The position numbers were made by a program, and so were the translations under genes. Positions 1-63,605 of a DNA stretch of 63,605 nucleotides are shown here, one piece after another. This DNA is from Nitrospirae bacterium GWB2_47_37 (GTDB taxonomy: Bacteria > Nitrospirota > Thermodesulfovibrionia > Thermodesulfovibrionales > Dissulfurispiraceae). Where the stretch lies: contig MHDU01000034.1 in assembly GCA_001803635.1 (NCBI GenBank), forward strand, positions 1 through 63,605, read 5' to 3'. The notes under the pieces are model-generated. The model saw nothing but the letters and a program-made list of their open reading frames with translations. It searched no databases and was not told the origin of the DNA. Positions within the stretch are counted from its first letter, which is position 1, and each line of letters starts with the position of its first letter.

Positions 1-43
1 ATCCTGTCCTCCTCTTAAATCAGACAGTTTAACAGTCTCTAAA

Positions 44-86
44 TAGGACATTTTCATTTTGGTATATTAGGACATTATCACTTTGG
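44..86. repeat. two 19-bp direct repeats near left window edge
   Basis: Two copies of TAGGACATTWTCAYTTTGG (44-62 and 68-86) differ at two positions and are spaced 24 bp start to start. A closely related 17-mer lies at the far right edge of the window in the opposite orientation (63581-63597). Clustered short repeats like these are typical of transposase-binding sites near IS termini (the IS21 family, for example), so the window may be bounded by copies of one IS. No transposase is visible here, so this is inference. Confidence 0.4.
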
Positions 87-122
87 CGTTACACCGAAAT
101 AAACCGTCAATAACTCGTTTTT

Positions 123-425
123 TTACTTCTTTGTGCTCTTTTTCGCAGCAAAAGAAATCGCCTTCAACGCCTTGTCGGCGTCAATATTTCCGGCAATCCC
201 CATGTCCCAGAAAAGCTCAAGGGTCTCCCGCACCGTAATATCAAGAACATTTGCGGCCTCCCTCAAGCTTATATCGCCCCGTGCATAACTGTCACCCACA
301 TATTTTTCCGCCCCGAGCCTTAAGAACTTTCTTATAGTTGTCGGCTCATCAAGTTTTTCCTTTTTCTCTGCAAACTTGACGGCATCCAAAAGATTGTCGG
401 GCAACCTCAATGCCTTTGCTTTCAT
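123..425 (-). CDS. UPF0175-family antitoxin-like protein
   Basis: A 100-residue protein of the UPF0175 type. It has a basic N-terminus beginning MKAKALRLPDNL, a central region with KFLRLGAEKY, then an ISLREAANVLDIT segment that looks like a small helix-turn-helix. Members of this family are commonly partners of PIN-domain toxins. Its ATG overlaps the stop codon of the upstream PIN gene as ATGA (422-425), so the two are translationally coupled with the toxin gene first. The protein probably neutralises the toxin and may bind the operon promoter. The family assignment is by pattern recognition; the partner relationship follows from the overlap. Confidence 0.72.
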   Translation of the reverse strand: MKAKALRLPDNLLDAVKFAEKKEKLDEPTTIRKFLRLGAEKYVGDSYARGDISLREAANVLDITVRETLELFWDMGIAGNIDADKALKAISFAAKKSTKK

Positions 426-910
426 GACTTCTCCTCCATGTAAAGTTTTGCAACCGCGTACTCATCACGGCTGATAAACGGTTTTAATGATTCCAGCATC
501 TCTATCGCCGCTGACCTCTCAACCTTTTTATTTTTATATAGGTAAATGAGACAGGCTGTCGCAGTCAGATAAGGTATATTTGCCGCTTCAAGTCTTTTCA
601 AAAACCTCTGATCGTCGCCGGCAATGGCGTCATAATTGCCTCCAAGATAGAGCGAAATAACCTCTGCCTCGCCTTTTGTGGCGGATACGGCAGGCGATTT
701 CTTCAAGTCGTGCTTAACAACTTGCAATACCTTTTTATCAATGTTCTCTTCGATTATAAAGGCATCCTGATATCCGCGTTCCTTCCCCTCATCCACGGTT
801 TCCTTTTTTACGAGAGGCGGGATGTGTACCTCCATCGCAGAGAGAATCGCTTCTTTAGCCCCTGACTTGGTCAGTTTTACAAGGCAATCCGAATCCATTA
901 CTACCTTCAT
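422..910 (-). CDS. PIN-domain toxin (DUF3368-like ribonuclease)
   Basis: A 162-residue PIN-like protein. The first acidic residue is in the N-terminal MKVVMDSDCLVKL strand, a second acidic cluster is in TKGEAEVISL near residue 80, and a third is in AIAGDDQRFLKRL near residue 100. This is the usual Asp/Glu arrangement of a Mg-dependent PIN ribonuclease. It heads a two-gene operon with the UPF0175-like antitoxin, reversed from the common antitoxin-first order. The likely role is a type II toxin cleaving RNA; the target is unknown. The conserved acidic residues suggest the nuclease is intact. Confidence 0.7.
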   Translation of the reverse strand: MKVVMDSDCLVKLTKSGAKEAILSAMEVHIPPLVKKETVDEGKERGYQDAFIIEENIDKKVLQVVKHDLKKSPAVSATKGEAEVISLYLGGNYDAIAGDDQRFLKRLEAANIPYLTATACLIYLYKNKKVERSAAIEMLESLKPFISRDEYAVAKLYMEEKS

Positions 911-1055
911 GTATCATATTGTAACTTTTCAGATACATCTTGTCAAATCCGGCTGAAAGCCGGCCGCTGAGTTAGTGAATAGATTATGGCACTTTGAGAC
1001 TGTAATGAAGTGATTCATTAAGGCGGGGGAACTATTGAAAAACCGGTCGCTGTCC

Positions 1056-1286
1056 CTAATTAATTAAGTAAATGAGAAGTGGATGCGCCTTTGCTAATCT
1101 TGCCTTTAAAAATAATTCTATTGCATGCGAAACATGCATGATTGTAAATTTAAGATGCTTAAGTATTAATATATCGAGGTGCTTTATCTCTCCATGAAAA
1201 TGTCTGCGATGCTTTGTATCTGTTTTCGAATCGAATAACTTAATAGCATCCACATAATGCTCTATGCTGAGCTCGGATGTCAATAG
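1056..1286 (-). pseudogene. 3' part of a gene split by the IS3-family element
   Basis: The open frame begins right at the IS boundary and reads through SIEHYVDAIKLF and HVSHAIELFLKARL to a TAG at 1056. It has no credible start of its own; a TTG at 1283 is the only candidate. It appears to continue the fragment at 2526-2610 on the other side of the IS (ending NALGSFLHGM), giving a helical protein of unknown function with an HEPN-like feel. The stop codon falls within GGGACAGCGACC (complement of 1045-1056), a motif common in REP-like repeats, so the 3' end may also be truncated. Confidence 0.6.
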
Positions 1287-1301
1287 TGGACACCAATTGA
1301 C

Positions 1302-2165
1302 TCAAGCCGCGATCCTCCTTTCATAGAATTTTTTCTCATACGCAACGGGGGATAAATACCCCAGCCGTGCCTGTCTCCTCTGCCTATTGTAAAAGACTTC
1401 TATGTATTCGCTGATATCCTGCATTGCCGCATGTCTGCTTCTGTACTTACGGTGATGCACAAGTTCCTGTTTGAGCGTCCCCCAGAAACTCTCCATAGGG
1501 GCATTGTCATAACAATTGCCTTTTCTACTCATTGATGCCGTCATTCCGAATTGCTCAAGCAGTTTTCTATACTGAAGCGCACAATACTGGCTTCCGCGAT
1601 CTGAGTGGTGTATCAGTCCCTTTGCAGGCCGCTTGGCTGCCGTTGCCCTGAATAATGATTCGCTTACAAGGTTCTTTGTTATCCTCTCTCCCATCGCATA
1701 ACCGACTATCTCTCCATTGAAAATGTCCTTATGTCCGGCAAGATAAAGCCAGCCTTCTTCTGTAGGTATATAGGTGATATCCGTTAGCCATACCTTGTTC
1801 GGCGCTTCCGCCTTGAATTTTTGATTCAGTATATTTGCTGCCACAGGCAGCTTATGATCCGAGTCGGTAGTTGCTTTGTATTTCTTGGTCTGTTTGCAAT
1901 AAAGCTCTTGCTCTCTTTTTATCCGCTTTATGCGGCATATGCCGACATGTGTGCCGCCCTCTGCTAACTCTTTCTGGAGTTTTTCAGCTCCACATACCCC
2001 GCGTGTGCGCTTATGTATGGCTTTTATCTCTATTGTCAGACGTGCATCTTGCTGCGCCCGCTTTGAAGGCTTCCTGTTAAGCCATGCGTAATATCCGCTC
2101 TCCGATACTTTTAAATGCCTGCATAATGCAGGTACCGAATGCTTGAGCCGCAGTCCCCTTATCAT
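1302..2165 (-). CDS. IS3-family transposase OrfB (DDE integrase core)
   Basis: A 287-residue rve-type integrase catalytic protein. An N-terminal HTH_21-like region (KHSVPALCRHLKVSESGYY) is followed by the core with WLTDITYIP (first Asp), IHHSDRGSQY (second Asp) and NAPMESFWGTLKQE (Glu), the complete DDE triad. It ends with YNRQRRQARLGYLSP, typical of the family. Its ATG overlaps the orfA stop, but the main product is probably an OrfAB fusion made by -1 frameshifting at 2207-2213. Cuts and rejoins the element ends. Confidence 0.93.
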   Translation of the reverse strand: MIRGLRLKHSVPALCRHLKVSESGYYAWLNRKPSKRAQQDARLTIEIKAIHKRTRGVCGAEKLQKELAEGGTHVGICRIKRIKREQELYCKQTKKYKATTDSDHKLPVAANILNQKFKAEAPNKVWLTDITYIPTEEGWLYLAGHKDIFNGEIVGYAMGERITKNLVSESLFRATAAKRPAKGLIHHSDRGSQYCALQYRKLLEQFGMTASMSRKGNCYDNAPMESFWGTLKQELVHHRKYRSRHAAMQDISEYIEVFYNRQRRQARLGYLSPVAYEKKFYERRIAA

Positions 2166-2476
2166 CGCGCACCTCGCTGCGACTCCTTCGCAAAGTACGC
2201 TGCCGCTTTTTTTAATATGTCTCGCTCCATCTTCACTTCTGCAAGTTCTTTTTTAAGCCTGTAATTCTCCAACTCTACTTCTGTCAGCGGTCTCTGGTTT
2301 TTCCCTACCTCTCCCAGCTTCCCTGCCTTATATGCCTTAACCCAGTTGCTTAGGGTTGTCGAAGCCAATGATAAACGCTTGGCTGCCTCATGTACCGATA
2401 ACCCTTCCTCTAATACCTGCTTTACTGCTTCCTGCCGAAATTCCTTCGTGTACCTTCCATACGGTAACCTTTCCAT
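2162..2476 (-). CDS. IS3-family transposase OrfA (helix-turn-helix)
   Basis: A 104-residue HTH_Tnp_1 protein. The YTKEFRQEAVKQVLEEG start and LSVHEAAKRLSLASTTLSNW form the DNA-binding helix-turn-helix. A leucine-zipper-like coiled coil follows (LENYRLKKELAEVKMERDIL, about residues 69-88). It recognises the IS ends and oligomerises. The 3' end overlaps orfB by 4 bp in the -1 frame, with the slippery run about 45 bp before its stop codon. Confidence 0.9.
   Translation of the reverse strand: MERLPYGRYTKEFRQEAVKQVLEEGLSVHEAAKRLSLASTTLSNWVKAYKAGKLGEVGKNQRPLTEVELENYRLKKELAEVKMERDILKKAAAYFAKESQRGAR
2207..2213 (-). promoter_or_regulatory. programmed -1 frameshift slippery run (OrfAB)
   Basis: On the minus strand orfA reads TTA AAA AAA GCG, giving the heptamer A AAA AAA. 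A slip of -1 here enters the orfB frame, which is open from this point through the orfB ATG (codons K K S G S V L C E G ...). This matches the standard way IS3 elements make their OrfAB transposase. Confidence 0.75.
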
Positions 2477-2525
2477 CTGAACACCTCCGTTGAGTTATTT
2501 TACCTCATCTTTTGGTGTCCACTTT

Positions 2526-2610
2526 TCCTATCCTATCTCATGCCATGTAAAAATGAACCTAATGCATTTTGTTCTAAGTCAATAATAAAATTTGATTCTT
2601 TTCTTTTCAT
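2526..2610 (-). pseudogene. 5' part of the gene split by the IS3-family element
   Basis: From the ATG at 2610 the frame reads MKRKESNFIIDLEQNAL then GSFLHGMR and stops at TAG (2533) just before the IS edge. The last residues GSFLHGM fit directly onto the IEHYVDAIKLF start of the fragment at 1056-1286, implying one original gene. There is no clear Shine-Dalgarno sequence. The product is not recognised. Confidence 0.5.
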
Positions 2611-2692
2611 TATTTTTATTTACATATGCTTTGATGAGGTGTTTTCCATACTCCTTAACTGCTACAGTTTCCTCTCCCCAAAACCTGCCGCA
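2579..2692 (-). pseudogene. possible C-terminal remnant of an unrecognised small protein
   Basis: A short frame without its own start reads GRFWGEETVAVKEYGKHL and then IKAYVNKNNEKKRIKFYY before a TGA at 2579. The composition looks like genuine protein rather than random translation. It overlaps, in another frame, the start of the split gene downstream, which would suit two coupled genes of an old cassette. An in-frame TAA at 2693-2695 cuts off anything upstream. Function unknown. Confidence 0.3.
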
Positions 2693-2710
2693 TTATAACA
2701 TTTAAAAAGT

Positions 2711-2971
2711 CTATTTTAAAGGTTCAATCTTTCCGGGGGTTTGATAGTTGGATGCCTGCTCCCATGCTTTCATGAGTTCATTTTGATGCATGGTTGCCCA
2801 TTCCGTCACAAGTCCCAATGCCCGCGGCGGCAGGCTGCCGGTTAAAACCCCAAGCGTTTTTATTTCGATTAATGCCTCGGTTTCTCCGTAAACAGCATGG
2901 AAATGCGGCGGGTTGTGTTCTCTGAAGTAGATGAAAATGACAATTCCGAAAAACCTGCTTATTTCAGGCAT
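2711..2971 (-). CDS. DUF4160 protein
   Basis: An 86-residue DUF4160 protein with the family hallmark: PEISRFFGIVIFIYFREHNPPHFHAVYG. The histidine-rich NPPHFHA motif at residues 20-26 is the signature. The C-terminal half contains LPPRALGLVTEWATMHQNEL. It overlaps the upstream DUF2442 gene by 8 bp, and this pairing recurs widely in bacterial accessory DNA. It is generally regarded as a putative toxin-antitoxin-like module without proven function. Confidence 0.85.
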   Translation of the reverse strand: MPEISRFFGIVIFIYFREHNPPHFHAVYGETEALIEIKTLGVLTGSLPPRALGLVTEWATMHQNELMKAWEQASNYQTPGKIEPLK

Positions 2972-3230
2972 GTGTCAGTTGGGCGGTGATTTTGGTTCCG
3001 GTTAATTCGGCATAAAGAGAATCCGGGCATAAATCAATGCCGCCCGGCCATGCCACTGTATGACTCACAGGATCAATGAATGCAGCCTCAAAAACCGCGC
3101 GGTCTTTCCAAACTGAAAAAACACCCTTATCGGCAACATCGGACAAATCAACAACACCTTCAATGTTATCCGAAAATTTTATCCAAATCCGGAATTCTTC
3201 AAGCGTCCTAACATCTGTTATCTTATGCAT
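2964..3230 (-). CDS. DUF2442 protein
   Basis: An 88-residue DUF2442 protein: an N-terminal ITDVRTLEEFRIWIKFSDN strand pair, the GVVDLSD segment and the closing WPGGIDLCPDSLYAEL motif are typical. It is the first gene of a two-gene operon with DUF4160 (8-bp overlap). A GAGGTG sequence sits about 8 nt before its ATG. The biochemical role is unknown; it is often annotated as a NadS-like or helix-turn-helix-associated partner of DUF4160. Confidence 0.85.
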   Translation of the reverse strand: MHKITDVRTLEEFRIWIKFSDNIEGVVDLSDVADKGVFSVWKDRAVFEAAFIDPVSHTVAWPGGIDLCPDSLYAELTGTKITAQLTHA

Positions 3231-3303
3231 AAAACACCTCTAACATGACTACATTTTACCATATCCTGTTTTATAAGAAAACACATAGAGACACTGAGCG
3301 AAA

Positions 3304-5208
3304 TCAATAACCGGGTTTAAATATAAGCACGGACATAGACGGCAGGGTGATGTCCAGCGAAAATTGTCTTTTATGACACGGCACGTTGCCGGCATGCACG
3401 CCGCCCGCGTTTCCCAAATTGCCGCCCCAGTATATCTCCGAATCGCTGTTCAGGACTTCCTTGTAAAAGCCGCTATTAGGGACTCCTAATCTGTATCCGA
3501 ATCTCGGCACGGGAGTAAGATTGAAAACGAAGACGAGAAAATCGTCAGGGTTCTTCGCCCTTCTTATGAATGAAATCACGCTGCTTTCGGAATCATTGAA
3601 ATCTATCCATTCAAATCCGTACCATTCGGAGTCAACCTCATGCATGGCCGGCTCCGATTTATAAAGTTCGTTCAAATCCCGGACAAACCTATGCAGCCTC
3701 TGATGGGGCTCATATTCCAACAAATGCCAATCGAGGCTCTCCTCGGAATTCCATTCGCTCCACTGGCCGAATTCGGAACCCATGAACAGGAGCTTCTTTC
3801 CGGGATGCCCGTACATATAACCGTAAAGCGTCCTCAGGCCGGCGAACTTCTGCCACATATCTCCGGGCATTTTATCGAACATCGACCTTTTGCCGTGTAC
3901 GACCTCGTCGTGGGAAAAAGGCAGGATAAAGTTTTCCGTAAATGCATAAAGCATGCTGAAGGTAAGACTATTCGTGTGAAATTTTCTGTACACCGGATCC
4001 TTTGAAAAATATTCTATGGTGTCGTGCATCCAGCCCATATTCCACTTCATGCTGAAGCCGAGACCGCCCACGTATGTCGGTCTTGAAACCGCAGGCCACG
4101 ACGTCGATTCCTCGGCTATCGTCAGCACTCCCGGATGATACTGATGGACGACTTCGTTGAATCTCTTTACGAAAGCCACGGCTTCGAGATTTTCATTGCC
4201 GCCGTATATATTCGGTATCCACTCGCCCGGCTCTCTTGAGTAATCGAGATACAGCATGGATGCTACCGCATCTACGCGCAGTCCGTCTATATGGTATTTA
4301 TCGAGCCAGAAGAGGGCGTTGGAAATAAGATAGTTGGCGACTTCGCGCCTGCCGTAATTGAATACCAGCGTGCCCCACTCCTTATGTTCTCCCTTTTTAG
4401 GATCTTCATGCTCGTAAAGGCATGTGCCGTCAAAAAAGCCGAGACCGTGAGCGTCTTTGGGAAAATGCGCCGGAACCCAGTCCATAATCACGCCTATACC
4501 GTTTTGATGGCATTCATCGATAAAATACATAAAGTCCTCTGGTCTGCCGAACCTGCTCGTGGGAGCAAAATATCCGATCACCTGATAGCCCCACGAGACG
4601 TCGAGGGGATGTTCCATAAGCGGCAAAAGCTCGATGTGCGTATAGCCTAATTCCTTGACATACGGGATCAATTTATCCGCAAGCTCTCTATACGTAAGGA
4701 ATCTGTTGTTTTCCTCCGGAACGCGCATCCATGAACCGGGATGAACCTCATAGATGGAGACCGGAGATTCGAGCCGGTTTGTCTTTCTTCTCGTTTCCAT
4801 CCATTCCGAGTCCTGCCATTTATGCTTGTCTTCGATGCTGTATACTATTGCGGCGCTTTTCGGCCTCACCTCGAAATAAAACGCGAACGGGTCGGCCTTC
4901 TGCTCTTTATAGCCCCCATATTTCGATTTGATCTCGAACTTATATAATTCGCCTTCGCCGAGACCGGGAATAAATGTCTCCCATATGCCGGAATCTCCGA
5001 GCAGTTTCATCGGATGTTTCTTTCCGTCCCAATGATTAAAATTCCCTATGAGGCTTACTCTTTTGGCATTAGGGGCCCAGACCGAGAAATGAACGCCTTT
5101 TACGCCGTCTATCTCGACAACGTGGGCTCCGAGTTTCTCATAGTTTTTGTAATGCGTCCCCTCCCCTATCAGGTGGAGGTCGAAATCGGTTAAAACGCGT
5201 TTCTTCAT
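3304..5208 (-). CDS. glgB: 1,4-alpha-glucan branching enzyme
   Basis: GlgB transfers alpha-1,4 chain segments to alpha-1,6 branch points in glycogen. An N-terminal CBM48 lies at about residues 35-120 ([20 protein letters not shown]). A GH13 barrel follows with [11 protein letters not shown] (nucleophile Asp near residue 313), LTIAEES (acid Glu near 366) and [13 protein letters not shown]-terminal all-beta domain completes a family length of about 634 residues. I choose the ATG at 5208 (MKKRVL) rather than 5217 because a -10-like TACAAT lies exactly 7 nt before it, with no Shine-Dalgarno at either start. It is divergent from aroC. No other glg genes are adjacent; a GH57 enzyme lies at 31047. 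Confidence 0.95.
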
Positions 5209-5215
5209 AAAAAAC

Positions 5216-5221
5216 ATTGTA
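5216..5221 (-). promoter_or_regulatory. -10-like hexamer of a putative leaderless glgB transcript
   Basis: TACAAT on the minus strand is separated by 7 nt from the ATG at 5208, so transcription would begin at or next to the start codon. The -35 region is weak. It is one of a series of similarly placed hexamers in this window (see findings). Confidence 0.45.
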
Positions 5222-5239
5222 TCACATTTAACAAACTTA

Positions 5240-5268
5240 TTGACGGCGGAAGCCGTTTAAGGTATCTT
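5240..5268 (+). promoter_or_regulatory. sigma70-like promoter of aroC, probably leaderless
   Basis: TTGACG (5240-5245), a 17-bp spacer and TATCTT (5263-5268) form a good promoter. Only 6 nt separate the -10 from the aroC ATG, so the mRNA should start at the start codon. No Shine-Dalgarno sequence precedes aroC. Confidence 0.6.
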
Positions 5269-5274
5269 AAAAGC

Positions 5275-6471
5275 ATGAATAAACTCAGATTTCTTACGGC
5301 AGGCGAATCTCACGGCAAGGGATTGACCGGAATACTCGAAGGGATTCCGGCAGGTCTTTCTTTATCGTCCGAAGACATCGACAGGGAACTTAAAAGAAGG
5401 CAGGCAGGATACGGCCGCGGCGGCAGGATGAAGATAGAAAGCGACCGCGCGGAGATAATTTCGGGAGTAAGGTGGGGAAAAACAATCGGCTCTCCGATAT
5501 CTCTTCTCATCGAGAACAAGGACTGGAAAAACTGGGAGCAGGGAATGTCATCGGAGGCGGAGCATACAGGCTCTATAGACGCCGTAACAAGACCTCGCCC
5601 CGGACACGCAGACCTTTCGGGCGCTTTAAAGTATGATCATAAAGACATAAGAAATATCCTCGAGCGCTCAAGCGCGCGGGAAACTGCTATGCGCGTCGCG
5701 ATAGGCGCGGTTGCTAAAAAATTCCTTTCCGAGTTCGGGATCGATATCGGAAGCTATGTGATACAAATCGGGAGCGTGCAGATCTCAAATTTCAAATCTC
5801 AAATTTCAAATTCTGAAGAGATCTTTCAAAAGGCCGAAACTTCGCCTGTGAGATGTCCCGATGAAGAGGCATCGAAAAAAATGACCGGATTGATAGACGG
5901 CGCAGTTCAAAAAGGCGATACGCTCGGCGGAATATTCGAGGTGATAGTAACAGGCGCGCCAATCGGCCTCGGAAGCCATATACAATGGGATAAAAGGCTT
6001 GACGGACGGCTCGCTCAGGCATTAATGGGAATACAGGCAATAAAAGGCGTCGAGATAGGCGCCGGTTTTGAAACGGCAAAAAAATCAGGCTCTGAGGTTA
6101 TGGACGAGATATTCTATGAAAAGGCAAAGGGCAATAGGCAAGAGGCTATAGGCTTTTATAGAGAGACAAACCATGCAGGAGGAATCGAGGGCGGAATGAC
6201 AAACGGCATGCCGATTGTCATAAGGGCGGCAATGAAACCGATACCTACCCTTAAAAAAGCCCTCCGGTCTGTGGATATAATAACAAAAGAGCCTTTTGAG
6301 GCTGCTTATGAACGCTCCGACACTTGCGCTGTCCCTGCTGCAGCGGTAATAGGCGAAGCAATGACGGCCCTCGTCATCTCCGACGCCCTAATCGAAAAAT
6401 TCGGCGGCGACAGCATGGAAGAGACAAAGAGGAATGTTGCCGGTTACCTCGAACATTTAAAAAACTTTTAA
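5275..6471 (+). CDS. aroC: chorismate synthase
   Basis: Last step of the shikimate pathway: 5-enolpyruvylshikimate-3-phosphate to chorismate, using reduced FMN. Diagnostic segments are AGESHGKGLTGILEG near the N-terminus, RPGHADLSGALKYDH near residue 105, RNILERSSARETAMRVA, and the C-terminal SDTCAVPAAAVIGEAMTALV. The length of 398 is slightly above the usual because residues about 169-182 (QISNFKSQISNS) are encoded by a perfect 14-bp tandem repeat at 5782-5809, an insertion in a variable loop. First gene of a tight operon with ald (3 nt gap) and an slt-like gene. Confidence 0.97.
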   Translation: MNKLRFLTAGESHGKGLTGILEGIPAGLSLSSEDIDRELKRRQAGYGRGGRMKIESDRAEIISGVRWGKTIGSPISLLIENKDWKNWEQGMSSEAEHTGSIDAVTRPRPGHADLSGALKYDHKDIRNILERSSARETAMRVAIGAVAKKFLSEFGIDIGSYVIQIGSVQISNFKSQISNSEEIFQKAETSPVRCPDEEASKKMTGLIDGAVQKGDTLGGIFEVIVTGAPIGLGSHIQWDKRLDGRLAQALMGIQAIKGVEIGAGFETAKKSGSEVMDEIFYEKAKGNRQEAIGFYRETNHAGGIEGGMTNGMPIVIRAAMKPIPTLKKALRSVDIITKEPFEAAYERSDTCAVPAAAVIGEAMTALVISDALIEKFGGDSMEETKRNVAGYLEHLKNF

Positions 6472-6474
6472 CCC

Positions 6475-7581
6475 ATGATAATCGGCGTACCTAAAGAGAT
6501 TAAAACCCATGAATACAGGGTCGGCATTATGCCGTTCGGCGTTGAGGAACTCAAAAAGGACGGCCACACAATACTCATAGAAACAGACGCAGGGGAAGGA
6601 AGCGGATTTACCGACGATGAATATCTCAAGGCAGACGCAGACATAGTAGACAGGGAAACCGTTTTTAAAAAAGCAGACCTTCTTGTGAAGGTAAAAGAGC
6701 CCCTCCCGTCGGAATACGATTCAATCAAAAACGGTCAGGCAATCTTCACTTACCTGCATTTGGCACCGAACAGAGAACTCACGGAACTGCTTCTGAATAA
6801 AAAGGTTACCGCGCTCGCATATGAAACCCTGCAAAAAGACGGCAATCTTCCTCTACTTGCCCCTATGAGCGAGATCGCGGGAAGAATCGCTCCTCTCATG
6901 GGGGCGTATTATCTTCAAAGGATTCACGGCGGAAGCGGCATTCTTCCGACCGGAGCGACCGGCGTAAAACCTGCGAACGCATTGATACTCGGCGCGGGGA
7001 ACGTGGGCGCAAACGCGGCGCGTGTTTGTATAGGCATGGATATGGATACCGTTATCATGAACAGAGGAATGGAAAGATTGCAGAGGCTGGACGAACTTTT
7101 CATAGGAAAAATCAAAACCCTGCCGCTCACCGCGCATAATATCAAGGAAGAAATACAAAAGGCCGATATTATAATAGGGGCGGTGCTTGTGCCCGGAGGC
7201 AAAACTCCGGTGCTCGTAACAAGGGATATGCTCAAGACTATGAAAAAAGGCTCGGTAATAGTCGATGTGTCCGTTGATCAGGGAGGTTGCGTCGAGACGA
7301 CCAAACCGACGACCCATGACAATCCGGTTTACAGTGTCGAAGGCATTCTGCACTATACGGTTGCCAACATGCCCGGCGCGTATCCGAGGACATCCACCCT
7401 CGCGCTGACAAACGCGACATTGCCTTATATTAAAACTATCGCTAAAATAGGTATAAGGAGGGCGATAATGGAAGATGAGGCTATAAAAAGCGCCCTTAAT
7501 GTTTACGGAGGAGAAATTATGCACAAGGCGATAGCTGATTCCCTAAGCCTCCCTTACAAAGATATCGCCGGGATATTATAG
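6475..7581 (+). CDS. ald: alanine dehydrogenase
   Basis: NAD-dependent interconversion of L-alanine with pyruvate and ammonia. The 368-residue length is typical. It starts MIIGVPKEIKTHEYRVG, has the substrate-binding LVKVKEPLPSEY and TYLHLAP segments, the Rossmann motif LILGAGNVGANAARV near residue 172, and the conserved VDVSVDQGGCVETTKPTTHD followed by NMPGAYPRTST. It lies 3 nt after aroC and 2 nt before the transglycosylase gene, so the three are probably cotranscribed. Confidence 0.96.
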   Translation: MIIGVPKEIKTHEYRVGIMPFGVEELKKDGHTILIETDAGEGSGFTDDEYLKADADIVDRETVFKKADLLVKVKEPLPSEYDSIKNGQAIFTYLHLAPNRELTELLLNKKVTALAYETLQKDGNLPLLAPMSEIAGRIAPLMGAYYLQRIHGGSGILPTGATGVKPANALILGAGNVGANAARVCIGMDMDTVIMNRGMERLQRLDELFIGKIKTLPLTAHNIKEEIQKADIIIGAVLVPGGKTPVLVTRDMLKTMKKGSVIVDVSVDQGGCVETTKPTTHDNPVYSVEGILHYTVANMPGAYPRTSTLALTNATLPYIKTIAKIGIRRAIMEDEAIKSALNVYGGEIMHKAIADSLSLPYKDIAGIL

Positions 7582-7583
7582 AC

Positions 7584-9563
7584 ATGTTTAAACTCCCAAT
7601 CATAATAGCCTTAATTTTAATATCGGCGCTGCCTTCTTTCGTCTCAGCCGCGAATGCCCCTGACCTCCAGGAGACGGACTCTCCAATCCGGCTTATCGCG
7701 GAAGGGAAAACGAGCTTAGATAAATCGGATAACGAAACCGCTATAGAAAAATTAACGTCGGCATACGAAAAAGTCCCTCTTTTGGGCGACTACATACTGC
7801 TTTGGAGGGCCCGGGCTTATGAGGCGAAAGGGGATGCCGACAAGGCGCTCGCCGATATAAAGATAATCAAAGATAGATATAAAGACTCGCCTGTTATGAA
7901 AAACGCGAGGGCTAAGGAGATAGAATTACTCCAAAAAAGGAACGACCCTTCGCTCCTTAAAATGTTTGAAGGTTTTATCAGGGATTATCCGTCCGAACCC
8001 GGCGTTAAATACGCATATGCGGCATATCTAAAAGAAAATAATGAAACGGATAAGGCTAAAAAAATATTCAAAGAAATATACATCTCTCCGTCATCGATGT
8101 CCAAAACCGCGTTGAACGAGCTTTCGCCTTCGGATATAACCGTGGAAGACCTTATGAAGAGGGGAGAAAACCTCAATAAGTCATGGCTGTTTGCGGAAGC
8201 GGAGAAATCCCTGAGAGAAGCTTTAAACAGATGCGACGGACAGTTAAGAAACGAGATCATGGAAAAACTCGCCTATTCTATTTTCAGACAAAAGCGGTAC
8301 AAGGAAGCAGCGGAACTTTACAAGACCTTAAACAATAAATACTGGCGCGCGCGTTCTCTCTTCAGAATAGGAGATATTGATACATTTGAGTCGGAACTGC
8401 CGGAGTTTGTAAAGACGGGCGACAAACGGTTCGCGTCCCTCCTGATAGCATACGGAACAAAGACACGGAGAGACGGCAATATCGAAAAGGCATTGGAGGT
8501 ATTCAACAACACGCTGTCGAAATATCCTTCCGAAAAAGAAGATATACTTTGGGCTAAAGGCTGGACTTATTATTTGTCGGGCGAATACAAAAACGCCTCG
8601 GAATTATTCTCTCAGCTTTACGACGCGCACGGAGGCTCAAAATATCTTTACTGGAAAAACAGATGCGCTGAAAAATCCGGATCCGCTCATCCGTCCGCAC
8701 ATAAAAAAACCGTTGCCTACCGAGATTATTACGGTTTCCTTTCCATGCTTAAAGAAGACTCCGGGCTGCAAGCGCTGAGTGCTATGGCGGAAGCCGGCGC
8801 GAAAGAAAAAACCCAAAAAGTAAAAATAGACGTATTACAGTCGCCCCGGTCATTATCACCCTCTTTGGAGAGGGTGGATATACTGATAAAGCTCGGATTA
8901 AAACGGGAAGCGGTTTCGGAACTTATATACATGTCGAAAAAGAACACTAATCCCGGCAATATCGTGAATCTAAGCTCTTATCTGAAAAATCTCGGCAATC
9001 ATAAGATGGCGGTTAATCTTGTATCGAGGATTCCGTATGCCGAAAACCTCCATGAATTATTATACCCGCCGGCATTCTCCGAAGAGGTGGAGGAGGCGTC
9101 CGGAAAAAATAATATAGATCCCCTTTTGGTGCTGTCGGTCATGAGGGAGGAATCGAGATTCGACACCGAGGCGCGCTCTATCGCAGGCGCGCTGGGACTT
9201 ATGCAGCTTATGCCCGCTACCGCGCAGCGGCTCGACAGGCACGTCAAACTGAACATTAAACACACGGCTCAACTGCACGACGCAAGGACCAATATCCTTA
9301 TCGGCTCATACTATCTGAAACAACTGCTCAAGACGTTCAACTCGGCTCCGGCGGCCATTGCCGCATACAACGCCGGGGAAGACGCAGTAAAGGAATGGCT
9401 CAGGAAAAATACTTACTCCACCATAGACGAATTCATCGAGGACATACCTTACGATGAAACGAGAAATTATGTAAAAAGGGTTCTCACGACCTATTTCGAA
9501 TACATGAGGGCAATAAAGGACACCGACATCTCGACCGTTAAAAAACATATCGGCGCCCTTTAA
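7584..9563 (+). CDS. slt: soluble lytic murein transglycosylase (Slt70-like)
   Basis: Periplasmic enzyme cleaving peptidoglycan glycan strands to 1,6-anhydro products. A signal peptide (MFKLPIIIALILISALPSF) leads into a long superhelical TPR-like region (about residues 30-500), then a C-terminal SLT domain from about residue 510. The domain shows VMREESRFD (catalytic Glu near 522), the ALGLMQLMPATA motif and AAYNAGEDAV. Length 659 and architecture match Slt70. Third gene of the aroC-ald operon. Confidence 0.92.
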   Translation: MFKLPIIIALILISALPSFVSAANAPDLQETDSPIRLIAEGKTSLDKSDNETAIEKLTSAYEKVPLLGDYILLWRARAYEAKGDADKALADIKIIKDRYKDSPVMKNARAKEIELLQKRNDPSLLKMFEGFIRDYPSEPGVKYAYAAYLKENNETDKAKKIFKEIYISPSSMSKTALNELSPSDITVEDLMKRGENLNKSWLFAEAEKSLREALNRCDGQLRNEIMEKLAYSIFRQKRYKEAAELYKTLNNKYWRARSLFRIGDIDTFESELPEFVKTGDKRFASLLIAYGTKTRRDGNIEKALEVFNNTLSKYPSEKEDILWAKGWTYYLSGEYKNASELFSQLYDAHGGSKYLYWKNRCAEKSGSAHPSAHKKTVAYRDYYGFLSMLKEDSGLQALSAMAEAGAKEKTQKVKIDVLQSPRSLSPSLERVDILIKLGLKREAVSELIYMSKKNTNPGNIVNLSSYLKNLGNHKMAVNLVSRIPYAENLHELLYPPAFSEEVEEASGKNNIDPLLVLSVMREESRFDTEARSIAGALGLMQLMPATAQRLDRHVKLNIKHTAQLHDARTNILIGSYYLKQLLKTFNSAPAAIAAYNAGEDAVKEWLRKNTYSTIDEFIEDIPYDETRNYVKRVLTTYFEYMRAIKDTDISTVKKHIGAL

Positions 9564-9680
9564 TACAATTGAACATCTAACTGCATTTTTTGAGTTGAGA
9601 TCAAATCCGATTGTTTATTTTTCTCTTATGAATTGTGTATTATTTTTAGTAGCTGATTATTAATAGAGAGGGAGGCATTT

Positions 9681-9896
9681 GTGGAAATACTTAAGACGTT
9701 CGAAGAAAAAATAACTTACGCGGTCGAAAAGGTCAAGGCATTAAAGGAAGAAAAGTATAGTCTCGATAAGAGGATAGAAGAGCTTGAGGATGCGGTAAGA
9801 TCTAAAGATATGGAAATCGAGCGGCTCGTGATGGAAAAGGCCTCCGTAAAGGAACAGATAGCCGAACTCCTGAATGAACTCGAATCGCTCGATTAA
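9681..9896 (+). CDS. short coiled-coil protein, ZapB-like
   Basis: A 71-residue protein that is almost entirely heptad coiled coil (EEKITYAVEKVKALKEEK through ELLNELESLD). The start is GTG, supported by a GGGAGG ribosome-binding site about 8 nt upstream. It precedes zapA by 21 nt. Small coiled-coil genes in this position are commonly annotated as cell-division protein ZapB, so a role in Z-ring organisation is inferred from context rather than from specific residues. Confidence 0.6.
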   Translation: MEILKTFEEKITYAVEKVKALKEEKYSLDKRIEELEDAVRSKDMEIERLVMEKASVKEQIAELLNELESLD

Positions 9897-9917
9897 ACAT
9901 TTTCGGGGTATTGCGTA

Positions 9918-10193
9918 ATGGGCAGCGTGGAAGTACATATACTCGGACAAAACTACGTTATAAAAGGCGATGCGCCGTCCGAATACATTAAACACCTTGC
10001 GGATTTCGTTGACGAGAAACTAAAAGAGGTTTACGGAAACGCGCCGGACATAACGCCTCTTAAGGCCGCAATCCTTGCCGCCTTGAACATCGCGGATGAA
10101 CTGCACAAGGTCAAGAACGATTACAAGTCGGTATCTCAAAGTATAAAGAATATCGAGGACAAGACTGAGAGTATAATCAGGCTTTTTGAGTGA
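9918..10193 (+). CDS. zapA: cell division protein ZapA
   Basis: A 91-residue ZapA protein that bundles FtsZ filaments. An N-terminal beta segment (SVEVHILGQNYVIKGDAPSE) and a YIKHLADFVDEKLKEV helix form the globular head. A C-terminal coiled coil follows (ALNIADELHKVKNDYKSV). It follows the ZapB-like gene. Its 3' end overlaps the convergent GGDEF gene by 17 bp, leaving no room for the 6S RNA often found downstream of zapA. Confidence 0.85.
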   Translation: MGSVEVHILGQNYVIKGDAPSEYIKHLADFVDEKLKEVYGNAPDITPLKAAILAALNIADELHKVKNDYKSVSQSIKNIEDKTESIIRLFE

Positions 10194-11118
10194 TCTCCGG
10201 TTCGAGGTGTCTTTTATCGACCTTTAAACAATGGCCGCCGGAAATCTTGGCGTATTTTTTCATCTCGGACGCGGCCCCGGCCATTTCCCCGTAGTGTGAA
10301 AACTTTTTAAACTTATTGTGCACTATGCCTATGGAAATGCCTATGAGAGGAAACGTGCGTTTATTGCCTTCCCTGTCAACGGACTCTATACAGCCCTTTA
10401 TCCTATCCTCATGGTCGTAGAAGGTAAGCATTATCTTGGTGAAATTATCGATAATTGCGGCGGCGGTCTCTTCCATATTCTCCGGATCCGTGATAAATAT
10501 AAAATCATCCCCGCCTATATGCCCGATAAAACTGCCGGAAGGCTGTTTACTTTTAACCGTATTCAGGATAAGCCTGCCGAGCATTTTCAGAACCTCGTCC
10601 CCGCGACTGAAGCCGTACCGGTCGTTATACGGCTTAAAATAATCGAGGTCGGCATACGCGAGGGCGAATACCGTTCCGGCATCGAGCCTCTTTTGTATCT
10701 GCATGTTTATGGCTATATTGCCGGGAAGCCTTGTCAGGGGATTCACCTCGACGATCCTCTCCGCCCTGTGCACACACAAGCCGACCTTGACGGGCAACTC
10801 CATTTCAAGGGATGACCGTCTTACGTAATCGTCTATGAACAGGGAATCCCAATCCGAGACCGTAAAATCATCGTCAACTACGGCTAAAACCGGAAGATGG
10901 CCGAAAATGGGATCTCCCTTTATCTCGTTAAGAACATTAACGGTCATTGAATCGCCCATTACAATATCTATAATCATGATGTCCGGGATAGAGCCGTAGA
11001 TATAATCGAGCGAAGACTGTATCTTGGAAAAATTGACGACATTGTAAGAATCCTTAAAAAACCTGTCGATTATATTTGTCAGAAGAGGATCTTTGGTAAT
11101 TGCTGCGATGGTCTTCAA
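10177..11118 (-). CDS. receiver-like plus GGDEF domain protein
   Basis: A 313-residue protein. Residues 1-115 look like a response-regulator receiver with an Asp in IPDIMIIDIVMGDS. Residues about 125-300 form a GGDEF domain (LTRLPGNIAINMQIQ, LAYADLDYFKPYND, HIGGDDFIFI). The active-site loop is GGDDF instead of GGDEF, and no RxxD inhibitory site precedes it, so diguanylate cyclase activity is plausible but uncertain. It lies 1 nt after the HDOD gene and is part of the same operon. The 3' end overlaps zapA convergently. Confidence 0.85.
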   Translation of the reverse strand: MKTIAAITKDPLLTNIIDRFFKDSYNVVNFSKIQSSLDYIYGSIPDIMIIDIVMGDSMTVNVLNEIKGDPIFGHLPVLAVVDDDFTVSDWDSLFIDDYVRRSSLEMELPVKVGLCVHRAERIVEVNPLTRLPGNIAINMQIQKRLDAGTVFALAYADLDYFKPYNDRYGFSRGDEVLKMLGRLILNTVKSKQPSGSFIGHIGGDDFIFITDPENMEETAAAIIDNFTKIMLTFYDHEDRIKGCIESVDREGNKRTFPLIGISIGIVHNKFKKFSHYGEMAGAASEMKKYAKISGGHCLKVDKRHLEPEITQKA

Positions 11119-11119
11119 C

Positions 11120-11956
11120 CTAAGCCTCGGAAAGGAAGAAGTCTTCCGCGCCGGACAGGGAATCTTCCAACTCGCTCAATACTTCCTTTAAATCGGCCTC
11201 CGAAAGGCCGAGGGTCTGCCATGCGACGCTGTTGACCGCAGGCACAAAATCATCGCCGGCAAAACCGAACCCCTTAGCCCTTATAATAATATCGGAAAGA
11301 TGGACTATCGCCGTCTGAACCGGGACGCCGTTGGAAAGGTGCGGTTTATGGTGATATTCTATTACCTCTACCAGATTCCTCGGGAAATTCCACTTCTGGG
11401 CGATCCACGCCCCTGCTTCGGCGTGGCTGATTGTGAAATGTTTCTTTTCGGCCTCCAATATAAAAATGCCTTTATCTTCCGCTTCGGCCATGATTTTTTT
11501 ATATTCTTCGGGAAACTTCAATCCTAAAACGACCTTCCCTATATCGTGAAGAAGGGCGGCCACCGAAACCTCTTCGGGCTCCGTCAATCCCTTTTTCTGG
11601 GCGATTATCCTTGCCGTAATGGCGCAGCCGAGGGAGTGCTCCCAAAGCCCGAGCATGGTCTTTTGCATGGCCTCGAATACCGACACGCCCAAAAGCATGC
11701 CTTTTACGACATTCAGTCCCAAAAGTATAAGCGCCTGACTGACGGACGATATCCTGCCGGGAAATCCGTATATCGGAGAGTTTACTATCTTGAGCACCCT
11801 CGACGTAAGAACAGGGTCGTTCGCTATAAAACCTCCCACTTCGTTAAGGGAGGCCTTGGGATTTTCGATAACAACCAGCAGCTTTCTCAATACCCCCGGT
11901 ATCGTGGGGAGAGTATCTATCTTCTCTATCTGGCTACGAAGCGCCTGTATATCCAT
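11120..11956 (-). CDS. HDOD-domain signalling protein
   Basis: A 278-residue protein that is essentially one HDOD domain: LPTIPGVLRKLLVVIENP, the NDPVLTSRVLKIVNSPIYGF helix pair, and an HD-like ALLHDIGKVVLGL followed by HHKPH. HDOD proteins usually scaffold or modulate c-di-GMP or stress signalling rather than hydrolyse substrates. This gene sits between a 98-residue protein and a GGDEF protein with almost no spacing. It is a clear paralogue of the HDOD gene at 12327, with the same length and near-identical motif order, so a local duplication is likely. Confidence 0.9.
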   Translation of the reverse strand: MDIQALRSQIEKIDTLPTIPGVLRKLLVVIENPKASLNEVGGFIANDPVLTSRVLKIVNSPIYGFPGRISSVSQALILLGLNVVKGMLLGVSVFEAMQKTMLGLWEHSLGCAITARIIAQKKGLTEPEEVSVAALLHDIGKVVLGLKFPEEYKKIMAEAEDKGIFILEAEKKHFTISHAEAGAWIAQKWNFPRNLVEVIEYHHKPHLSNGVPVQTAIVHLSDIIIRAKGFGFAGDDFVPAVNSVAWQTLGLSEADLKEVLSELEDSLSGAEDFFLSEA

Positions 11957-12253
11957 CTATTTGTAAAGCCCCTCGATGTGCTCTTTGAAAAGCTTCTTTA
12001 AAAGTCCCATGTTCGGCTCGTTTTCGGTCTTTTTAAATCTTGCGTCCAGTTCCGAAAGTATCTCCTCCAGAGGTTTTTGAGGAGCGGCTGCCCCTTCGAC
12101 ATAGACGCTGCTCACATTCATATTATGAAGCCTTTCTATAAGGGCATTGCTAAGCTCGGTCCCTTCCCCTAAAAGGATCATACCCGCCTCGTTGATCACC
12201 GGCTTTGAAAGCTTCATGCCGGGCTTAAGATTATTTACGGGAACCTTGGGCAA
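11957..12253 (-). CDS. small protein with LKPGM domain (DUF3391-like)
   Basis: A 98-residue protein. It starts PKVPVNNLKPGMKLSKPVI and continues EAGMILLGEGTELSNALIERL, resembling the N-terminal module found in front of many HD-GYP proteins. The C-terminus is charged and helical. The start codon is TTG at 12253, chosen because an AGGAGG sequence lies 7 nt upstream and there is no better codon. It is the first gene of an operon with HDOD and GGDEF proteins, suggesting a signalling accessory role. Confidence 0.7.
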   Translation of the reverse strand: MPKVPVNNLKPGMKLSKPVINEAGMILLGEGTELSNALIERLHNMNVSSVYVEGAAAPQKPLEEILSELDARFKKTENEPNMGLLKKLFKEHIEGLYK

Positions 12254-12284
12254 ATTACTACCTCCTGCTCGGTATTTGAAAGCT

Positions 12285-12290
12285 ATTATA
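12285..12290 (-). promoter_or_regulatory. -10 element of the LKPGM-HDOD-GGDEF operon
   Basis: A perfect TATAAT on the minus strand lies about 30 nt before the TTG start and upstream of the AGGAGG site. The -35 region is not well conserved. It is the likely promoter of the three-gene signalling operon. Confidence 0.45.
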
Positions 12291-12326
12291 CCATAAAGAA
12301 TGCGCGCAAACCGTCAGAAAAAAGAG

Positions 12327-13163
12327 TTACAGATCCATCAGGAGTATATCCTCTTTGTGGTACAGAGAATCCTCCATTTCCTCCAATATCCCCCTTATGT
12401 CCGTTTCGGTAATATCGAGAATCTCCCAGACCGAGGGGTTCAAGGCAGGCACGAGCTTATCGCCCGCAAAGCCGAATCCCTTTGCCCTTACGAGGATATC
12501 GGAAAGATGGACTATCGCCGTCATAACAGGGGCGTTCCTTGAAAGGTGGGGCTTATGGTGGTATTCTATCGCTTCTATAAGGCTTCGCGGGAACTTCCAC
12601 TTCTCCATAAGCCATGCGCCCACAGCGGCATGGTTTACCTCGAAATGGTCCGTTTCGGAATCGAATATGAAATTATTTTTTTTCTCCGCTTCATCCATAA
12701 TCTTCTTATATTTATCCGAAAATTTCAAACCCAGCACGACCTTCCCTATGTCGTGAAGAAGGGCGGCTACGGAAACCTCCTCATAGTGGTCCAAATTCTT
12801 TCTTTTGGATATTATCCTTGAAGTAATCGCGCACCCGACAGAGTGCTCCCATAGCCCTGTCATTACATTTTTCATGGCCTCGAATACGGAAACGCCCAGA
12901 AGCACCCCGCGCGCAACATCCAGCCCTAAAAGTATAAGCGCCTGGCTTACGGTGGATATCCTTCCGGGAAAACCGTAAATGGGAGAGTTAACGACTTTCA
13001 GTATCCTCGTTGTAAGAGAAGGGTCTTTTAATATGAAATTGCCTATTTCGTTGAGGGACGTCTTAGGGTCCTCTATGACTTCGAGCAGCCTTTTCAGGAC
13101 AGGCGGTATCGTCGGCAGACTGTCTATGTTTTCTATCCTGCTGCGTAATGTCCATGCGTCCAT
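12327..13163 (-). CDS. HDOD-domain signalling protein (paralogue)
   Basis: A 278-residue HDOD protein closely matching the gene at 11120-11956: LPTIPPVLKRLLEVIEDP, NSPIYGFPGRISTVSQALIL, AALLHDIGKVVLGLKF and EYHHKPHLSRNAP. I choose the ATG at 13163 (MDAWTLRSRI) because it aligns with the paralogue start MDIQALRSQI, gives an identical length, and lies 7 nt after a perfect TATAAT. A longer frame extends to 13202. It is divergent from the PhoU-like gene. Confidence 0.88.
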   Translation of the reverse strand: MDAWTLRSRIENIDSLPTIPPVLKRLLEVIEDPKTSLNEIGNFILKDPSLTTRILKVVNSPIYGFPGRISTVSQALILLGLDVARGVLLGVSVFEAMKNVMTGLWEHSVGCAITSRIISKRKNLDHYEEVSVAALLHDIGKVVLGLKFSDKYKKIMDEAEKKNNFIFDSETDHFEVNHAAVGAWLMEKWKFPRSLIEAIEYHHKPHLSRNAPVMTAIVHLSDILVRAKGFGFAGDKLVPALNPSVWEILDITETDIRGILEEMEDSLYHKEDILLMDL

Positions 13164-13170
13164 GGTTATC

Positions 13171-13176
13171 ATTATA
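13171..13176 (-). promoter_or_regulatory. -10 element of a putative leaderless HDOD transcript
   Basis: A perfect TATAAT on the minus strand ends 7 nt before the ATG at 13163. The spacing implies transcription starts at the start codon. No strong -35 is visible. Confidence 0.5.
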
Positions 13177-13241
13177 TCATATCCTTGCAGAAGGATAAGC
13201 AATTTGATATGCTTAAAAAAAGAACACAGGAGGAGCTTATT

Positions 13242-13859
13242 ATGGATGAAAAAACAAAAGAAGCGTTAAAGGCCATGTATGACATGGCGGACAATGCGGA
13301 AAATTGCATTTCTTCTTTACAGACGGCACTTATCTACAATTCATCAAAGCCTTTGAAGGACTGCGAAACTACGGTAAAGGACATCAAAAAGACCGAGGCC
13401 GTTATTACAAAAAAAATCGCGGAACTCGCAAAGGACAATCCGGATCTAAAGCAATACGTTTCGGTGCCGGCGCACCTTTTGAGGATAGGAGAGAATATCG
13501 AAAAACTGTCCGAATTGATGGACAAAAAAATTAAAGACGATATCCTTTTCAGCGACAAAGCGGTTACCGAGATCACGTTTCTCCTGCAGAGGATCGTAGA
13601 TGTCATGAGGCCGACATCCGATATTATACTCGCAAAGAATACCATCCTCGGCAGATACGTTCAGGAATCGGAAGAGGGTATAGTAAAAAGGGCCACGGAA
13701 TACGCCACCTTGCATGAAGAAAGGCTCATCGAGGGACTCTGTCTCCCGGTCGCATCGTCCATATTCATAAACATGCTCGATTCCATAAAAAATATCGCGT
13801 GGCACGCAAAGGAAATAACCTCGAAACTCGTAGGATGGATGCTGCCTAAGGCGCAATAA
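13242..13859 (+). CDS. PhoU-like / DUF47-type helical protein
   Basis: A 205-residue all-helical protein resembling PhoU or the C-terminal domain of Na/Pi cotransporters (KDCETTVKDIKKTEAVITKK, LLRIGENIEKLSELMDKKIK, KEITSKLVGWMLP). The start at 13242 (MDEKTKEAL) is set by an AGGAGG site 8 nt upstream; the frame is open further but without a ribosome-binding site. No phosphate transporter is nearby, so the partner is unknown. It precedes the radical SAM gene by 8 nt. Confidence 0.65.
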   Translation: MDEKTKEALKAMYDMADNAENCISSLQTALIYNSSKPLKDCETTVKDIKKTEAVITKKIAELAKDNPDLKQYVSVPAHLLRIGENIEKLSELMDKKIKDDILFSDKAVTEITFLLQRIVDVMRPTSDIILAKNTILGRYVQESEEGIVKRATEYATLHEERLIEGLCLPVASSIFINMLDSIKNIAWHAKEITSKLVGWMLPKAQ

Positions 13860-13867
13860 ATAAACGT

Positions 13868-14782
13868 ATGCCCGCCGGCGCAGCTTATCTAAAACTATCG
13901 CGCGGAGAATTATGGGAGCGGGTAAGGCGTGCAGAAGAAATACTTAAAAACTGTACGCTCTGCCCCCGCGACTGCATGGTAGACAGGACTTCGGGAGGAG
14001 TCGGCTTCTGCAGGACGGGAGACGAACCCTTTGTCGCGAGTTGGGGACCTCATTTCGGAGAGGAAAGACCGCTCGTAGGGCGCTTGGGTTCCGGCACTAT
14101 CTTTTTCAGCAGGTGCAATCTGGGCTGCATATTCTGCCAGAACTGGACCATAAGCCACTTAGGCGAAGGTAACGAAATAACCGATGAAAAGCTTGCCGAT
14201 ATAATGCTGAAATTGCAGGAAGCGGGTTGCCACAATATAAACTTAGTCACACCCACTCATCAAATGCCGATGATACTGCATTCCATAGCCATAGCTTCAG
14301 AAAAAGGATTGAATATTCCCATCGTATATAACTGCGGAGGATACGAAGCGATAGAATCCCTGAAAATCCTCGACGGCATAATCGACATTTACATGCCCGA
14401 TTTCAAATACGCGAATCCCGAAGCGGCGCTTAAATACTCAAAGGCAAAGGACTATCCGGAAACGGCAAAGGCCGCGATCAAAGAGATGCACCGACAGGTC
14501 GGGGATCTGCTGATAGATGATAAAGGCACAGCGTCGCGCGGACTTCTCGTAAGACACCTCATACTTCCCGAAGGCATTGCGGGCACAAAAGAAATCGTGA
14601 GGTTCATAGCGGATGAAATCTCCGAAAACACATACATCAACATCATGGATCAGTACTATCCCTGTTACAAGGCATTCGAGCACCATCCCCTCGACAGGAG
14701 GATAACAAATAACGAATATTCAGAGGCCGTAAAGGCCGCACTGGATGCGGGTTTGAAAAGGATAGAAGGAGTAACGTTTTGA
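13868..14782 (+). CDS. radical SAM protein, PflA-like (COG1313 type)
   Basis: A 304-residue radical SAM enzyme. The cluster-binding motif CNLGCIFC (CX3CX2C) lies near residue 83. An N-terminal cysteine group (CTLCPRDCMVDR ... GFCRTGDEP, residues about 35-62) is typical of the pyruvate-formate-lyase-activating-like subgroup of unknown substrate. HNINLVTPTHQMPMIL and YNCGGYEAIESL are also characteristic. It overlaps the next gene by 4 nt (TTGA). The substrate cannot be assigned from the sequence. Confidence 0.88.
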   Translation: MPAGAAYLKLSRGELWERVRRAEEILKNCTLCPRDCMVDRTSGGVGFCRTGDEPFVASWGPHFGEERPLVGRLGSGTIFFSRCNLGCIFCQNWTISHLGEGNEITDEKLADIMLKLQEAGCHNINLVTPTHQMPMILHSIAIASEKGLNIPIVYNCGGYEAIESLKILDGIIDIYMPDFKYANPEAALKYSKAKDYPETAKAAIKEMHRQVGDLLIDDKGTASRGLLVRHLILPEGIAGTKEIVRFIADEISENTYINIMDQYYPCYKAFEHHPLDRRITNNEYSEAVKAALDAGLKRIEGVTF

Positions 14783-16161
14783 AAATAAAATTCTTGGGCG
14801 GGGTCAGGACGGTCACAGGCACATGTTTTCACCTGTCGATAAACGATTTGCAGCTACTCGTTGACTGCGGCATGTATCAGGGGGAGCATGCCGATGACAT
14901 AAACAAAGCGCAGTTCCAATTCAATCCGCAGGATATCGATTGCCTCTTTTTAACCCACGCCCATATAGACCATTCCGGACTTATTCCAAGACTCGTAAAA
15001 GACGGCTTTAAAGGCAGGATATTCTCAACATACGCCGGCGCGGACCTTGCCGAAATCATGCTTTACGACTCCGCGCAGATACAGGAAAAAGACGCTGAAT
15101 GGCTTACCAAAAAGGCATTCAGGTCAGGAAAGGATATTGTGTTCGAACCTTTATATACGACCGGAGACGCAAGAGCGGCAATCCGGTTCTTCGAGAAAAA
15201 AACTTACGGTAAGACCGAAAATCTCGGTAAGGCCGTGAAATACCGATTTATAGATGCCGGTCATATTCTCGGTTCCGGGACATTGGAAATATGGTATCAA
15301 GACAGCCCTGTCGAAAGAAAAATAGTATTCTCCGGAGACATAGGCAAAAAAGGAAATCCGATAATCAACGACCCGCAACACGCGGGGACGGCGGATTATG
15401 TTGTAATGGAATCGACATACGGCAACAGGCTGCACAAAGGCATGGAGGAGAGCATCGACGAACTCGCGGAGGCGATAAAGGTTACGTTTAAGAGAGGCGG
15501 CAATGTGTTAATCCCGGCCTTTGCCGTCGGAAGGACTCAGGATATTCTATACACCTTGAACAAATTGTCCGGGGAAGGAAGGCTCAATAACCTCAATGTC
15601 TATGTGGACAGCCCCCTCGCGGAAGATACGACAAAGGTCTATTTAGCTCACCCCGAATGTTACGATGAAGAGGCGCTGAAAATGCTCAGAAACAGAAAAG
15701 GCAATGCGATAAAACTTCACTTCACGACCTCGGTAGAGGACTCTCAGAAGATAAACGGAATAAAATCCGGAGCCGTTATTATTGCCGGAAGCGGCATGTG
15801 CGACGGGGGGAGAATAAGGCATCACTTCAAGCATAACCTCTGGCGCAAGGAATGCAGCATAATATTTTCAGGGTTTCAGGCTGAGGGAACCCTCGGAAGA
15901 AAAATAATTGACGGAGCAAAGATCGTCCCTGTACTCGGAGAAAATATCGCGGTAAAAGCGAAAGTCTATACCATCGGAGGCTTCTCGGCCCATGCGGACA
16001 GGGACGGGCTTCTCGAATGGCTCGGCGCGTTTTCAAATAAGCCGGAAGTATTCATTGTCCACGGCGAAGAGAATGTCTCTCTCGAATTCGAGGAGACGGT
16101 AAAAGAAAGATTCGGATTCATAACGCATGTGCCTCACAAAGGAGAAGAATTCCAGATTTAG
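14779..16161 (+). CDS. MBL-fold beta-CASP RNA nuclease
   Basis: A 460-residue metallo-beta-lactamase/beta-CASP protein related to bacterial and archaeal CPSF-like nucleases. The metal site is THAHIDHSG near residue 55, with IDAGHILGSG and FSGDIGKKGNPI further on. The beta-CASP region includes VLIPAFAVGRTQ, IIAGSGMCDGGR and the C-terminal RMMBL segment GGFSAHADRDGLLEW. The start is TTG at 14779, overlapping the radical SAM stop, supported by AAGGAG 7 nt upstream. Predicted role: RNA processing or decay in the cytoplasm. Confidence 0.92.
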   Translation: MKIKFLGGVRTVTGTCFHLSINDLQLLVDCGMYQGEHADDINKAQFQFNPQDIDCLFLTHAHIDHSGLIPRLVKDGFKGRIFSTYAGADLAEIMLYDSAQIQEKDAEWLTKKAFRSGKDIVFEPLYTTGDARAAIRFFEKKTYGKTENLGKAVKYRFIDAGHILGSGTLEIWYQDSPVERKIVFSGDIGKKGNPIINDPQHAGTADYVVMESTYGNRLHKGMEESIDELAEAIKVTFKRGGNVLIPAFAVGRTQDILYTLNKLSGEGRLNNLNVYVDSPLAEDTTKVYLAHPECYDEEALKMLRNRKGNAIKLHFTTSVEDSQKINGIKSGAVIIAGSGMCDGGRIRHHFKHNLWRKECSIIFSGFQAEGTLGRKIIDGAKIVPVLGENIAVKAKVYTIGGFSAHADRDGLLEWLGAFSNKPEVFIVHGEENVSLEFEETVKERFGFITHVPHKGEEFQI

Positions 16162-16185
16162 AATGTATAACAAAATGCCTAATAA

Positions 16186-16318
16186 AACTGATAGGGCATT
16201 GTATTGTAGCGGTTTCAGCAGCTCGAAGTTTCGTAGTGATGGCGAAACCGAGCTGGCGCCTCGGAGCCGAACAAGGATGTTCGGCGAGAATGAGCGGAAA
16301 TACTGTGACCTATCAGTT
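16186..16318. repeat. three-stem structured repeat, copy A
   Basis: A 133-bp intergenic element between convergent genes. The outer stem is AACTGATAGG (16186) with CCTATCAGTT (16309-16318). Inside are hairpin 1 (16219-16255; CAGCTCG paired with CGAGCTG plus an inner GTTTCG/CGAAAC) and hairpin 2 (16266-16285; GCCGAAC, loop AAGGAT, GTTCGGC). Unpaired conserved blocks are AGCGGTTTCAG, GCGCCTCGGA and GAGAATGAGCGG. Copy B at 56450-56569 keeps these blocks but has different, still complementary stems. Confidence 0.8.
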
Positions 16319-16325
16319 AAAACTC

Positions 16326-16808
16326 TTAAATAATAGCAACTATTTCCGCTTCCATGGTCTCAAGATTAACGACAGCCGCCGTCGGTTTTCCGTAAAGCCA
16401 TCCGCAGACCTCTCCCGGATTCACGATAAGCGTATCTTTAACCTTCTTAATGACAGGCTCATGAGTATGCCCGAAAACAACGAGATCGAATCTCCCGCTC
16501 TCAGCGAGTTCGTCCGCAACGTCAGGCTCGTGCATTATAACTATTTTTCTGTCATGGAGAATGAATTTGTAGGGCTGTGTATAAATCCTGTCCTGATAAA
16601 GCTTTTTCAAAAGAACCCTCTCACCGTCATTATTGCCGAAAATGCCCGTAAAATCGCCCTTGAAATTTCTTATCACCCTCCATGTAAACGGAGAACAGAA
16701 ATCCCCGGCGTGTATTATATGCCCGACATTTTTCTCTTCGAATATTTTTAAAGCATTTCTTAAATTATCAAGCTGGTCGTGCGTATCCGAAATAATGCCT
16801 ATAATCAT
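16326..16808 (-). CDS. YfcE/MJ0936-type metallophosphoesterase
   Basis: A 160-residue calcineurin-like phosphoesterase. Metal-binding motifs appear in order: IISDTHDQLDNL (D-x-H), IIHAGDFCS (GD), GIFGNNDGE (GNND, in place of the usual GNCD), the IMHEPDVAD histidine, and VVFGHTHEPV (GHTH). A CGGAGG site precedes the ATG. It is the small single-domain class with reported phosphodiesterase activity on artificial substrates; the cellular substrate is unknown. It lies downstream of the smr gene in a probable operon. Confidence 0.9.
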   Translation of the reverse strand: MIIGIISDTHDQLDNLRNALKIFEEKNVGHIIHAGDFCSPFTWRVIRNFKGDFTGIFGNNDGERVLLKKLYQDRIYTQPYKFILHDRKIVIMHEPDVADELAESGRFDLVVFGHTHEPVIKKVKDTLIVNPGEVCGWLYGKPTAAVVNLETMEAEIVAII

Positions 16809-16829
16809 AGAAACCTCCGTATGAATTTT

Positions 16830-17114
16830 TTAACTCTTAAGCCTCACAACCGTAGCGCCCCATCCTCCCCCGTCCTCTCCGGCAAGACTGAAGGATTCGA
16901 CCTCAGGGATTTTGCGGAGTATAGCATGCACGGTTTCACGCAATGCGCCCGTTCCCTTGCCGTGAATAATCCGCACATCGAGGATTCCCCTCTCCCTGCA
17001 TTCCGAAAGATAATCAGGCAGAAGATCCTTTATCTCTTTAGGATTAAATGTATGCAGATCCAATATCCCGTCTATCGGGATTTCGACAGGTTCGGATTCG
17101 TCGTCTTTTCTCAT
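16830..17114 (-). CDS. stand-alone Smr-domain protein
   Basis: A 94-residue Smr domain, homologous to the C-terminal nuclease domain of MutS2. It shows DLHTF near residue 20 (usually DLHG), the HGKGTGALRETVHAIL signature near residue 50 and a glycine-rich GGGWGATVVRL end. Stand-alone Smr proteins nick DNA or RNA. It lies 21 nt upstream of the YfcE-like gene. Confidence 0.88.
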   Translation of the reverse strand: MRKDDESEPVEIPIDGILDLHTFNPKEIKDLLPDYLSECRERGILDVRIIHGKGTGALRETVHAILRKIPEVESFSLAGEDGGGWGATVVRLKS

Positions 17115-17550
17115 CGTACACCCATGCCTTTATTTTATGCATTAATTTTACCATTACTCCCTCGTTCAGTTCCCGCGTTGTTTGTACAGAGTAAATACGT
17201 AATGACACATGGCACATGTCCGCTTCAACGCCTTTAATGATGGTTGACCTACCCCCATCAGTAGTGCCAATGAAAAGTTAGTAAAGCCGCCGTTTCCTTC
17301 TCCATAAGCCTCTCAATATTGCCCTTGACGGCCCGCTCACTATTCAAAACTCTGGAGAGCATAGCAACTCCTTGTTCAGTAAAGGCCTATGGAAGATAAC
17401 GACGCCCCCGTCCCCCAAAAAACTTATTAATGATAATACGTTATGCCTGTTGAAGACAAGGACTTGGGGGAACAAAGCATCTAACAGGTGATCAATAGTC
17501 GGTTGATTTTAATTACAACTTTACATTAACCTAAATAGTTATATTTTTTA
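17115..17550. other. 436-bp region with a gene remnant, otherwise no gene seen
   Basis: Between the smr gene and tRNA-Ser I see no intact coding region. It contains the ORF6N-like remnant listed separately. A short stretch near 17213 resembles one near 61704 (roughly 20 of 24 positions). The AT-rich end before the tRNA is the plausible promoter region for tRNA-Ser, SRP RNA and dnaX, though no clean promoter could be picked. Confidence 0.5.
17258..17386 (-). pseudogene. remnant of an ORF6N-domain protein
   Basis: A 42-codon minus-strand frame reads AFTEQGVAMLSRVLNSERAV then KGNIERLMEKE, closed upstream by TAG and downstream by TGA. FTEQGVAMLSxVLNSxRA is the recognisable signature of ORF6N/KilA-N-type DNA-binding proteins found in phages and accessory islands. 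Only this core survives, so it is a fossil of a lost mobile or phage gene next to a tRNA gene. Confidence 0.7.
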
Positions 17551-17640
17551 GGAGAGGTGGCCGAGCGGCTTAAGGTGCACGACTGGAAATCGTGTGTGGG
17601 GTTAAACTCACCGAGGGTTCAAATCCCTCCCTCTCCGCCA
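17551..17640 (+). tRNA. tRNA-Ser (GGA anticodon)
   Basis: The acceptor stem GGAGAGG (17551-17557) pairs with CCTCTCC (17630-17636), followed by G and an encoded CCA. D-arm GTGGCCGAGCGGCTTAAGG, anticodon loop CTGGAAA with GGA, a long class II variable arm and a T-arm with GGTTCAAATCC are all present. The long variable arm and anticodon identify serine (UCC/UCU codons). Confidence 0.97.
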
Positions 17641-17644
17641 TTTT

Positions 17645-17776
17645 TTCTACAGCCGGGGGCCGGCCCTGCGCAGCAGGCAGGTGTGAATCCCGCCAGGTCC
17701 GGAAGGAAGCAACGGTAAGCATTTTGTCTGGGTGCCGCAGCAAGCCGGTTCCGTAAGCCGGTCCCCGGGTGTAGAA
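17645..17776 (+). ncRNA. ffs: signal recognition particle RNA (4.5S type)
   Basis: The conserved apical region GCCAGGTCCGGAAGGAAGCA followed by GGGTGCCGCAGCAAGCC is diagnostic of bacterial small SRP RNA. The ends pair over a long distance (TTCTAC...CCGGGGGCCGGC with GCCGGTCCCCGGG...GTAGAA). No Alu domain is present. The core transcript is probably about 17650-17770; I list the full paired region. Lies between tRNA-Ser and dnaX, a common arrangement. Confidence 0.93.
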
Positions 17777-17795
17777 AAATAATTTTAGGAGCAAC

Positions 17796-19430
17796 ATGTC
17801 ATACCTTGTCTTAGCGCGGAAATGGAGACCCCAGACCTTCGAGGATTTGATAGGGCAGGAGCCTATTGCGCGCATCCTTAAAAACGCCGTCAGCCAAAAC
17901 AAAGTAGCGCATGCCTATATCTTCTCGGGACCGAGGGGCGTGGGAAAAACAACGACGGCAAGGATACTCGCAAAGGCGTTGAACTGCTTAAGCGGCCCTA
18001 CCCCTGAGCCCTGCGGCAAATGCCGGACATGCCTCGCGGTCGCGGACGGCTCGTCCATAGACGTATCCGAAATCGACGGCGCTTCAAATACCGGCGTCGA
18101 TAACATAAGGGACCTTCGGGAAAGGGTGAGATACGCCCCGTCCGGAGGAAAATATAAGGTTTATATAATCGACGAAGCGCATATGCTCTCGACGTCGGCG
18201 TTTAACGCGCTTTTAAAGACCCTCGAAGAGCCTCCTCCTCACGTAATATTCGTGCTCGCGACCACAGACCCTAAAAAAATACCGTCCACGGTTCTCTCCA
18301 GATGCCAGCATCTGCCGTTCAGAAGGATATCCGGACAGAAGATCAAGGAAAGATTGAAATTCATTTCCGGGGAAGATGGAATAAAGGCAACTGATTCGGC
18401 GCTTGAGATGATAGCCCGCGCAGCTGACGGGAGCATGAGGGACTCATTGACTATTCTCGACCAGATAGCGTCGTTCTCCGAGGACATAACGGAATCGGAG
18501 ATCAAGGATCTCCTCGGCATTACGGATATCGAAACCCTTGCGCGCCTTACGACTGCGGTAATCGAAGGGGACGGGAAGGATATAATCACGATCATCGCGG
18601 GCCTCGCAAATTCGGGAACGGACCTGAAGGCATTTACCAAAGACCTTTTGCAGTTCGTCAGAAACCTGCTGATAACAAAGATAGCCGGAGAGACGGAAGG
18701 TATTATAGACCTGAGCGAGCAAGAGTCAAACGCAATCGATACACTTAAAAATAAAGCTAATGAAGAACATTTAGCCGTTCTGCTTTCCGAATTGATAAAG
18801 GCCGAACCGGGCATAAGAAGCGCGTTTTATCCGAGGATAGCCCTTGAAATGAGCCTTATAAGATTAAGTATGCTGAGCCGGTTAAAGTCGGTAAATGAGG
18901 CGTTGAGAATAATCGGAGGTAATCAGCCGGCATCCGGCAGCCCTGAACCAAAAACTCAGGCAGCAAAACCAAAAAAACAGGAATCGGTCTCCGATAAAGG
19001 CGAAGGGCAAAAAACCGCAATCATCGAGAAAGCGCCGGTTCGCAGTTTAGCCGATTCGCCGATTCTGGAGATATGGGATTCAGCCGTAAAAAAGATAGAC
19101 GAGACCAATCATCCCCTCGCGTCCAAATTGGAGGAGGGAGTTGTCTCTTTCAACGACGCGGGGATCAATATTGTTTTCAACGGGGGGCTTTCCGTGCATG
19201 CGGAATCGGTAAAGGAAAACCTGCCGCTTATTAAAAAATTAATTCATGACTTATCCGGCAGGAATATAGCCGTGCAGATAGAGACCGCGAAGCAGAAGTC
19301 GGTGAGTAAAAAGGATTTGAAAGAGGACGCGCTGAACAATCCAATAGTCAAAGAAGCGCTCGAATTATTCGAGGGAAGGATCGTGGATGTAATACCGCTA
19401 AACAATAAATCAGGAGGAGATAATGTCTAA
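17796..19430 (+). CDS. dnaX: DNA polymerase III subunit tau/gamma
   Basis: Clamp-loader ATPase. Residues 1-230 form the AAA+ core with GPRGVGKTTTARILAKAL (Walker A), a zinc-binding CGKCRTCLAV, VYIIDEAHML (Walker B) and TVLSRCQHLPFRR (SRC). Domain III follows, then a basic linker and a C-terminal tau-specific region (about 400-544). A TAGGAG site precedes the ATG. An A7 slippery run with a downstream hairpin and a nearby -1-frame stop could yield a shorter gamma-like product. It overlaps ybaB by 8 bp. Confidence 0.96.
   Translation: MSYLVLARKWRPQTFEDLIGQEPIARILKNAVSQNKVAHAYIFSGPRGVGKTTTARILAKALNCLSGPTPEPCGKCRTCLAVADGSSIDVSEIDGASNTGVDNIRDLRERVRYAPSGGKYKVYIIDEAHMLSTSAFNALLKTLEEPPPHVIFVLATTDPKKIPSTVLSRCQHLPFRRISGQKIKERLKFISGEDGIKATDSALEMIARAADGSMRDSLTILDQIASFSEDITESEIKDLLGITDIETLARLTTAVIEGDGKDIITIIAGLANSGTDLKAFTKDLLQFVRNLLITKIAGETEGIIDLSEQESNAIDTLKNKANEEHLAVLLSELIKAEPGIRSAFYPRIALEMSLIRLSMLSRLKSVNEALRIIGGNQPASGSPEPKTQAAKPKKQESVSDKGEGQKTAIIEKAPVRSLADSPILEIWDSAVKKIDETNHPLASKLEEGVVSFNDAGINIVFNGGLSVHAESVKENLPLIKKLIHDLSGRNIAVQIETAKQKSVSKKDLKEDALNNPIVKEALELFEGRIVDVIPLNNKSGGDNV
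18971..18997 (+). promoter_or_regulatory. predicted -1 ribosomal frameshift signal in dnaX
   Basis: Codons CCA AAA AAA CAG give the slippery A AAA AAA C (18971-18978). After a 5-nt spacer an ATCGG/CCGAT hairpin with TCT loop spans 18983-18995. A -1 slip reaches TAA (18995-18997) after six codons, yielding a product of about 400 residues that keeps domains I-III. This layout matches dnaX gamma production in enterobacteria. Confidence 0.6.
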
Positions 19431-19761
19431 GAAAATGCTTGGGGATATTATGCGTCAGGCGCAGAAGATGCAGGAAGATATGCAGAAGATGCAGGAAGAG
19501 GCGCGGACGAAAACAGTCGAGGCGAGCGCCGGAGGCGGCATGGTAACGATCATAGCGAACGGCGGGGGAGAGATCGTATCCATTAAAATAGAAAAGGACG
19601 TCGTTAATCCTGACGATGTGGATATGCTTCAGGATCTGATACTCGCCGCAGCGAACGAGGCTTTGAGAAGGGCGCAGCAAATAGTCAACGAAGACATGTC
19701 GAAGCTGACTATGGGCATGCAGATCCCCGGACTCGGCGGACTGGGCAACATGTTCAAATGA
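19423..19761 (+). CDS. ybaB: YbaB/EbfC nucleoid-associated protein
   Basis: A 112-residue YbaB/EbfC family DNA-binding protein: an N-terminal amphipathic helix rich in Gln/Met/Glu (MRQAQKMQEDMQKMQEEA), then GGGMVTIIANGGGEIVSIKI and EDMSKLTMGMQIPG. It forms dimers that bind DNA. It overlaps dnaX by 8 bp and recR by 4 bp, the conserved dnaX-ybaB-recR order linked to replication and recombinational repair. Confidence 0.95.
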   Translation: MSKKMLGDIMRQAQKMQEDMQKMQEEARTKTVEASAGGGMVTIIANGGGEIVSIKIEKDVVNPDDVDMLQDLILAAANEALRRAQQIVNEDMSKLTMGMQIPGLGGLGNMFK

Positions 19762-20351
19762 CGCAGGGGATCATAGAAAATCTTATATCGCAGCTCTCTA
19801 AACTGCCCGGCATCGGGAGAAAGAGCGCGCAGAGGCTTGCGTTCTTCATATTGACGATGACGCCGGATGACGCGAAGGGCATCGCGTCCGCGATCATCGA
19901 CATAAAAGACAAGGCGCGGTTCTGTTCCGTATGTTTCAACATCACGGACACCGACCCCTGCAATATCTGCAGCGACTCGTCGAGGGACAAAGAGAGGATA
20001 TGCGTAGTGGAAGAACCGAGCAACATCATTGCCATAGAGAGGACCGGATTCAAGGGAACGTATCATGTCCTGCTCGGAGCGCTCTCTCCGCTCGACGGGG
20101 TTACGCCCGACAAGCTGAAAATAATAGAACTGGCAAAACGCATACAGTCCGACAACGTTCAAGAGGTCATCTTAGCCACTAATCCGAACACTCGGGGAGA
20201 GATGACCGCCCAGTACATTACCGAGATCATCAAACCGTTCAACATAAAAATAACGCGGATCGCCTACGGACTGCCTATCGGAAGCGATATAGAATTCGCG
20301 GATGAAGTAACGCTCGCAAAGGCCCTCGAAGGCCGGCGTGAGATGATGTAA
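19758..20351 (+). CDS. recR: recombination mediator RecR
   Basis: A 197-residue RecR that works with RecO and RecF to load RecA on gapped DNA. An N-terminal HhH motif (LSKLPGIGRKSAQRLAF), a four-cysteine zinc finger (CSVCFNITDTDPCNIC) and a Toprim domain (ERICVVEEPSNIIAIE, HVLLGALSPLDGVTPD) are all present. It overlaps ybaB by 4 bp. Its stop lies 5 nt from the stop of the convergent HD-GYP gene. Confidence 0.96.
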   Translation: MTQGIIENLISQLSKLPGIGRKSAQRLAFFILTMTPDDAKGIASAIIDIKDKARFCSVCFNITDTDPCNICSDSSRDKERICVVEEPSNIIAIERTGFKGTYHVLLGALSPLDGVTPDKLKIIELAKRIQSDNVQEVILATNPNTRGEMTAQYITEIIKPFNIKITRIAYGLPIGSDIEFADEVTLAKALEGRREMM

Positions 20352-20356
20352 AAAAC

Positions 20357-21415
20357 CTAATCGTTATATATGTCGAACACGGCCATGAATTGCGCGTGAT
20401 TGTCTTTAAATACTTCCAATATTTCCGGATCGAAATGCGAGGGCATAGTCCTTCCGTCACCTTCGGTAATTATCTTAAACGTCTTTTCATGATCAAAAGC
20501 GGGTTTATACGGCCTTCTGCTCCTTAAAGCGTCATACTGATCGACAATTTTTAATATCCTGCCTTCGATAGGAATATCTCCTCCCTTTAATCCGAAGGGG
20601 TAACCTCCTCCATCCCATCGTTCATGATGATATAGGGCAAAGCGCTCGGCCGACCGCAGTATGGGAGAACCGGAACCGCTCAGGATCTTACCGCCTATGC
20701 CCGCATGAGTCTTCATTATCTCAAACTCTTCGGGGGTTAATGTCGCGGGCTTCAGCAGAATGTTATCCGGTATTCCGATCTTGCCGATATCGTGCATGGG
20801 GCTTGCGTAGAACATCAGTTCCGCCTGCTCGTCCGGCAGCCCTATCATCTTTGCCAGATGATTCGTGTAAAGGCTTATTCTTTTTATGTGGGAGGCGGTA
20901 TCTTCATCCTTATATTCCGCGGCAAGGGTCAGCCTGTATATGGTATCGATATACGAATCCCTCAACTCCTGCGTCTTTTCGGCAACCTGCTCTGCGAGTA
21001 TCCTGTTATGCTCTGAGAGAAAGTCCTCGAACTCCTTTACCCGCAAAAGATTCTTCGCCCTCACCATAAGCTCGGTTCCGTCAACCGGTTTTGTAAGAAA
21101 ATCGTTCGCGCCTGCTTCAAGCCCTTTGAGCTTCGATTCGCTGTCTTCCAGCGCGGTCACCATTACTATAGGGATATGCGCCGTCGATGAGTCTTCCCTG
21201 AGCCTTTTGCAGGCCTCGTATCCGTCCATTTCCGGCATCATGATGTCGAGGAATATAAGGTCCGGCAGATACTCCTTTGCCTTCTGCAGCGCCTCCAACC
21301 CGTTCCTCGCGGTATCAAAGGCATAGCCGTAACCCGCAAGTATGACCGACATGAGTTTAACGTTCCTCTCATCGTCGTCGACAATAAGCACTTTCTGTTT
21401 TTTATTGCTTTCCAT
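20357..21415 (-). CDS. response regulator with HD-GYP phosphodiesterase domain
   Basis: A 352-residue two-domain protein. The receiver (residues about 8-125) has the DDD acidic pocket and the phosphorylatable Asp in [16 protein letters not shown]. The HD-GYP domain (about 155-340) has [37 protein letters not shown] and [15 protein letters not shown], the residues needed for c-di-GMP hydrolysis. It overlaps the upstream single-domain receiver gene by 14 bp, forming the end of a signalling operon with a hybrid-free histidine kinase. Confidence 0.93.
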
Positions 21416-21779
21416 GATGCTTCCCTATGATCGTTTTTATGGTGTCAAGAAAGACATCGGTATCTATGGGTTTCGCTATGTAATCGGCAAACCCCTCGCG
21501 GAGAAAACGCTCCCTGTCCCCTTTCATGGCATAGGACGTCAGGGCAACCACCGGAATGTCCCTCGTCGCTTCGTCGGACTTAAGAAGACCCATGGCTGAT
21601 ATCCCGTCCATCACCGGCATCTGAATATCCATTACTATGAGTACCGGCTTTTCTTCGCGCGCCGCCTTTATCCCTTCTTCGCCGTTAGCGGCCGTTACGA
21701 CCTCGCAGCCGGTCGAAGTTACAAGCAGCTTGAAGAGCTTCAGGTTTTTTTCGTTGTCTTCTACTATAAGCACCTTCAT
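21402..21779 (-). CDS. single-domain response regulator
   Basis: A 125-residue receiver starting [16 protein letters not shown], with the phosphoacceptor Asp in [16 protein letters not shown], the Thr/Ser switch in [12 protein letters not shown] and Lys in [11 protein letters not shown] start it at 21779, 4 nt after the kinase stop; the open frame runs on upstream but only into the kinase coding region. It probably relays phosphate between the kinase and other partners such as the adjacent HD-GYP regulator. Confidence 0.9.
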
Positions 21780-21783
21780 ATGG

Positions 21784-23223
21784 CTAACCGATGTTCTCCG
21801 TCTTGTCCGGTATAATAAAAATAAACCTGCTCCCTTCACCTATCTTACTCTCCACCCATATCCTGCCGCCGTGAAGCTCGATTATCTTTTTGGACAACGC
21901 GAGCCCAAGCCCTGTCCCCTCGTATTTCTTTGTTATCGTCTGATCAAGCTGTTCGAACGGGCGGAAAAGCCTCGGCATATCCTCTTCCCTTATTCCGGGT
22001 CCGGTGTCCGAGACGGATATCTCCATGAAATCCCCGTCACCAAGCTCCGATCCCTTAGCCCGCCTTACGGCAATGCTTACAGAGCCGCCGTCGTCCGTGA
22101 ACTTAAACGCGTTGCTTAACAGATTGATAACGACCTGTTTTAATCTTTTCTTATCGCCGACGATATTCTCTATTTCACCGTCTATCGAAGACGTTACGTT
22201 TATGGAATGATTGAATGACTTTTCTTTGAACATCGTGAGGCTTTCATCTATAAAATCGCTCAATTTAAATTCGCCCTGTTCAAGTTCGATCTTGCCCGCC
22301 TCTATCTTCGACAGGTCGAGTATCTCATTGATCAAATTCAGCAGGTGCTTGCCGCTTTCGTAAATATCGTTGAGATATTCCCTCTGGTTGTCCGCAAGCG
22401 CGCCTGTCAGGCCGTTTTTCATAGCCTGAGAGAAGCCGATAATCGAATTAAGAGGCGTCCTCAACTCGTGGGACATATTGGCGAGAAAATCCGACTTTGC
22501 CTTGCTCGCGGCCTCCGCTATTATTTTCGCCTCATGCAGTTCCTTCGTCCGTTCCGCGACCTTTTTTTCGAGACCCTCAGCGTATTCCATCAATTGCCTT
22601 GAGGCCTTGCGCATAATACCGAACAACACCAGATAAAGCAAGCCGAATCCGAGCGGAACGGCTATCCATATGATGCGCTTTTGCTTGGCTATTCCGGCAT
22701 AAAGCGGATCGAGGTTTTGATATATTTCGAACACTACCTCTATATCGCCCCGCTCTCCGAAGCGTATCGGCACATACAACTCCAGAAGCCTTTTGAACTT
22801 TCTTTCCAATGCATGCTCCGACTTTTTAAGCCCGCTGAGTTCCGAGGTTATCTTGCCTTCGAGAGCCTCGTTCAACTCCCTGTTATCCGGAAACCTCTGC
22901 CCTATCAATTCTTTTTTGTCCGACCATACGACGACCCTGTCCTTGTTCCATATTTTTATCCTCTCGACATCGGGCCCGAATGTGAGCTGCTTGAGTTTTT
23001 TCAGAAACGCTTTATCTTCCTTTACCTTCGGGGAAATAAGCTCTGCAAGGCCGAATTCCTTTGCAACCTCATCAGCAACTATCCTTGCGGTAAGTTGCTT
23101 TGAACGTAAAAGCATGTCCTGTTCGATCATATATGTTACGACCGAGACTAGGACTATATTTACAATCGCAAGGGATATTACCGAATGCAGTGAAAACTTT
23201 TGAAACAGTGTAAATTTCATCAC
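21784..23223 (-). CDS. membrane sensor histidine kinase
   Basis: A 479-residue kinase. TM1 is at residues about 12-32 and a periplasmic sensor region at about 33-185 (IKIWNKDRVVVWSDKK). TM2 lies at about 187-207 (IIWIAVPLGFGLLYLVLFGI), then a coiled coil, a HisKA domain with FLANMSHELRTPLNSIIG, and a HATPase with DKKRLKQVVINLLSNAFKFT (N box), SDTGPGIREEDM (G1) and GTGLGLALSKKI (G2). No HAMP domain is evident. It follows the phosphohexomutase by 1 nt and precedes two receivers. Confidence 0.93.
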   Translation of the reverse strand: MMKFTLFQKFSLHSVISLAIVNIVLVSVVTYMIEQDMLLRSKQLTARIVADEVAKEFGLAELISPKVKEDKAFLKKLKQLTFGPDVERIKIWNKDRVVVWSDKKELIGQRFPDNRELNEALEGKITSELSGLKKSEHALERKFKRLLELYVPIRFGERGDIEVVFEIYQNLDPLYAGIAKQKRIIWIAVPLGFGLLYLVLFGIMRKASRQLMEYAEGLEKKVAERTKELHEAKIIAEAASKAKSDFLANMSHELRTPLNSIIGFSQAMKNGLTGALADNQREYLNDIYESGKHLLNLINEILDLSKIEAGKIELEQGEFKLSDFIDESLTMFKEKSFNHSINVTSSIDGEIENIVGDKKRLKQVVINLLSNAFKFTDDGGSVSIAVRRAKGSELGDGDFMEISVSDTGPGIREEDMPRLFRPFEQLDQTITKKYEGTGLGLALSKKIIELHGGRIWVESKIGEGSRFIFIIPDKTENIG

Positions 23224-23224
23224 A

Positions 23225-24889
23225 TCATGTACCTCTCAAAGATTCTCCGGTCATCTTCTCAGCGGTCTCGAACACGGCCTTCTTGCCGTCCTCGGTACGC
23301 GCCTCTATATAAAATCTCACCTTCGGCTCGGTGCCCGAAGGCCGTATCATAAGCCACGAGCCGTCGTCGAATACTATCTTTGTACCGTCAACTGTTATCA
23401 TGTCCTTTACGACTTTTGTCCTGCCTCCTATATCGACGGACATTCCTACCTTATAATTCTCATTAATGACCGAAAGTTTTCTTATAAGAGGCTCTCCGAC
23501 AAGGGACGGGTCAACGGCTATTCCGGAACGGTCGGGATAGTAATATCCGAATTCATCCATAATGTCCTTGAGATATTCATTAAGATTTTTCCCTGTCACG
23601 GCCGTCATCTCTATCGATAAAAGAAGACCGAAGACGGCATCTTTTTCGAGCGTGTGGTTGTAGCCCGATATGCCGTCGGACTCCTCAAAAGCTACTATCG
23701 CCCTTTCGCTTGACGCCTTAAGCATGTAAGGCCTGAAGTTCTTGAATCCTACTTTCGTCTCCTTTATAGGAATGCCGAGCTTTTCGGCGATTGCGTTCAC
23801 AAAATTGCTCGTCCCTACGGACTTTGCTACGACGCCTTTAATGCCCTTATGCTTATAAAGGAAATGAAGCGCCATCGCTCCGAAATAGTTCATGGGTATC
23901 TGAACTATACCGTCGCCGTATCCGGCAGCGAATCTTATACGGTCTCCGTCGGGGTCCATGATGGCCCCGAGTTTGAAACGGGCATTGCTTTGCTTTAAAA
24001 CTTTTTCGACTCCCTCCATATTTTTTTCGGAAGGCTCCGGGGCAACGCCGCCGAAGAGATAGTCGTCCTCAGTTCTGAGATATTTGATTTTAGAAGATTC
24101 GCCGATAATCCGTTGAATGCGGCCCCTCGTTGCTCCATGAACATTATCTATGCATATGACACAGTCGGTGCCGTTTATGAAGTCGCGGATTCTTCCGATA
24201 TCGAGAGTCTTGCGCCCTGTTATGTATTTAATGTACAACTCCGTAAGATCAATCTTATCAACATTGTCGGGCTTTACCGGCTGAATAGCCTTTGACTCTT
24301 TCATCATTGTATTGGCTATCTCTTCTATTTTCGCGGTAATCTCTGTGCCGGCCGGACCGCCGTCCGACGGGTTGAATTTAAATCCCGCGTAATTCGCAGG
24401 ATTATGCGACGGCGTAAGGTTTATGGAACATGCGGCATTCAGCATTTCAATCCCCGCTGAAAACTCAGGCGTGATTGCCTCACCCGCATACAATGTCTTT
24501 ATGCCTTCTTTTTGAAGAATGCCTATAACCTCCACAGCAAAGTCGGGGCCTAAAAACCTGTTGTCATGCCCGACAATAACTCCCCTCTTTTTTATATCCT
24601 CAAAATCCTTTACTCCCATCGCCCGCATAACAACGGCGTCATTGCTTTTCAACATCTCTATTATCGCCGCCGTCACGATTCGCACGTTATTGAACGTGAA
24701 GTCAGTGCCTATCTCGCCGCGCCATCCCGAAGTGCCGAATACGACTTTCGCAGGGCTTTTATTGTCCCGCGCAAACTTTTCGATGACAGGCAAAAGCTCC
24801 CTTCCCTTTGACGCATCCGCCAGCATCTCCTTCCAGCACGCAGCGGCATTTTCGAATGTTTGAACCATCAATTCCTCCGGATTTTTCAT
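23225..24889 (-). CDS. phosphoglucomutase/phosphomannomutase family protein
   Basis: A 554-residue alpha-D-phosphohexomutase. Domain I holds VVFGTSGWRGEIGTDFT and the phosphoserine loop NLTPSHNPANYAGFKFNP. The metal-binding loop is MDPDGDRIRF near residue 315, and the sugar-binding loop is AFEESDGISGYNH. The phosphate-binding end is MIRPSGTEPKVRFYIEA. It interconverts hexose 1- and 6-phosphates, feeding glycogen and envelope synthesis. A TAGAAT sequence lies about 17 nt before the ATG with no clear ribosome-binding site. First gene of the operon with the kinase and receivers. Confidence 0.93.
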   Translation of the reverse strand: MKNPEELMVQTFENAAACWKEMLADASKGRELLPVIEKFARDNKSPAKVVFGTSGWRGEIGTDFTFNNVRIVTAAIIEMLKSNDAVVMRAMGVKDFEDIKKRGVIVGHDNRFLGPDFAVEVIGILQKEGIKTLYAGEAITPEFSAGIEMLNAACSINLTPSHNPANYAGFKFNPSDGGPAGTEITAKIEEIANTMMKESKAIQPVKPDNVDKIDLTELYIKYITGRKTLDIGRIRDFINGTDCVICIDNVHGATRGRIQRIIGESSKIKYLRTEDDYLFGGVAPEPSEKNMEGVEKVLKQSNARFKLGAIMDPDGDRIRFAAGYGDGIVQIPMNYFGAMALHFLYKHKGIKGVVAKSVGTSNFVNAIAEKLGIPIKETKVGFKNFRPYMLKASSERAIVAFEESDGISGYNHTLEKDAVFGLLLSIEMTAVTGKNLNEYLKDIMDEFGYYYPDRSGIAVDPSLVGEPLIRKLSVINENYKVGMSVDIGGRTKVVKDMITVDGTKIVFDDGSWLMIRPSGTEPKVRFYIEARTEDGKKAVFETAEKMTGESLRGT

Positions 24890-24963
24890 AAACAGTTTTG
24901 TTAAGCATATTCTATCACATTATAAAATCGACGACACTAAATCGTAATTTATGGCCATTGGGA

Positions 24964-25123
24964 TGTGAGGCGTGCTGAAAAAGCATTTACTCATATGGGA
25001 TATCATAACAACAATTTCTTTCTCGTGAGCTACAACATTGCTTTCTTATTTAATAAGACAAAGGTAATCTCCGGGTTGCACCGGCAATTACACTTAGTAA
25101 AGGCTTTTTAAGGATGCCTCACA
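24964..25123. repeat. 160-bp MITE-like element with terminal inverted repeats
   Basis: Left end 24964-24991 begins TGTGAGGCGTGCTGAAAAAG; the complement of right end 25096-25123 begins TGTGAGGCATCCTTAAAAAG. The 28-bp ends agree at about 24 positions. The interior is non-coding. GCCAT occurs immediately outside the right end and 5 nt outside the left end, a possible target duplication. It fits a miniature inverted-repeat transposable element, or a large imperfect palindrome. Confidence 0.6.
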
Positions 25124-25152
25124 GCCATGTAATATTAAGCCCTGCCTTCCAT

Positions 25153-26466
25153 TCACCCGGCTATTTTTTTCCCCCACTCCACCGCCTTTTGCAGTATTTC
25201 GCCTTCATCCGCCGAGGTCAACTTCCCGCTATTGACAAGCAGCCTCCCGTTCACCATAACCGCTTCAACATCCGACGCCATTGCTGAATAAACGATATGC
25301 GAATAAACGTCGTACATAGGCGTGAGATGGGGCTTTTTAAAATCAATGCTTATAATGTCCGCCTGCTTGCCTTCCTCCAGACTCCCGATTACGCCTCCGA
25401 GGCCGAGGGCATCCGCGCCCCATTTTGTAGCCATAAGAACCGCAGTTCTCGCGTCGATAACCGTCGAATTGCCGGCAATCGCCTTATGCACCTTCGCAGC
25501 AGTGGACATCTCGCTCAAAATGCTTAAGTCATTGTTGCTCGCGGCCCCGTCGGTGCCGAAGGAGACCTTTATGCCGGAACTTAGCATTTTCGGCACAGGC
25601 GCGATGCCGGATGCAAGCTTTAAATTGCTCTCGATGCAATGAGAAACGCCGACATTTTTTCGCGCTAAAATTTCTATCTCTCCGTCCTCCACCCGGACGC
25701 AATGGGCGGCCATGACATTTTTATCGAGAAAGCCTACGGCATCGAGGTGTTCTACCGGTCTTTTGCCGTATCTCGACGTAATCTCGCCCACCTCCCATTC
25801 GGTCTCGGCAAGATGGATGCTTAAAGGCACATCGAGCCTTTCGGCGGTCTTCTTTATCTTCTTCAATGTCTCCGGCGAGCACGCGTAAGCGGAATGAGGC
25901 GCGATGCACGGGGTTATCAGGTCGTCGCCTTTCCAGTCATTTATAAACCTTTCCGCATTTTCGATATAGTCATCCGCCGAATTTCCGGTCTTTGTCGGAA
26001 AATCCACAATGCCGGCTCCGATAACCGCCCTCATTCCTATTTCTTTGGTCGAAGCCGCCACGCTCCCCCCGAAAAAATACATATCGTTATATGCGGTAAC
26101 CCCTCCCCTCAACATCTCAAGGCATGCGAGCTTGGTCGCGTCGAACACGAATTCCGGGCTCAGCCACCTGTTTTCGGCAGGCCAGATATGTTTTTCGAGC
26201 CAATCCTTTAAGGGCATGTCGTCGGCAAGGCCTCTGAAGTAGACCATAGCGGCATGAGTGTGGGTATTGATAAGTCCCGGCATAACTATCCTGTCCCTGC
26301 CTTCGATAACATTGCCGGAAGAATATTTTTTCAGTATCGCATCCGAGCCGCCGATATCGATTATCTTTTCACCTTTAACCGCAACTGAGCCGTTGCGGAT
26401 CACATCGAGCTTTTCATTCATAGTGATCACATAATCGCCGCGGATAATATAATCGACAGGTTGCAT
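25153..26466 (-). CDS. amidohydrolase, SAH/MTA or aminodeoxyfutalosine deaminase
   Basis: A 437-residue metal-dependent amidohydrolase of the MtaD/SsnA group. Metal ligands: MPGLINTHTHAAMVYFRG (HTH), IHLAETEWEV, AAHCVRVEDGE, and FGTDGAASNNDLS (Asp). NRWLSPEFVFDATKLACLEML and GGVTAYNDMYFF are typical of the deaminases acting on S-adenosylhomocysteine or methylthioadenosine. Because it overlaps a UbiA prenyltransferase gene by 1 nt, aminodeoxyfutalosine deaminase (MqnX) of the futalosine menaquinone route is a real alternative. Confidence 0.85.
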   Translation of the reverse strand: MQPVDYIIRGDYVITMNEKLDVIRNGSVAVKGEKIIDIGGSDAILKKYSSGNVIEGRDRIVMPGLINTHTHAAMVYFRGLADDMPLKDWLEKHIWPAENRWLSPEFVFDATKLACLEMLRGGVTAYNDMYFFGGSVAASTKEIGMRAVIGAGIVDFPTKTGNSADDYIENAERFINDWKGDDLITPCIAPHSAYACSPETLKKIKKTAERLDVPLSIHLAETEWEVGEITSRYGKRPVEHLDAVGFLDKNVMAAHCVRVEDGEIEILARKNVGVSHCIESNLKLASGIAPVPKMLSSGIKVSFGTDGAASNNDLSILSEMSTAAKVHKAIAGNSTVIDARTAVLMATKWGADALGLGGVIGSLEEGKQADIISIDFKKPHLTPMYDVYSHIVYSAMASDVEAVMVNGRLLVNSGKLTSADEGEILQKAVEWGKKIAG

Positions 26467-27332
26467 TAACCCTCCATGCTCAGCGCAATAATTGTAAACA
26501 CGAATATCGCAATGCTTATATAGCCGTTCATATTGAAAAACGCCATGTTCAGTTTGCTTAAATCATCGGGCTTAACAATGGAATGTTCGTAAATCAGCAG
26601 TCCTCCGACCAAAAACATGCCTATCCAGTAGGCAATGCCCAGATTGAAAATAATGCCGTCAGCGCCCAATAAAGACCATGTCGTGAAATGGAAAATCCTC
26701 GAAAGCATCAATGCCCGTTTAACGCCGAATCTTTGCGGAATGGAATGCAGGCCGTGGCCTTTATCGAACTCCATATCCTGAAGGGCGTAAAGTATGTCGA
26801 AGCCGGCAAGCCAGAATACTACGGCAATGCCCAACGGCGCAATTTCCCAATCGAACGTTCCCCTCACCGCTATCCATGCTCCGAGCGGGGCTGCGGAAAT
26901 GGCGATGCCGAGCACAATATGAGACAGCCATGTAAATCTTTTAGTGTATGAATAAACGAATAAAACGGCAACCGCGACCGGAGAAAGCTTCAGGCAAAGC
27001 GGATTTAATTTATATGCCGCGAATACAAACACGGCTAAGGAGATGACCGTAAAAACTGCCGCATCAGTTATCTTTATCTTTCCCGAAGGTATCTCCCTGT
27101 TTGCGGTCCTCGGGTTCAGCGCATCGATCTTCCTGTCGATTATCCTGTTCAAGCCCATTGCGCCTGAGCGGGCGCCGACCATCGCGACAGCGATCCAGAA
27201 TATTTGAGCGGAGGAAGGAAAACCCGATGCGGCCAGTATAGCGCCCGTGAATGCGAAGGGAAGCGCGAAGACGGAATGGGATATCTTTATCATCTTCAGA
27301 TAGAGAACCGCCTTATTTTCAGCCGTTTCCAT
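26466..27332 (-). CDS. UbiA-family polyprenyltransferase (menaquinone, MqnP-like)
   Basis: A 288-residue integral membrane prenyltransferase with eight or nine hydrophobic segments. The first Asp-rich motif is NRIIDRKIDALNPRT near residue 70 and the second is LQDMEFDKGHGLHSIPQRFG near residue 190. It attaches a polyprenyl chain to an aromatic acid (4-hydroxybenzoate type, or the dihydroxynaphthoate of the futalosine pathway). The start ATG follows a TATCAT by 7 nt with no Shine-Dalgarno. The stop codon shares one base with the start of the amidohydrolase gene. Confidence 0.9.
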   Translation of the reverse strand: METAENKAVLYLKMIKISHSVFALPFAFTGAILAASGFPSSAQIFWIAVAMVGARSGAMGLNRIIDRKIDALNPRTANREIPSGKIKITDAAVFTVISLAVFVFAAYKLNPLCLKLSPVAVAVLFVYSYTKRFTWLSHIVLGIAISAAPLGAWIAVRGTFDWEIAPLGIAVVFWLAGFDILYALQDMEFDKGHGLHSIPQRFGVKRALMLSRIFHFTTWSLLGADGIIFNLGIAYWIGMFLVGGLLIYEHSIVKPDDLSKLNMAFFNMNGYISIAIFVFTIIALSMEG

Positions 27333-27339
27333 TCAGCCT

Positions 27340-27345
27340 ATGATA
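27340..27345 (-). promoter_or_regulatory. -10-like hexamer of a putative leaderless ubiA transcript
   Basis: TATCAT on the minus strand with exactly 7 nt to the ATG at 27332. The -35 region is weak. Same geometry as several other genes in this window. Confidence 0.4.
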
Positions 27346-27404
27346 ACATACTTGCCGAACACGACGAAATTATGCTCTAATTAACAACAGGCATTTTTTC
27401 TTGC

Positions 27405-27433
27405 TTGACAAAGAACGAAAACTATGTTAGAAA
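27405..27433 (+). promoter_or_regulatory. promoter of gcvH-lpd
   Basis: A perfect TTGACA (27405-27410), 17-bp spacer and TAGAAA (27428-27433). It would give an 80-90 nt leader before gcvH. That leader contains two small potential hairpins (AAAGG...TCCTTT near 27451 and CGTGG...CCACG near 27479) but no recognised riboswitch. Confidence 0.55.
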
Positions 27434-27522
27434 ATCACACTAAAAGGGCATTGTCCTTTAAAAATTTCAGAAGGAGTTCGTGGGGGAAATGAAATATCTT
27501 CCACGCCTTAAAGGAGGAGAGT

Positions 27523-27909
27523 ATGAATCCCGACAATCTCAAATATCACAAAGAACACACGTGGGTTAAGGTAAACGGCAAAAAAGCGACCGTGGGTATA
27601 ACCGATTACGCGCAGGACGCGCTGGGAGATATCGTGTACATCGACCTTCCGGAAGCGGATACCGAAGTCGAGGCGAGTACCGAAATGTCCGAGATCGAAT
27701 CTACAAAGGCGACATCGGCCGTCATAGCGCCGGTCAGCGGCACGATCATAGAAGCGAACGAAAAACTCGCGGACTCTCCGGAGATAATCAATGAAGACCC
27801 CTACGGCAAGGGATGGATAGCCGTAATAGAAATGTCAAACGAATCCGAACTCGAGGACCTCATGGACGCCGGGGATTACGAAAAATATATCGAAGAGGAA
27901 GCGAAATGA
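27523..27909 (+). CDS. gcvH: glycine cleavage system H protein
   Basis: A 128-residue lipoyl carrier protein. Lys62 in SEIESTKATSAVIAPVSG is the lipoylation site. YHKEHTWVKVNGK, GITDYAQDALGDIVYIDLP and INEDPYGKGWIAVIEM are standard H-protein segments. GGAGGAGAG sits 5-8 nt before the ATG. It carries the aminomethyl group in glycine cleavage, or another lipoyl-dependent job. Its stop overlaps the start of lpd (ATGA), so the two are coupled; gcvT and gcvP are not in the window. Confidence 0.95.
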   Translation: MNPDNLKYHKEHTWVKVNGKKATVGITDYAQDALGDIVYIDLPEADTEVEASTEMSEIESTKATSAVIAPVSGTIIEANEKLADSPEIINEDPYGKGWIAVIEMSNESELEDLMDAGDYEKYIEEEAK

Positions 27910-29303
27910 AATTAACGATTATCGGAGCCGGTCCCGGAGGTTATGTAGCAGCTCTAAAGGCGGCGCAACTCGGCGCTCAGGTAACGGTCATCGAGGATAC
28001 CGAAGTAGGCGGCACATGCCTGAACCGGGGCTGCATCCCGACAAAGGCCCTTGTCGCGTCTGCGGAAGCCCTTCACAAGGCTCGCAGCCTCGATGAGTAC
28101 GGCATCGACATCTCAGGCGATATCACCCCCAACCTCGCCAAGATCATCGAGAGAAAAAATAAGGTCATATCCGTGCAGGTCAAGGGTATCCGTTCCTTAT
28201 TCAAAAGCTGGGGTGTAAACCTCATCGAAGGCAGGGGCATGATGCTCACCCCTGAAAAAGTGGAAGTCCAGAAAAAAGACAATACCGTAGAAATTATAGA
28301 GACGGACAAAATAATCATAGCCACCGGATCAAGACCGGCGCAGATACCTATTTTCCCATTTGACGGCGAGCATATCATGTCGAGCGACGACGCCATGAAC
28401 GTAAAATCCATACCGAAAAGCCTGATAATTATCGGCGCCGGAGTGATAGGCTGCGAATTCGCGTGCATATTCAGAGAACTCGGCACGGAAGTAACTATGG
28501 TGGAAATGGTATCAAGGGCCGTTTCTACGGAAGACCCGGAGATATCCGAGGTGCTCGAAAAGGAACTGAAAAAGAAAAAAATAAAACTCATGACCGGCGT
28601 AAAGGTGGAAAGGGTCGAAGGCCATAAAGCCGAACAAAACGGCGGCATCCATGTATACCTTGCGGACGGCAAAGAGCTTACTGCGGAAAAACTCCTCGTA
28701 TCCATAGGAAGGTCTCTCAATACCGAAAATATCGGTATTGAAGCCTTGGGGATCAAAAAGGGATCGAGGGGAGAAATAGCGGTCAATGAAAAAATGGAGA
28801 CGAACATCGGGGGCATTTACGCCATAGGCGACGTAACCGGCGGGATACTCCTCGCGCACATGGCTTCAAAGGAAGGGATCATAGCGGCATATAACGCGTG
28901 CGGCATCGAAAAGAAAATAGATTATTCCGTAGTGCCCGCGGCGATATTCACATCTCCGGAAATAGGTTCGGTGGGACTCAGGGAGCATCACGCACAGGAG
29001 AAGGGGATAAAGATAAAGACCGGACATTTCCAGTTCAGGGCATTGGGCAAGGCTCACGCTATGGGAGAGATATCAGGGATGTTCAAGGTTGTGGCTGACG
29101 CGGATACCGATAAAGTCTTGGGAGTGCATATAATCGGTGCTCACGCCTCAGACCTTGTGCATGAAGGCGCTCTCGCCATAAAGTCGGGATTGACCGTAAG
29201 ACAGCTTGCGGATATGATACACGCTCATCCCACGCTCGCGGAGGGATTGATGGAAGCGGCGGAGGATGTGCACGGCGAGGCGATACACTCGCCGAAAAAA
29301 TAG
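27906..29303 (+). CDS. lpd: dihydrolipoyl dehydrogenase
   Basis: A 465-residue FAD disulfide reductase that reoxidises lipoyl groups with NAD. FAD site TIIGAGPGGYVAALKAAQLG, redox disulfide GGTCLNRGCIPTKALV, NAD site IIIGAGVIGCEFACIFRELG, FAD phosphate site GGIYAIGDVTGGILLAHMA, and the C-terminal HAHPTLAEGLMEAAED with catalytic His-Glu. The ATG at 27906 is chosen because the protein then begins directly at the FAD strand and overlaps the gcvH stop by 4 nt; the open frame extends upstream only inside gcvH. Confidence 0.95.
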   Translation: MKLTIIGAGPGGYVAALKAAQLGAQVTVIEDTEVGGTCLNRGCIPTKALVASAEALHKARSLDEYGIDISGDITPNLAKIIERKNKVISVQVKGIRSLFKSWGVNLIEGRGMMLTPEKVEVQKKDNTVEIIETDKIIIATGSRPAQIPIFPFDGEHIMSSDDAMNVKSIPKSLIIIGAGVIGCEFACIFRELGTEVTMVEMVSRAVSTEDPEISEVLEKELKKKKIKLMTGVKVERVEGHKAEQNGGIHVYLADGKELTAEKLLVSIGRSLNTENIGIEALGIKKGSRGEIAVNEKMETNIGGIYAIGDVTGGILLAHMASKEGIIAAYNACGIEKKIDYSVVPAAIFTSPEIGSVGLREHHAQEKGIKIKTGHFQFRALGKAHAMGEISGMFKVVADADTDKVLGVHIIGAHASDLVHEGALAIKSGLTVRQLADMIHAHPTLAEGLMEAAEDVHGEAIHSPKK

Positions 29304-29308
29304 ACAAA

Positions 29309-30669
<1,361 letters not shown>

Positions 30670-30691
30670 CGAAAACGGCGATAATTAAATA

Positions 30692-31045
30692 ATGACAGGC
30701 AGGATACAGCCGCGAAATCTCAGGCAGCAGGTCGTTGTCGAAAAAAAAAGGCGTAATGTAATATTTTTTACCGTCATCGCCTTGGCGTCTCTGTATATGG
30801 GCGCGTCCCTGCTCTTCGGAAATATGGGGCTTATAAAATATTTTTGGCTGCATAAAACTAAAAACAAATTAGATGTCGAAATGAAACATATCGAAACGGA
30901 AAATCAACGCCTCAAAGCGGAAATACACGCCCTAAAACATGACCCGTACTACATAGAAAAACACGCGCGGGAAGATTTCGGATTAGCGAAGCCGGACGAA
31001 TATATCTTCCAGTTCCAGAACGACAACACCCGAAATACCAAATAA
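30692..31045 (+). CDS. ftsB: FtsB/DivIC-type septum formation protein
   Basis: A 117-residue bitopic membrane protein. It has a short basic cytoplasmic N-terminus, one TM segment at about residues 24-44 (VIFFTVIALASLYMGASLLF), and a periplasmic coiled coil (EMKHIETENQRLKAEIHALK). It ends DPYYIEKHAREDFGLAKPDE, the FtsB/DivIC signature. Part of the divisome FtsQBL subcomplex. It lies 22 nt after eno. Confidence 0.88.
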   Translation: MTGRIQPRNLRQQVVVEKKRRNVIFFTVIALASLYMGASLLFGNMGLIKYFWLHKTKNKLDVEMKHIETENQRLKAEIHALKHDPYYIEKHAREDFGLAKPDEYIFQFQNDNTRNTK

Positions 31046-31046
31046 A

Positions 31047-33224
31047 ATGTCAAACCGGCCCCTTAACATCGCCTTCCTCTGGCATATGCACCAGCCTTAC
31101 TACAAAGATCCTTTTACAGGCGTTTACCGTCTGCCTTGGGTAAGGCTTCACGGGACAAAGGATTATCTCGATATGGTGAAAATACTTAATGAGTTCCCCG
31201 ATATCAGGCAGACGTTCAATCTTGTCCCTTCGCTCTTGGAACAGTTGAGAGACTACACAGAAAACGGCGCAGAGGACAGGTATCTCGAACTTACCCGGAA
31301 AGACCCGTCGGACCTCACGGAGCAGGAAAGGATATTCGTCATAGAAAATTTCTTCCTCGCGAACTGGGATAACATGATAAAACCGTTCCCCCGGTATTAC
31401 GAGCTTCTCGTGAAAAGAGGGTTCCGCTTCACCAAAGGAGACCTCGCAAGGATATCCAGATACTTTACCGATTACGACATCCGGGACCTTCAGGTGCTTT
31501 TTAATTTGAGCTGGATCGATCCGATGTTCAGGGACGGTGATCCTCTCATGAAGGATCTTATAAAAAAAGGACGCGGATTTACGGAAGAGGAAAAACAGCT
31601 CGTTATAAACAAACAGTTCGAGGTCCTTAAAGACATAATCCCGGAATATAAAAAAATGGCCTCAACCGGTCAGATCGAGCTTTCGGTGACGCCGTTCTAC
31701 CACCCCATACTGCCGTTATTATGGGATACGGATTCCGCCCGGATCGCAATGCCGCATGTCAACATGCCGCAGAAAAGATATGCCCACCCCGAAGACGCGG
31801 TAAAGCAGATACGAATGGCGCTGGATTATTTCGAAGAGATTTTCGGATACAGGCCGTCCGGTATGTGGCCGTCCGAAGGCTCGGTGAGCGAAGACGTCGT
31901 AAAGGCGATGCACGCGGAAGGGATTAAATGGATCGCGACGGACGAGGAAGTATTGGCGCGCTCCCTCCAGCGGCCGTTGAGAAGCCCCGAGGGCTATCTG
32001 ACCGACGCGCAATGTTTATACAGACCCCATCGGTTCAGCGATGTGTCCATAATCTTCAGGGACCATAAACTCTCTGACCTCATAGGCTTTGTCTATTCGG
32101 GATGGAAGGCGGAAAAGGCAACGGAAGATTTCATCGGCAAACTCATACAGGCGCGAAATGCCCTGCCCGGAGACAGGGAGTATCTGGTACCCATAATCCT
32201 CGACGGCGAAAACGCGTGGGAATACTACAAAAATGACGGCCATGACTTCCTGCGCGGACTGTATCAGGCATTGAGCAATGACGACAGGTTTAAGACCGTC
32301 ACAATATCCGACTTCATTAAAGAGCACGATGCCGGAGAATACCTGCCGGGGCTTCATACAGGTTCATGGATAAACGCGAACTTCGGCATATGGATAGGCC
32401 ATGAAGAAGACAACCTTGCATGGGATTATCTCGCGCAGACAAGGGAAGACCTCGATGCGTTCGCAAAGACAAATCCCGACATAGACATAAGCGATGCATG
32501 GACTGCCGTTTATGCGGCGGAAGGCAGCGACTGGAACTGGTGGTACGGAGACGAGCACACGACCGAAACTCAGGAAGATTTCGACGAGTTGTTCAGGAGC
32601 TACCTGATGCAGGTCTATAAAGTCATAGGCAAGGACATACCCCCGCATCTTCATGTCCCCATACTGCTTGAGGACAGGAAAGTCATGCCTGTCACGCAGT
32701 CGCGCGGTTTCATCTACCCGAAGATAGACGGCTTTGTGACGAGCTACTTTGAATGGTATCAGGGCGCATACTTCGACGTAAAAAGGTCGGGCGGCAGCAT
32801 GCATAAATCCGAGAGCTTTGTATCCGCGCTTTACTACGGTTTCAATAAAGACAATCTCTACATCCGGATAGATCCGGCAATGCCCTTCACAGAAATACAG
32901 GAGCACATCGTTATCCACATAAACGTAGTCCATCCCTTCAATTTCAAACTTGTATTCGATATGCGGAAAACCCCGGTTGGAGCCGTGCTTTACGAAAGGG
33001 TGTTTGAGGAATCGGTTATGGTGAAGACCCTCGATAATACGGCGGCGCAGGATATTTTCGAAATAGAGATACCCTTTTCGGACATAAAGACAAAGGAAAA
33101 CGACGAAATACATTTCTCGGTCGAGATAATGCGCGACGGAGACGAAATAGAGAGATGCCCGTGGAGGGGACACGTAACCGTAACCGTCCCCACGCCGTAT
33201 TATGAAACGCTGATGTGGTATTAA
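31047..33224 (+). CDS. GH57 glycoside hydrolase
   Basis: A 725-residue family 57 enzyme (alpha-amylase/amylopullulanase/4-alpha-glucanotransferase group). The N-terminal LNIAFLWHMHQPYYKDPF carries the conserved HxHQP motif. GMWPSEGSVSEDVVKAM near residue 275 holds the expected nucleophile Glu, and the WIATDEEVLARSLQ and WINANFGIWIGHEEDNLAWD blocks follow. The C-terminal third (about 560-725) is a beta-rich accessory domain. No signal peptide, so it acts in the cytoplasm, probably on glycogen-like glucans together with GlgB. It begins 1 nt after ftsB. Confidence 0.9.
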   Translation: MSNRPLNIAFLWHMHQPYYKDPFTGVYRLPWVRLHGTKDYLDMVKILNEFPDIRQTFNLVPSLLEQLRDYTENGAEDRYLELTRKDPSDLTEQERIFVIENFFLANWDNMIKPFPRYYELLVKRGFRFTKGDLARISRYFTDYDIRDLQVLFNLSWIDPMFRDGDPLMKDLIKKGRGFTEEEKQLVINKQFEVLKDIIPEYKKMASTGQIELSVTPFYHPILPLLWDTDSARIAMPHVNMPQKRYAHPEDAVKQIRMALDYFEEIFGYRPSGMWPSEGSVSEDVVKAMHAEGIKWIATDEEVLARSLQRPLRSPEGYLTDAQCLYRPHRFSDVSIIFRDHKLSDLIGFVYSGWKAEKATEDFIGKLIQARNALPGDREYLVPIILDGENAWEYYKNDGHDFLRGLYQALSNDDRFKTVTISDFIKEHDAGEYLPGLHTGSWINANFGIWIGHEEDNLAWDYLAQTREDLDAFAKTNPDIDISDAWTAVYAAEGSDWNWWYGDEHTTETQEDFDELFRSYLMQVYKVIGKDIPPHLHVPILLEDRKVMPVTQSRGFIYPKIDGFVTSYFEWYQGAYFDVKRSGGSMHKSESFVSALYYGFNKDNLYIRIDPAMPFTEIQEHIVIHINVVHPFNFKLVFDMRKTPVGAVLYERVFEESVMVKTLDNTAAQDIFEIEIPFSDIKTKENDEIHFSVEIMRDGDEIERCPWRGHVTVTVPTPYYETLMWY

Positions 33225-33228
33225 CTCC

Positions 33229-34284
33229 TCAGCCCTGATGAATATGCACGTCCCTCTGGGGGAACGGTATTTTTATCCCGATTTCTCTGAACTTTTTATA
33301 AATTGTCTTGTTTATCTCGTCAAGCGCCCTCAATTTTACGGCAGGTTCTTTCACCCAGCATAAAAGTTCAAGGTTCAATGAGGATTCTCCAAAGGCGCTG
33401 AAAAATATCCTCGGAGACGGTTCGGTAATGACATTTTCATTTCTCAGGGCGATTTCGATCAATGTCTTTTCCACGAGGTCTATGTCGCTGCCGTAGGCAG
33501 CGCTTACGGGTATCTTTATCCTCATGCTCGGCGTAGGAGCGCTCTCGTTGATTATCTTCGAATTTGCGATTACGGCGTTTGGAATTGTTATCATCACATC
33601 GTCAAGGGTCTTTATCCTCGTGCTCCTTATGCCGATTGCGATTACTTCTCCTCTTTCTCCTTTGTCGAGAACGATAAAGTCTCCGATCTTAAAGGGTCTG
33701 TCGGCAAAAACGCTTAGTCCTCCAAAAAAATTGGCTATTGTATCCTTTGCCGCGAGTGCGACGGCAGCGCCCGCGATACCGGCCGATGCTATAATCGGGG
33801 TTATGTTTATCTTCCAAAGGGACAGCGCTACCATCAGCGCGGCTATGATTATCGCTATTTTTGAGACATTCTCTATGAGGGGGATAATGTCTTTACTCAA
33901 TCCCGTAACATCCGCGACCTTGTGAACGGCATCCTCGATCACGATATTGCTTATTTTTACGGCAGTGAGCATCCAGATCACGGTCATCACCGAATATATA
34001 ATGCCGTCGGCATAGAAAAGGACTTTCTGCGACGGCTTGAGATAGGCTATGGCGAGGACAACGCCGATAAGTATTATCGTAAAATATACCGGCCTATGGA
34101 TCGCATCCAATATTTCATCGTCTATTTCGCTCTTCGTAAATTTTGTGAACCTGCTGAGCACCCTGCCCACAAAGAGATCCGCAGCCTTTGCTATGACGAC
34201 GAAAGCGACTATGGACAGTATCGCATTAATATACGGCGACGTCGAAATGTTAAGGGATTCTATCACGCCGGTCACGGCATTCAA
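33229..34284 (-). CDS. MscS-family mechanosensitive channel
   Basis: A 351-residue small-conductance mechanosensitive channel. Several N-terminal TM segments (INAILSIVAFVVIAKAADLF; VYFTIILIGVVLAIAYL; VMTVIWMLTAVKI) precede the pore helix region with IIASAGIAGAAVALAAKDTI and NFFGGLSVFADRPFKIGDF. The cytoplasmic beta domain contains GEVIAIGIRSTRIKTLDD. Releases solutes on hypo-osmotic shock. It overlaps the upstream spermidine-synthase-like gene by 4 bp. Confidence 0.92.
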   Translation of the reverse strand: MNAVTGVIESLNISTSPYINAILSIVAFVVIAKAADLFVGRVLSRFTKFTKSEIDDEILDAIHRPVYFTIILIGVVLAIAYLKPSQKVLFYADGIIYSVMTVIWMLTAVKISNIVIEDAVHKVADVTGLSKDIIPLIENVSKIAIIIAALMVALSLWKINITPIIASAGIAGAAVALAAKDTIANFFGGLSVFADRPFKIGDFIVLDKGERGEVIAIGIRSTRIKTLDDVMITIPNAVIANSKIINESAPTPSMRIKIPVSAAYGSDIDLVEKTLIEIALRNENVITEPSPRIFFSAFGESSLNLELLCWVKEPAVKLRALDEINKTIYKKFREIGIKIPFPQRDVHIHQG

Positions 34285-36563
34285 CTCCTTTTAAGAGCGC
34301 TCATCAGGTTCGAGAAATCATCCGTCCATACGGAACGATGATCGCCTTCAAGCCGTCTCCAGCGTTTGTCGTAAGCCAGCCTTCCCATATGCGCCTCTTT
34401 TTTTGACATTATAACCCATGTCGAACCGTACTTGTGAATTTTCTTATCCGCATCATCGTCCCGAATCCTGCCCGACAGTCCGGCATCCTGAGCCAGCTTC
34501 TGCAGCACAGGCTCCAGTTTCAGATACCTGTTGGAGATATGAACGGCCAAAAGACCGTCTTCGGACAGCTTGGAGAGATAGAGCCTCAACGCCTCGCGCG
34601 TTAAAAGATGGACGGGTATGGCATCCGAGCTGAATGCATCTATTACCATAAGCCCATACTGATTATCAGGCGCGGCTTCGAGCCTCAGCCGGGCGTCGCC
34701 GAGAACTATCTTCCAGTCTGCCCGGCAGTTTTGAAGGAAGGTAAACAAGTTCGTATTCGTCGCTATATGTTTTACGGACGGATCGATCTCATAAAACGTA
34801 AACTGCTGGTCCGGCCTTCCATAACTCGCGAGAGTTCCCGTTCCGAGGCCTATTATCGCAATGCGCGATTTGCGTTTAGTCCCGCTGAATTCCTTAAAAA
34901 CCTGCCCTATGGGACCTTGGCGGTGATAATAAGAGAGCGGCTCCATGGAGCGTTTGGGATCGAGACTTTGAATACCGTGCTGCGTAGTGCCGTGGGTGAG
35001 AATCCTGTAAGCCCCTTGGGATTTATCCCTCACCTCCAGAACCCCAAAGAAACTGCGCTCGCGATGTACTATATTGCTCTCCCATGCACCTGCGGTAAAG
35101 GCTGCAACAACAAATGCCCCCACTCCGCATCCGAAGAGGAATCGCCGCTTCGTAAAAATAAGGCTGAAACAGAGAGCTGCCGGTATAATGTATGTGATTA
35201 TCGAATCAAAGTCATCTATTCCCATCACTTTATCCGGCCATGAGAGATCGAGATTTCCGGCAGGCCATTCCACGACGAGCCAGAATGTCAAAAGACCGAG
35301 GAGCAGAGGCGCGCCGAGATAGAGCAATCCTCTTTTGAGCAAAGAAAGCGAATTGCGGCTCTTTGCATTTAAAACAGGCAAGAGCAGCGATGCAAATATA
35401 ATGCCGAGAGGATATTCCAATATCGAATTGAATAAACCGGGCGCTATGACCGCATTAAAAACGCCTCCAAGCAAACCTCCGAACGACATCCATAGATAAA
35501 ACTCCGTGAGGTATATAGAGGAAGGTCTGCGCTTCGCAAGCTCTCCATGACAGACCATAGCGATAATGAAAAAGGCGCCGAGATGGATCAAAAATGAAAC
35601 CAATATCGGAGGCCTGAGATTGGAAACCTCGAAGAATAATAGGGTCAGGACAGCCGGAGGGAATATAAATATCATAAGCCGGTGAATGATTCCGGGTATC
35701 CGCGCGAATACTAAAATGAACGAAAGAAGGTAAAGCGCCAGAGGCACAACCCAGAAGAGCGGGATTGCCGCTATGTTGGTGCTGATAAACGTCGTAACCC
35801 CTAAGAGCATGCTCGACGGCACAAAGGAAAACGCGATCCAGCGCAGACGCTCTCTAATGCCGGGCTTTATGCCGGTCTCCGCGCATTGCGGAGGCAAATC
35901 TCCAAAATCGCTTTCTAAAAGCTTTCCCCCGTCATGACATATCGAAAGCCTTCTCAGAGAAAACACTGCGGAAACAATCGTCAGAACCGCTAAAATCACA
36001 TATCCCAATGACCACCACTGACTCTGCTTTACGAGAGACAGCCTGGGCTCTATCAGGATCGGATAGCTCACCAGTGCAAGCATGCTGCCGGCATTGCTCG
36101 CGCTGTAGAGGAAATAAGGGTCTTTGGCCGAGGGATGAGCTGTGGCCGAAAACCATTTCTGCAAAAGCGGCGCGCTCGCCGAAACCGCAAAAAACGGCAG
36201 TCCTACGGAGAATAAAAGCATTACGAAAACGGTTACTATCGGATGCGTCTCTCCATATGAAATCCACTGCCGTGATATGCCGACGGGCAATACGAGAAAT
36301 GCAAAAGCAAGAACTGCGATATGGACAATAATCTGGCGCTTAACGGTCATGCGGCCGGCTATGATATGGGCATAGCAATAGCCTGCTAAAAGCAGTACCT
36401 GAAAAAACATCATGCATGTGTTCCATACTGCAGGGGTCCCGCCGAGCAATGGAAGTATCATCTTCCCGATCATAGGCTCGACAAGGAATAACATGCCCGC
36501 GCTTACAAAGAGCGTTAAAGCGAAAACAACAGGCATTACAGCAAACTGCAAACGATCTTTCAT
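34281..36563 (-). CDS. polytopic membrane protein with spermidine-synthase-like domain
   Basis: A 760-residue protein. The first about 520 residues form many TM helices (VMPVVFALTLFVSAGMLFLV onward), resembling a transporter. The C-terminal about 220 residues are a Rossmann methyltransferase-like domain (IAIIGLGTGTLASYG, FYEIDPSVKHIA, LGDARLRLEAAPDNQYGLMV, IDAFSSDAIPVHLL) of the spermidine synthase superfamily. Such fused proteins are common; function is unproven. The ATG at 36563 is set by a TAGGAG site 6 nt upstream. Confidence 0.85.
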   Translation of the reverse strand: MKDRLQFAVMPVVFALTLFVSAGMLFLVEPMIGKMILPLLGGTPAVWNTCMMFFQVLLLAGYCYAHIIAGRMTVKRQIIVHIAVLAFAFLVLPVGISRQWISYGETHPIVTVFVMLLFSVGLPFFAVSASAPLLQKWFSATAHPSAKDPYFLYSASNAGSMLALVSYPILIEPRLSLVKQSQWWSLGYVILAVLTIVSAVFSLRRLSICHDGGKLLESDFGDLPPQCAETGIKPGIRERLRWIAFSFVPSSMLLGVTTFISTNIAAIPLFWVVPLALYLLSFILVFARIPGIIHRLMIFIFPPAVLTLLFFEVSNLRPPILVSFLIHLGAFFIIAMVCHGELAKRRPSSIYLTEFYLWMSFGGLLGGVFNAVIAPGLFNSILEYPLGIIFASLLLPVLNAKSRNSLSLLKRGLLYLGAPLLLGLLTFWLVVEWPAGNLDLSWPDKVMGIDDFDSIITYIIPAALCFSLIFTKRRFLFGCGVGAFVVAAFTAGAWESNIVHRERSFFGVLEVRDKSQGAYRILTHGTTQHGIQSLDPKRSMEPLSYYHRQGPIGQVFKEFSGTKRKSRIAIIGLGTGTLASYGRPDQQFTFYEIDPSVKHIATNTNLFTFLQNCRADWKIVLGDARLRLEAAPDNQYGLMVIDAFSSDAIPVHLLTREALRLYLSKLSEDGLLAVHISNRYLKLEPVLQKLAQDAGLSGRIRDDDADKKIHKYGSTWVIMSKKEAHMGRLAYDKRWRRLEGDHRSVWTDDFSNLMSALKRS

Positions 36564-36580
36564 TATGCTCCTATCAATCC

Positions 36581-37551
36581 TTATTCTTCGACGTAGTCGA
36601 GATCTTTCGCAAATGTCTCTTCGAGACGATAAAGCGCATAAAACGCTATAAGCATGCATAAAGCGCCCACAATAGCCCCGGCGTTGAGAATGCCTAAGTA
36701 TTTCTTAGCGATTTGAAATGCAAAAGTAATCGGTATAACGGTTCCGCGAATGAAATTGGGGACTGTGGATGCTACCGTTGCCCTTATGTTTGTGCCGAAC
36801 TGCTCTGCCGCTATGGTAATAAATATCGCCCAGTATCCTATCGCAAAACCTATTATTCCGGTCAGAATATAAAACAAAGAAGCGTTTGCGCCTTCGACCA
36901 AAAAATACGAAACTATCGACAGTGACGTAAGGATCTGAAATAATAACACTATCTTTTTCCTGCTCCTGAAATACTGGCTTAAAAACCCGCTGGTAAAATC
37001 GCCGAAAACCAGCCCTATATAACAGAACATCACTGCCTCGCCCGCATTAATAGTTCCCGATACATTCAAGGCCTTTGCGAACTCGGGGGAGAATGTGATG
37101 AGTATACCGACGCAGAACCAGATGGGAAGCCCTATGAAAATAGAGTTCATATATTTGAAGAAGCGCCTCCGATTCGTAAAGAGGCTGAAAAAGTTTCCTT
37201 TGCTTACGCCGCTTTCTTTTATTTGCTTATACATCCCCGACTCGTAAACGCCGATTCTCATTATGAGCAGAGCCATGCCGAGCCCGCCTCCGATAAAATA
37301 GGCCGTTCTCCAGTCGAAGGCCTTTGCGATCCTGCCATTTGCATATTCAAAAGATATACGCCTTTATCGAGAAGCTCCTGTCCTGAGAGGCCGATGGCCT
37401 TAAGGCTCTGAACGCGAACAATGCTGAAAAGAATGAGGTCGTAAATATCGACGAAATATCCGAGAGCGGCAACGATGACGGGGACAGAGAGTATATCCCT
37501 TCCGAAGCTCACCCGTTCTTCGGGTAATGCGGAAATTTCAAAATCCTTCAT
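36581..37551 (-). pseudogene. MFS transporter with internal out-of-frame deletion
   Basis: The 5' fragment (from 37551) reads VPVIVAALGYFVDIYDLILF ... GVYLLNMQMAG and then shifts frame into nonsense ending at 37261. In another frame the sequence resumes exactly at the same point as RIAKAFDWRTAYFIGGGLG, then MALLIMRIGVYESG through six TM helices to 36581. The joint is near 37331-37338. Roughly 100 residues (about TM2-TM5) are missing compared with normal MFS proteins of about 420 residues. The gene therefore carries an internal deletion plus frameshift and cannot make a working transporter. Confidence 0.82.
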
Positions 37552-37632
37552 TCTATATTTCCCTCTCCCCGCGCCTCTGCAATAATCTTTTCAATCCGTC
37601 TGGCATAAAAGTCCATTACCGTTTTATAAATT

Positions 37633-37845
37633 TCATTTAAACAATCCGTTCAAAATCTTGTCCATGCTCCTCGGCTCCCCTTGTCCTGCCCATTCTGTTT
37701 TGCCGACTGTCGCAACCCTTAATCTTAACCCCTGCGCCACTTCCAGCTTTGTCTGTGTGCCATCTTCGCTTTCTGCTTCACCCAACAGCTTGGTATCAAT
37801 CCGTATTGGATTATTCAGTATTGGATTGTCAACAGCAAGTGACAT
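37633..37845 (-). pseudogene. short frame with restriction-helicase-like N-terminus
   Basis: A 70-codon frame beginning MSLAVDNPILNNPI. The xxxDNPIxNxPF-type start is characteristic of type III/BPTD_3080-like restriction helicases, whose proteins run to about 1000 residues. After residue 14 the sequence diverges into something I do not recognise (TKLEVAQGLRLRVATVGKTE). I read it as a fusion of a restriction-gene start with unrelated DNA. The region just upstream (37863-37913) contains five TGCAA-type short repeats. Confidence 0.35.
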
Positions 37846-37903
37846 ACTTTATAGATTTCCTATGTGCAATAAAAGTGCAACCAATGTGCAATATGTGCAA
37901 TTA

Positions 37904-39226
37904 TTATGCAATAACATAGAATGCCCCCGCCCCTTTTTTGCCGCTTTCTTTTATGATTCCTTTTTGGATTAGTTTTCTTAAATCGTTAGTTGCCGTATTT
38001 CTTGAACATTTGTTTAACCCCTGATATTCTTTGTTGGTAATCTTCCCCTTCTCCTTTACATACAGCACAGCCTTAACCTGGCGCACATTCAAGCCCATCT
38101 TTCTTAAATGTTCGTCTGTATAAATATCTTTATAGAAGTATATTGAGAGTCCGCCGCACTCCTCTTTAAACTCCGGCTCAGGCAATCCGGCCTTTTTACA
38201 TTCATTGGTAATCTTTATAGTGCCTCTCCCCCAGGTTTCAATCAACCCAGCCTTGAAAAATACATCCGCCAGTAATTCATTCCTCGGACGGGAAGGATGG
38301 CTTTTCTTTAAGTCAGCAATTTTAATATCTTTAGGCAATGCGCCTTCATTCCATAGAATCAACTTATCAGGATAAATTTTTAACTGGGTATGCGCACCGA
38401 TATAATCTCTGTGGATAACTGCATTTATTATTGCTTCTCTTAAAGCCTCTTCAGGATATTCCAGCGCCTCTTTTCTGTAAATCCCTTCAAACCTTATCTC
38501 AGAAATGAGATATTTTGCCCTCAGTAATTCAATTACTTTCTCTACCTGTTCAAAAAGATTGCCTTCAACATCATCGGAACTTACAATATCCGTATCTGTG
38601 AGGAATTTGCCGATCTTGATAAAAGCGCTTGTATAGAACCGTTTTGGATTTTTTCCGAAAAGCAATATCGCCGCTCTTTTTAGTTTTCCATTTTCAAGCA
38701 CATTTAATTTTTGAAGGAGTTTAAGATTATCTTTTTCTTCTTTAACAAACGGCAGTCTTTTTATTGCAAGTTCTCTAAATTTCTTAACTGTCTTAATATC
38801 AATATCATCTATTGAACCTTTTTCTTCTACATACTCATCCCAATCCCTGTCGGATTTTGCTATTAAAAACTTTGTCAACTCTTTACCCTTTAACTCCTGT
38901 ATAGTGCTCCCGCTTCTTACAAAATATCTTCCGTGATAGGAGATCGGGGCATAAGAAGGCTTAACCTCTATGATAAGAGTGTTTTTGCCTTTCTTTCTTT
39001 CAGTAATGACCTTTGGGATTATGCCGAGAATATCCTTTATCTTATTCGGCACATCTTCAAGAAGTTTTTTGGTATTTTCCACACCGATTGGTATGCCTTT
39101 ATCATCAATTCCGATTATCAATTTCCCGCCGTCAGCATTTACAAAGGCGCAAATTACCTTGAGATAATCATCCCGCCAAATGGATTTGAATTCTATGTTT
39201 TGCGATTCAAGTGATTTTAAAGGCAT
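37904..39226 (-). CDS. AlbA_2 (Schlafen-like) domain ATP-binding regulator
   Basis: A 440-residue protein. An N-terminal AlbA_2 DNA-binding domain (SQNIEFKSIW, VICAFVNADGGKLIIGIDDKGIPIG, RYFVRSGSTIQEL) is followed by a GHKL-like/RecG-associated C-terminal segment (EEALREAIINAVIHRDY, NELLADVFFKAGLIETWGRGTIKI). A winged-helix end completes it (LNKCSRNTATNDLRKLIQKG). Commonly annotated as a putative transcriptional regulator or RecG-related. The ATG at 39226 starts directly at the AlbA_2 domain with an AGGGAAAGGA sequence before it; the frame runs to 39337. Lies among restriction-system fragments. Confidence 0.82.
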   Translation of the reverse strand: MPLKSLESQNIEFKSIWRDDYLKVICAFVNADGGKLIIGIDDKGIPIGVENTKKLLEDVPNKIKDILGIIPKVITERKKGKNTLIIEVKPSYAPISYHGRYFVRSGSTIQELKGKELTKFLIAKSDRDWDEYVEEKGSIDDIDIKTVKKFRELAIKRLPFVKEEKDNLKLLQKLNVLENGKLKRAAILLFGKNPKRFYTSAFIKIGKFLTDTDIVSSDDVEGNLFEQVEKVIELLRAKYLISEIRFEGIYRKEALEYPEEALREAIINAVIHRDYIGAHTQLKIYPDKLILWNEGALPKDIKIADLKKSHPSRPRNELLADVFFKAGLIETWGRGTIKITNECKKAGLPEPEFKEECGGLSIYFYKDIYTDEHLRKMGLNVRQVKAVLYVKEKGKITNKEYQGLNKCSRNTATNDLRKLIQKGIIKESGKKGAGAFYVIA

Positions 39227-39281
39227 ATTCCTTTCCCTTTTCTCAAAAGCTTCTTTGCCACATTCTTCCGGCATTCCAATG

Positions 39282-40238
39282 TTAAAATCCTCGATACGGC
39301 ATTTTGGAAACATCCACTTTGACATCTTCATACCCATTATCCTTCAGTAGTATTTTGCATGCAACCGCTGCTTCTTTTTGATGACGCATAGGACCAATTA
39401 AAACTTCTGTTATCGGCAGAATCTCTTTTTTAACATTTTTTTCTTCATTCAGCTTTCTTTCCTTCATTTGTCTATGAGTTTCTTTCATCTTATCATTTTG
39501 ATCATTTTCTTGTTCTTTCTTGTCTCCTATAAAAAACTTAACATAAGGAACAGGCATCTCATATATTGGATGGTTCTTGTAGTATATAGGAGGATCGTTC
39601 TCAAACATCGAAGGACTATTAGGAAAAAATTCACGTGAGTGATTAGATATCACAACAAGCCTGACTTCTCTTTCTTCTTTAAAGTGTTTGTCTTTATATT
39701 TTTTTGAGGCAGCATAAATGAGGTTGAATGCTGCTGCTCTTTTGGCCAGATCATCAAGACTATCGCCACTCCATTCTGCTACCATGCTTTTTTTGCGTAT
39801 CCACTCTTTGATTTCTTTCTTATGGTAGACGCACTTGTATAAGTTAAAAGGCTTCTTAACTAAGTCCTTTGCTTTGAAGCCTATACGGAAATTGCCATAA
39901 GCACGCCATTGGCCGAGTGATTCCTTCCCGCTACTAAAAGACGTAATATATGTATTATTTCCCTTATCAGGTGACCTGATGAAGTATTTCCATTTGTCTC
40001 TTACATGGTCATTAGAAAAATCATTCTCATTAAATAAATCTTTTTGTTCTTGCAATGCCTTGCATTCAGTCGTGTCATTGACAAAAGCAGCATTGGTTAG
40101 CCATATCTCGCTGTTTTCAATAATCCCTTTTAATCCTTCAGCAGAGGTATAATGATAAATCACGCCCCTACAAGGATCGGCAAACGCTTTTATAAGCCTT
40201 TTGCATTGTTCGAGACGTTTCACCCTATCTTTTACCAC
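39282..40238 (-). CDS. DUF2971 protein
   Basis: A 318-residue DUF2971 protein. It starts with a VIYHYTSAEGLKGIIENSEIWLTNAAFVNDTTE block (conserved Tyr-Thr and Trp-Leu-Asn motifs). TYITSFSSGKESLGQWRAYG and FKEEREVRLVVIS are the other conserved boxes, and a charged Lys/Glu linker precedes the C-terminus. This family occurs in defence and phage-related neighbourhoods and has been compared with ADP-ribosyltransferase-like folds, without proven activity. It is upstream of the AlbA_2 gene and probably cotranscribed. Confidence 0.82.
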   Translation of the reverse strand: MVKDRVKRLEQCKRLIKAFADPCRGVIYHYTSAEGLKGIIENSEIWLTNAAFVNDTTECKALQEQKDLFNENDFSNDHVRDKWKYFIRSPDKGNNTYITSFSSGKESLGQWRAYGNFRIGFKAKDLVKKPFNLYKCVYHKKEIKEWIRKKSMVAEWSGDSLDDLAKRAAAFNLIYAASKKYKDKHFKEEREVRLVVISNHSREFFPNSPSMFENDPPIYYKNHPIYEMPVPYVKFFIGDKKEQENDQNDKMKETHRQMKERKLNEEKNVKKEILPITEVLIGPMRHQKEAAVACKILLKDNGYEDVKVDVSKMPYRGF

Positions 40239-40252
40239 TTGATCACCTGCGT

Positions 40253-40378
40253 TTACCTCATCTCCCTCACCACCATTACCTCATTCCCCCAATGGTCAAT
40301 GACTTTGACGGCGCTGCGGTTTTCTTTGCCGGGTTTAAACGGCAGGGCAGGATTGCTTTTCTTTTTCCCTCTTGCCAT
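40253..40378 (-). pseudogene. C-terminal remnant of a restriction-modification protein
   Basis: A 41-codon frame from an ATG at 40378: MARGKKKSNPALPFKPGK then SAVKVIDHWGNEVMVVRE. The closing AVKVIDxxGNEVMxV segment is the usual C-terminus of large site-specific DNA methyltransferases or restriction subunits; almost all of the gene is missing. Together with fragments at 37633 and 40411 it suggests a deleted restriction-modification locus. Confidence 0.45.
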
Positions 40379-40410
40379 TCAAAGCCCCTGTGTTTTATTA
40401 GATGGAATAA

Positions 40411-40539
40411 TTATAACTCATTGTGCTGATGAAATAGCGTATCTCCCCGCTTCTCTATACAAGCCTTCGGCCAGCCAATCTGCACCAGCCTTTCAATTAC
40501 CTTTAAATCCGTATCAGTCGCTTCGTTGGTCTTAGGCAT
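40411..40539 (-). pseudogene. short frame, possible N-terminal remnant of a restriction subunit
   Basis: A 42-codon frame from an ATG at 40539: MPKTNEATDTDLKVIERLVQ then IGWPKACIEKRGDTLFHQ, ending TAA. The start resembles the first residues of HsdR-like or helicase restriction subunits (a TNEA start followed by a GW). It may also be an independent small protein. The assignment is tentative. Confidence 0.35.
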
Positions 40540-40599
40540 ATTTACTTTTTTTCCTTCTCTCCCCTAACCCCTATTCCCCAGACACAAAAGATTTATTGC

Positions 40600-40953
40600 C
40601 TATTTCAACCCAAATGTTACCCGCAAAGCGTTATCCAATTTATCTATACCTGAAAGGCTTCCGATAATCCTGTCTATTTCAAAAAATCTTACTGTAGCCA
40701 GATTATCTGTCATTATTATTGAATCCGTGAGCAAGCCGGCATTCTTACCTTCTTCTGAATCTTTGTTTAAGCGGATACGGCTTGGGTGTCCTTCGCGGAA
40801 AAGATTGCTTGTGACCATTGCCACGATTGCCTGTTCTAATCCCGTATTTAGTTCATCTACTTGAACAATCACGGCCGGACGATGTTTAGCGGTAATCAAA
40901 TCAGAGTTTGGAAAAAGAACGAGAACTACTGTTCCCTTTTTATATTTTGTCAT
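40600..40953 (-). CDS. PemK/MazF-family toxin
   Basis: A 117-residue MazF-like endoribonuclease toxin. It starts MTKYKKGTVVLVLFPNSDL, has the KHRPAVIVQVDELN strand, the IVAMVTSNLFREGHPSRIRL segment and SIIMTDNLATVRFFEIDRIIGSL near the end. The ATG at 40953 matches the family start and overlaps the antitoxin gene by 14 bp; the frame is open a further 10 codons upstream. Second gene of an antitoxin-toxin operon. Confidence 0.85.
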   Translation of the reverse strand: MTKYKKGTVVLVLFPNSDLITAKHRPAVIVQVDELNTGLEQAIVAMVTSNLFREGHPSRIRLNKDSEEGKNAGLLTDSIIMTDNLATVRFFEIDRIIGSLSGIDKLDNALRVTFGLK

Positions 40954-41173
40954 ATAGCTCCATCCCCTCAGCATTCCAATCATCTTCGGAAGAACGCAGC
41001 CTATTTCTTAAATCTTGCGCCATTTCTTTTGTTATTCCTCTTGCCTGAAGGTCTATTGCCCCCGTAACCTCCGAATTCAGGAAAGTTATAATTACGTCAC
41101 TTTCCTTTAATAACGGTTTTTCGTATAAATCAATCCGGCCATCTTTATAATGTCCCTTTACTGTTCTTAACAT
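40940..41173 (-). CDS. antitoxin of the MazF-like pair
   Basis: A 77-residue protein. An N-terminal beta segment (LRTVKGHYKDGRIDLYEKP) fits an AbrB/DUF2281-type or AF2212-like dimer. The C-terminal helical part (KEMAQDLRNRLRSSEDDW) would contact the toxin. It lies first in the operon with a strong AAGGAGG-type site upstream and overlaps the toxin gene by 14 bp. Antitoxin identity rests mainly on context. Confidence 0.75.
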   Translation of the reverse strand: MLRTVKGHYKDGRIDLYEKPLLKESDVIITFLNSEVTGAIDLQARGITKEMAQDLRNRLRSSEDDWNAEGMELYDKI

Positions 41174-41215
41174 CTCTTAACCTCCTTTCTATCCATGTTT
41201 TATTTAACAGAATAA

Positions 41216-42049
41216 TTAAGACTCCAACGATTTATCATAAAGTTCTTTTTTGCTGAGGCCGTATGCCTCGGCAACGATTTTGACCGACTCTTTCCTCCCC
41301 TTCCCCTTTTTCATGAGTGCCTTTATCTCCTCAAGTGCGATCTCTATTGAGACATCCTCTTTTTTCATACCCTCGACTATTATGACATATTCTCCCGCTA
41401 TGGTACGTTTTTCAAGGGAATCGAGTATTTCGGGGATAGTGCCGCGCAATATTTCCTCATGCATCTTTGTAATCTCTTTTGCAAGTACCGCCTGTCTCTC
41501 AGTCCCCAATATATCTTTCATATCCGACAGGGTATCCAATATCCGATGAGGCGCTTCGTAAAATATAAGCGTCCGCATTTCAAGCGCCAGTCCATGCAGC
41601 TTCTTTTGCCTTTGCGCGGTCTTCTGAGGCAGAAAGCCTATGAAGGTAAATTCCTCTATAGAAGCTCCCGATGCGGAAAGGGCGGTAACAAATGCTGAAG
41701 GGCCGGGAATCGGCACTATATTCACCCCTTCCTCTATCGCCCTTTTTATCAACACGGAACCGGGGTCCGATATGCCTGGAGTCCCGGCGTCGGAGATAAG
41801 CGCTACAGACATGCCCGCATGGAGCTTTTGAATAATATCATCCGTCCTTATCTTCTCTTTTTCGGACCAATAGCTGATAAGGGGTTTTCTTATTCCGTAG
41901 TGATTGAGAAGCTTGGAAGAATGTCTCGTATCCTCGGCGGCGATGATATCCGCTTCTTTTAAAACCCTGAGAGCCCTTAAAGTGATATCTTCAAGATTTC
42001 CAATAGGGGTTGCTACGATATATAGATGTCCTAACGGCATAAGTTTCAC
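41216..42049 (-). CDS. rsmI: 16S rRNA 2'-O-ribose C1402 methyltransferase
   Basis: A 277-residue SAM-dependent tetrapyrrole-methylase-fold enzyme. Signature LYIVATPIGNLEDITLRALR, IIAAEDTRHSSKLLNHYGI, VALISDAGTPGISDPGS, and IPGPSAFVTALSASG. Methylates the ribose of C1402 in 16S rRNA. The listed start is GTG at 42049; an ATG at 42040 gives MPLGHLYIVATP and is about equally plausible since no clear ribosome-binding site is seen. Confidence 0.95.
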   Translation of the reverse strand: MKLMPLGHLYIVATPIGNLEDITLRALRVLKEADIIAAEDTRHSSKLLNHYGIRKPLISYWSEKEKIRTDDIIQKLHAGMSVALISDAGTPGISDPGSVLIKRAIEEGVNIVPIPGPSAFVTALSASGASIEEFTFIGFLPQKTAQRQKKLHGLALEMRTLIFYEAPHRILDTLSDMKDILGTERQAVLAKEITKMHEEILRGTIPEILDSLEKRTIAGEYVIIVEGMKKEDVSIEIALEEIKALMKKGKGRKESVKIVAEAYGLSKKELYDKSLES

Positions 42050-42091
42050 ATTAGAGAGCGAAGGCTGACTTGAAGCAAAATTTCCGGACTA

Positions 42092-42565
42092 TCACCCTTT
42101 AACAAGGCCGCTTTTGAACGCCGTGAGCCACCTCACATGGCTCCTTTCTTCATTGATTATTTCTTCTACAATTTCCTTTTCTTTCACAAGCCTGTTTATC
42201 TCATAAAAATACAGGAGGGTCTCCTTTTCGAATCCGAGCGCGAAATTCACGGCGTCTTCGACGCTCTGAATTTTTTCCATCGACGGAAGGGCTTTGTTAT
42301 TGCCGAGGAAAAATTCGGATTCCACGATGGCCCTCATGTATTGAGACGCCTCTTCCCATCCTTCGGGTTCGCCGTCGCCTACAATGTCTTTCAGTTCGGA
42401 AAACGTCTTTTCATGCCTTAATTCTTTTTGAGCGAGATCGCTGAACAGCTTAACGAGCCCGTCTTCTTTTTTGAACTTTTCGGCCATAGCGGTATAAAAC
42501 TGATAGCCCAGCTTTTCCGTCTGCACCGCCTGCTCGATGACCTCAACGATAGAAAATTTATCCAT
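42092..42565 (-). CDS. rubrerythrin-like ferritin-fold protein
   Basis: A 157-residue four-helix-bundle protein. Two ExxH-type iron-binding helices are visible: LAQKELRHEKTFSEL near residue 45 and NEERSHVRWL near residue 140. Additional Glu residues are in IEQAVQTEKLGYQFY and ALGFEKETLLYFYE. The C-terminal rubredoxin domain of classical rubrerythrin is absent. Likely a diiron protein in peroxide or iron handling, typical of anaerobes. Confidence 0.83.
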   Translation of the reverse strand: MDKFSIVEVIEQAVQTEKLGYQFYTAMAEKFKKEDGLVKLFSDLAQKELRHEKTFSELKDIVGDGEPEGWEEASQYMRAIVESEFFLGNNKALPSMEKIQSVEDAVNFALGFEKETLLYFYEINRLVKEKEIVEEIINEERSHVRWLTAFKSGLVKG

Positions 42566-42596
42566 ATGATCCTCCCGAAAAGTGATGACACTTAAT

Positions 42597-42857
42597 TTAC
42601 TCTAATTTCAAAAGTTTTCTCAAGCGCCTGTCGGCCTGTACTACATCATCCGTGTTGTCTCCGGTCAGATCCCAAGAATATTCGCCCTTTTGAGTTCTGT
42701 GTAGCTTTATCTTCACGGGTTTTTTAGACTTTATCTGCTGTATCTGCCGGTCTTGAGAGAACTGAAAAGACTGTTTCTGTTCTGCGCTTAAAACATAATA
42801 AGGCAGTAAACCCAAAAATAACGCAATTAAAACCAGTATTGTAATTTTTTTAGCCAT
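42597..42857 (-). CDS. small exported protein of unknown function
   Basis: An 86-residue protein with a clear signal peptide (ITILVLIALFLGLLPYYVLSA) followed by a mature part of about 60 residues (KPVKIKLHRTQKGEYSWDL, then RRLRKLLKLE). No cysteine and no lipobox. I do not recognise the family. It lies between nadE (upstream) and the rubrerythrin-like gene, 28 nt after nadE. Confidence 0.65.
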   Translation of the reverse strand: MAKKITILVLIALFLGLLPYYVLSAEQKQSFQFSQDRQIQQIKSKKPVKIKLHRTQKGEYSWDLTGDNTDDVVQADRRLRKLLKLE

Positions 42858-42885
42858 TACTCCAACCCTCCATTACTCCGGCATC

Positions 42886-44625
42886 TTACCAACTCTTATA
42901 CCTATTCGTTATCGGAAATCTCCTGTCCCTGCCGAATGCCTTCGGCGTTATCTTGATGCCGGGAGGGGATTGCCTTCTCTTGTATTCGCTGACATCTACC
43001 ATTTTAATGACTTTTTTAGCGCAGTCCTCTTCGCAGCCCATGTTGACTATTTCATCAAAACTCTTATCCTCTTCGATATATGCCTTAAGTATCGGATCGA
43101 GGACTTCATACGGCGGCAGTGTATCTATGTCCCTCTGATCGGGCTTTAATTCAGCGGAAGGTTCCTTGCACAATACTCTTTCGGGTATTATTGTTCTGCC
43201 TTCCTTCGGATTCTTCCACTTGCATATGCCGTATACCAGAGTCTTGGGGACGTCCTTTATCACGGCAAAGCCTCCGGCCATGTCTCCGTAAAGGGTCGCG
43301 TATCCTACGCTCATCTCCGATTTATTTCCGGTGGTGAGAACGAGCCGGCCGAATTTGTTTGAGAACGCCATCAGTATATTTCCCCTTATGCGCGCCTGAA
43401 GGTTCTCTTCCGTCGCGTCAGGAGGCAAATCGCCGAATTCGGATTTTAATGTTTTCAAATAAATCTCGAAAATATCGTTTATCGGCTCTTCAATTACTTT
43501 AATGCCGAGGTTCTTTGAAAGTTCGTCAACGTCCTCCCCGCTATCTTTCGATGTGTACGGCGAAGGCATGAATATGCCGGTAACGTTTTCCTTTCCTACG
43601 GCATCGACCGCAATAGCCGCTACGAGCGAAGAATCTATGCCTCCGCTCAGTCCGATACAGACTTTTTTAAAACCGTTTTTAAGAATATAATCCCTTGTCC
43701 CTAAAACAAGGGCGTTATAGACCTCTTCCTCCGCGCAGCATGGAATCGTCGTAGGGCAATAACATTGACTCGACTGCCTGCCTTCGATGTCTGCAGGCTT
43801 GCGTTCTATGCGTATCCTTTCCACTATCCCTTTTCCCAATGAAATAACCTGCTGTCGCCTGCGGGGATCGCGCAGCCTTTTGATAAATACCGCGTCCAGA
43901 TCCAAGTCTATAACTATCATATCCTCTTCAAACTGTTTTGCCCCGGCAATAACGTCGCCGTTCTCGTCAACGACAAGACTGTGTCCGTCGAATACAAGCT
44001 CGTCCTGACCGCCGACCGTGTTCAGATACGCAACTATGACGCTGCTGTCCGACGCCCTTACCGATAACATCTTTTCTCTGAAATTCGATTTTCCCATATT
44101 ATACGGAGAGGCATTGATGTTAATGATAAACTCCGCGCCTTCGAGCGCCTGCACAGCGGCAGGGCCGTCGGGATACCATATGTCCTCGCATATAGTAACG
44201 CCGAACATTACATCGCCCATTTCATATACGGGATACCTTGTCCCGGCCTGAAAATAGCGGTATTCGTCGAACACGCCGTAATTAGGAAGGCGTATTTTAT
44301 GATAGACATCGACTATTTTTTTATTATGGATAACGGCGGCGGCATTATATATGTCGTCCTTTTTATCGACGAACCCTAAAATTACAATAAAATCTCCGAC
44401 CTTTTTTTGAATCTCTCTCAGGGCGTTCAGATTGTCCTCTATGAACTGCGGCTTTAAAAGCAGGTCTTCGGGAGGATAACCGGTAACCGCAAGCTCAGGA
44501 AAGGCTATAATATCCGGCTTATATGCCCCGGCATTTTCGATGAACTTGACGATTTTTTTGACATTACCGTCAAAGTCGCCGACCGTAGGGTTTATCTGGC
44601 ACAGGGCGATCCTAACCGTTTTCAT
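42886..44625 (-). CDS. nadE: glutamine-dependent NAD+ synthetase
   Basis: A 579-residue two-domain enzyme. The N-terminal nitrilase-like glutaminase has [14 protein letters not shown] (Glu), [14 protein letters not shown] (Lys) and [13 protein letters not shown] (nucleophile Cys). The C-terminal synthetase has the PP-loop [18 protein letters not shown] and [19 protein letters not shown]. It amidates nicotinate adenine dinucleotide to NAD with glutamine as donor. It lies 17 nt after the nitroreductase gene; a TAAAAT 6 nt before its ATG could be an internal promoter. Confidence 0.96.
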
Positions 44626-44642
44626 GTAATGATTTTACCATA

Positions 44643-45305
44643 TTACTCTATCCACTTCACTATTTCGCTCGAATCGACCCTGTCTGTCCTGAAACTGTTC
44701 GTTTTATCTTCAAGATCGGGCCTGCCTATGGATATGCCCAGAACAAGCCTCTTTGATTCGGGTATGCCGAGGAACTCCTTAACCGCGCCTGCGTAATCAG
44801 TGAGAAACGCCTGAGGCACTGTCCCGAGCCCGCTTGCGTGAGCCGCTAACATAAGGCTCTGCGCGAACAACCCGATGTCGAATAAAGACCATTGCGGAAG
44901 CGAAGCATCTTGAAAAAGAAATATTCCGTGAGGCGCGCCGTAAAACCTGAAATTCGCTTTTTTCGCCTTTTTTATATATTCGGGATCGCTGAAGTCTATA
45001 CCGAAACGCTCGCTCCTTTTTCTGAAAAGCTCCTTTATTCTCATTTCCATATTCGGAGTCCATGATAAAGGCTCCGGTATGTCGGGAGAGGTTTTTTCGC
45101 CTTTCTCAAAGAGCTCTATAAGTATCTTCGACAACTCGTCTTTTTTTGCGCCGGATACTATCGCAACTTCCCATGGCTGTGTATTTTTGTATGAGGGGCT
45201 CCGTTTTGCAGCATCGATTATGTTTAAAAGAACTTTCTTAGGAACAGGTTCCGGTTTAAATTTTCTGATACTCATCCTCGTTTTAATGCATTCTACAGCA
45301 TCCAT
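44643..45305 (-). CDS. nitroreductase-family protein
   Basis: A 220-residue FMN-binding nitroreductase-like protein. IKTRMSIRKFKPEPVPKKVL and AAKRSPSYKNTQPWEVAIVSG form the FMN and dimer region; SLMLAAHASGLGTVPQAFLTDY and RLVLGISIGRPD are further family blocks. A TAGGAGG site precedes the ATG. Probably reduces nitro- or quinone-type compounds with NAD(P)H; the substrate is unknown. Confidence 0.88.
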   Translation of the reverse strand: MDAVECIKTRMSIRKFKPEPVPKKVLLNIIDAAKRSPSYKNTQPWEVAIVSGAKKDELSKILIELFEKGEKTSPDIPEPLSWTPNMEMRIKELFRKRSERFGIDFSDPEYIKKAKKANFRFYGAPHGIFLFQDASLPQWSLFDIGLFAQSLMLAAHASGLGTVPQAFLTDYAGAVKEFLGIPESKRLVLGISIGRPDLEDKTNSFRTDRVDSSEIVKWIE

Positions 45306-45348
45306 ATCATCATCCTCCTAAGATGCGAGAAATAGACTTGTCATACTA

Positions 45349-45882
45349 TTATTGCTGATCATTTTTCAACAGCATCAAAAGGTTTCTCGCCGCCATAAAA
45401 AACTTCAAATATTTTTCGTCCTGATAATCCCTGTAGGTATTGATGTGGGGAAGGAAACCGCCGTGCTGGAATATAAGAGTTATCTCCGCGTAAATGCCGT
45501 CCCTCAGGTAAATCCTGTGCGAGTAATCCTTTGTGGAAGCTAATACCAGCTTTGCCGGGGTAAGATAGCCGGGGTCGAGATTGATAGTCCTTTTGCCGTT
45601 GACGGCAAGCGTATCCTCGATGCTGCTGGTCGCCAGTTTTATGGATGCAATGGCGTCCTGTTCGATAAGACCCTTAAAAAACATGAAGCGGCGGTAAAGG
45701 GGCTCTCCCATCTCCTTCCGGTAACGATGAGAGGAAAAATCCCATTTCATCTGCGGCGTCTCCATAACGATTTCGCCGAAATGCCTTTCGAGGAGAGATT
45801 GCGCCTCAGTGTAGTAATTCTCTTTTGTGAAGAATGTCCCGACAAACAAAAGCGCTTTTTCAGGAGGGGTAGGAGATACCAT
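45349..45882 (-). CDS. DUF4416 protein
   Basis: A 177-residue DUF4416 protein: an N-terminal PPEKALLFVGTFFTKENYY, a central FMFFKGLIEQDAIASIKLAT and NLDPGYLTPAKLVLASTKDYSHR, then RDGIYAEITLIFQHGGF. The family is restricted mainly to anaerobes and thermophiles of the Nitrospirota/Desulfobacterota/Firmicutes type and has no known function. It begins 4 nt after the TlpA-like gene stop. Confidence 0.88.
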   Translation of the reverse strand: MVSPTPPEKALLFVGTFFTKENYYTEAQSLLERHFGEIVMETPQMKWDFSSHRYRKEMGEPLYRRFMFFKGLIEQDAIASIKLATSSIEDTLAVNGKRTINLDPGYLTPAKLVLASTKDYSHRIYLRDGIYAEITLIFQHGGFLPHINTYRDYQDEKYLKFFMAARNLLMLLKNDQQ

Positions 45883-45886
45883 CGCC

Positions 45887-46414
45887 CTACCGCTCTTTTA
45901 CGAGCTTCTCTATTGCGGCCTTGATATCAGGCGAATCCCACTGCACCGGGCCTATGATCTTCTGCCTGATAATCCCCTTTGCGTCTATTATGAAAGTCTC
46001 CGGAACGCCGGATATCCTATATTCCCTCGCTATATTCTTGTCGTCTATCAGAACGGGAAAATTTAAACCGTTAGCCTTCATGTATTCCACGGCCCTTGAA
46101 GGCTCGTCATTGAAAAGCACCGAGACAAATACGAAACTCTTATTTTTCCTTTCGGCCTCCACGAGGCCCTGAATGGATGGGTTCTCCATCCTGCAGGTGT
46201 CTCACCACGACGCCCAGAAATGAAGGAGGACGGGCTTCCCTTTCAAATCCGACAGCTTCCATGTCCTGCCTTCCGTATCTTTCAACTCAAAGGCGGGAGC
46301 ATCGAGTCCTGCGGCGGCGTGTTTCTGCGGCTGCTCTCCGGTTTTAGCAAGGAGAAGCACCGCTGCGATCCCTATTGCAAAAACAATCGATAAGACTACT
46401 CCTTTGTTCTTCAT
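45887..46414 (-). CDS. TlpA-like thioredoxin, probable selenoprotein (UxxC)
   Basis: Read through the in-frame TGA at 46202-46204, this is a 175-residue envelope thiol-redox protein. An N-terminal TM/signal anchor (VVLSIVFAIGIAAVLLLA) is followed by DAPAFELKDTEGRTW and GKPVLLHFWASW, then the TGA, then DTCRMENPSIQGLV and GVPETFIIDAKGII. The TGA occupies exactly the first Cys of the CxxC motif (U71-D-T-C74). A hairpin fitting a bacterial SECIS lies just downstream. Both halves share one frame, so conventional gene finding gives two false proteins (46202-46414 and 45887-46189). A nonsense mutation or error is the alternative. It lies downstream of clpC. Confidence 0.85.
46168..46197 (-). promoter_or_regulatory. 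SECIS-like hairpin after the TGA codon
   Basis: Starting 4 nt after TGA: CCTG, CA, GGATGG, loop AGAAC, CCATCC, ATT, CAGG. A perfect 6-bp upper stem and a 4-bp lower stem are separated by a small internal loop. The apical loop starts 16 nt after TGA and has G at its second position, both fitting the published bacterial SECIS rules as I recall them. Confidence 0.7.
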
Positions 46415-46454
46415 CCATTACCCCTTAATTATTTATTACAGGCAGGTTATAAAC

Positions 46455-48908
46455 CTAATTCACGGATACCAGCATCGAATCTTCGGCTTCGACAAATTCA
46501 ATCTTATCCTGTTCGAGCACGACCTTCACCACAGGCGTGTTTTTGAATTTGCCCTTTAATATCTCTTCGGAAAGCTGGTCTTCTATCTCCTTGTAAATGG
46601 CCCTTCTCATGGGACGGGCGCCGTATGTAGGCTGATAGTATTTGTTGAGCAGCCATTCCTTGACCTCAGGAGACACGTCCACGGTCAGGGCATGCTCCGT
46701 AAGTTTCCTGTTCGTCTCCGCTAGCAGAAGGTCTACTATCGACAGCAGATGCTCCTTTTCGAGCTGGTGGAAAACCACTGTTTCATCAACGCGGTTCAGG
46801 AATTCCGGATTGAACGTCTTTTTCAATTCGGACAGTACACTGTCCTTCATCTTCGTATGAAGATCCCCTGACGATGCACGGTAGAAACCGAGCGGAGTAG
46901 CCTTTTCGATGATACGCGCGCCCAGATTTGACGTCATAATGATGATGGCGTTTCTGAAATCGACCTTTCTGCCGTAACTGTCCGTAAGCACTCCTTCGTC
47001 CAGTATCTGAAGCAGCATGTTGAATACGTCGTGATGCGCTTTTTCTATCTCGTCGAACAGGATTACCGCATATGGCCTTTTGCGTATCTTCTCGGTCAAC
47101 TGCCCGCCCTCTTCGTAACCCACGTAGCCCGGAGGCGCTCCGGTAAGGCGGGAGACATTGAACCTCTCCATGTATTCCGACATGTCGAGCTTAATGAGGG
47201 CGTTTTGGTCATTGAACATAAATTCGGCCAGCGCCTTTGCAAGCTCCGTTTTTCCGACGCCCGTCGGGCCGAGGAAGAAGAACGAACCGATAGGTCTGTT
47301 CTTGCTCTTAAGGCCGGCCCTCGACCTTCTTATCGCCTTCGATACCGCCTTTACGGCGTCGTCCTGCCCGATTATCCTCATGTGGAGGGTTTCTTCCATT
47401 TTTAATAGTTTTTCGGTTTCGGTTTCCTCGAGTTTGTATAACGGTATGCCGGTCATCTTAGAAACCGTATATGCTATGTCATCTTCTTCCACGACCGGAA
47501 CCTCTTTATTCAGGGAATCCTTCCATTTCTTGTACTGAAGCTCGTATATTTTTTTGAGACGGTCTTCCTGTGTCCTTATGGACTGCGCTTTTTCGATGTC
47601 GTGAAGCCTCACGTAAAGGCTCTTTTCCTTCGCGAGCTGGATCAGTTCGGTTTCCATGTCTCTCAGTTCCTGCGGGGTAGTCGCCCTCTTCAGCTTAAGC
47701 CTCGAACCCGTTTCGTCAACAACATCTATCGCCTTATCAGGCAGATACCTGTCGGTTATATAGCGGTCCGAAAGTTTCGCGGCGGCGGTAATAGCCTCAT
47801 CGCTGATTTTCACCTTGTGATGGCTCTCATACTTCGGCCTTATGCCTTTCAAAATTTCTACGGTCGTCTCCTCCGTCGGAGGCTGGACATTAATAGGCTG
47901 GAATCTCCTTTCAAGCGCGCCGTCTTTCTCTATATACTTCCTGTATTCGTCGGGCGTAGTAGCGCCGATGCACTGCAATTCTCCCCTTGAAAGCGCGGGC
48001 TTAAGCATATTAGACGCGTCGACCGAGCCTTCGGCGGCTCCCGCTCCGATAAGGGTATGGAATTCGTCCACGAACAGAATTATACTTTTATCGGATTGTA
48101 ATATCTCGCGCATTACGGCCTTGAGCCTCTCCTCAAACTGGCCCCTGTATTTCGTACCGGCGATGAGCGAGCCGAGATCGAGGGAGATTATCCGTTTCCC
48201 GATAAGGCTGTCCGGAACATCTCCTACTACGATCTTCTGGGCAAGGCCTTCGACTATAGCGGTCTTGCCGACGCCCGGCTCTCCGATTACGGCAGGATTG
48301 TTCTTAAGCCTTCTGCCCAAGACCTGAATCACGCGCTCTATCTCGTCCTCCCTGCCTATGACGGGGTCGAGTTTCCCTTCGACGGCCAGCAATGTAAGGT
48401 CCCTGCCGAATTCGTCGAGGGCGGGCGTATTGCTCTTTCTGCGCTCCTTTTGATGCGTCTGTTGAAATTGCGGTTTAATTGCGAGATTTATCGTCAGTTG
48501 GCGCGCGCCGAGCAGGTTTGCGCCGAGGTTTCTCAATATCTTGCCGGCAATGCCTTCGTCTTCCCTTATAAGCCCTAAGAGCAGGTGTTCGCTCCCGATA
48601 TAGTTATGGCCCAACAAGCGGGCTTCTTCAATGGAAAGTTCGAGCACCTTTTTCGCGCGGGGGGTAAACGGGATGTCTCCGAAGGTAAGGACATTGCTTC
48701 CGATGGGTAGATTCCTTTCCACTTCGAATCTTATCTCGTCTATCGACAACCCCATCTTTTTAATTATTGTAATGGGAACGCTGTCTTCTTCTCTCAATAT
48801 AGCCAAAAGGAGGTGTTCGGTGCCTAAATAATCGTTATTTCTACGCTCCGCTTCCTCTTTGGCGTATATTATTATCTTCCTTCCTCTTTCTGTAAACTTC
48901 TCAAACAT
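46455..48908 (-). CDS. clpC: ATP-dependent Clp protease ATP-binding subunit ClpC
   Basis: An 817-residue Hsp100 unfoldase. A double Clp-N repeat spans about residues 1-140. D1 ATPase has [18 protein letters not shown] and [19 protein letters not shown]-like middle segment at about 420-460 marks ClpC rather than ClpA or ClpB. D2 has [20 protein letters not shown] and [16 protein letters not shown]. It feeds substrates to ClpP. An AAAGGAGC site is 7 nt before the ATG. It is divergent from priA and upstream of the TlpA-like gene. Confidence 0.95.
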
Positions 48909-48970
48909 CTTTATGCTCCTTTGCCGGTCTCTATAAAAATATTACTCGTTTTAAACGGACCTTGTCAATC

Positions 48971-49000
48971 TTGCATACTGCGTCCTGCATCCTGTATCTT
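48971..49000 (+). promoter_or_regulatory. putative leaderless promoter of priA inside a word-like repeat
   Basis: TTGCAT (48971-48976), 18-bp spacer and TATCTT (48995-49000) lie 7 nt before the ATG at 49008. The same stretch is a CTGCRTCCTGCATCC short repeat of the type also seen inside genes of this window. Confidence 0.4.
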
Positions 49001-49007
49001 TATATTC

Positions 49008-50858
49008 ATGTATGCCGATGTCGTCTTCCCGATGAAACTTCCGCCCTTAACCTATAAACTGCCTGCCGACGCCCCTCCAGACATGGAGGGACGGATCGTA
49101 AAGGCTCCGCTCATGGGAAAAGGCAGATACGGCCTCGTAGTCGCCGTAACGGATCATCCTGATTTCAAAGGCAAAAACATAAAAACGGTTCAGGATATAG
49201 GACACCGCTTTGTCTCCGGGAACGGTCTGACATTTCTGAAATGGATTTCCGACTACTATCTTGCGCCGATAGGGATGGCTCTTAAAAGCGGGTTTTTTGA
49301 AGAAGCAATAAAAGCGGCGGTCATAGATCAGCGCCCGGTAGTCGATGAGAAGGCTGAAGAAAAAAATTACAAAACATTTCTCTTTCATGCTCCGTCGGTT
49401 ACGGCAGAGCACGCGCAGTTAAACGAGAGCCTAACCCCCGGAGTACACGGCGCGATAATTCTTGCGCCTGAAATAAACGAGATCGAAAGGATTGCGCCTG
49501 AACTTGAAAAAACATTCGGAGAAAGGCTCTGCGCGCTTCACAGCAAACTCACAAAGGCCAAAAGAACGGACGCCGTGAGGAGAATAATCGCCGGTGAATC
49601 CGATATCGTCATCGGCACTCGCTCCGCCGTATTCGCGCCTTTGAAAAGGGTATCGTTGATCGCGGTACTCGGCGAGCACAGCCCGTCTTACAAGGCCGAG
49701 GAGTCGCCGAGGTATAACGCGCGCGACGCGGCTGTAATGAGGGGATTCCTTGAAAAATCATGCGTGCTGTTGTCGTCGGCCTGTCCATCGATAGAATCGG
49801 TCTACAATGCAAAAATAGGCAAATACACCACCCTCACTCCATCACTCCATCACTCCGTTGAGGAACGACCCGCTATAAAAATAGTCGGCATGAAAGATAA
49901 TAAGAATAAAAATATCCCCGTCTCTCAGGCTATTCTTAACAAGGCAAAGTCTCTCATCCCGGATAAAGGCGGCTTCCTGTTCCTGCTAAATAGAAAAGGT
50001 TATTCCCTAATAGGCTGCCAAGACTGCGGACATATCGTGAGATGCGCCGAATGCGGCATCCCGCTCGTCTTTTATAAAGATAAGGGACTTATAAAATGCC
50101 GTTACTGCGGCAGAGAGGAAAGCGTTCCTGAAGGCTGCATGGAATGCAAAAGCTTCAACATGAAACCGCTCGGCGCCGGAATAGAAAAGATCGGGGAGGC
50201 GGTAAAAGAGGCATTAAAAACGGATGCCCTTATTGTGGAAAAAACCGAAGGCAGGATGGAAATATCCTCCGAATTACACGGCGATTTAGCTCCTCTAATA
50301 ATAGGCACAGCCTATGCCGTGCGAAAGTTGGGAGATAAAAAGTTCGATGCCGCCGCTATCTTAAACACCGATTCGCTGATGTCCCGGCCCGATTTCAGGG
50401 CGCACGAGAGGACATTTCAAGATGTAATAAAAGCCTCTTTGATGGTCAGGCCTGAAGGCGCTCTCTATCTGCAGACATGGAATCCTCGCGATAAAATACT
50501 CAGGCTTATAAGGGATTACGATTTCAAAGGCTTTTATAATTATGAGATATCGCAGAGAAAGATGCTCGATTACCCTCCTTTTTCAAAGATCGTGCTTTTT
50601 AATATTTCTTACAAAAAGGGGACAAACTTATCGGACGACATAAGAGAAATGATCGAAGCCCCGGAAATAAAAGGATTGGAAGTACTCGGCCCCGTGGAAA
50701 TACCTCCTATCCTGAAGCCCTATCCTCGCTGCATCCAGATTCTCATGAAATCGAAAGACAGCAGGCTCATACATTCATATGCGCGGCAGTTGTTGGAAAA
50801 GCTTGAAAAACTGAAAAATATCAGGATAAACGTAGATGTCGATCCGTTAAAGGTATAG
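49008..50858 (+). CDS. priA: primosomal protein N' (PriA), helicase motifs degenerate
   Basis: A 616-residue PriA homologue for replication restart. The N-terminal 3'-end-binding region starts MYADVVFPMKLPPLTYKLP. The zinc-binding region keeps eight cysteines (CQDCGHIVRCAECG, CRYCGREESVPEGCMECK), and the C-terminal helicase half is recognisable. However, the Walker A site (normally GxTGSGKT) is replaced by HAPSVTAEHAQLNE, and DEEH is LGEHSPSYKAEESPRYNARD, so ATP hydrolysis is unlikely. Residues SLHHSVEE follow a CACTCCAT tandem repeat. The start at 49008 is chosen by homology and the -10/7 nt/ATG pattern. Its 3' end overlaps ribF by 12 bp. Confidence 0.9.
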   Translation: MYADVVFPMKLPPLTYKLPADAPPDMEGRIVKAPLMGKGRYGLVVAVTDHPDFKGKNIKTVQDIGHRFVSGNGLTFLKWISDYYLAPIGMALKSGFFEEAIKAAVIDQRPVVDEKAEEKNYKTFLFHAPSVTAEHAQLNESLTPGVHGAIILAPEINEIERIAPELEKTFGERLCALHSKLTKAKRTDAVRRIIAGESDIVIGTRSAVFAPLKRVSLIAVLGEHSPSYKAEESPRYNARDAAVMRGFLEKSCVLLSSACPSIESVYNAKIGKYTTLTPSLHHSVEERPAIKIVGMKDNKNKNIPVSQAILNKAKSLIPDKGGFLFLLNRKGYSLIGCQDCGHIVRCAECGIPLVFYKDKGLIKCRYCGREESVPEGCMECKSFNMKPLGAGIEKIGEAVKEALKTDALIVEKTEGRMEISSELHGDLAPLIIGTAYAVRKLGDKKFDAAAILNTDSLMSRPDFRAHERTFQDVIKASLMVRPEGALYLQTWNPRDKILRLIRDYDFKGFYNYEISQRKMLDYPPFSKIVLFNISYKKGTNLSDDIREMIEAPEIKGLEVLGPVEIPPILKPYPRCIQILMKSKDSRLIHSYARQLLEKLEKLKNIRINVDVDPLKV

Positions 50859-51794
50859 CGGGTCGTTTCTCTTTGAAAGTATCTCTTTTGCCTTTTCGAT
50901 GTCCTTCTTTATCCGGTCTTCGAGTTCTTTAATACCGGCGAATTTTTTTTCGTCCCTTATCCTGTCTATGAAGTGAACCCTTATTTTCTCTCCGATGAGA
51001 TTACGGCTGAAATCAAAGATATGAACCTCATAGCTCACAGGCACATCGCCGAATGTAGGATTTCTGCCTATATTAGCAACGCCGTCGTAAACAGGGGAAG
51101 CCGGGAAAGAAACTTTGACCGCATAAACCCCCTCTTTCGGGACAAGCTCATTGGGAGTAGCGATATTTGCGGTGGGGGTATGAAGCAAAGACGCTCCCCT
51201 TCCTAAGCCTTTGATAACCGTGCCTTCGATATGGTACGCCCTGCCTAACATCTTCGACGCCTCGCATACCCTTCCCCTTAGGAGCAGGCTCCTAACCCTG
51301 CTGCTGCTCACAATATCGTCATATACTTTTGCGTATCTAACGACGCTTACGCCGAATCCGTATTTTTTGCCTCTCCGTCTCAAAAGTGCGGGCGTGCCTT
51401 TTTTGCCCTTTCCAAAGGCGTAATTATGACCTACGACTATCCATTTAGCTCCGATTCTACCGATAAGGACATTCCTGATGAAATCATCAGGATCCGTCCT
51501 CGCGAATTCTTTATCGAAGCCTATGGATATGAGAACCTTTATGCCCGAATTCGACATAAGACGGGCTTTATCCCCGAATGTCGTGAGGATCTTCAATCCC
51601 CGTTCGGGCGCTAAAACACGCACCGGATGAGGATCGAATGTTATCGCAATCGGAGTGCCGTTAATCTCCTTTGCCTTTTCCGCAACCTTCTTGAATATCT
51701 TTTGGTGTCCGAGGTGGACGCCGTCGAAATTTCCGATAGTTACCACCGGATTAGGATAGCGCGATACATTTTGCAGTTCTCTGATTATTTGCAT
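50847..51794 (-). CDS. ribF: bifunctional riboflavin kinase / FAD synthetase
   Basis: A 315-residue RibF. The N-terminal adenylyltransferase has VVTIGNFDGVHLGHQKIFKK and ITFDPHPVRVLAPER. The C-terminal flavokinase (from about residue 180) has GRGASLLHTPTANIATPNEL, GVYAVKV and VANIGRNPTFGDVPVSYEVH. Makes FMN and FAD from riboflavin. It lies 5 nt after coaE in a mutS-coaE-ribF operon and converges on priA with a 12-bp overlap. Confidence 0.96.
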   Translation of the reverse strand: MQIIRELQNVSRYPNPVVTIGNFDGVHLGHQKIFKKVAEKAKEINGTPIAITFDPHPVRVLAPERGLKILTTFGDKARLMSNSGIKVLISIGFDKEFARTDPDDFIRNVLIGRIGAKWIVVGHNYAFGKGKKGTPALLRRRGKKYGFGVSVVRYAKVYDDIVSSSRVRSLLLRGRVCEASKMLGRAYHIEGTVIKGLGRGASLLHTPTANIATPNELVPKEGVYAVKVSFPASPVYDGVANIGRNPTFGDVPVSYEVHIFDFSRNLIGEKIRVHFIDRIRDEKKFAGIKELEDRIKKDIEKAKEILSKRNDPLYL

Positions 51795-51799
51795 ATACC

Positions 51800-52387
51800 T
51801 TAACTAATAACTCCCAACTCTTTGTATATTTCCTCAACCAGCCTTTTTGTATTCTCAAGGTCTTTATTATTGTCAATCGAAAAATCCGATTTATTTATCT
51901 TCATTTCTATCGGAAACTGACTTTTCAATCTTTTTTTAGCCTCATCCCCGGAAATGCCTTTCTCCTTAAGGCGGCTGACTGCTATATCCTCCGACGCGAA
52001 TACGGTTATTATCTTATCGAATCTGTTCTGATACCCCCTCTCGAATATCACGGGAGCTTCCACTATTATAATGACCGAAGGGTCGGTTATTTTAGCGACC
52101 TCTTCGTTCACCCTCTCAAAAACCCTCGGATGTAGAATATCTTCGAGGGAAATCCTGAGATGCGAATGTTCGAATACAATTTCCGCAAGCTTCTTTTTAT
52201 TTATACGATTATCTTCCGCAATATCATCTCCGAAGGCCTTTTTTACCTCATAAATCACACCCGGATCTTTGAGGAGTCCGCGGACTATGTCATCCGTATC
52301 GATAACAAAAGCGCCCAGTTCTTTAAACATCCGGGCAACCGTGCTCTTGCCCATCCCGTAATTTCCCGTAAGGCCTATTATTGTCAC
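51800..52387 (-). CDS. coaE: dephospho-CoA kinase
   Basis: A 195-residue P-loop kinase for the last step of CoA synthesis. IIGLTGNYGMGKSTVARMF is the Walker A, FVIDTDDIVRGLL holds the catalytic Asp, and LEDILHPRVFERV and IIVEAPVIFERGYQNRFDKI are typical. It overlaps mutS by 4 bp (start within the mutS stop) and precedes ribF. Confidence 0.95.
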   Translation of the reverse strand: MTIIGLTGNYGMGKSTVARMFKELGAFVIDTDDIVRGLLKDPGVIYEVKKAFGDDIAEDNRINKKKLAEIVFEHSHLRISLEDILHPRVFERVNEEVAKITDPSVIIIVEAPVIFERGYQNRFDKIITVFASEDIAVSRLKEKGISGDEAKKRLKSQFPIEMKINKSDFSIDNNKDLENTKRLVEEIYKELGVIS

Positions 52388-54951
52388 GCCGATCCTTCCG
52401 CTTTTTTCTTCAGCTCCGCGAGTTTTTTCAGCGCCTTTTGCGGCGTCAGATTTTCCATATCGAGACTCAACAACTCAAGCTTGATCGGGTCTCCCGCAAA
52501 AAACAGGTCCATCTGAGCGGCGCGCGGCTTTAACATTCCCGCCTCTTTCTTTTCGAGCTTATCGAGCACTACCTTCGCCCCTTCTATAACCTTATCGGGC
52601 AGCCCCGCAAGCCGGGCTACCTGAATGCCGTAACTCTTGTCCGCAGGGCCTTTTTCTATCTTCCTGAGGAAAATTACCTCATCTCCCCACTCCTTAACGA
52701 CCACGTTGTAATTTTTAACGCCGTCCATTATCAACGCGAGGTCTGTAAGCTCGTTATAATGCGTTGCGAACAGGGTGCGGGCATTGATATTATGCGCGAG
52801 GTGTTCCGCAACAGCCCACGCAATGCTGATGCCGTCAAAGGTGCTTGTTCCCCTGCCTACCTCATCGAGGAGTATAAGGCTTTTTTCCGTGGCGTTATTC
52901 AAAATATTCGCCGTCTCTATCATCTCCACCATGAAGGTGCTCTGCCCCTTTGTGATGTAATCCGATGCTCCTATCCTCGTGAATATCCTGTCCGCAATAC
53001 CGATACGGGCGCTTCCGGCAGGAATGAAAGAACCGATTTGAGACATAAGGACGATAAGCGCCGTCTGCCTCATATATGTGGACTTGCCAGCCATGTTAGG
53101 GCCTGTTATGACCAGCAGCCTGTTTTCATTGCAGTCGATGAGAGTGTTGTTAGGTATGAACTTTTCGTCGATTGCGGAAATGCCGCGCGTGCTTATAAGT
53201 CTTTCGATTACAGGATGCCTGCCGTCGGCTATCTCTATGACATCGTCCCCGGTGATTGAAGGTTTTATATAATCGTATCTCCTTGCGACAGTCGCAAGCG
53301 AAAGCAGAAAGTCGATCACGGCTATCCGCGCGGATGTCTCAAGAAGCTGATCCGCGTACTTCTGCATCTTTTCGAGAATGTTCATGAATATCTCGTATTC
53401 GAGTTCTTTAAGCCTGTCCTCCGCTCCCAGCACCTTTGTTTCGTATTCTTTTAAATCGGGGGTTATGAACCGCTCGCAGTTAGCTAAGGTCTGCTTTCTT
53501 ATGTAATCGTCCGGAACGAGATGCAGATTGGCTTTAGTTACCTCTATATAATATCCGAACACCCTGTTGAAACCGACCTTCAAAGACGATATGCCCGTTC
53601 TCTGCTTTTCATCGGCTTCGAGCCGCGCTATAAAATCCTTGCCGCTTACCGATATATTCCTCAATTCATCTACTTCCTTGTTGTACCCTTTCCTGATAAT
53701 GCCGCCGTCCCTCGGGTTAGCAGGCGGATTTTCAACGATACCGAAACTTATCAAGTCCTGCAGATCTACAAACTCGGATACGGCTCCGCCTGTCTCCTTT
53801 ATATACGAATCCGTGGAAGACATTAAAAGCCTTTTTATCTTGGGCAGGTGATCGATAGAGATTTTCAGCGCCGCCAGATCCCTCGGCCATGCCGATTTCG
53901 AAATAATCCTCGACGTAAGCCTCTCTATGTCCTGTATCTTTCTGAGGGTTGTCCTTAAATCCTCCATCAGTTCATAATCTTCGACAATCGCCTCGACGGC
54001 GCCCTGACGTTTTATAATCTCCGCCGACGACAGCAATGGCTTTGCAATCGCATTTCTCATAAACCTGCCGCCCATAGGGGTAAGGGTCTCGTCCAGCACC
54101 CACAGCAGAGAGCCTTCTGCAGAACCGTCTTTCAGGTTGCGGGTCAATTCCAGATTCCTCTTTGTGGCCGAATCTAAAAACATGAATGACGTCCGGTTCA
54201 GGACCGTGATCTTTTTAAAGGTCAATATCCTCTGCGACTCTTCGAGATAGCTTATGATCGCGCCTGCCGCTGAAACGGCGGCAGTCATGCTGCCGCAGCC
54301 GTATCCGTCCAGAGACGAAACCTTGAAATATTTGAGAAGGGTCTTATACGACTCGGTATGGTCGAAGTACCAATCATCGTAATGAGACACGTAAAATCCC
54401 CGAAACACTTCCTTGTAGTGGATATTTTCCTCAAGGCTTTTGGGACAAAGGATCTCCCTCGGCTCATATCTCGCTATTTCGTCCTCTACGGGTTTGTCCG
54501 TCTCGTATACAGTGAATTCGGCGGTCGAAAGGTCGGCGACAGTTATGCCGGTCATGCCCTGATAAGGAAATATGCTCATTAGATACGCGTTTTCCTTAGG
54601 CTGCTCCGGCACATGCGTTCCCGGAGTTATTACCTTTACGACCTCCCTCTGTACGATTCCTTTAGCGAGTTTAGGATCTTCCACCTGCTCGCATATCGCA
54701 ACCTTATGTCCGGCCTTAATGAGCTTCGATATATACCCTTCAACGGAAAAATAAGGCACTCCGCACATTGGCATAGGATCGTCCTTGCTCTTGTCCCTGC
54801 TTGTCAGGGCAATCTGCAATATGCCCGACGCGACCTTTGCGTCTTCTCCGAACATCTCATAGAAATCGCCGAGCCTGAAAAGCACAATGGCGTCGTGATA
54901 TTTTTCCTTAATGCTCGTATACTGCTTCATCAATGGGGTAAGTTCGGACAC
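52384..54951 (-). CDS. mutS: DNA mismatch repair protein MutS
   Basis: An 855-residue MutS. The mismatch-reading loop is FRLGDFYEMFGEDA (Phe-x-Glu) near residue 28. The ATPase has VITGPNMAGKSTYMRQTALI, ILLDEVGRGTSTFDGISIAW and TLFATHYNELTDL. The start codon is GTG (MSELTPLMKQ) with GAGAGG about 8 nt upstream. Finds mismatches and recruits MutL, which is not in the window. First gene of the mutS-coaE-ribF operon, divergent from the ykuD gene. Confidence 0.97.
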   Translation of the reverse strand: MSELTPLMKQYTSIKEKYHDAIVLFRLGDFYEMFGEDAKVASGILQIALTSRDKSKDDPMPMCGVPYFSVEGYISKLIKAGHKVAICEQVEDPKLAKGIVQREVVKVITPGTHVPEQPKENAYLMSIFPYQGMTGITVADLSTAEFTVYETDKPVEDEIARYEPREILCPKSLEENIHYKEVFRGFYVSHYDDWYFDHTESYKTLLKYFKVSSLDGYGCGSMTAAVSAAGAIISYLEESQRILTFKKITVLNRTSFMFLDSATKRNLELTRNLKDGSAEGSLLWVLDETLTPMGGRFMRNAIAKPLLSSAEIIKRQGAVEAIVEDYELMEDLRTTLRKIQDIERLTSRIISKSAWPRDLAALKISIDHLPKIKRLLMSSTDSYIKETGGAVSEFVDLQDLISFGIVENPPANPRDGGIIRKGYNKEVDELRNISVSGKDFIARLEADEKQRTGISSLKVGFNRVFGYYIEVTKANLHLVPDDYIRKQTLANCERFITPDLKEYETKVLGAEDRLKELEYEIFMNILEKMQKYADQLLETSARIAVIDFLLSLATVARRYDYIKPSITGDDVIEIADGRHPVIERLISTRGISAIDEKFIPNNTLIDCNENRLLVITGPNMAGKSTYMRQTALIVLMSQIGSFIPAGSARIGIADRIFTRIGASDYITKGQSTFMVEMIETANILNNATEKSLILLDEVGRGTSTFDGISIAWAVAEHLAHNINARTLFATHYNELTDLALIMDGVKNYNVVVKEWGDEVIFLRKIEKGPADKSYGIQVARLAGLPDKVIEGAKVVLDKLEKKEAGMLKPRAAQMDLFFAGDPIKLELLSLDMENLTPQKALKKLAELKKKAEGSA

Positions 54952-55033
54952 TGTTTAACCTCTCAGCTGAAATAATATTCTTGAATTATACTACGGATGA
55001 GGCGAATAGATGCAATTCGCGATTTCTTGTTGT

Positions 55034-55039
55034 TATAAT
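55034..55039 (+). promoter_or_regulatory. -10 element of a putative leaderless ykuD transcript
   Basis: A perfect TATAAT (55034-55039) lies exactly 7 nt before the ATG at 55047, with no Shine-Dalgarno sequence. The -35 region is weak (TGCAAT at 55011). Confidence 0.5.
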
Positions 55040-55046
55040 AGGCTGC

Positions 55047-55562
55047 ATGGATAGAAGAATACTATCGATCGGCTTTTTATTGGCGGCGTGTTTCCTGAGC
55101 CAGTTGTATTATCCCTTAATCGCTTGGGCCACACTGCCCAAGGCCGACAAGGTAGTCGTTATCAAGAGCAAGAGGGTTTTGATTCTTTTGAAAGACGGAG
55201 AGATAATAAAGAGCTATAAGGTTTCTCTCGGCAAGAATCCGGTCGGGCCTAAGGCGCAGGGAGGAGACCGGAAAACGCCCGAGGGAAGTTACGTCTTAGA
55301 CTCGAAAAAGGCAAACAGCAAGTTTTATCTCGCAATACACATATCGTATCCGAACAAGTCCGATATCCTTAACGCTCAGAAACTCGGCGTGTCGCCGGGC
55401 AACAGCATAGCCATTCACGGCCTTCCGAAGGATTTTGAGGATATAGATAAGTTTCAGAGGCGGCTGGACTGGACGGACGGATGTATTGCTCTGACAAATG
55501 CCGAGATGGATGAGATATGGCAGCTTGTTTCGGAAGGCACTCCCATCGAGATAAAACCGTAA
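55047..55562 (+). CDS. L,D-transpeptidase (YkuD domain)
   Basis: A 171-residue exported YkuD protein. Signal peptide or anchor RRILSIGFLLAACFLSQLYY, then the catalytic domain with VIKSKRVLILLKDGEIIKSY, DRKTPEGSYVLDSK, SIAIHGLPKDFED (catalytic His) and DWTDGCIALTNAEMDEIW (catalytic Cys). It forms 3-3 peptidoglycan cross-links or attaches proteins to peptidoglycan. The start at 55047 is set by the TATAAT/7 nt/ATG spacing and the signal peptide; the frame is open from 54981. It converges on the TPR gene (5 nt gap). Confidence 0.9.
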   Translation: MDRRILSIGFLLAACFLSQLYYPLIAWATLPKADKVVVIKSKRVLILLKDGEIIKSYKVSLGKNPVGPKAQGGDRKTPEGSYVLDSKKANSKFYLAIHISYPNKSDILNAQKLGVSPGNSIAIHGLPKDFEDIDKFQRRLDWTDGCIALTNAEMDEIWQLVSEGTPIEIKP

Positions 55563-55567
55563 CTCAG

Positions 55568-56461
55568 TTACCTGTAGAGCATCTCGAATAAATTTTCCGC
55601 GCGATCCCGGTCTATCTTATTCAGCAGTATGTACTCCTCCATCGCGGCTTCTCTATTGCCGCTGAGGAAATAGGCCATGCCGATATTAAACCGCGTTATC
55701 GGATTGTAAGGGTCTACATCCAATGCCTGCTTCAGGACATCGAGCGCTTCGAAGTATTCGTTCATAATAATATGCAGGGTAGCGAGCTTATTATAAATAG
55801 AGGCATCCGGCTTCAGCCTTAAAGCCTTCCTGTATGCGTCTATAGCCTCCTGATATTTACCGGACTTGTAATAAGCAAGCCCGCGCTTAAAATATTCCTC
55901 TGCTTCGTCAGGCTTTTTATGCTTCGGGATATCGGCAGGTTTTTCTATGATAGCTTTGCTGCTTTCGGGCAACGGCTTCAGTGTTGGAACAGAGACGTCA
56001 GGAACGGATGCCTGAAGTTCCGGCGCCGTTTCCCTCTTTGCCGCTTTCGCCGATTTTTTATATATCGCGATCTGCTTTCTGATATAGTCGGCATGGCTGT
56101 AATCCGAAGAATATTTGACCTCAGTAAGTCCTCCTGCCTTTATTTCGAACAAAGCTATATCCTGCTTCCGGTTAAAGACGAACAGTTTGCCGATCTCATA
56201 AGACCCGCCGTCTTCCGTCTTTACTACAAGCGAATTGCCGACATCGTCAAGCCATTTGACGATCAACTTGCAGTTTGTCGCGATTATTCCGTCCCTGTCC
56301 GCGATAAAACCGCTCCCGGAGACAATCACATTCCCCTGCCTGTCATTAATAACAATCTCGACAACAGACTTCTTCTGTTTTAACAAAAAATCCGGGTCTT
56401 TCGCATCTGCCGCTGAAACAACAAACAGTAAAAATACTAAGAAGATGACAAGAGAGGACAT
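55568..56461 (-). CDS. exported TPR protein with degenerate trypsin-like domain
   Basis: A 297-residue protein. It has a signal peptide (SSLVIFLVFLLFVVSAADA) and a half trypsin-like fold at about residues 25-115. There GSGFIADRDGIIATN is followed by CKL where the catalytic His should be; DIALFEI is kept, but the Ser region is missing. TPR repeats span about 185-290 (AEEYFKRGLAYYKSGKYQEA, AYRKALRLKPDASIYNKLA). So it is a binding rather than proteolytic protein. The ATG at 56461 lies inside the outer stem of the structured repeat; the apparent upstream extension is repeat sequence. Confidence 0.82.
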   Translation of the reverse strand: MSSLVIFLVFLLFVVSAADAKDPDFLLKQKKSVVEIVINDRQGNVIVSGSGFIADRDGIIATNCKLIVKWLDDVGNSLVVKTEDGGSYEIGKLFVFNRKQDIALFEIKAGGLTEVKYSSDYSHADYIRKQIAIYKKSAKAAKRETAPELQASVPDVSVPTLKPLPESSKAIIEKPADIPKHKKPDEAEEYFKRGLAYYKSGKYQEAIDAYRKALRLKPDASIYNKLATLHIIMNEYFEALDVLKQALDVDPYNPITRFNIGMAYFLSGNREAAMEEYILLNKIDRDRAENLFEMLYR

Positions 56462-56569
56462 TGGAGCGGCTTCGGCAGCCCAAGCGTGGCATGGATGTCT
56501 AAGCGGGCTGGCGCAGCCTCGGAGAAAGGCTTGGATGCCTTTCGAGAATGAGCGGGAATGCCCTCTCTT
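56450..56569. repeat. three-stem structured repeat, copy B
   Basis: A 120-bp element between rnr and the TPR gene. The outer stem is AAGAGAGG (56450-56457) with CCTCTCTT (56562-56569), extended by CATT/AATG. Hairpin 1 spans 56476-56510 (CAGCCC with GGGCTG). Hairpin 2 spans 56524-56543 (GAAAGGC, loop TTGGAT, GCCTTTC). Conserved blocks shared with copy A are AGCGGCTTCGG, GCGCAGCCTCGGA and GAGAATGAGCGG. All three stems differ from copy A yet remain complementary. Confidence 0.8.
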
Positions 56570-56586
56570 GGCATATAACGCTGCTT

Positions 56587-58689
56587 TCATATCCCCAGAA
56601 CTATCTCCCTTTCTTCCATATCCACCTTGTCGATCCTGACATGCACCTCTTTGCCGACGGCATACCTTTTCTTCTTATGAATGCCGTAAAGGCTCCGGCT
56701 CTTTTCGTCGTACTGATAAAAGTCATCGGTCATAAATGATACGTGGAGAAAGCCTTCCACATAATAATCCTTAAGCCTTATCTTCAGTCCGTGCGACGCC
56801 ACAGCTACCACCTTGCCCTCGAATTCATCGCCGACTTTATCCTTCATAAACCAGACCCTCATGGCATCGAGTACCTTTCTTTCCGCATCGTCGGCCTGTC
56901 TCTCCATTTTCGATGAATGGAATGCTATATCCTGTAAAATCGATTCGAGCTCTTTTATTCTTTTATCTCCGAGATGTTTTTTCGCAAGGACTTCGCTTAG
57001 TATCCTGTGGACGACAAGGTCGGGATACCTCCTTATAGGCGACGTGAAATGGGTGTAAGACTCGGACGCGAGCCCGAAATGGCCGACATTTACAGGAGAG
57101 TATTTGGCCTGTTTCAGGCTCCGCAATATCATATGACTTATTATATCTTCCTCCGGCGTGCCCTGAATCTGCTTTAAAAGTCCGGGGAAATCCCTTGCCT
57201 TCATGCCCTTCCTGCCTTTATGTATGCCGAGGGTATTGATAGTCTTCATTATATCCTCAAGCTTCGTAATGTCCGGCTCCTCATGGATCCTGTAGAGGCT
57301 CGGAATTCCTAAATTCTCGAGATGCCCCGCGACAGCCTCATTGGCGGCGATCATGAACTCCTCTATCATCATATGCGCGAAATTCCTTACGGCCCTTATG
57401 ATATTTTCCGGATTTCCCTGAATATCGAGAAGCACTTCAGGCTCGGGAAGGTCGAAGTCGAGGCTTCCTCTCTTAAGCCTGCCTGCTTTCAAAATATCGC
57501 ATAACTCTCCCATCATCTCAAAATCATGAAGCAGATAATCGTATCTTTCCCTCTCCGTTTTATCTTCATCGATCAGTATTTCTTTAACGGATGTGTATGT
57601 CATCCTCTCGTTGCTGTTGATAATGCTCGGATAGAACTTCTGATTTATCCTTTCTCCGGTTCCGTCGAAATCCATCTCGACCGTAAATGCGAACCTGTCG
57701 ACTTTGGGTTTTAAACTGCACAGGTCCTCCGACAGTTCCTTCGGAAGCATGGGGATAACCCTGTCGGGGAAGTAAACGCTCGTGCCTCTTTTTCGCGCCT
57801 CGGCGTCAAGAAAAGAGCCCCATTTCACGTAATGCCCGACATCCGCTATATGCACCCATAATCTATACCCGTTATCCGATTTTTCTATAGATATTGCGTC
57901 GTCAAAATCCTTTGCCCTTTCACCGTCTATGGTTATGGTAGGCAAATGCCTTAAATCCTTTCTCTTCAGGCCGCCGGCCGCCGCGCGCCGGTTGTTTACA
58001 TAAAGGCCCTTTGCCTCTTCAATGGCATTGTGCGAAAACCTTATCGGGAGATTTAATTCATCTATAATGCCCTCTACCTCGTCGAGCGGGTTCTCGGGTT
58101 TTTTTAGGATCTTTATTATCCTGCCCGCAGGAGTTCTTTTGTCCGTGGGATAACTTATTATCTCTGCGATAACGCTGTCTCCGTCTTTTGCCTTGCCCCT
58201 CTCCTTCGGGGCTATATAAAGATCAAAAGGGACAGCCCTGTTTTTAGGCTTAACATAAAACCCTGTCCTGCTCGTTTCAAATGTCCCGGCTACGCGGGCA
58301 TGAGCCCTTTCAAGGATGCGGATTATCCGGCCTTCCCGTCTGTGCTTATTTTCCATCCGGGCTACGACCCTGTCGTTATCCATAGCGCCGAGGGTCGCGC
58401 GCGCGGGTATGAATACGTCCCTTTCCCCCGGTCTTTCGAGTATCACAAAACCGTAACCGTCCCGGTGAGCCTCGAAATAGCCGGTAACAAGGCTCATCTC
58501 CTCGGACAAACCGTAAAGACCTTTTCTCGTCCTGACAATATTGCCGTCATTGACCATTTCTCTCAGGAACCTTTTGAGCTTGCGGCTTTCAGGGGGGGTA
58601 AGATTTAAGTTATAAACTATTTCCCGGAAACCGAGAGGCTGCGTGACTTTTTCTTTGAAAAATGCTGTGAGTGAATCTTTTGTGATCAT
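56587..58689 (-). CDS. rnr: ribonuclease R
   Basis: A 700-residue RNB-family 3'-5' exoribonuclease. An N-terminal winged-helix region (FREIVYNLNLTPPESRKLKR) and cold-shock OB domains lead to the RNB domain with ITIDGERAKDFDDAISIEKS (metal-binding Asp cluster). FPDRVIPMLPKELSEDLCSL and HFTSPIRRYPDLVVHRIL follow, then a C-terminal S1 domain (GDEFEGKVVAVASHGLKIRL). Degrades structured RNA. It starts 6 nt after the multihaem cytochrome gene. Confidence 0.95.
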   Translation of the reverse strand: MITKDSLTAFFKEKVTQPLGFREIVYNLNLTPPESRKLKRFLREMVNDGNIVRTRKGLYGLSEEMSLVTGYFEAHRDGYGFVILERPGERDVFIPARATLGAMDNDRVVARMENKHRREGRIIRILERAHARVAGTFETSRTGFYVKPKNRAVPFDLYIAPKERGKAKDGDSVIAEIISYPTDKRTPAGRIIKILKKPENPLDEVEGIIDELNLPIRFSHNAIEEAKGLYVNNRRAAAGGLKRKDLRHLPTITIDGERAKDFDDAISIEKSDNGYRLWVHIADVGHYVKWGSFLDAEARKRGTSVYFPDRVIPMLPKELSEDLCSLKPKVDRFAFTVEMDFDGTGERINQKFYPSIINSNERMTYTSVKEILIDEDKTERERYDYLLHDFEMMGELCDILKAGRLKRGSLDFDLPEPEVLLDIQGNPENIIRAVRNFAHMMIEEFMIAANEAVAGHLENLGIPSLYRIHEEPDITKLEDIMKTINTLGIHKGRKGMKARDFPGLLKQIQGTPEEDIISHMILRSLKQAKYSPVNVGHFGLASESYTHFTSPIRRYPDLVVHRILSEVLAKKHLGDKRIKELESILQDIAFHSSKMERQADDAERKVLDAMRVWFMKDKVGDEFEGKVVAVASHGLKIRLKDYYVEGFLHVSFMTDDFYQYDEKSRSLYGIHKKKRYAVGKEVHVRIDKVDMEEREIVLGI

Positions 58690-58695
58690 AATATT

Positions 58696-60615
58696 TCAGT
58701 CCTTCCCCTTAAACTCCTGAATAGCATTCGATGCATTATCCTGATTATGCAGTATAACGCCTTTAAGTTCTTTAAATCTTCTCTGCGTCTTTTTGTCTTT
58801 GCCCTTAATGGAACTTTCGAGCATCTTCAGTTCATTATCTATTTTTTTGGAAAGCGCAAGGTATTTATCGTATTTATCTTTCTCCGCCTTAATCGAAAAA
58901 TCTCCCGGCATCTGCCATTTATCCTTGAAATACAGCCACGATGCGAAGTCCTCAAGTTTGTATCCTTCAAGCACTTTAATCGGAGTAGTGTTTTTCATAT
59001 CCGTAATCCTTAAACCGTTCTTATCAGCCGCAATCTTATGACTTCCCTTAAACGGCTCTTCGACTCCCTGATCGTCCATGAATTCCCATCCTGAAATGCT
59101 TATCTGCTTATCTCCCTTATGACAACTCTCGCAATTCCTCGCTTTTCCGTACGGATGCGATGCCTGTTGTATGTCTATCCATAACAAGTGTTTATTATTC
59201 GCGGGGGCATTAAAAGTCCCGGCCACATAATACGCGTCGCGCGTCTCTCCCTTCGGCCATCTGAACATGAGTTTTTCGGAAGGCTTAACATCGGGCTTGA
59301 TGTTCCCCACGCTGTGAGGCCATATCTTCACAGGCATCCATATTCCCTTTTGGTCTTTCATGATTATGGGAGGGCTCTGAATACCGTAATAAAGGGAATA
59401 TTTCTTGAACGGATTTTCCTTGCCCGCTACTATTCCCGGCCCCCATACGGTAATTTGATAGCCCCTCAATTCGCTGATATGGCAGGTAGCGCAGTCCATA
59501 TTCTTATGAATGCCTTTCGAATGAGCCTCCTCTATCTCTATATGGCAGTCCTGACAGTTGGCCTTCCGCTGCATATCGCCCATCCCCTTTTCACCGGTAG
59601 TATGGCAATCGACGCAATGGATATTCTTTTTGTAGTGGACGTCGGGCTTCATGCCCGTAGGTATGGAATAATCGCCTCCGATATAAGTCTCGCCGCGCCT
59701 GCTCTGCATGGCGCCGGGATGGCAGATGCTCGTTCCCCTGCCGTATCCTCCGCAGCTTTCGGACGTCGGCTTATTCGTAAAATTATGAACGCCTTTTTTC
59801 CTGTCCGGCTCGTAATGGCAGTCGAGGCATCCGGCATGGCAGACATTGCAGAATTTCTGCTTTGCCGTCGCCTGATCCTTTGAAAACGGCACGTTGAGTT
59901 CCTTGGCTATATCTTCGGTATTTTTAAACATGAAACCGGAACTCCTTAAAACCTCTTCAGGAAGTATGTCCGCAAATGAGGGGCCGCAGTTGTGAGGGCC
60001 GTACGGCTTGAGCCATGTCCTCATGGTCCTCTGCCTGAAATTAGCCCCCATTATGGTCGTTTTAAACTGCTTGAGTTCTTCGGGATGGCATCCTGATTTG
60101 CCGCAGGTCTTCTGCGCGATTGCAGGATCGAAATTTAATGTCTCGGTATTCCTGTCATGCCATAGGAGGCTTCTTACTTCGGGGTGCGGCCATAATTCCC
60201 CGTTTGTCTCTATCTGCGGGAGCATCTGCCTGATCTTATCTTCCCCTGAAGGCAGTAACGCGTGCGGATACACATCCTTTCTCTTTAGAACAGAGCCCCC
60301 GTCGTCTATCAATAACGCCTTTAGCATTCCCTTATGCGCCTTATCCGCGTCTTTTACCCTGCCGTCTCCTAAGTGGCATTCATTGCACCTCACATTTGGA
60401 TGCTTTGATTCTTTCTCCACTCCCTCACGCGTCGTATAGAATTGAGGATAACCGAGTTTAATCAGCTTCTCTTTATTCGAATGGCACCTGACGCATTCAA
60501 TATCGGTATCCTTCCATGCCTTGTAGCCTAATATCGTTATGATTAAAAAAAATTGGAGGGTAAAGATAATGACCGTCTTTTTATTTATGTAGTCGCTGAT
60601 TGTGCCGATTTTCAT
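58696..60615 (-). CDS. membrane-anchored multihaem c-type cytochrome
   Basis: A 639-residue protein anchored by an N-terminal TM helix (TVIIFTLQFFLIITILGY). Eight CXXCH haem motifs start at residues about 41, 77, 256, 263, 334, 354, 375 and 495. Two expanded candidates are CGKSGCH (CX4CH, 171-177) and a CX9CH at 288-299 (CGGYGRGTSICH). The N-terminal haems resemble the NapC/NirT style. Probably a periplasmic electron-transfer or redox enzyme; the substrate is unknown. It lies between rodZ and rnr on the same strand, with no cytochrome maturation genes nearby. Confidence 0.85.
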   Translation of the reverse strand: MKIGTISDYINKKTVIIFTLQFFLIITILGYKAWKDTDIECVRCHSNKEKLIKLGYPQFYTTREGVEKESKHPNVRCNECHLGDGRVKDADKAHKGMLKALLIDDGGSVLKRKDVYPHALLPSGEDKIRQMLPQIETNGELWPHPEVRSLLWHDRNTETLNFDPAIAQKTCGKSGCHPEELKQFKTTIMGANFRQRTMRTWLKPYGPHNCGPSFADILPEEVLRSSGFMFKNTEDIAKELNVPFSKDQATAKQKFCNVCHAGCLDCHYEPDRKKGVHNFTNKPTSESCGGYGRGTSICHPGAMQSRRGETYIGGDYSIPTGMKPDVHYKKNIHCVDCHTTGEKGMGDMQRKANCQDCHIEIEEAHSKGIHKNMDCATCHISELRGYQITVWGPGIVAGKENPFKKYSLYYGIQSPPIIMKDQKGIWMPVKIWPHSVGNIKPDVKPSEKLMFRWPKGETRDAYYVAGTFNAPANNKHLLWIDIQQASHPYGKARNCESCHKGDKQISISGWEFMDDQGVEEPFKGSHKIAADKNGLRITDMKNTTPIKVLEGYKLEDFASWLYFKDKWQMPGDFSIKAEKDKYDKYLALSKKIDNELKMLESSIKGKDKKTQRRFKELKGVILHNQDNASNAIQEFKGKD

Positions 60616-60625
60616 TATCTAAGGC

Positions 60626-61618
60626 TTAAAGGCTTGGAGGCTTGGAGGCTTGCGGGTGCTGCGAATCGGATTTGCCGGCCTTCTCTGCCTGCTCGTTTTT
60701 CTTCGGCGCAGCAGAAGGGAGATCCAGCCTTACCACCTGACCTTTTTCTCCGAGGTTTTCGATCGGCTTACCGTTAAACTTCAATTTCACGCCGCCCGCA
60801 TTGCCTACCACGAGGTTCATGGAGCGATACGCCTCATAAAATGCCGTTTCTCCGGCATTTAAAAGCATTTCTTTTTTGTCATCGCCGTCTATTGTCAGGA
60901 GAATCCATACGGTATCCGTAGCGGATATGCTGAGGTTATGCTTCTTCTTTGACGCATTCATTGCCTCAAGCTTATTGCCGGCCGTGCCCGGCACAGGCGG
61001 AGGCGTTATGATTGCCGGATTGACATGCTGTGTGCTTTTTTCTTTGATATTTTCCTGCGACTGCATGACAGGAGGAGATTCCGGCTCTTTTATCTGTATT
61101 CCCGGCTGCATTCCCGGCTCTATCTTCGGCGTTACCGGAGGAGCATCTTTCCCTCCGGGAAGCACCGCATAAATAATGATTGCGGCTATGAGAACGGAAA
61201 ACGCGACTAAAGCCTTTCGCGCAATTCCGTTAACGGATAATTTGGCTAAGAGAGGTTTTTCCGTAAATGCATCCGAAATCTCTTTCGATTCCAAATTCGA
61301 TTGAAAAACAGCATACTCTTCTATCTCTTTTGCCGTAATATCTTCCGATAAAGGTTTTATAACAGGTATCTTGTCTGCTTCTTTCGGTCCCTTTATTTCT
61401 TCGATGTATGCCTCGTAGGATGCGATTGCTATGTCAGGGGAAACCCCGATGAATCTGGCGTATTCCCGTATATATCCCCTTGTGTACACCTCTACCGGGA
61501 GTTTAGAAAAGTCCCCATCTTCTATTGCCTTCAGGTAACTGCCTTTTATTCGAGTCGCCTTGGCAATCTCCTCTATTGTCTTCCCCAGCTTTTCCCTACG
61601 GTCCTTGAGAACCCCCAT
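60626..61618 (-). CDS. rodZ: RodZ-like cytoskeletal / HTH membrane protein
   Basis: A 330-residue bitopic protein. An N-terminal HTH_25 domain (GKTIEEIAKATRIKGSYLKA ... YTRGYIREYARFIG), a TM helix at about 145-165 (ALVAFSVLIAAIIIYAVL), a Pro-rich linker and a C-terminal DUF4115 domain (TDTVWILLTIDGDDKKEMLL) match RodZ, the MreB anchor in cell elongation. The C-terminus (QASKPPSL) is encoded by a GGCTTGGA tandem repeat. The start at 61618 gives MGVLKDRREKLG and lies 7 nt after TAGAAT. Confidence 0.87.
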   Translation of the reverse strand: MGVLKDRREKLGKTIEEIAKATRIKGSYLKAIEDGDFSKLPVEVYTRGYIREYARFIGVSPDIAIASYEAYIEEIKGPKEADKIPVIKPLSEDITAKEIEEYAVFQSNLESKEISDAFTEKPLLAKLSVNGIARKALVAFSVLIAAIIIYAVLPGGKDAPPVTPKIEPGMQPGIQIKEPESPPVMQSQENIKEKSTQHVNPAIITPPPVPGTAGNKLEAMNASKKKHNLSISATDTVWILLTIDGDDKKEMLLNAGETAFYEAYRSMNLVVGNAGGVKLKFNGKPIENLGEKGQVVRLDLPSAAPKKNEQAEKAGKSDSQHPQASKPPSL

Positions 61619-61625
61619 GGGACAC

Positions 61626-61631
61626 ATTCTA
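61626..61631 (-). promoter_or_regulatory. -10-like hexamer of a putative leaderless rodZ transcript
   Basis: TAGAAT on the minus strand with exactly 7 nt to the ATG at 61618 and no Shine-Dalgarno sequence. The intergenic stretch up to fabF (about 290 bp) shows no other gene. Confidence 0.45.
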
Positions 61632-61898
61632 ACATAATTGCAGGACAAAATGCAGCAAGCGAAAATTGCCCGTAATCCGTAATCAAAACATAGAAATATA
61701 TAGTGCATGTCTGTTTCAATGCCTTTATAAGTGTTGTTTTTTATGCAAAGCAGAGATGCTATATGTTTCATCAAATGGATGCCTCCGATGCGGATGACGG
61801 GTATAGGAGAATGCAGTTAAAAAATTCCGTTGATAAAGTCACTAAAACAGACCCGCACTATATAAATCACGAATTTCGGATTTGTAAACCTCTTATGA

Positions 61899-61904
61899 TA
61901 TTAT
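61899..61904 (+). promoter_or_regulatory. -10-like hexamer of a putative leaderless fabF transcript
   Basis: TATTAT with 8 nt to the ATG at 61913; TTCGGA 18 bp upstream is a weak -35 candidate. No Shine-Dalgarno sequence. Confidence 0.4.
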
Positions 61905-61912
61905 AGTTCACA

Positions 61913-63112
61913 ATGAAACGTGCAGTAATCACCGGAATAGGCGCGGTTACGCCGCTTGCAAATACATTTGCCGGTTCATGGTCGCTCATAAAAAAGGGCG
62001 TCTCGGGCATAAGCGCGATTACGAAATTCGACGCCTCGCGCCTGCCGTGGAAAGCAGCGGGTGAACTTAAAGGATTCGATCCATGCCTGTTCTTATCGAA
62101 AAAGGAAATCTTAAGACTCGACCCTTTTGTGCAATATGCGGTTGCGGCATCGGTAATGGCGGTTCAGGATTCAGGATTCGAAATTCAGGATTCAGCTAAT
62201 TCCGGCGTCATAATCGGCTCAAGCAGGGGCGGGATTACTACGATAGAAAGAGAACTCTCTAAACTCTTAATTCCCGACTCAAAACTCTCCGCTTATCTTA
62301 TGCCTTCGACCACTATAAGCATGGCGGCCTCATACACGGCACAAAAGCTCGGCATTAAAGGACAATGCCTGGGCATTTCCAATGCCTGCGCGTCGGGAAC
62401 CAATGCCGTAGGAGAGGCGTACAGGCTTATAAAACACGGCTATGCCGATGTCATTATAGCGGGCGGCGCGGAGGCCCCGATATGCAGGCTATGTATCGAA
62501 GGATACGGCATCTCCGGCGCGCTGTCGAAAAAAAACGAATCGTCGGCGAGCAGACCGTTCGATGCGGAGAGGGACGGCTTCGTGCTTGCAGAAGGAGCAT
62601 GCATATTGGTTCTTGAAAACTACGAATCCGCAATAAAAAGAGGCGCGAATATTTATGCCGAACTTACCGGTTACGGCAACACAACGGATTCATATCACAT
62701 CACAAAGCCGGACATGAAAGGCGAGCAAAAGGCTATCATCGATGCCCTTGAAGATGCGGGAATTTCGGCAGTAGATATAGATTACATCAATGCGCACGGC
62801 ACATCCACCCCCCTCGGCGACCGGGTTGAAGCTCAGGCGATAAAATCCATGTTCGGGGAAAATATTCCGGTGAGTTCTATAAAATCGATGACAGGGCATA
62901 TGCTTGCGGCATCGGGAGCCCTCGAGACGGCATGCACTGCCGTGAGCATTAAAGAGGGAATTATACCGCCGACAATAAATATTTCTGAAAAAGACCCTGA
63001 GTGCGATATAAATGTTGTAACGGAAAGAAAAGAATCCGACATCAGGATTGCGATTACAAACTCATTCGGATTCGGCGGGGTAAATGCGGTTATAGTTCTT
63101 AAAAGCATCTGA
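61913..63112 (+). CDS. beta-ketoacyl-ACP synthase (FabF-like)
   Basis: A 399-residue thiolase-fold condensing enzyme. The Cys-His-His triad is complete: GISNACASGTNAVGEAYRL (Cys near 161), INAHGTSTPLGDRVEA (His near 290) and SMTGHMLAASGALETA (His near 325). NSFGFGGVNAVIVL closes it. It condenses malonyl-ACP with acyl chains. Residues about 84-97 (QDSGFEIQDSANSG) come from a GGATTCAGGATTC word-like repeat replacing the usual loop. No acpP or fabG is adjacent, so it could serve a specialised pathway. Confidence 0.92.
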   Translation: MKRAVITGIGAVTPLANTFAGSWSLIKKGVSGISAITKFDASRLPWKAAGELKGFDPCLFLSKKEILRLDPFVQYAVAASVMAVQDSGFEIQDSANSGVIIGSSRGGITTIERELSKLLIPDSKLSAYLMPSTTISMAASYTAQKLGIKGQCLGISNACASGTNAVGEAYRLIKHGYADVIIAGGAEAPICRLCIEGYGISGALSKKNESSASRPFDAERDGFVLAEGACILVLENYESAIKRGANIYAELTGYGNTTDSYHITKPDMKGEQKAIIDALEDAGISAVDIDYINAHGTSTPLGDRVEAQAIKSMFGENIPVSSIKSMTGHMLAASGALETACTAVSIKEGIIPPTINISEKDPECDINVVTERKESDIRIAITNSFGFGGVNAVIVLKSI

Positions 63113-63170
63113 ATTATTATTCTACCTTTTATTTCCGTCAGTAGGCCGATGCTTCCACCTCCAAAAATAA

Positions 63171-63202
63171 AAAATCCCCCCTGCTTTTGCAGGGGGGATT
63201 TT
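63171..63202. terminator. intrinsic terminator between fabF and csp (bidirectional)
   Basis: A perfect 14-bp stem AAAATCCCCCCTGC / GCAGGGGGGATTTT with a TTTT loop, T-rich on both sides. On the minus strand it is followed by a T-rich run, so it ends csp; it also stops the fabF transcript. Confidence 0.93.
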
Positions 63203-63211
63203 GCCTGTCAA

Positions 63212-63412
63212 TTACAGCTTTGCTACATTGATTGCCTTGGGGCCTTTCGGTCCCTTTTCGGTGTCAAAGCTGACTGAGTCACCCTCGGCAAGGCTCTTAA
63301 AGCCGTTGCCCTGGATTGAAGTGTGGTGTACAAAAACATCACTGCCGTCTTCGCTTGTGATAAAGCCAAAACCCTTTGAGTCATTGAACCACTTTACTGT
63401 TCCATTAGCCAT
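63212..63412 (-). CDS. cold-shock protein (CspA family)
   Basis: A 66-residue OB-fold nucleic-acid chaperone. [20 protein letters not shown] contains RNP1 (KGFGFI) and [10 protein letters not shown] contains RNP2 (VFVHH). GGAGG is 8 nt before the ATG. It melts RNA structure in the cold and can act as an antiterminator. A long leader with a terminator-like hairpin lies upstream. Confidence 0.96.
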
Positions 63413-63458
63413 TTCTTTTACCTCCTTTTTTTAAACTCAAATCTCAGAAGGTCACAAC

Positions 63459-63490
63459 AAAAAAACCACAAAGTCGAAAAGTCTTTGTGG
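63459..63490 (-). promoter_or_regulatory. terminator-like hairpin in the csp leader
   Basis: On the minus strand CCACAAAG pairs with CTTTGTGG (63466-63490) and is followed by seven T residues. It lies about 50 nt before the csp start. Either it terminates an upstream transcript or it is an attenuator of csp; both fit. Confidence 0.6.
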
Positions 63491-63580
63491 CCTCATAAAC
63501 TGCAAAAACTTCTAAAATCCTGTTTGTACGGTAGCACATCCTAATGTAAAAAAGCAATGCCCTGTAATGGTTCTGTCAAG

Positions 63581-63597
63581 CCAAAATAGAAATGTCC
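63581..63597 (-). repeat. IS-end-like 17-mer at right window edge
   Basis: The minus strand reads GGACATTTCTATTTTGG, matching 15 of 17 positions of the repeat at 46-62 near the left edge, in inverted orientation. Confidence 0.4.
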
Positions 63598-63605
63598 GGT
63601 TTTCA

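Follow-up and report, generated by a model that had tools for sequence, protein, structure and literature searches.

We identified an unnamed family of dispersed, intergenic repeats with a predicted three-way-junction RNA fold, which is present in 33-35 copies in the 2.47-Mb genome of Nitrospirae bacterium GWB2_47_37 and in 0 to more than 120 copies in other genomes, and whose hairpin tips match the binding site of the regulator protein CsrA mainly in those bacteria that encode CsrA. The family, its fold, its covariation, its dispersal and the association of its loops with CsrA rest on computation, whereas transcription, CsrA binding and any effect on the host are inferred; the element may be a mobile repeat whose RNA binds CsrA where CsrA exists.

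The analysis started from two copies in a window of 63,605 nucleotides (contig MHDU01000034.1, assembly GCA_001803635.1), both of which read on the + strand. They share the strings AGCGGTTTCAG / AGCGGCTTCGG, GCGCCTCGGA / GCGCAGCCTCGGA, and GAGAATGAGCGG (16286-16297 and 56544-56555), whereas the outer stem, hairpin 1 and hairpin 2 differ in sequence and still pair, although the outer stems are not perfectly paired. In copy 1, the arms of the outer stem (16186-16205 and 16299-16318) enclose the conserved AGCGG of the junction (16208-16212), hairpin 1 (16219-16255; A-type, loop AGTGATG, no GGA), the CTC of a short helix that pairs with GAG at 16286-16288, followed by a conserved GGA bulge (together 16260-16265, the bulge at 16263-16265), hairpin 2 (16266-16285; GCCGAACAAGGATGTTCGGC), in which ACAAGGATGT matches the CsrA SELEX consensus with GGA at 16275-16277, and the conserved GAGAATGAGCGG that closes the junction. 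A tail at 16160-16180 (AGAATGTATAACAAAATGCCT) is related to tails found beside several other A-type copies and is likely the remnant of a terminal inverted repeat. In copy 2, the arms of the outer stem lie at 56449-56462 and 56557-56570 (the left arm, read on the - strand, overlaps the apparent start (MSSL...) of the TPR protein gene 55568-56590), and enclose AGCGG (56465-56469), hairpin 1 (56476-56510; B-type, GGCATGGATGTC, GGA at 56493-56495), CTC plus the GGA bulge (56518-56523), and hairpin 2 (56524-56543; GAAAGGCTTGGATGCCTTTC, loop TTGGAT, GGA at 56533-56535).

Both copies fold far better than dinucleotide-shuffled sequence (z = -5.5 for copy 1 and -4.1 for copy 2 on the + strand). The 12-mer GAGAATGAGCGG occurs exactly 16 times in the genome, 14 of these inside full copies, and with one mismatch allowed there were 34 occurrences against 5 for the reversed control. 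Sixteen copies were aligned without a structure model, and RNAalifold yielded 43 consensus pairs, 28 of them with changes on both sides; 95.6% of cells were paired, compared to 78.5% for shuffled letters and 34-44% for shifted partners, and there were 123 double changes against 37 in shuffles (0 of 500 shuffles reached the observed value) and 11-23 when partners were slid, i.e., all three stems covary strongly. No Rfam family matches, and no sub-threshold match covers the element, even at E <= 10 for copy 1 and E <= 1 for 15 other copies. The initial annotation, which had proposed a selected three-way-junction fold belonging to no named family, either a structured ncRNA or a REP/ERIC-like dispersed repeat, is therefore supported: further copies conserve the stems, and the structured-RNA and dispersed-repeat readings, between which it did not decide, are both right. 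It missed, however, the GGA hairpin loops, and its third option, an mRNA stability element, is neither shown nor excluded.

A covariance model found 35 matches at E <= 1 in the same genome, about 33 of them strong, and matches in 24 of 40 relatives, with 0 to at least 77 copies. An exact-pattern scan of named genomes returned at least 105 stretches, in Nitrospirota, Desulfobacterota, Gemmatimonadota, Latescibacterota and Halorhodospira; single hits labelled Planctomycetota and Alphaproteobacteria do not fold as the element and were not counted. One Nitrospirota MAG (G052) has 123 copies and a Desulfurivibrio genome 24. A search of plasmids with one copy, and a scan of viral contigs with the core pattern, found nothing. 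Literature searches found no description of this family.

The conserved part comprises about 90-130 nt (conserved core AGCGG...CTC-GGA-hairpin-GAGAATGAGCGG). From the 5' end, it consists of an outer stem of mostly 17-25 bp with a conserved inner part and a copy-specific outer part; AGCGG, which was invariant in the 16 aligned copies; hairpin 1; CTC; the 3-nt GGA bulge (156 of 162 copies); hairpin 2; GAG, which pairs with CTC; AATGA; and GCGG. GC pairs with GC and GG with CC, so that three helices meet. At least two subtypes occur in the genus: A (hairpin-1 loop GTGAT/GTGAC) and B (hairpin 1 with a GGA loop).

The apical loops suggest a possible ligand. In CsrA-encoding genomes, the loop of hairpin 2 almost always holds GGA, mostly as TGGAT, ATGGAT, TTGGAT, AGGAT or similar, and that of hairpin 1 often does so. 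This matches the CsrA SELEX consensus RUACARGGAUGU with GGA in a hexaloop, the ANGGAN hexaloops bound by RsmE, and the CAGGA(U/A/C)G repeats in the loops of CsrB; one CsrA dimer bridges sites 10-63 nt apart (PMC7652899). The two GGA loops of copy 2 lie 40 nt apart, within this range, whereas copy 1, like other A-type copies, has GGA only in the loop of hairpin 2 (plus the bulge). The genome encodes a canonical CsrA, with an ORF resembling FliW nearby. In a first set of genomes, GGA loops were near-universal where CsrA is encoded and missing in most copies of eight genomes in which no CsrA was detected (G024, G033, G035, G036, G047, G051, G053 and G054). In a second set, examined after this association had been noted, 7 of 8 genomes with CsrA but 1 of 7 without it had GGA loops (p = 0.009). 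In total, loops carried GGA in 33 of 34 sampled genomes that encode CsrA against 8 of 22 without it (Fisher p = 7e-7); the values were 22/23 against 2/12 for Nitrospirota at least 90% complete (p = 4e-6), and 9/9 against 0/3 with one vote per Nitrospirota family (p = 0.0045). Genomes were scored by hand from the listed loops, with borderline CsrA-lacking genomes counted as having GGA. The presence of the element was also associated with CsrA in the 40 relatives (p = 0.009).

The association is not without exceptions. The genomes G012 (29 copies, 96% complete), G044 (Gemmatimonadota), G048 and two Latescibacterota keep GGA loops without a detected CsrA; some of these may be incomplete MAGs, but G012 is not. 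Conversely, the CsrA-encoding genome G162 lacks GGA loops in its one copy examined. Moreover, genomes are not independent and phylogeny was not controlled: the CsrA-lacking genomes without GGA are largely from three families of one order that share a subfamily with a different hairpin 1. In copies from CsrA-lacking Nitrospirota (L354, L358, L360, L387 and others), hairpin 1 follows a different conserved pattern, TTTTGCCGATATTC...AAAGAGGCAAAA, which hints at another constraint or ligand. The GGA bulge is conserved with or without CsrA, so it has another role. Between tandem genes, the element is mostly antisense to them (36:17 sites, one-sided p = 0.006), so that most messages would carry the complement without GGA loops; this either means that sense copies, with CsrA sites in messages, are selected against, or argues against a role in messages. 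No promoter bias on the sense side was found.

Nevertheless, a CsrA-binding RNA is the best single explanation of the loops, although we consider it only about as likely as not. When a copy is transcribed in the sense direction, from a neighbouring promoter or one of its own, the RNA would most likely bind a CsrA dimer, and it would then act as a local CsrA site on that transcript or as part of a distributed CsrA sink. More tentatively, a horizontally widespread, mobile RNA repeat might have become a distributed CsrA-binding network, with tens to more than a hundred copies per genome presenting CsrA hairpins, loops that co-evolve with CsrA, and lineages that lose CsrA letting the loops decay while keeping the rest of the fold. 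Dispersed repeats are usually treated as genome litter; if CsrA binds this one, transposition has rewired post-transcriptional regulation at dozens of genes at once, and the element would give a first lead to CsrA antagonists in Nitrospirota, for which we found no described Csr sRNAs.

Some copies sit in MITE-like units. In one genome, G049, a unit of about 187 bp (ends CCCAAAATTGTCATTGG) has the inverted repeats CCCAAAATTGTCATTG.../...AATGACAATTCTGGG, and 9 of 15 copies are flanked by identical 4-bp repeats against 2.6 expected (p = 1e-4). A longer variant in G049 (about 229 bp; L416-L419, L425-L427, L429) carries an additional hairpin (CCCCGAAAATGTC...GACTTTTCGGGG) in the junction, before the final GAGCGG, and solo units of about 50-70 bp (L420, L421, L423, L433, L435) have only the terminal inverted repeats and a short arm hairpin, like core-less remnants or an independent mini-MITE, so that the core looks like cargo there. 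In the genus of the genome studied here, the tails are decayed and the ends too diverged to be sure. A comparison of about 1.4 Mb from three species showed about 15 filled/empty sites and some 25 sites filled in two species; several of the latter have the core inverted in place and/or replaced by another subtype (e.g., copy 1 of the window against its counterpart in G002), which could reflect inversion between the palindromic arms, re-insertion, or recombination among copies. Conservation of the core between species is high, but A-type paralogues are as similar to each other as orthologues are, so it cannot be read as proof of selection at each site, and homogenisation or recent replacement is not excluded. 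In one copy in G002 (L265:12279-12342), the core is deleted between the two AGCGG repeats, leaving only the outer hairpin, which suggests slippage as the route of core loss, and a copy in G000 (L060/L026, contig C45, near 62000) is interrupted in hairpin 1 by another repeat, GGGGACTGTCCC...GGGACTGTCCCC. A copy in a Halorhodospira MAG (L110:1276-1458) has a perfect, locus-specific outer stem of 54 bp, the longest seen, and two Nitrospirota copies (L116, L133) have near-identical cores but unrelated arms of 26-30 bp, suggesting a process that builds new palindromic arms around the core. An origin of the outer stem by inverted duplication of the target was, however, not supported by most filled/empty pairs, in which both arms are absent from the empty site, leaving the long-arm copies unexplained. 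For insertion into terminators or pre-existing palindromes there was one possible case (L259 against L233), which is equally well read as a deletion.

The main rival is a purely selfish, non-autonomous DNA transposon (MITE), in which the fold is needed as single-stranded DNA or cruciform for mobilisation by a transposase acting in trans, the host gains nothing, and the GGA loops reflect subfamily history. The terminal repeats and target duplications in G049, the solo and internally deleted units with the same ends, the highly uneven copy number among close relatives, the different subfamilies or inverted cores at the same site, and an antisense bias compatible with purging of costly insertions are in line with this view. 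We regard it as less likely. Against it, solo units without the core also occur in G049, so that the core seems not to be needed there, covariation persists in copies shared by species, and loop GGA tracks CsrA across many lineages; in addition, no autonomous partner was found, although longer pairs of terminal-repeat matches in G049 were not examined for a transposase gene, and the Y1 transposase family is absent from the genome studied here. Less likely still is a bidirectional 3'-end or operon-spacer element like REP/BIME, in which either strand folds, protecting messages from exonucleases or pausing transcription, so that inversion is tolerated. The tight placement between genes (often 20-60 nt to each neighbour), the location of more than half of the sites in G000-G002 between tandem genes, the good folding of both strands, and the inverted cores at shared sites agree with it, but it does not explain the invariant unpaired GGA bulge and AATGAGCGG, the CsrA association, or the antisense bias, and copies also lie in divergent intergenic regions (11 of 91 sites). 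A retron-like or other reverse-transcribed repeat is refuted as a current mechanism in the high-copy genomes G000-G003, G012 and G019, because reverse transcriptase (PF00078) is absent from them.

Among known systems, CsrB/CsrC and RsmX/Y/Z, the CsrA/RsmA-sequestering sRNAs, are likewise short structured RNAs with several GGA motifs in hairpin loops, but the element described here occurs as dispersed multi-copy repeats inside mobile units rather than as one dedicated sRNA gene, and has a fixed three-way junction. REP/BIME and ERIC repeats are also intergenic, palindromic, foldable and present in tens of copies; the present element differs by its three-way junction with a conserved unpaired core, its spread across phyla, inverted repeats and target duplications in some genomes, and the absence of a RAYT-type Y1 transposase (PF01797) from the genome studied here. 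The MITEs QMITE1/2 of Coxiella, non-autonomous units with terminal inverted repeats and about 50 copies per genome, are foldable and some give rise to sRNAs (PMC5896051); they are not reported there as CsrA ligands, and the core of our element is conserved across phyla with compensatory stem changes. CsrA was considered and rejected for Beggiatoaceae repeats (PMC4679880). Retron msr-msd shares with the element an outer stem closing a multi-hairpin RNA.

Finally, the two copies of the window lie next to RNA-processing genes (14779-16161 and 56587-58689), a beta-CASP/RMMBL metallo-hydrolase and an RNase R-like RNB protein, which is probably a coincidence, and a tRNA and the bacterial small SRP RNA lie side by side just downstream of copy 1 (17551-17754).

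Follow-up and report, generated by a model that had tools for sequence, protein, structure and literature searches.

A "Prx-like thiol:disulfide oxidoreductase" (PF00578, with a UxxC or UxxU motif; WP_010940744.1) is listed among predicted selenoproteins (PMC9312934, PMC13188914), a Prx-like selenoprotein is recorded for anaerobes that include Geobacter (PMC1794560), and Prx-like UxxC selenoproteins have been reported from sea-water metagenomes (PMC1088965, PMC2398784). A UGC-containing TlpA disulfide reductase family selenoprotein has also been described and corresponds to cd02966 (PMC13188914).

The gene analyzed here lies in a stretch of 63,605 nucleotides from Nitrospirae bacterium GWB2_47_37 (the window). 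It shares with the Prx-like selenoprotein the PF00578 domain, selenocysteine (Sec) as the first residue of UxxC and the prevalence of Cys among homologues, but it comes from Nitrospirota and can be placed in that subfamily purely by domain and motif. The window protein and the UGC-containing selenoprotein are both TlpA/ResA-like; the motif of the former, however, is UxxC (UDTC) rather than UGC, and its score against the respective model, NF041054 (WAxxUGC ResA-like), is 61.5 bits compared to a cut-off of 300. The Cys-type ResA/TlpA/DsbE (CcmG) proteins have in common with it the sequence family, the position of the redox pair and the N-terminal anchor, and differ in that the window protein has Sec in place of the first Cys. 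That the window gene adds an example to an already known selenoprotein type (PF00578, UxxC) is well supported, and a largely uncultured phylum thereby gains a well-supported selenoprotein gene. Among the papers listed for the phylum or a genus name together with selenoprotein or selenocysteine, which include two general reviews, no title names a TlpA selenoprotein of Nitrospirota.

Reading frame and protein family

The tlpA/resA-like frame (Table 1) yields 175 residues when TGA is translated as U, terminates with TAG and contains a single in-frame TGA, at codon 71, within the motif WASWUDTC. An earlier note on this DNA had described a frame that continues across one TGA, with the strand left unstated; translation bears this out and places the frame on the minus strand. 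The note had further claimed that the protein is TlpA-like on both sides of the TGA and that the TGA occupies the position of the nucleophilic Cys. Both claims hold: the 175-residue protein matches PF00578 (E 1.5e-25; 90 bits, with a cut-off of 26) as well as PF08534, its structural relatives are TlpA, ResA and DsbE (PDB 3kcm, 7.2e-29), and residue 71 falls on the first Cys of CxxC in the two alignments shown, that to PDB 3kcm among them. The solved relatives already fix the fold. None of the NCBIfam models listed for the protein, including the ResA model NF002854 (98.5 bits against 170), reaches its curated cut-off, and the relatives returned by a plasmid search are all below 60% identity. 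The hydrophobic N-terminal segment that is seen directly in the sequence, at about residues 6-22, suggests a membrane anchor and a domain located outside the cytoplasm; such an anchor is a feature of the ResA/TlpA/DsbE (CcmG) family. A protein of this type would easily be missed, or cut in two, by annotation.

Table 1. Positions of the tlpA-like gene, its sequence features and its neighbors in the window.
Feature	Coordinates	Strand	Basis
tlpA/resA-like gene	45887..46414	minus	Translation through one TGA; PF00578 and PF08534; PDB relatives ResA/TlpA/DsbE
In-frame TGA, codon 71, predicted selenocysteine, first position of UxxC	46202..46204	minus	Translation; TGA/Cys exchange in orthologues
TGC codon, second (putatively resolving) Cys of UDTC	46193..46195	minus	Translation; role inferred from family
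Predicted bacterial SECIS hairpin	46168..46197	minus	Lower stem of 4 bp, upper stem of 6 bp, AGAAC loop
ClpC/ClpB-like ATPase, upstream neighbor	46455..48908	minus	ORF list; Clp family matches
DUF4416 protein, downstream neighbor	45349..45882	minus	PF14385, 5.3e-56

Orthologues and the distribution of the TGA codon

Orthologues defined by sequence and gene order were detected in 28 of the 31 genomes of the window's family (L033-L060), the other three (G010, G016 and G027) giving only weaker matches; two weaker family matches that lack the gene order (L061 and L062) were excluded from the 28. The earlier note had proposed to look for homologues with either Cys or TGA at codon 71, and both kinds are present: the codon is TGA in 6 orthologues and TGC or TGT in 22. 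The TGA forms comprise all three genomes of the window's genus and three of the four genomes of one other genus (g4). The gene for the ClpC/ClpB-like ATPase is found upstream in 27 of the 28 loci (the exception is L049, and L035 shows just 32 residues of clpC), and the DUF4416 gene follows tlpA downstream in every one of the 28; with neighbors constant to this extent, the Sec and Cys forms occupy the same chromosomal place.

The three closest named relatives among the 9 loci translated out of 17 matched are all from Nitrospirae metagenome assemblies, two with TGA at the same codon (93% and 83% identity) and one with Cys (42%). Across the order, 176 genomes were searched and 160 had a match at 1e-30; among the matches listed, an inner TGA is present in the six forms and in G020; the latter was rejected as a seventh TGA form, its TGA being located off the active site in a frame that has Cys at the motif.

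Upstream of the TGA, the six TGA forms have dN/dS values of 0.10-0.31 when compared pairwise (15 of 15 pairs); downstream of it, the values are 0.03-0.37 (13 of 15 pairs, with 2 not computable). Purifying selection acts on both sides of the codon. These values bear on the possibility that the locus is a broken tlpA gene in which a nonsense mutation or a sequencing error turned a Cys codon into TGA. A single substitution leads from TGC or TGT to TGA, and the window's own genome (2.47 Mb, 98.45% complete) is an assembly of 81 contigs; against this, the identical TGA is present in five other genomes, which represent two genera and include a single-contig genome, selection extends downstream of the TGA, and the upper stem of the hairpin is kept. 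Under these circumstances, a broken gene is very improbable and, given the recurrence of TGA at codon 71 in the five other genomes, a base-calling error does not appear plausible. We give equally little credence to a two-gene reading, in which an exported peptide cut short at the TGA is followed by a distinct protein of 100 residues, initiated at the ATG within the hairpin. An ORF (45887-46189) does exist for the latter, but the thioredoxin-fold match spans the TGA, the 22 Cys orthologues have one frame, and the downstream piece would have no N-terminal anchor and would lack both the nucleophile and the initial portion of the fold.

The downstream hairpin

Under the preferred reading, that of a single gene with UGA decoded as Sec, the hairpin downstream of the TGA is a candidate SECIS element. 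Its position and shape are as given in the earlier note, with the first nucleotide 4 nt after the TGA (Table 1). The published bSECIS model specifies a loop of 3-9 nt, a stem of 4-16 bp, a distance of 16-37 nt between UGA and loop and an MFE of at most -7.5, and also a G within the first two loop positions (PMC13188914). In the window copy, the loop is 5 nt (AGAAC) and begins 16 nt past the TGA, the upper stem is 6 bp, and the 42 nt that follow the TGA fold at -14.9 kcal/mol. When the minimum-energy loop is used, the G is missing from three of the six TGA forms (G006, G008 and G009); a scan that requires the loop G recovers in-range stems of 6, 6 and 4 bp, respectively, although these may be other hairpins.

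The 6-bp upper stem is kept in all six TGA forms. All 5 distinct TGA rows have it paired, with a single GC-to-AU double change and a single change from UA to UG among them. In the Cys orthologues (10 of 22 counted) the upper stem is mostly not kept, 50% of its cells being paired. G006 and G008 have a disrupted lower stem, and the covariation does not go beyond that of shuffled alignments, 78 to 96 of 500 of which reach the observed value. The median MFE over 42 nt is -13.9 kcal/mol for the six TGA forms (-10.6 to -17.8) and -4.7 kcal/mol for the 22 Cys forms (Mann-Whitney p 0.0002, with relatedness ignored); two Cys forms, G021 and G024, fall within the range of the TGA forms with -12.3 and -11.3 kcal/mol. 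Shuffling gives z of -1.9 for the window's copy and -1.4 to -4.6 over the six TGA forms, and values of -2.1 to -3.4 occur among the Cys forms. As to the level expected by chance, 12% of the 4337 codons in ten window ORFs precede a perfect in-range stem of at least 6 bp with a G at loop position 1 or 2, and 1.4% of the 42-nt windows fold as stably as the one after this TGA. The only Rfam match in the scanned region (45800-46500, E up to 10), to sR48, was dropped as far below the gathering score, so that the hairpin is without support from known RNA families. Taken alone, the hairpin is weak evidence for a selenoprotein.

Five codons past the TGA, within the stem, lies an ATG in all six TGA forms, compared to two Cys forms of 22 with Met (G002 and G003); the stem would appear to have imposed Met at this position. 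Synonymous differences per codon pair among the TGA forms amount to 0.22 in the 14 codons after the TGA and 0.30 further on, and six Cys forms show the opposite trend, 0.45 near and 0.33 further on (no significance test in either set). With Sec and Cys forms cleanly divided at a single syntenic locus, the gene offers a good natural case in which to study how a changed Cys codon and a SECIS hairpin are acquired jointly.

Selenocysteine machinery and proposed function

The absence of selA, selB or selC from the genome had been named in the earlier note as an observation that would contradict the decoding of UGA as Sec, and a search for these genes and selD had been proposed. All four are present in the window's genome: a tRNA-Sec with the anticodon tca is above the Rfam cut-off (contig C13), and SelA (625 bits, cut-off 268), SelB (391 bits, cut-off 242; contig C59) and SelD (323 bits, cut-off 125) all score beyond their thresholds. 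This complete set and the same TGA in five other genomes support the reading of UGA as Sec. Nitrospirae are mentioned in the reviews (PMC9312934, PMC13188914) in connection with selC overlapping selB; here, the tRNA-Sec and selB are found on separate contigs. Given that SelA is encoded in 27 of the family's 31 genomes, among them G007 and every one of the six with TGA, the machinery alone does not predict the Sec form.

A separate observation concerns SelD (L085:3112-4026), which is itself a selenoprotein candidate with one in-frame TGA; its motif, AGUAAK, agrees with UxxK, which is given as the motif of SelD proteins that contain Sec (PMC9312934).

Decoding of UGA as Cys or Trp by an unusual tRNA would suit the Cys of the orthologues, at least for a Cys-inserting decoder, but is exceedingly improbable in the presence of a complete Sec machinery and with UGA also serving as an ordinary stop, in that 2 of the 11 window ORFs examined, one of them of 855 residues, end in TGA (the ORF list excludes inner TGA by construction, and the absence of inner TGA from it carries no evidential weight).

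The tlpA-like gene is thus very probably a real selenoprotein gene. We have high confidence that it encodes a membrane-anchored extracytoplasmic TlpA/ResA-like oxidoreductase in which Sec replaces the nucleophilic Cys, with UGA decoded via SelB and the hairpin. SelB would deliver Sec-tRNA(Sec) to the UGA, with the hairpin 4 nt downstream as a guide, and recoding would yield the full 175-residue product. The N-terminal helix would then anchor the protein, and the UxxC pair would reduce disulfides of exported proteins and could in turn be re-reduced by a CcdA/DsbD_TM-like membrane protein, for which there is one match in the window's genome. From known SelB decoding and the TlpA/ResA family, we infer these steps, namely Sec insertion, the location of the protein, its redox role and substrates, the direction of electron flow and the partner.

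History of the Sec form and related redoxins in Nitrospirota

In a tree for which the U/C column was masked, a branch with 100/99 support separates the six TGA forms from all others. As they belong to one supported clade, a single Cys-to-Sec conversion would be the simplest reading. The fourth genome of genus g4, G007 (L038), has Cys at the same locus despite the presence of SelA. When compared in 60-column identity bins with the six TGA forms and four Cys forms, G007 is closer to the Cys forms in the bin that holds the motif (78-86%, versus 65-68% to the TGA forms), and in columns 300 to 479 mostly nearer the g4 TGA forms (78-91%), with the g4 values scattered over 55-90% in the last bin. This mosaic is suggestive of possible recombination or a return to Cys. 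G007 branches immediately outside the TGA clade in the tree, with weak branch support and apart from its own genus; this placement does not discriminate between G007 having lost Sec and the TGA form having been transferred.

Across the phylum, the DNA pattern for FWAxWUxxC has 30 matches in 29 of 395 genomes, and the same pattern read backwards has none; the latter is a loose control in which base content is kept but coding context is not. Loci were available for 15 of the 30 matches; 13 of these are open on both sides of the TGA and show TlpA-like similarity, and they consist of the six window-gene orthologues and seven other redoxins. We tentatively consider it possible that exported TlpA-like redoxins have changed from Cys to Sec repeatedly in Nitrospirota, which would make the phylum a hot spot of such conversions. 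The locus described here would then represent a recent single conversion beside syntenic Cys sisters, in which the new SECIS forced Met at a stem codon and G007 reverted to Cys, perhaps via recombination.

The remaining two loci, L066 and L067, were rejected as TlpA-like; they have neither a frame open on both sides nor TlpA similarity and look like chance matches. The seven other redoxins (L068-L070 and L077-L080) are TlpA-like, carry a TGA in frame where the motif has its first Cys and, judged by similarity, are not orthologous to the window gene. Scans of two of them also gave matches to ResA-like models below the cut-off. The motifs of the seven are USYC, UPFC, UPIC, UPYC, UPHC and, in two cases, USWC.
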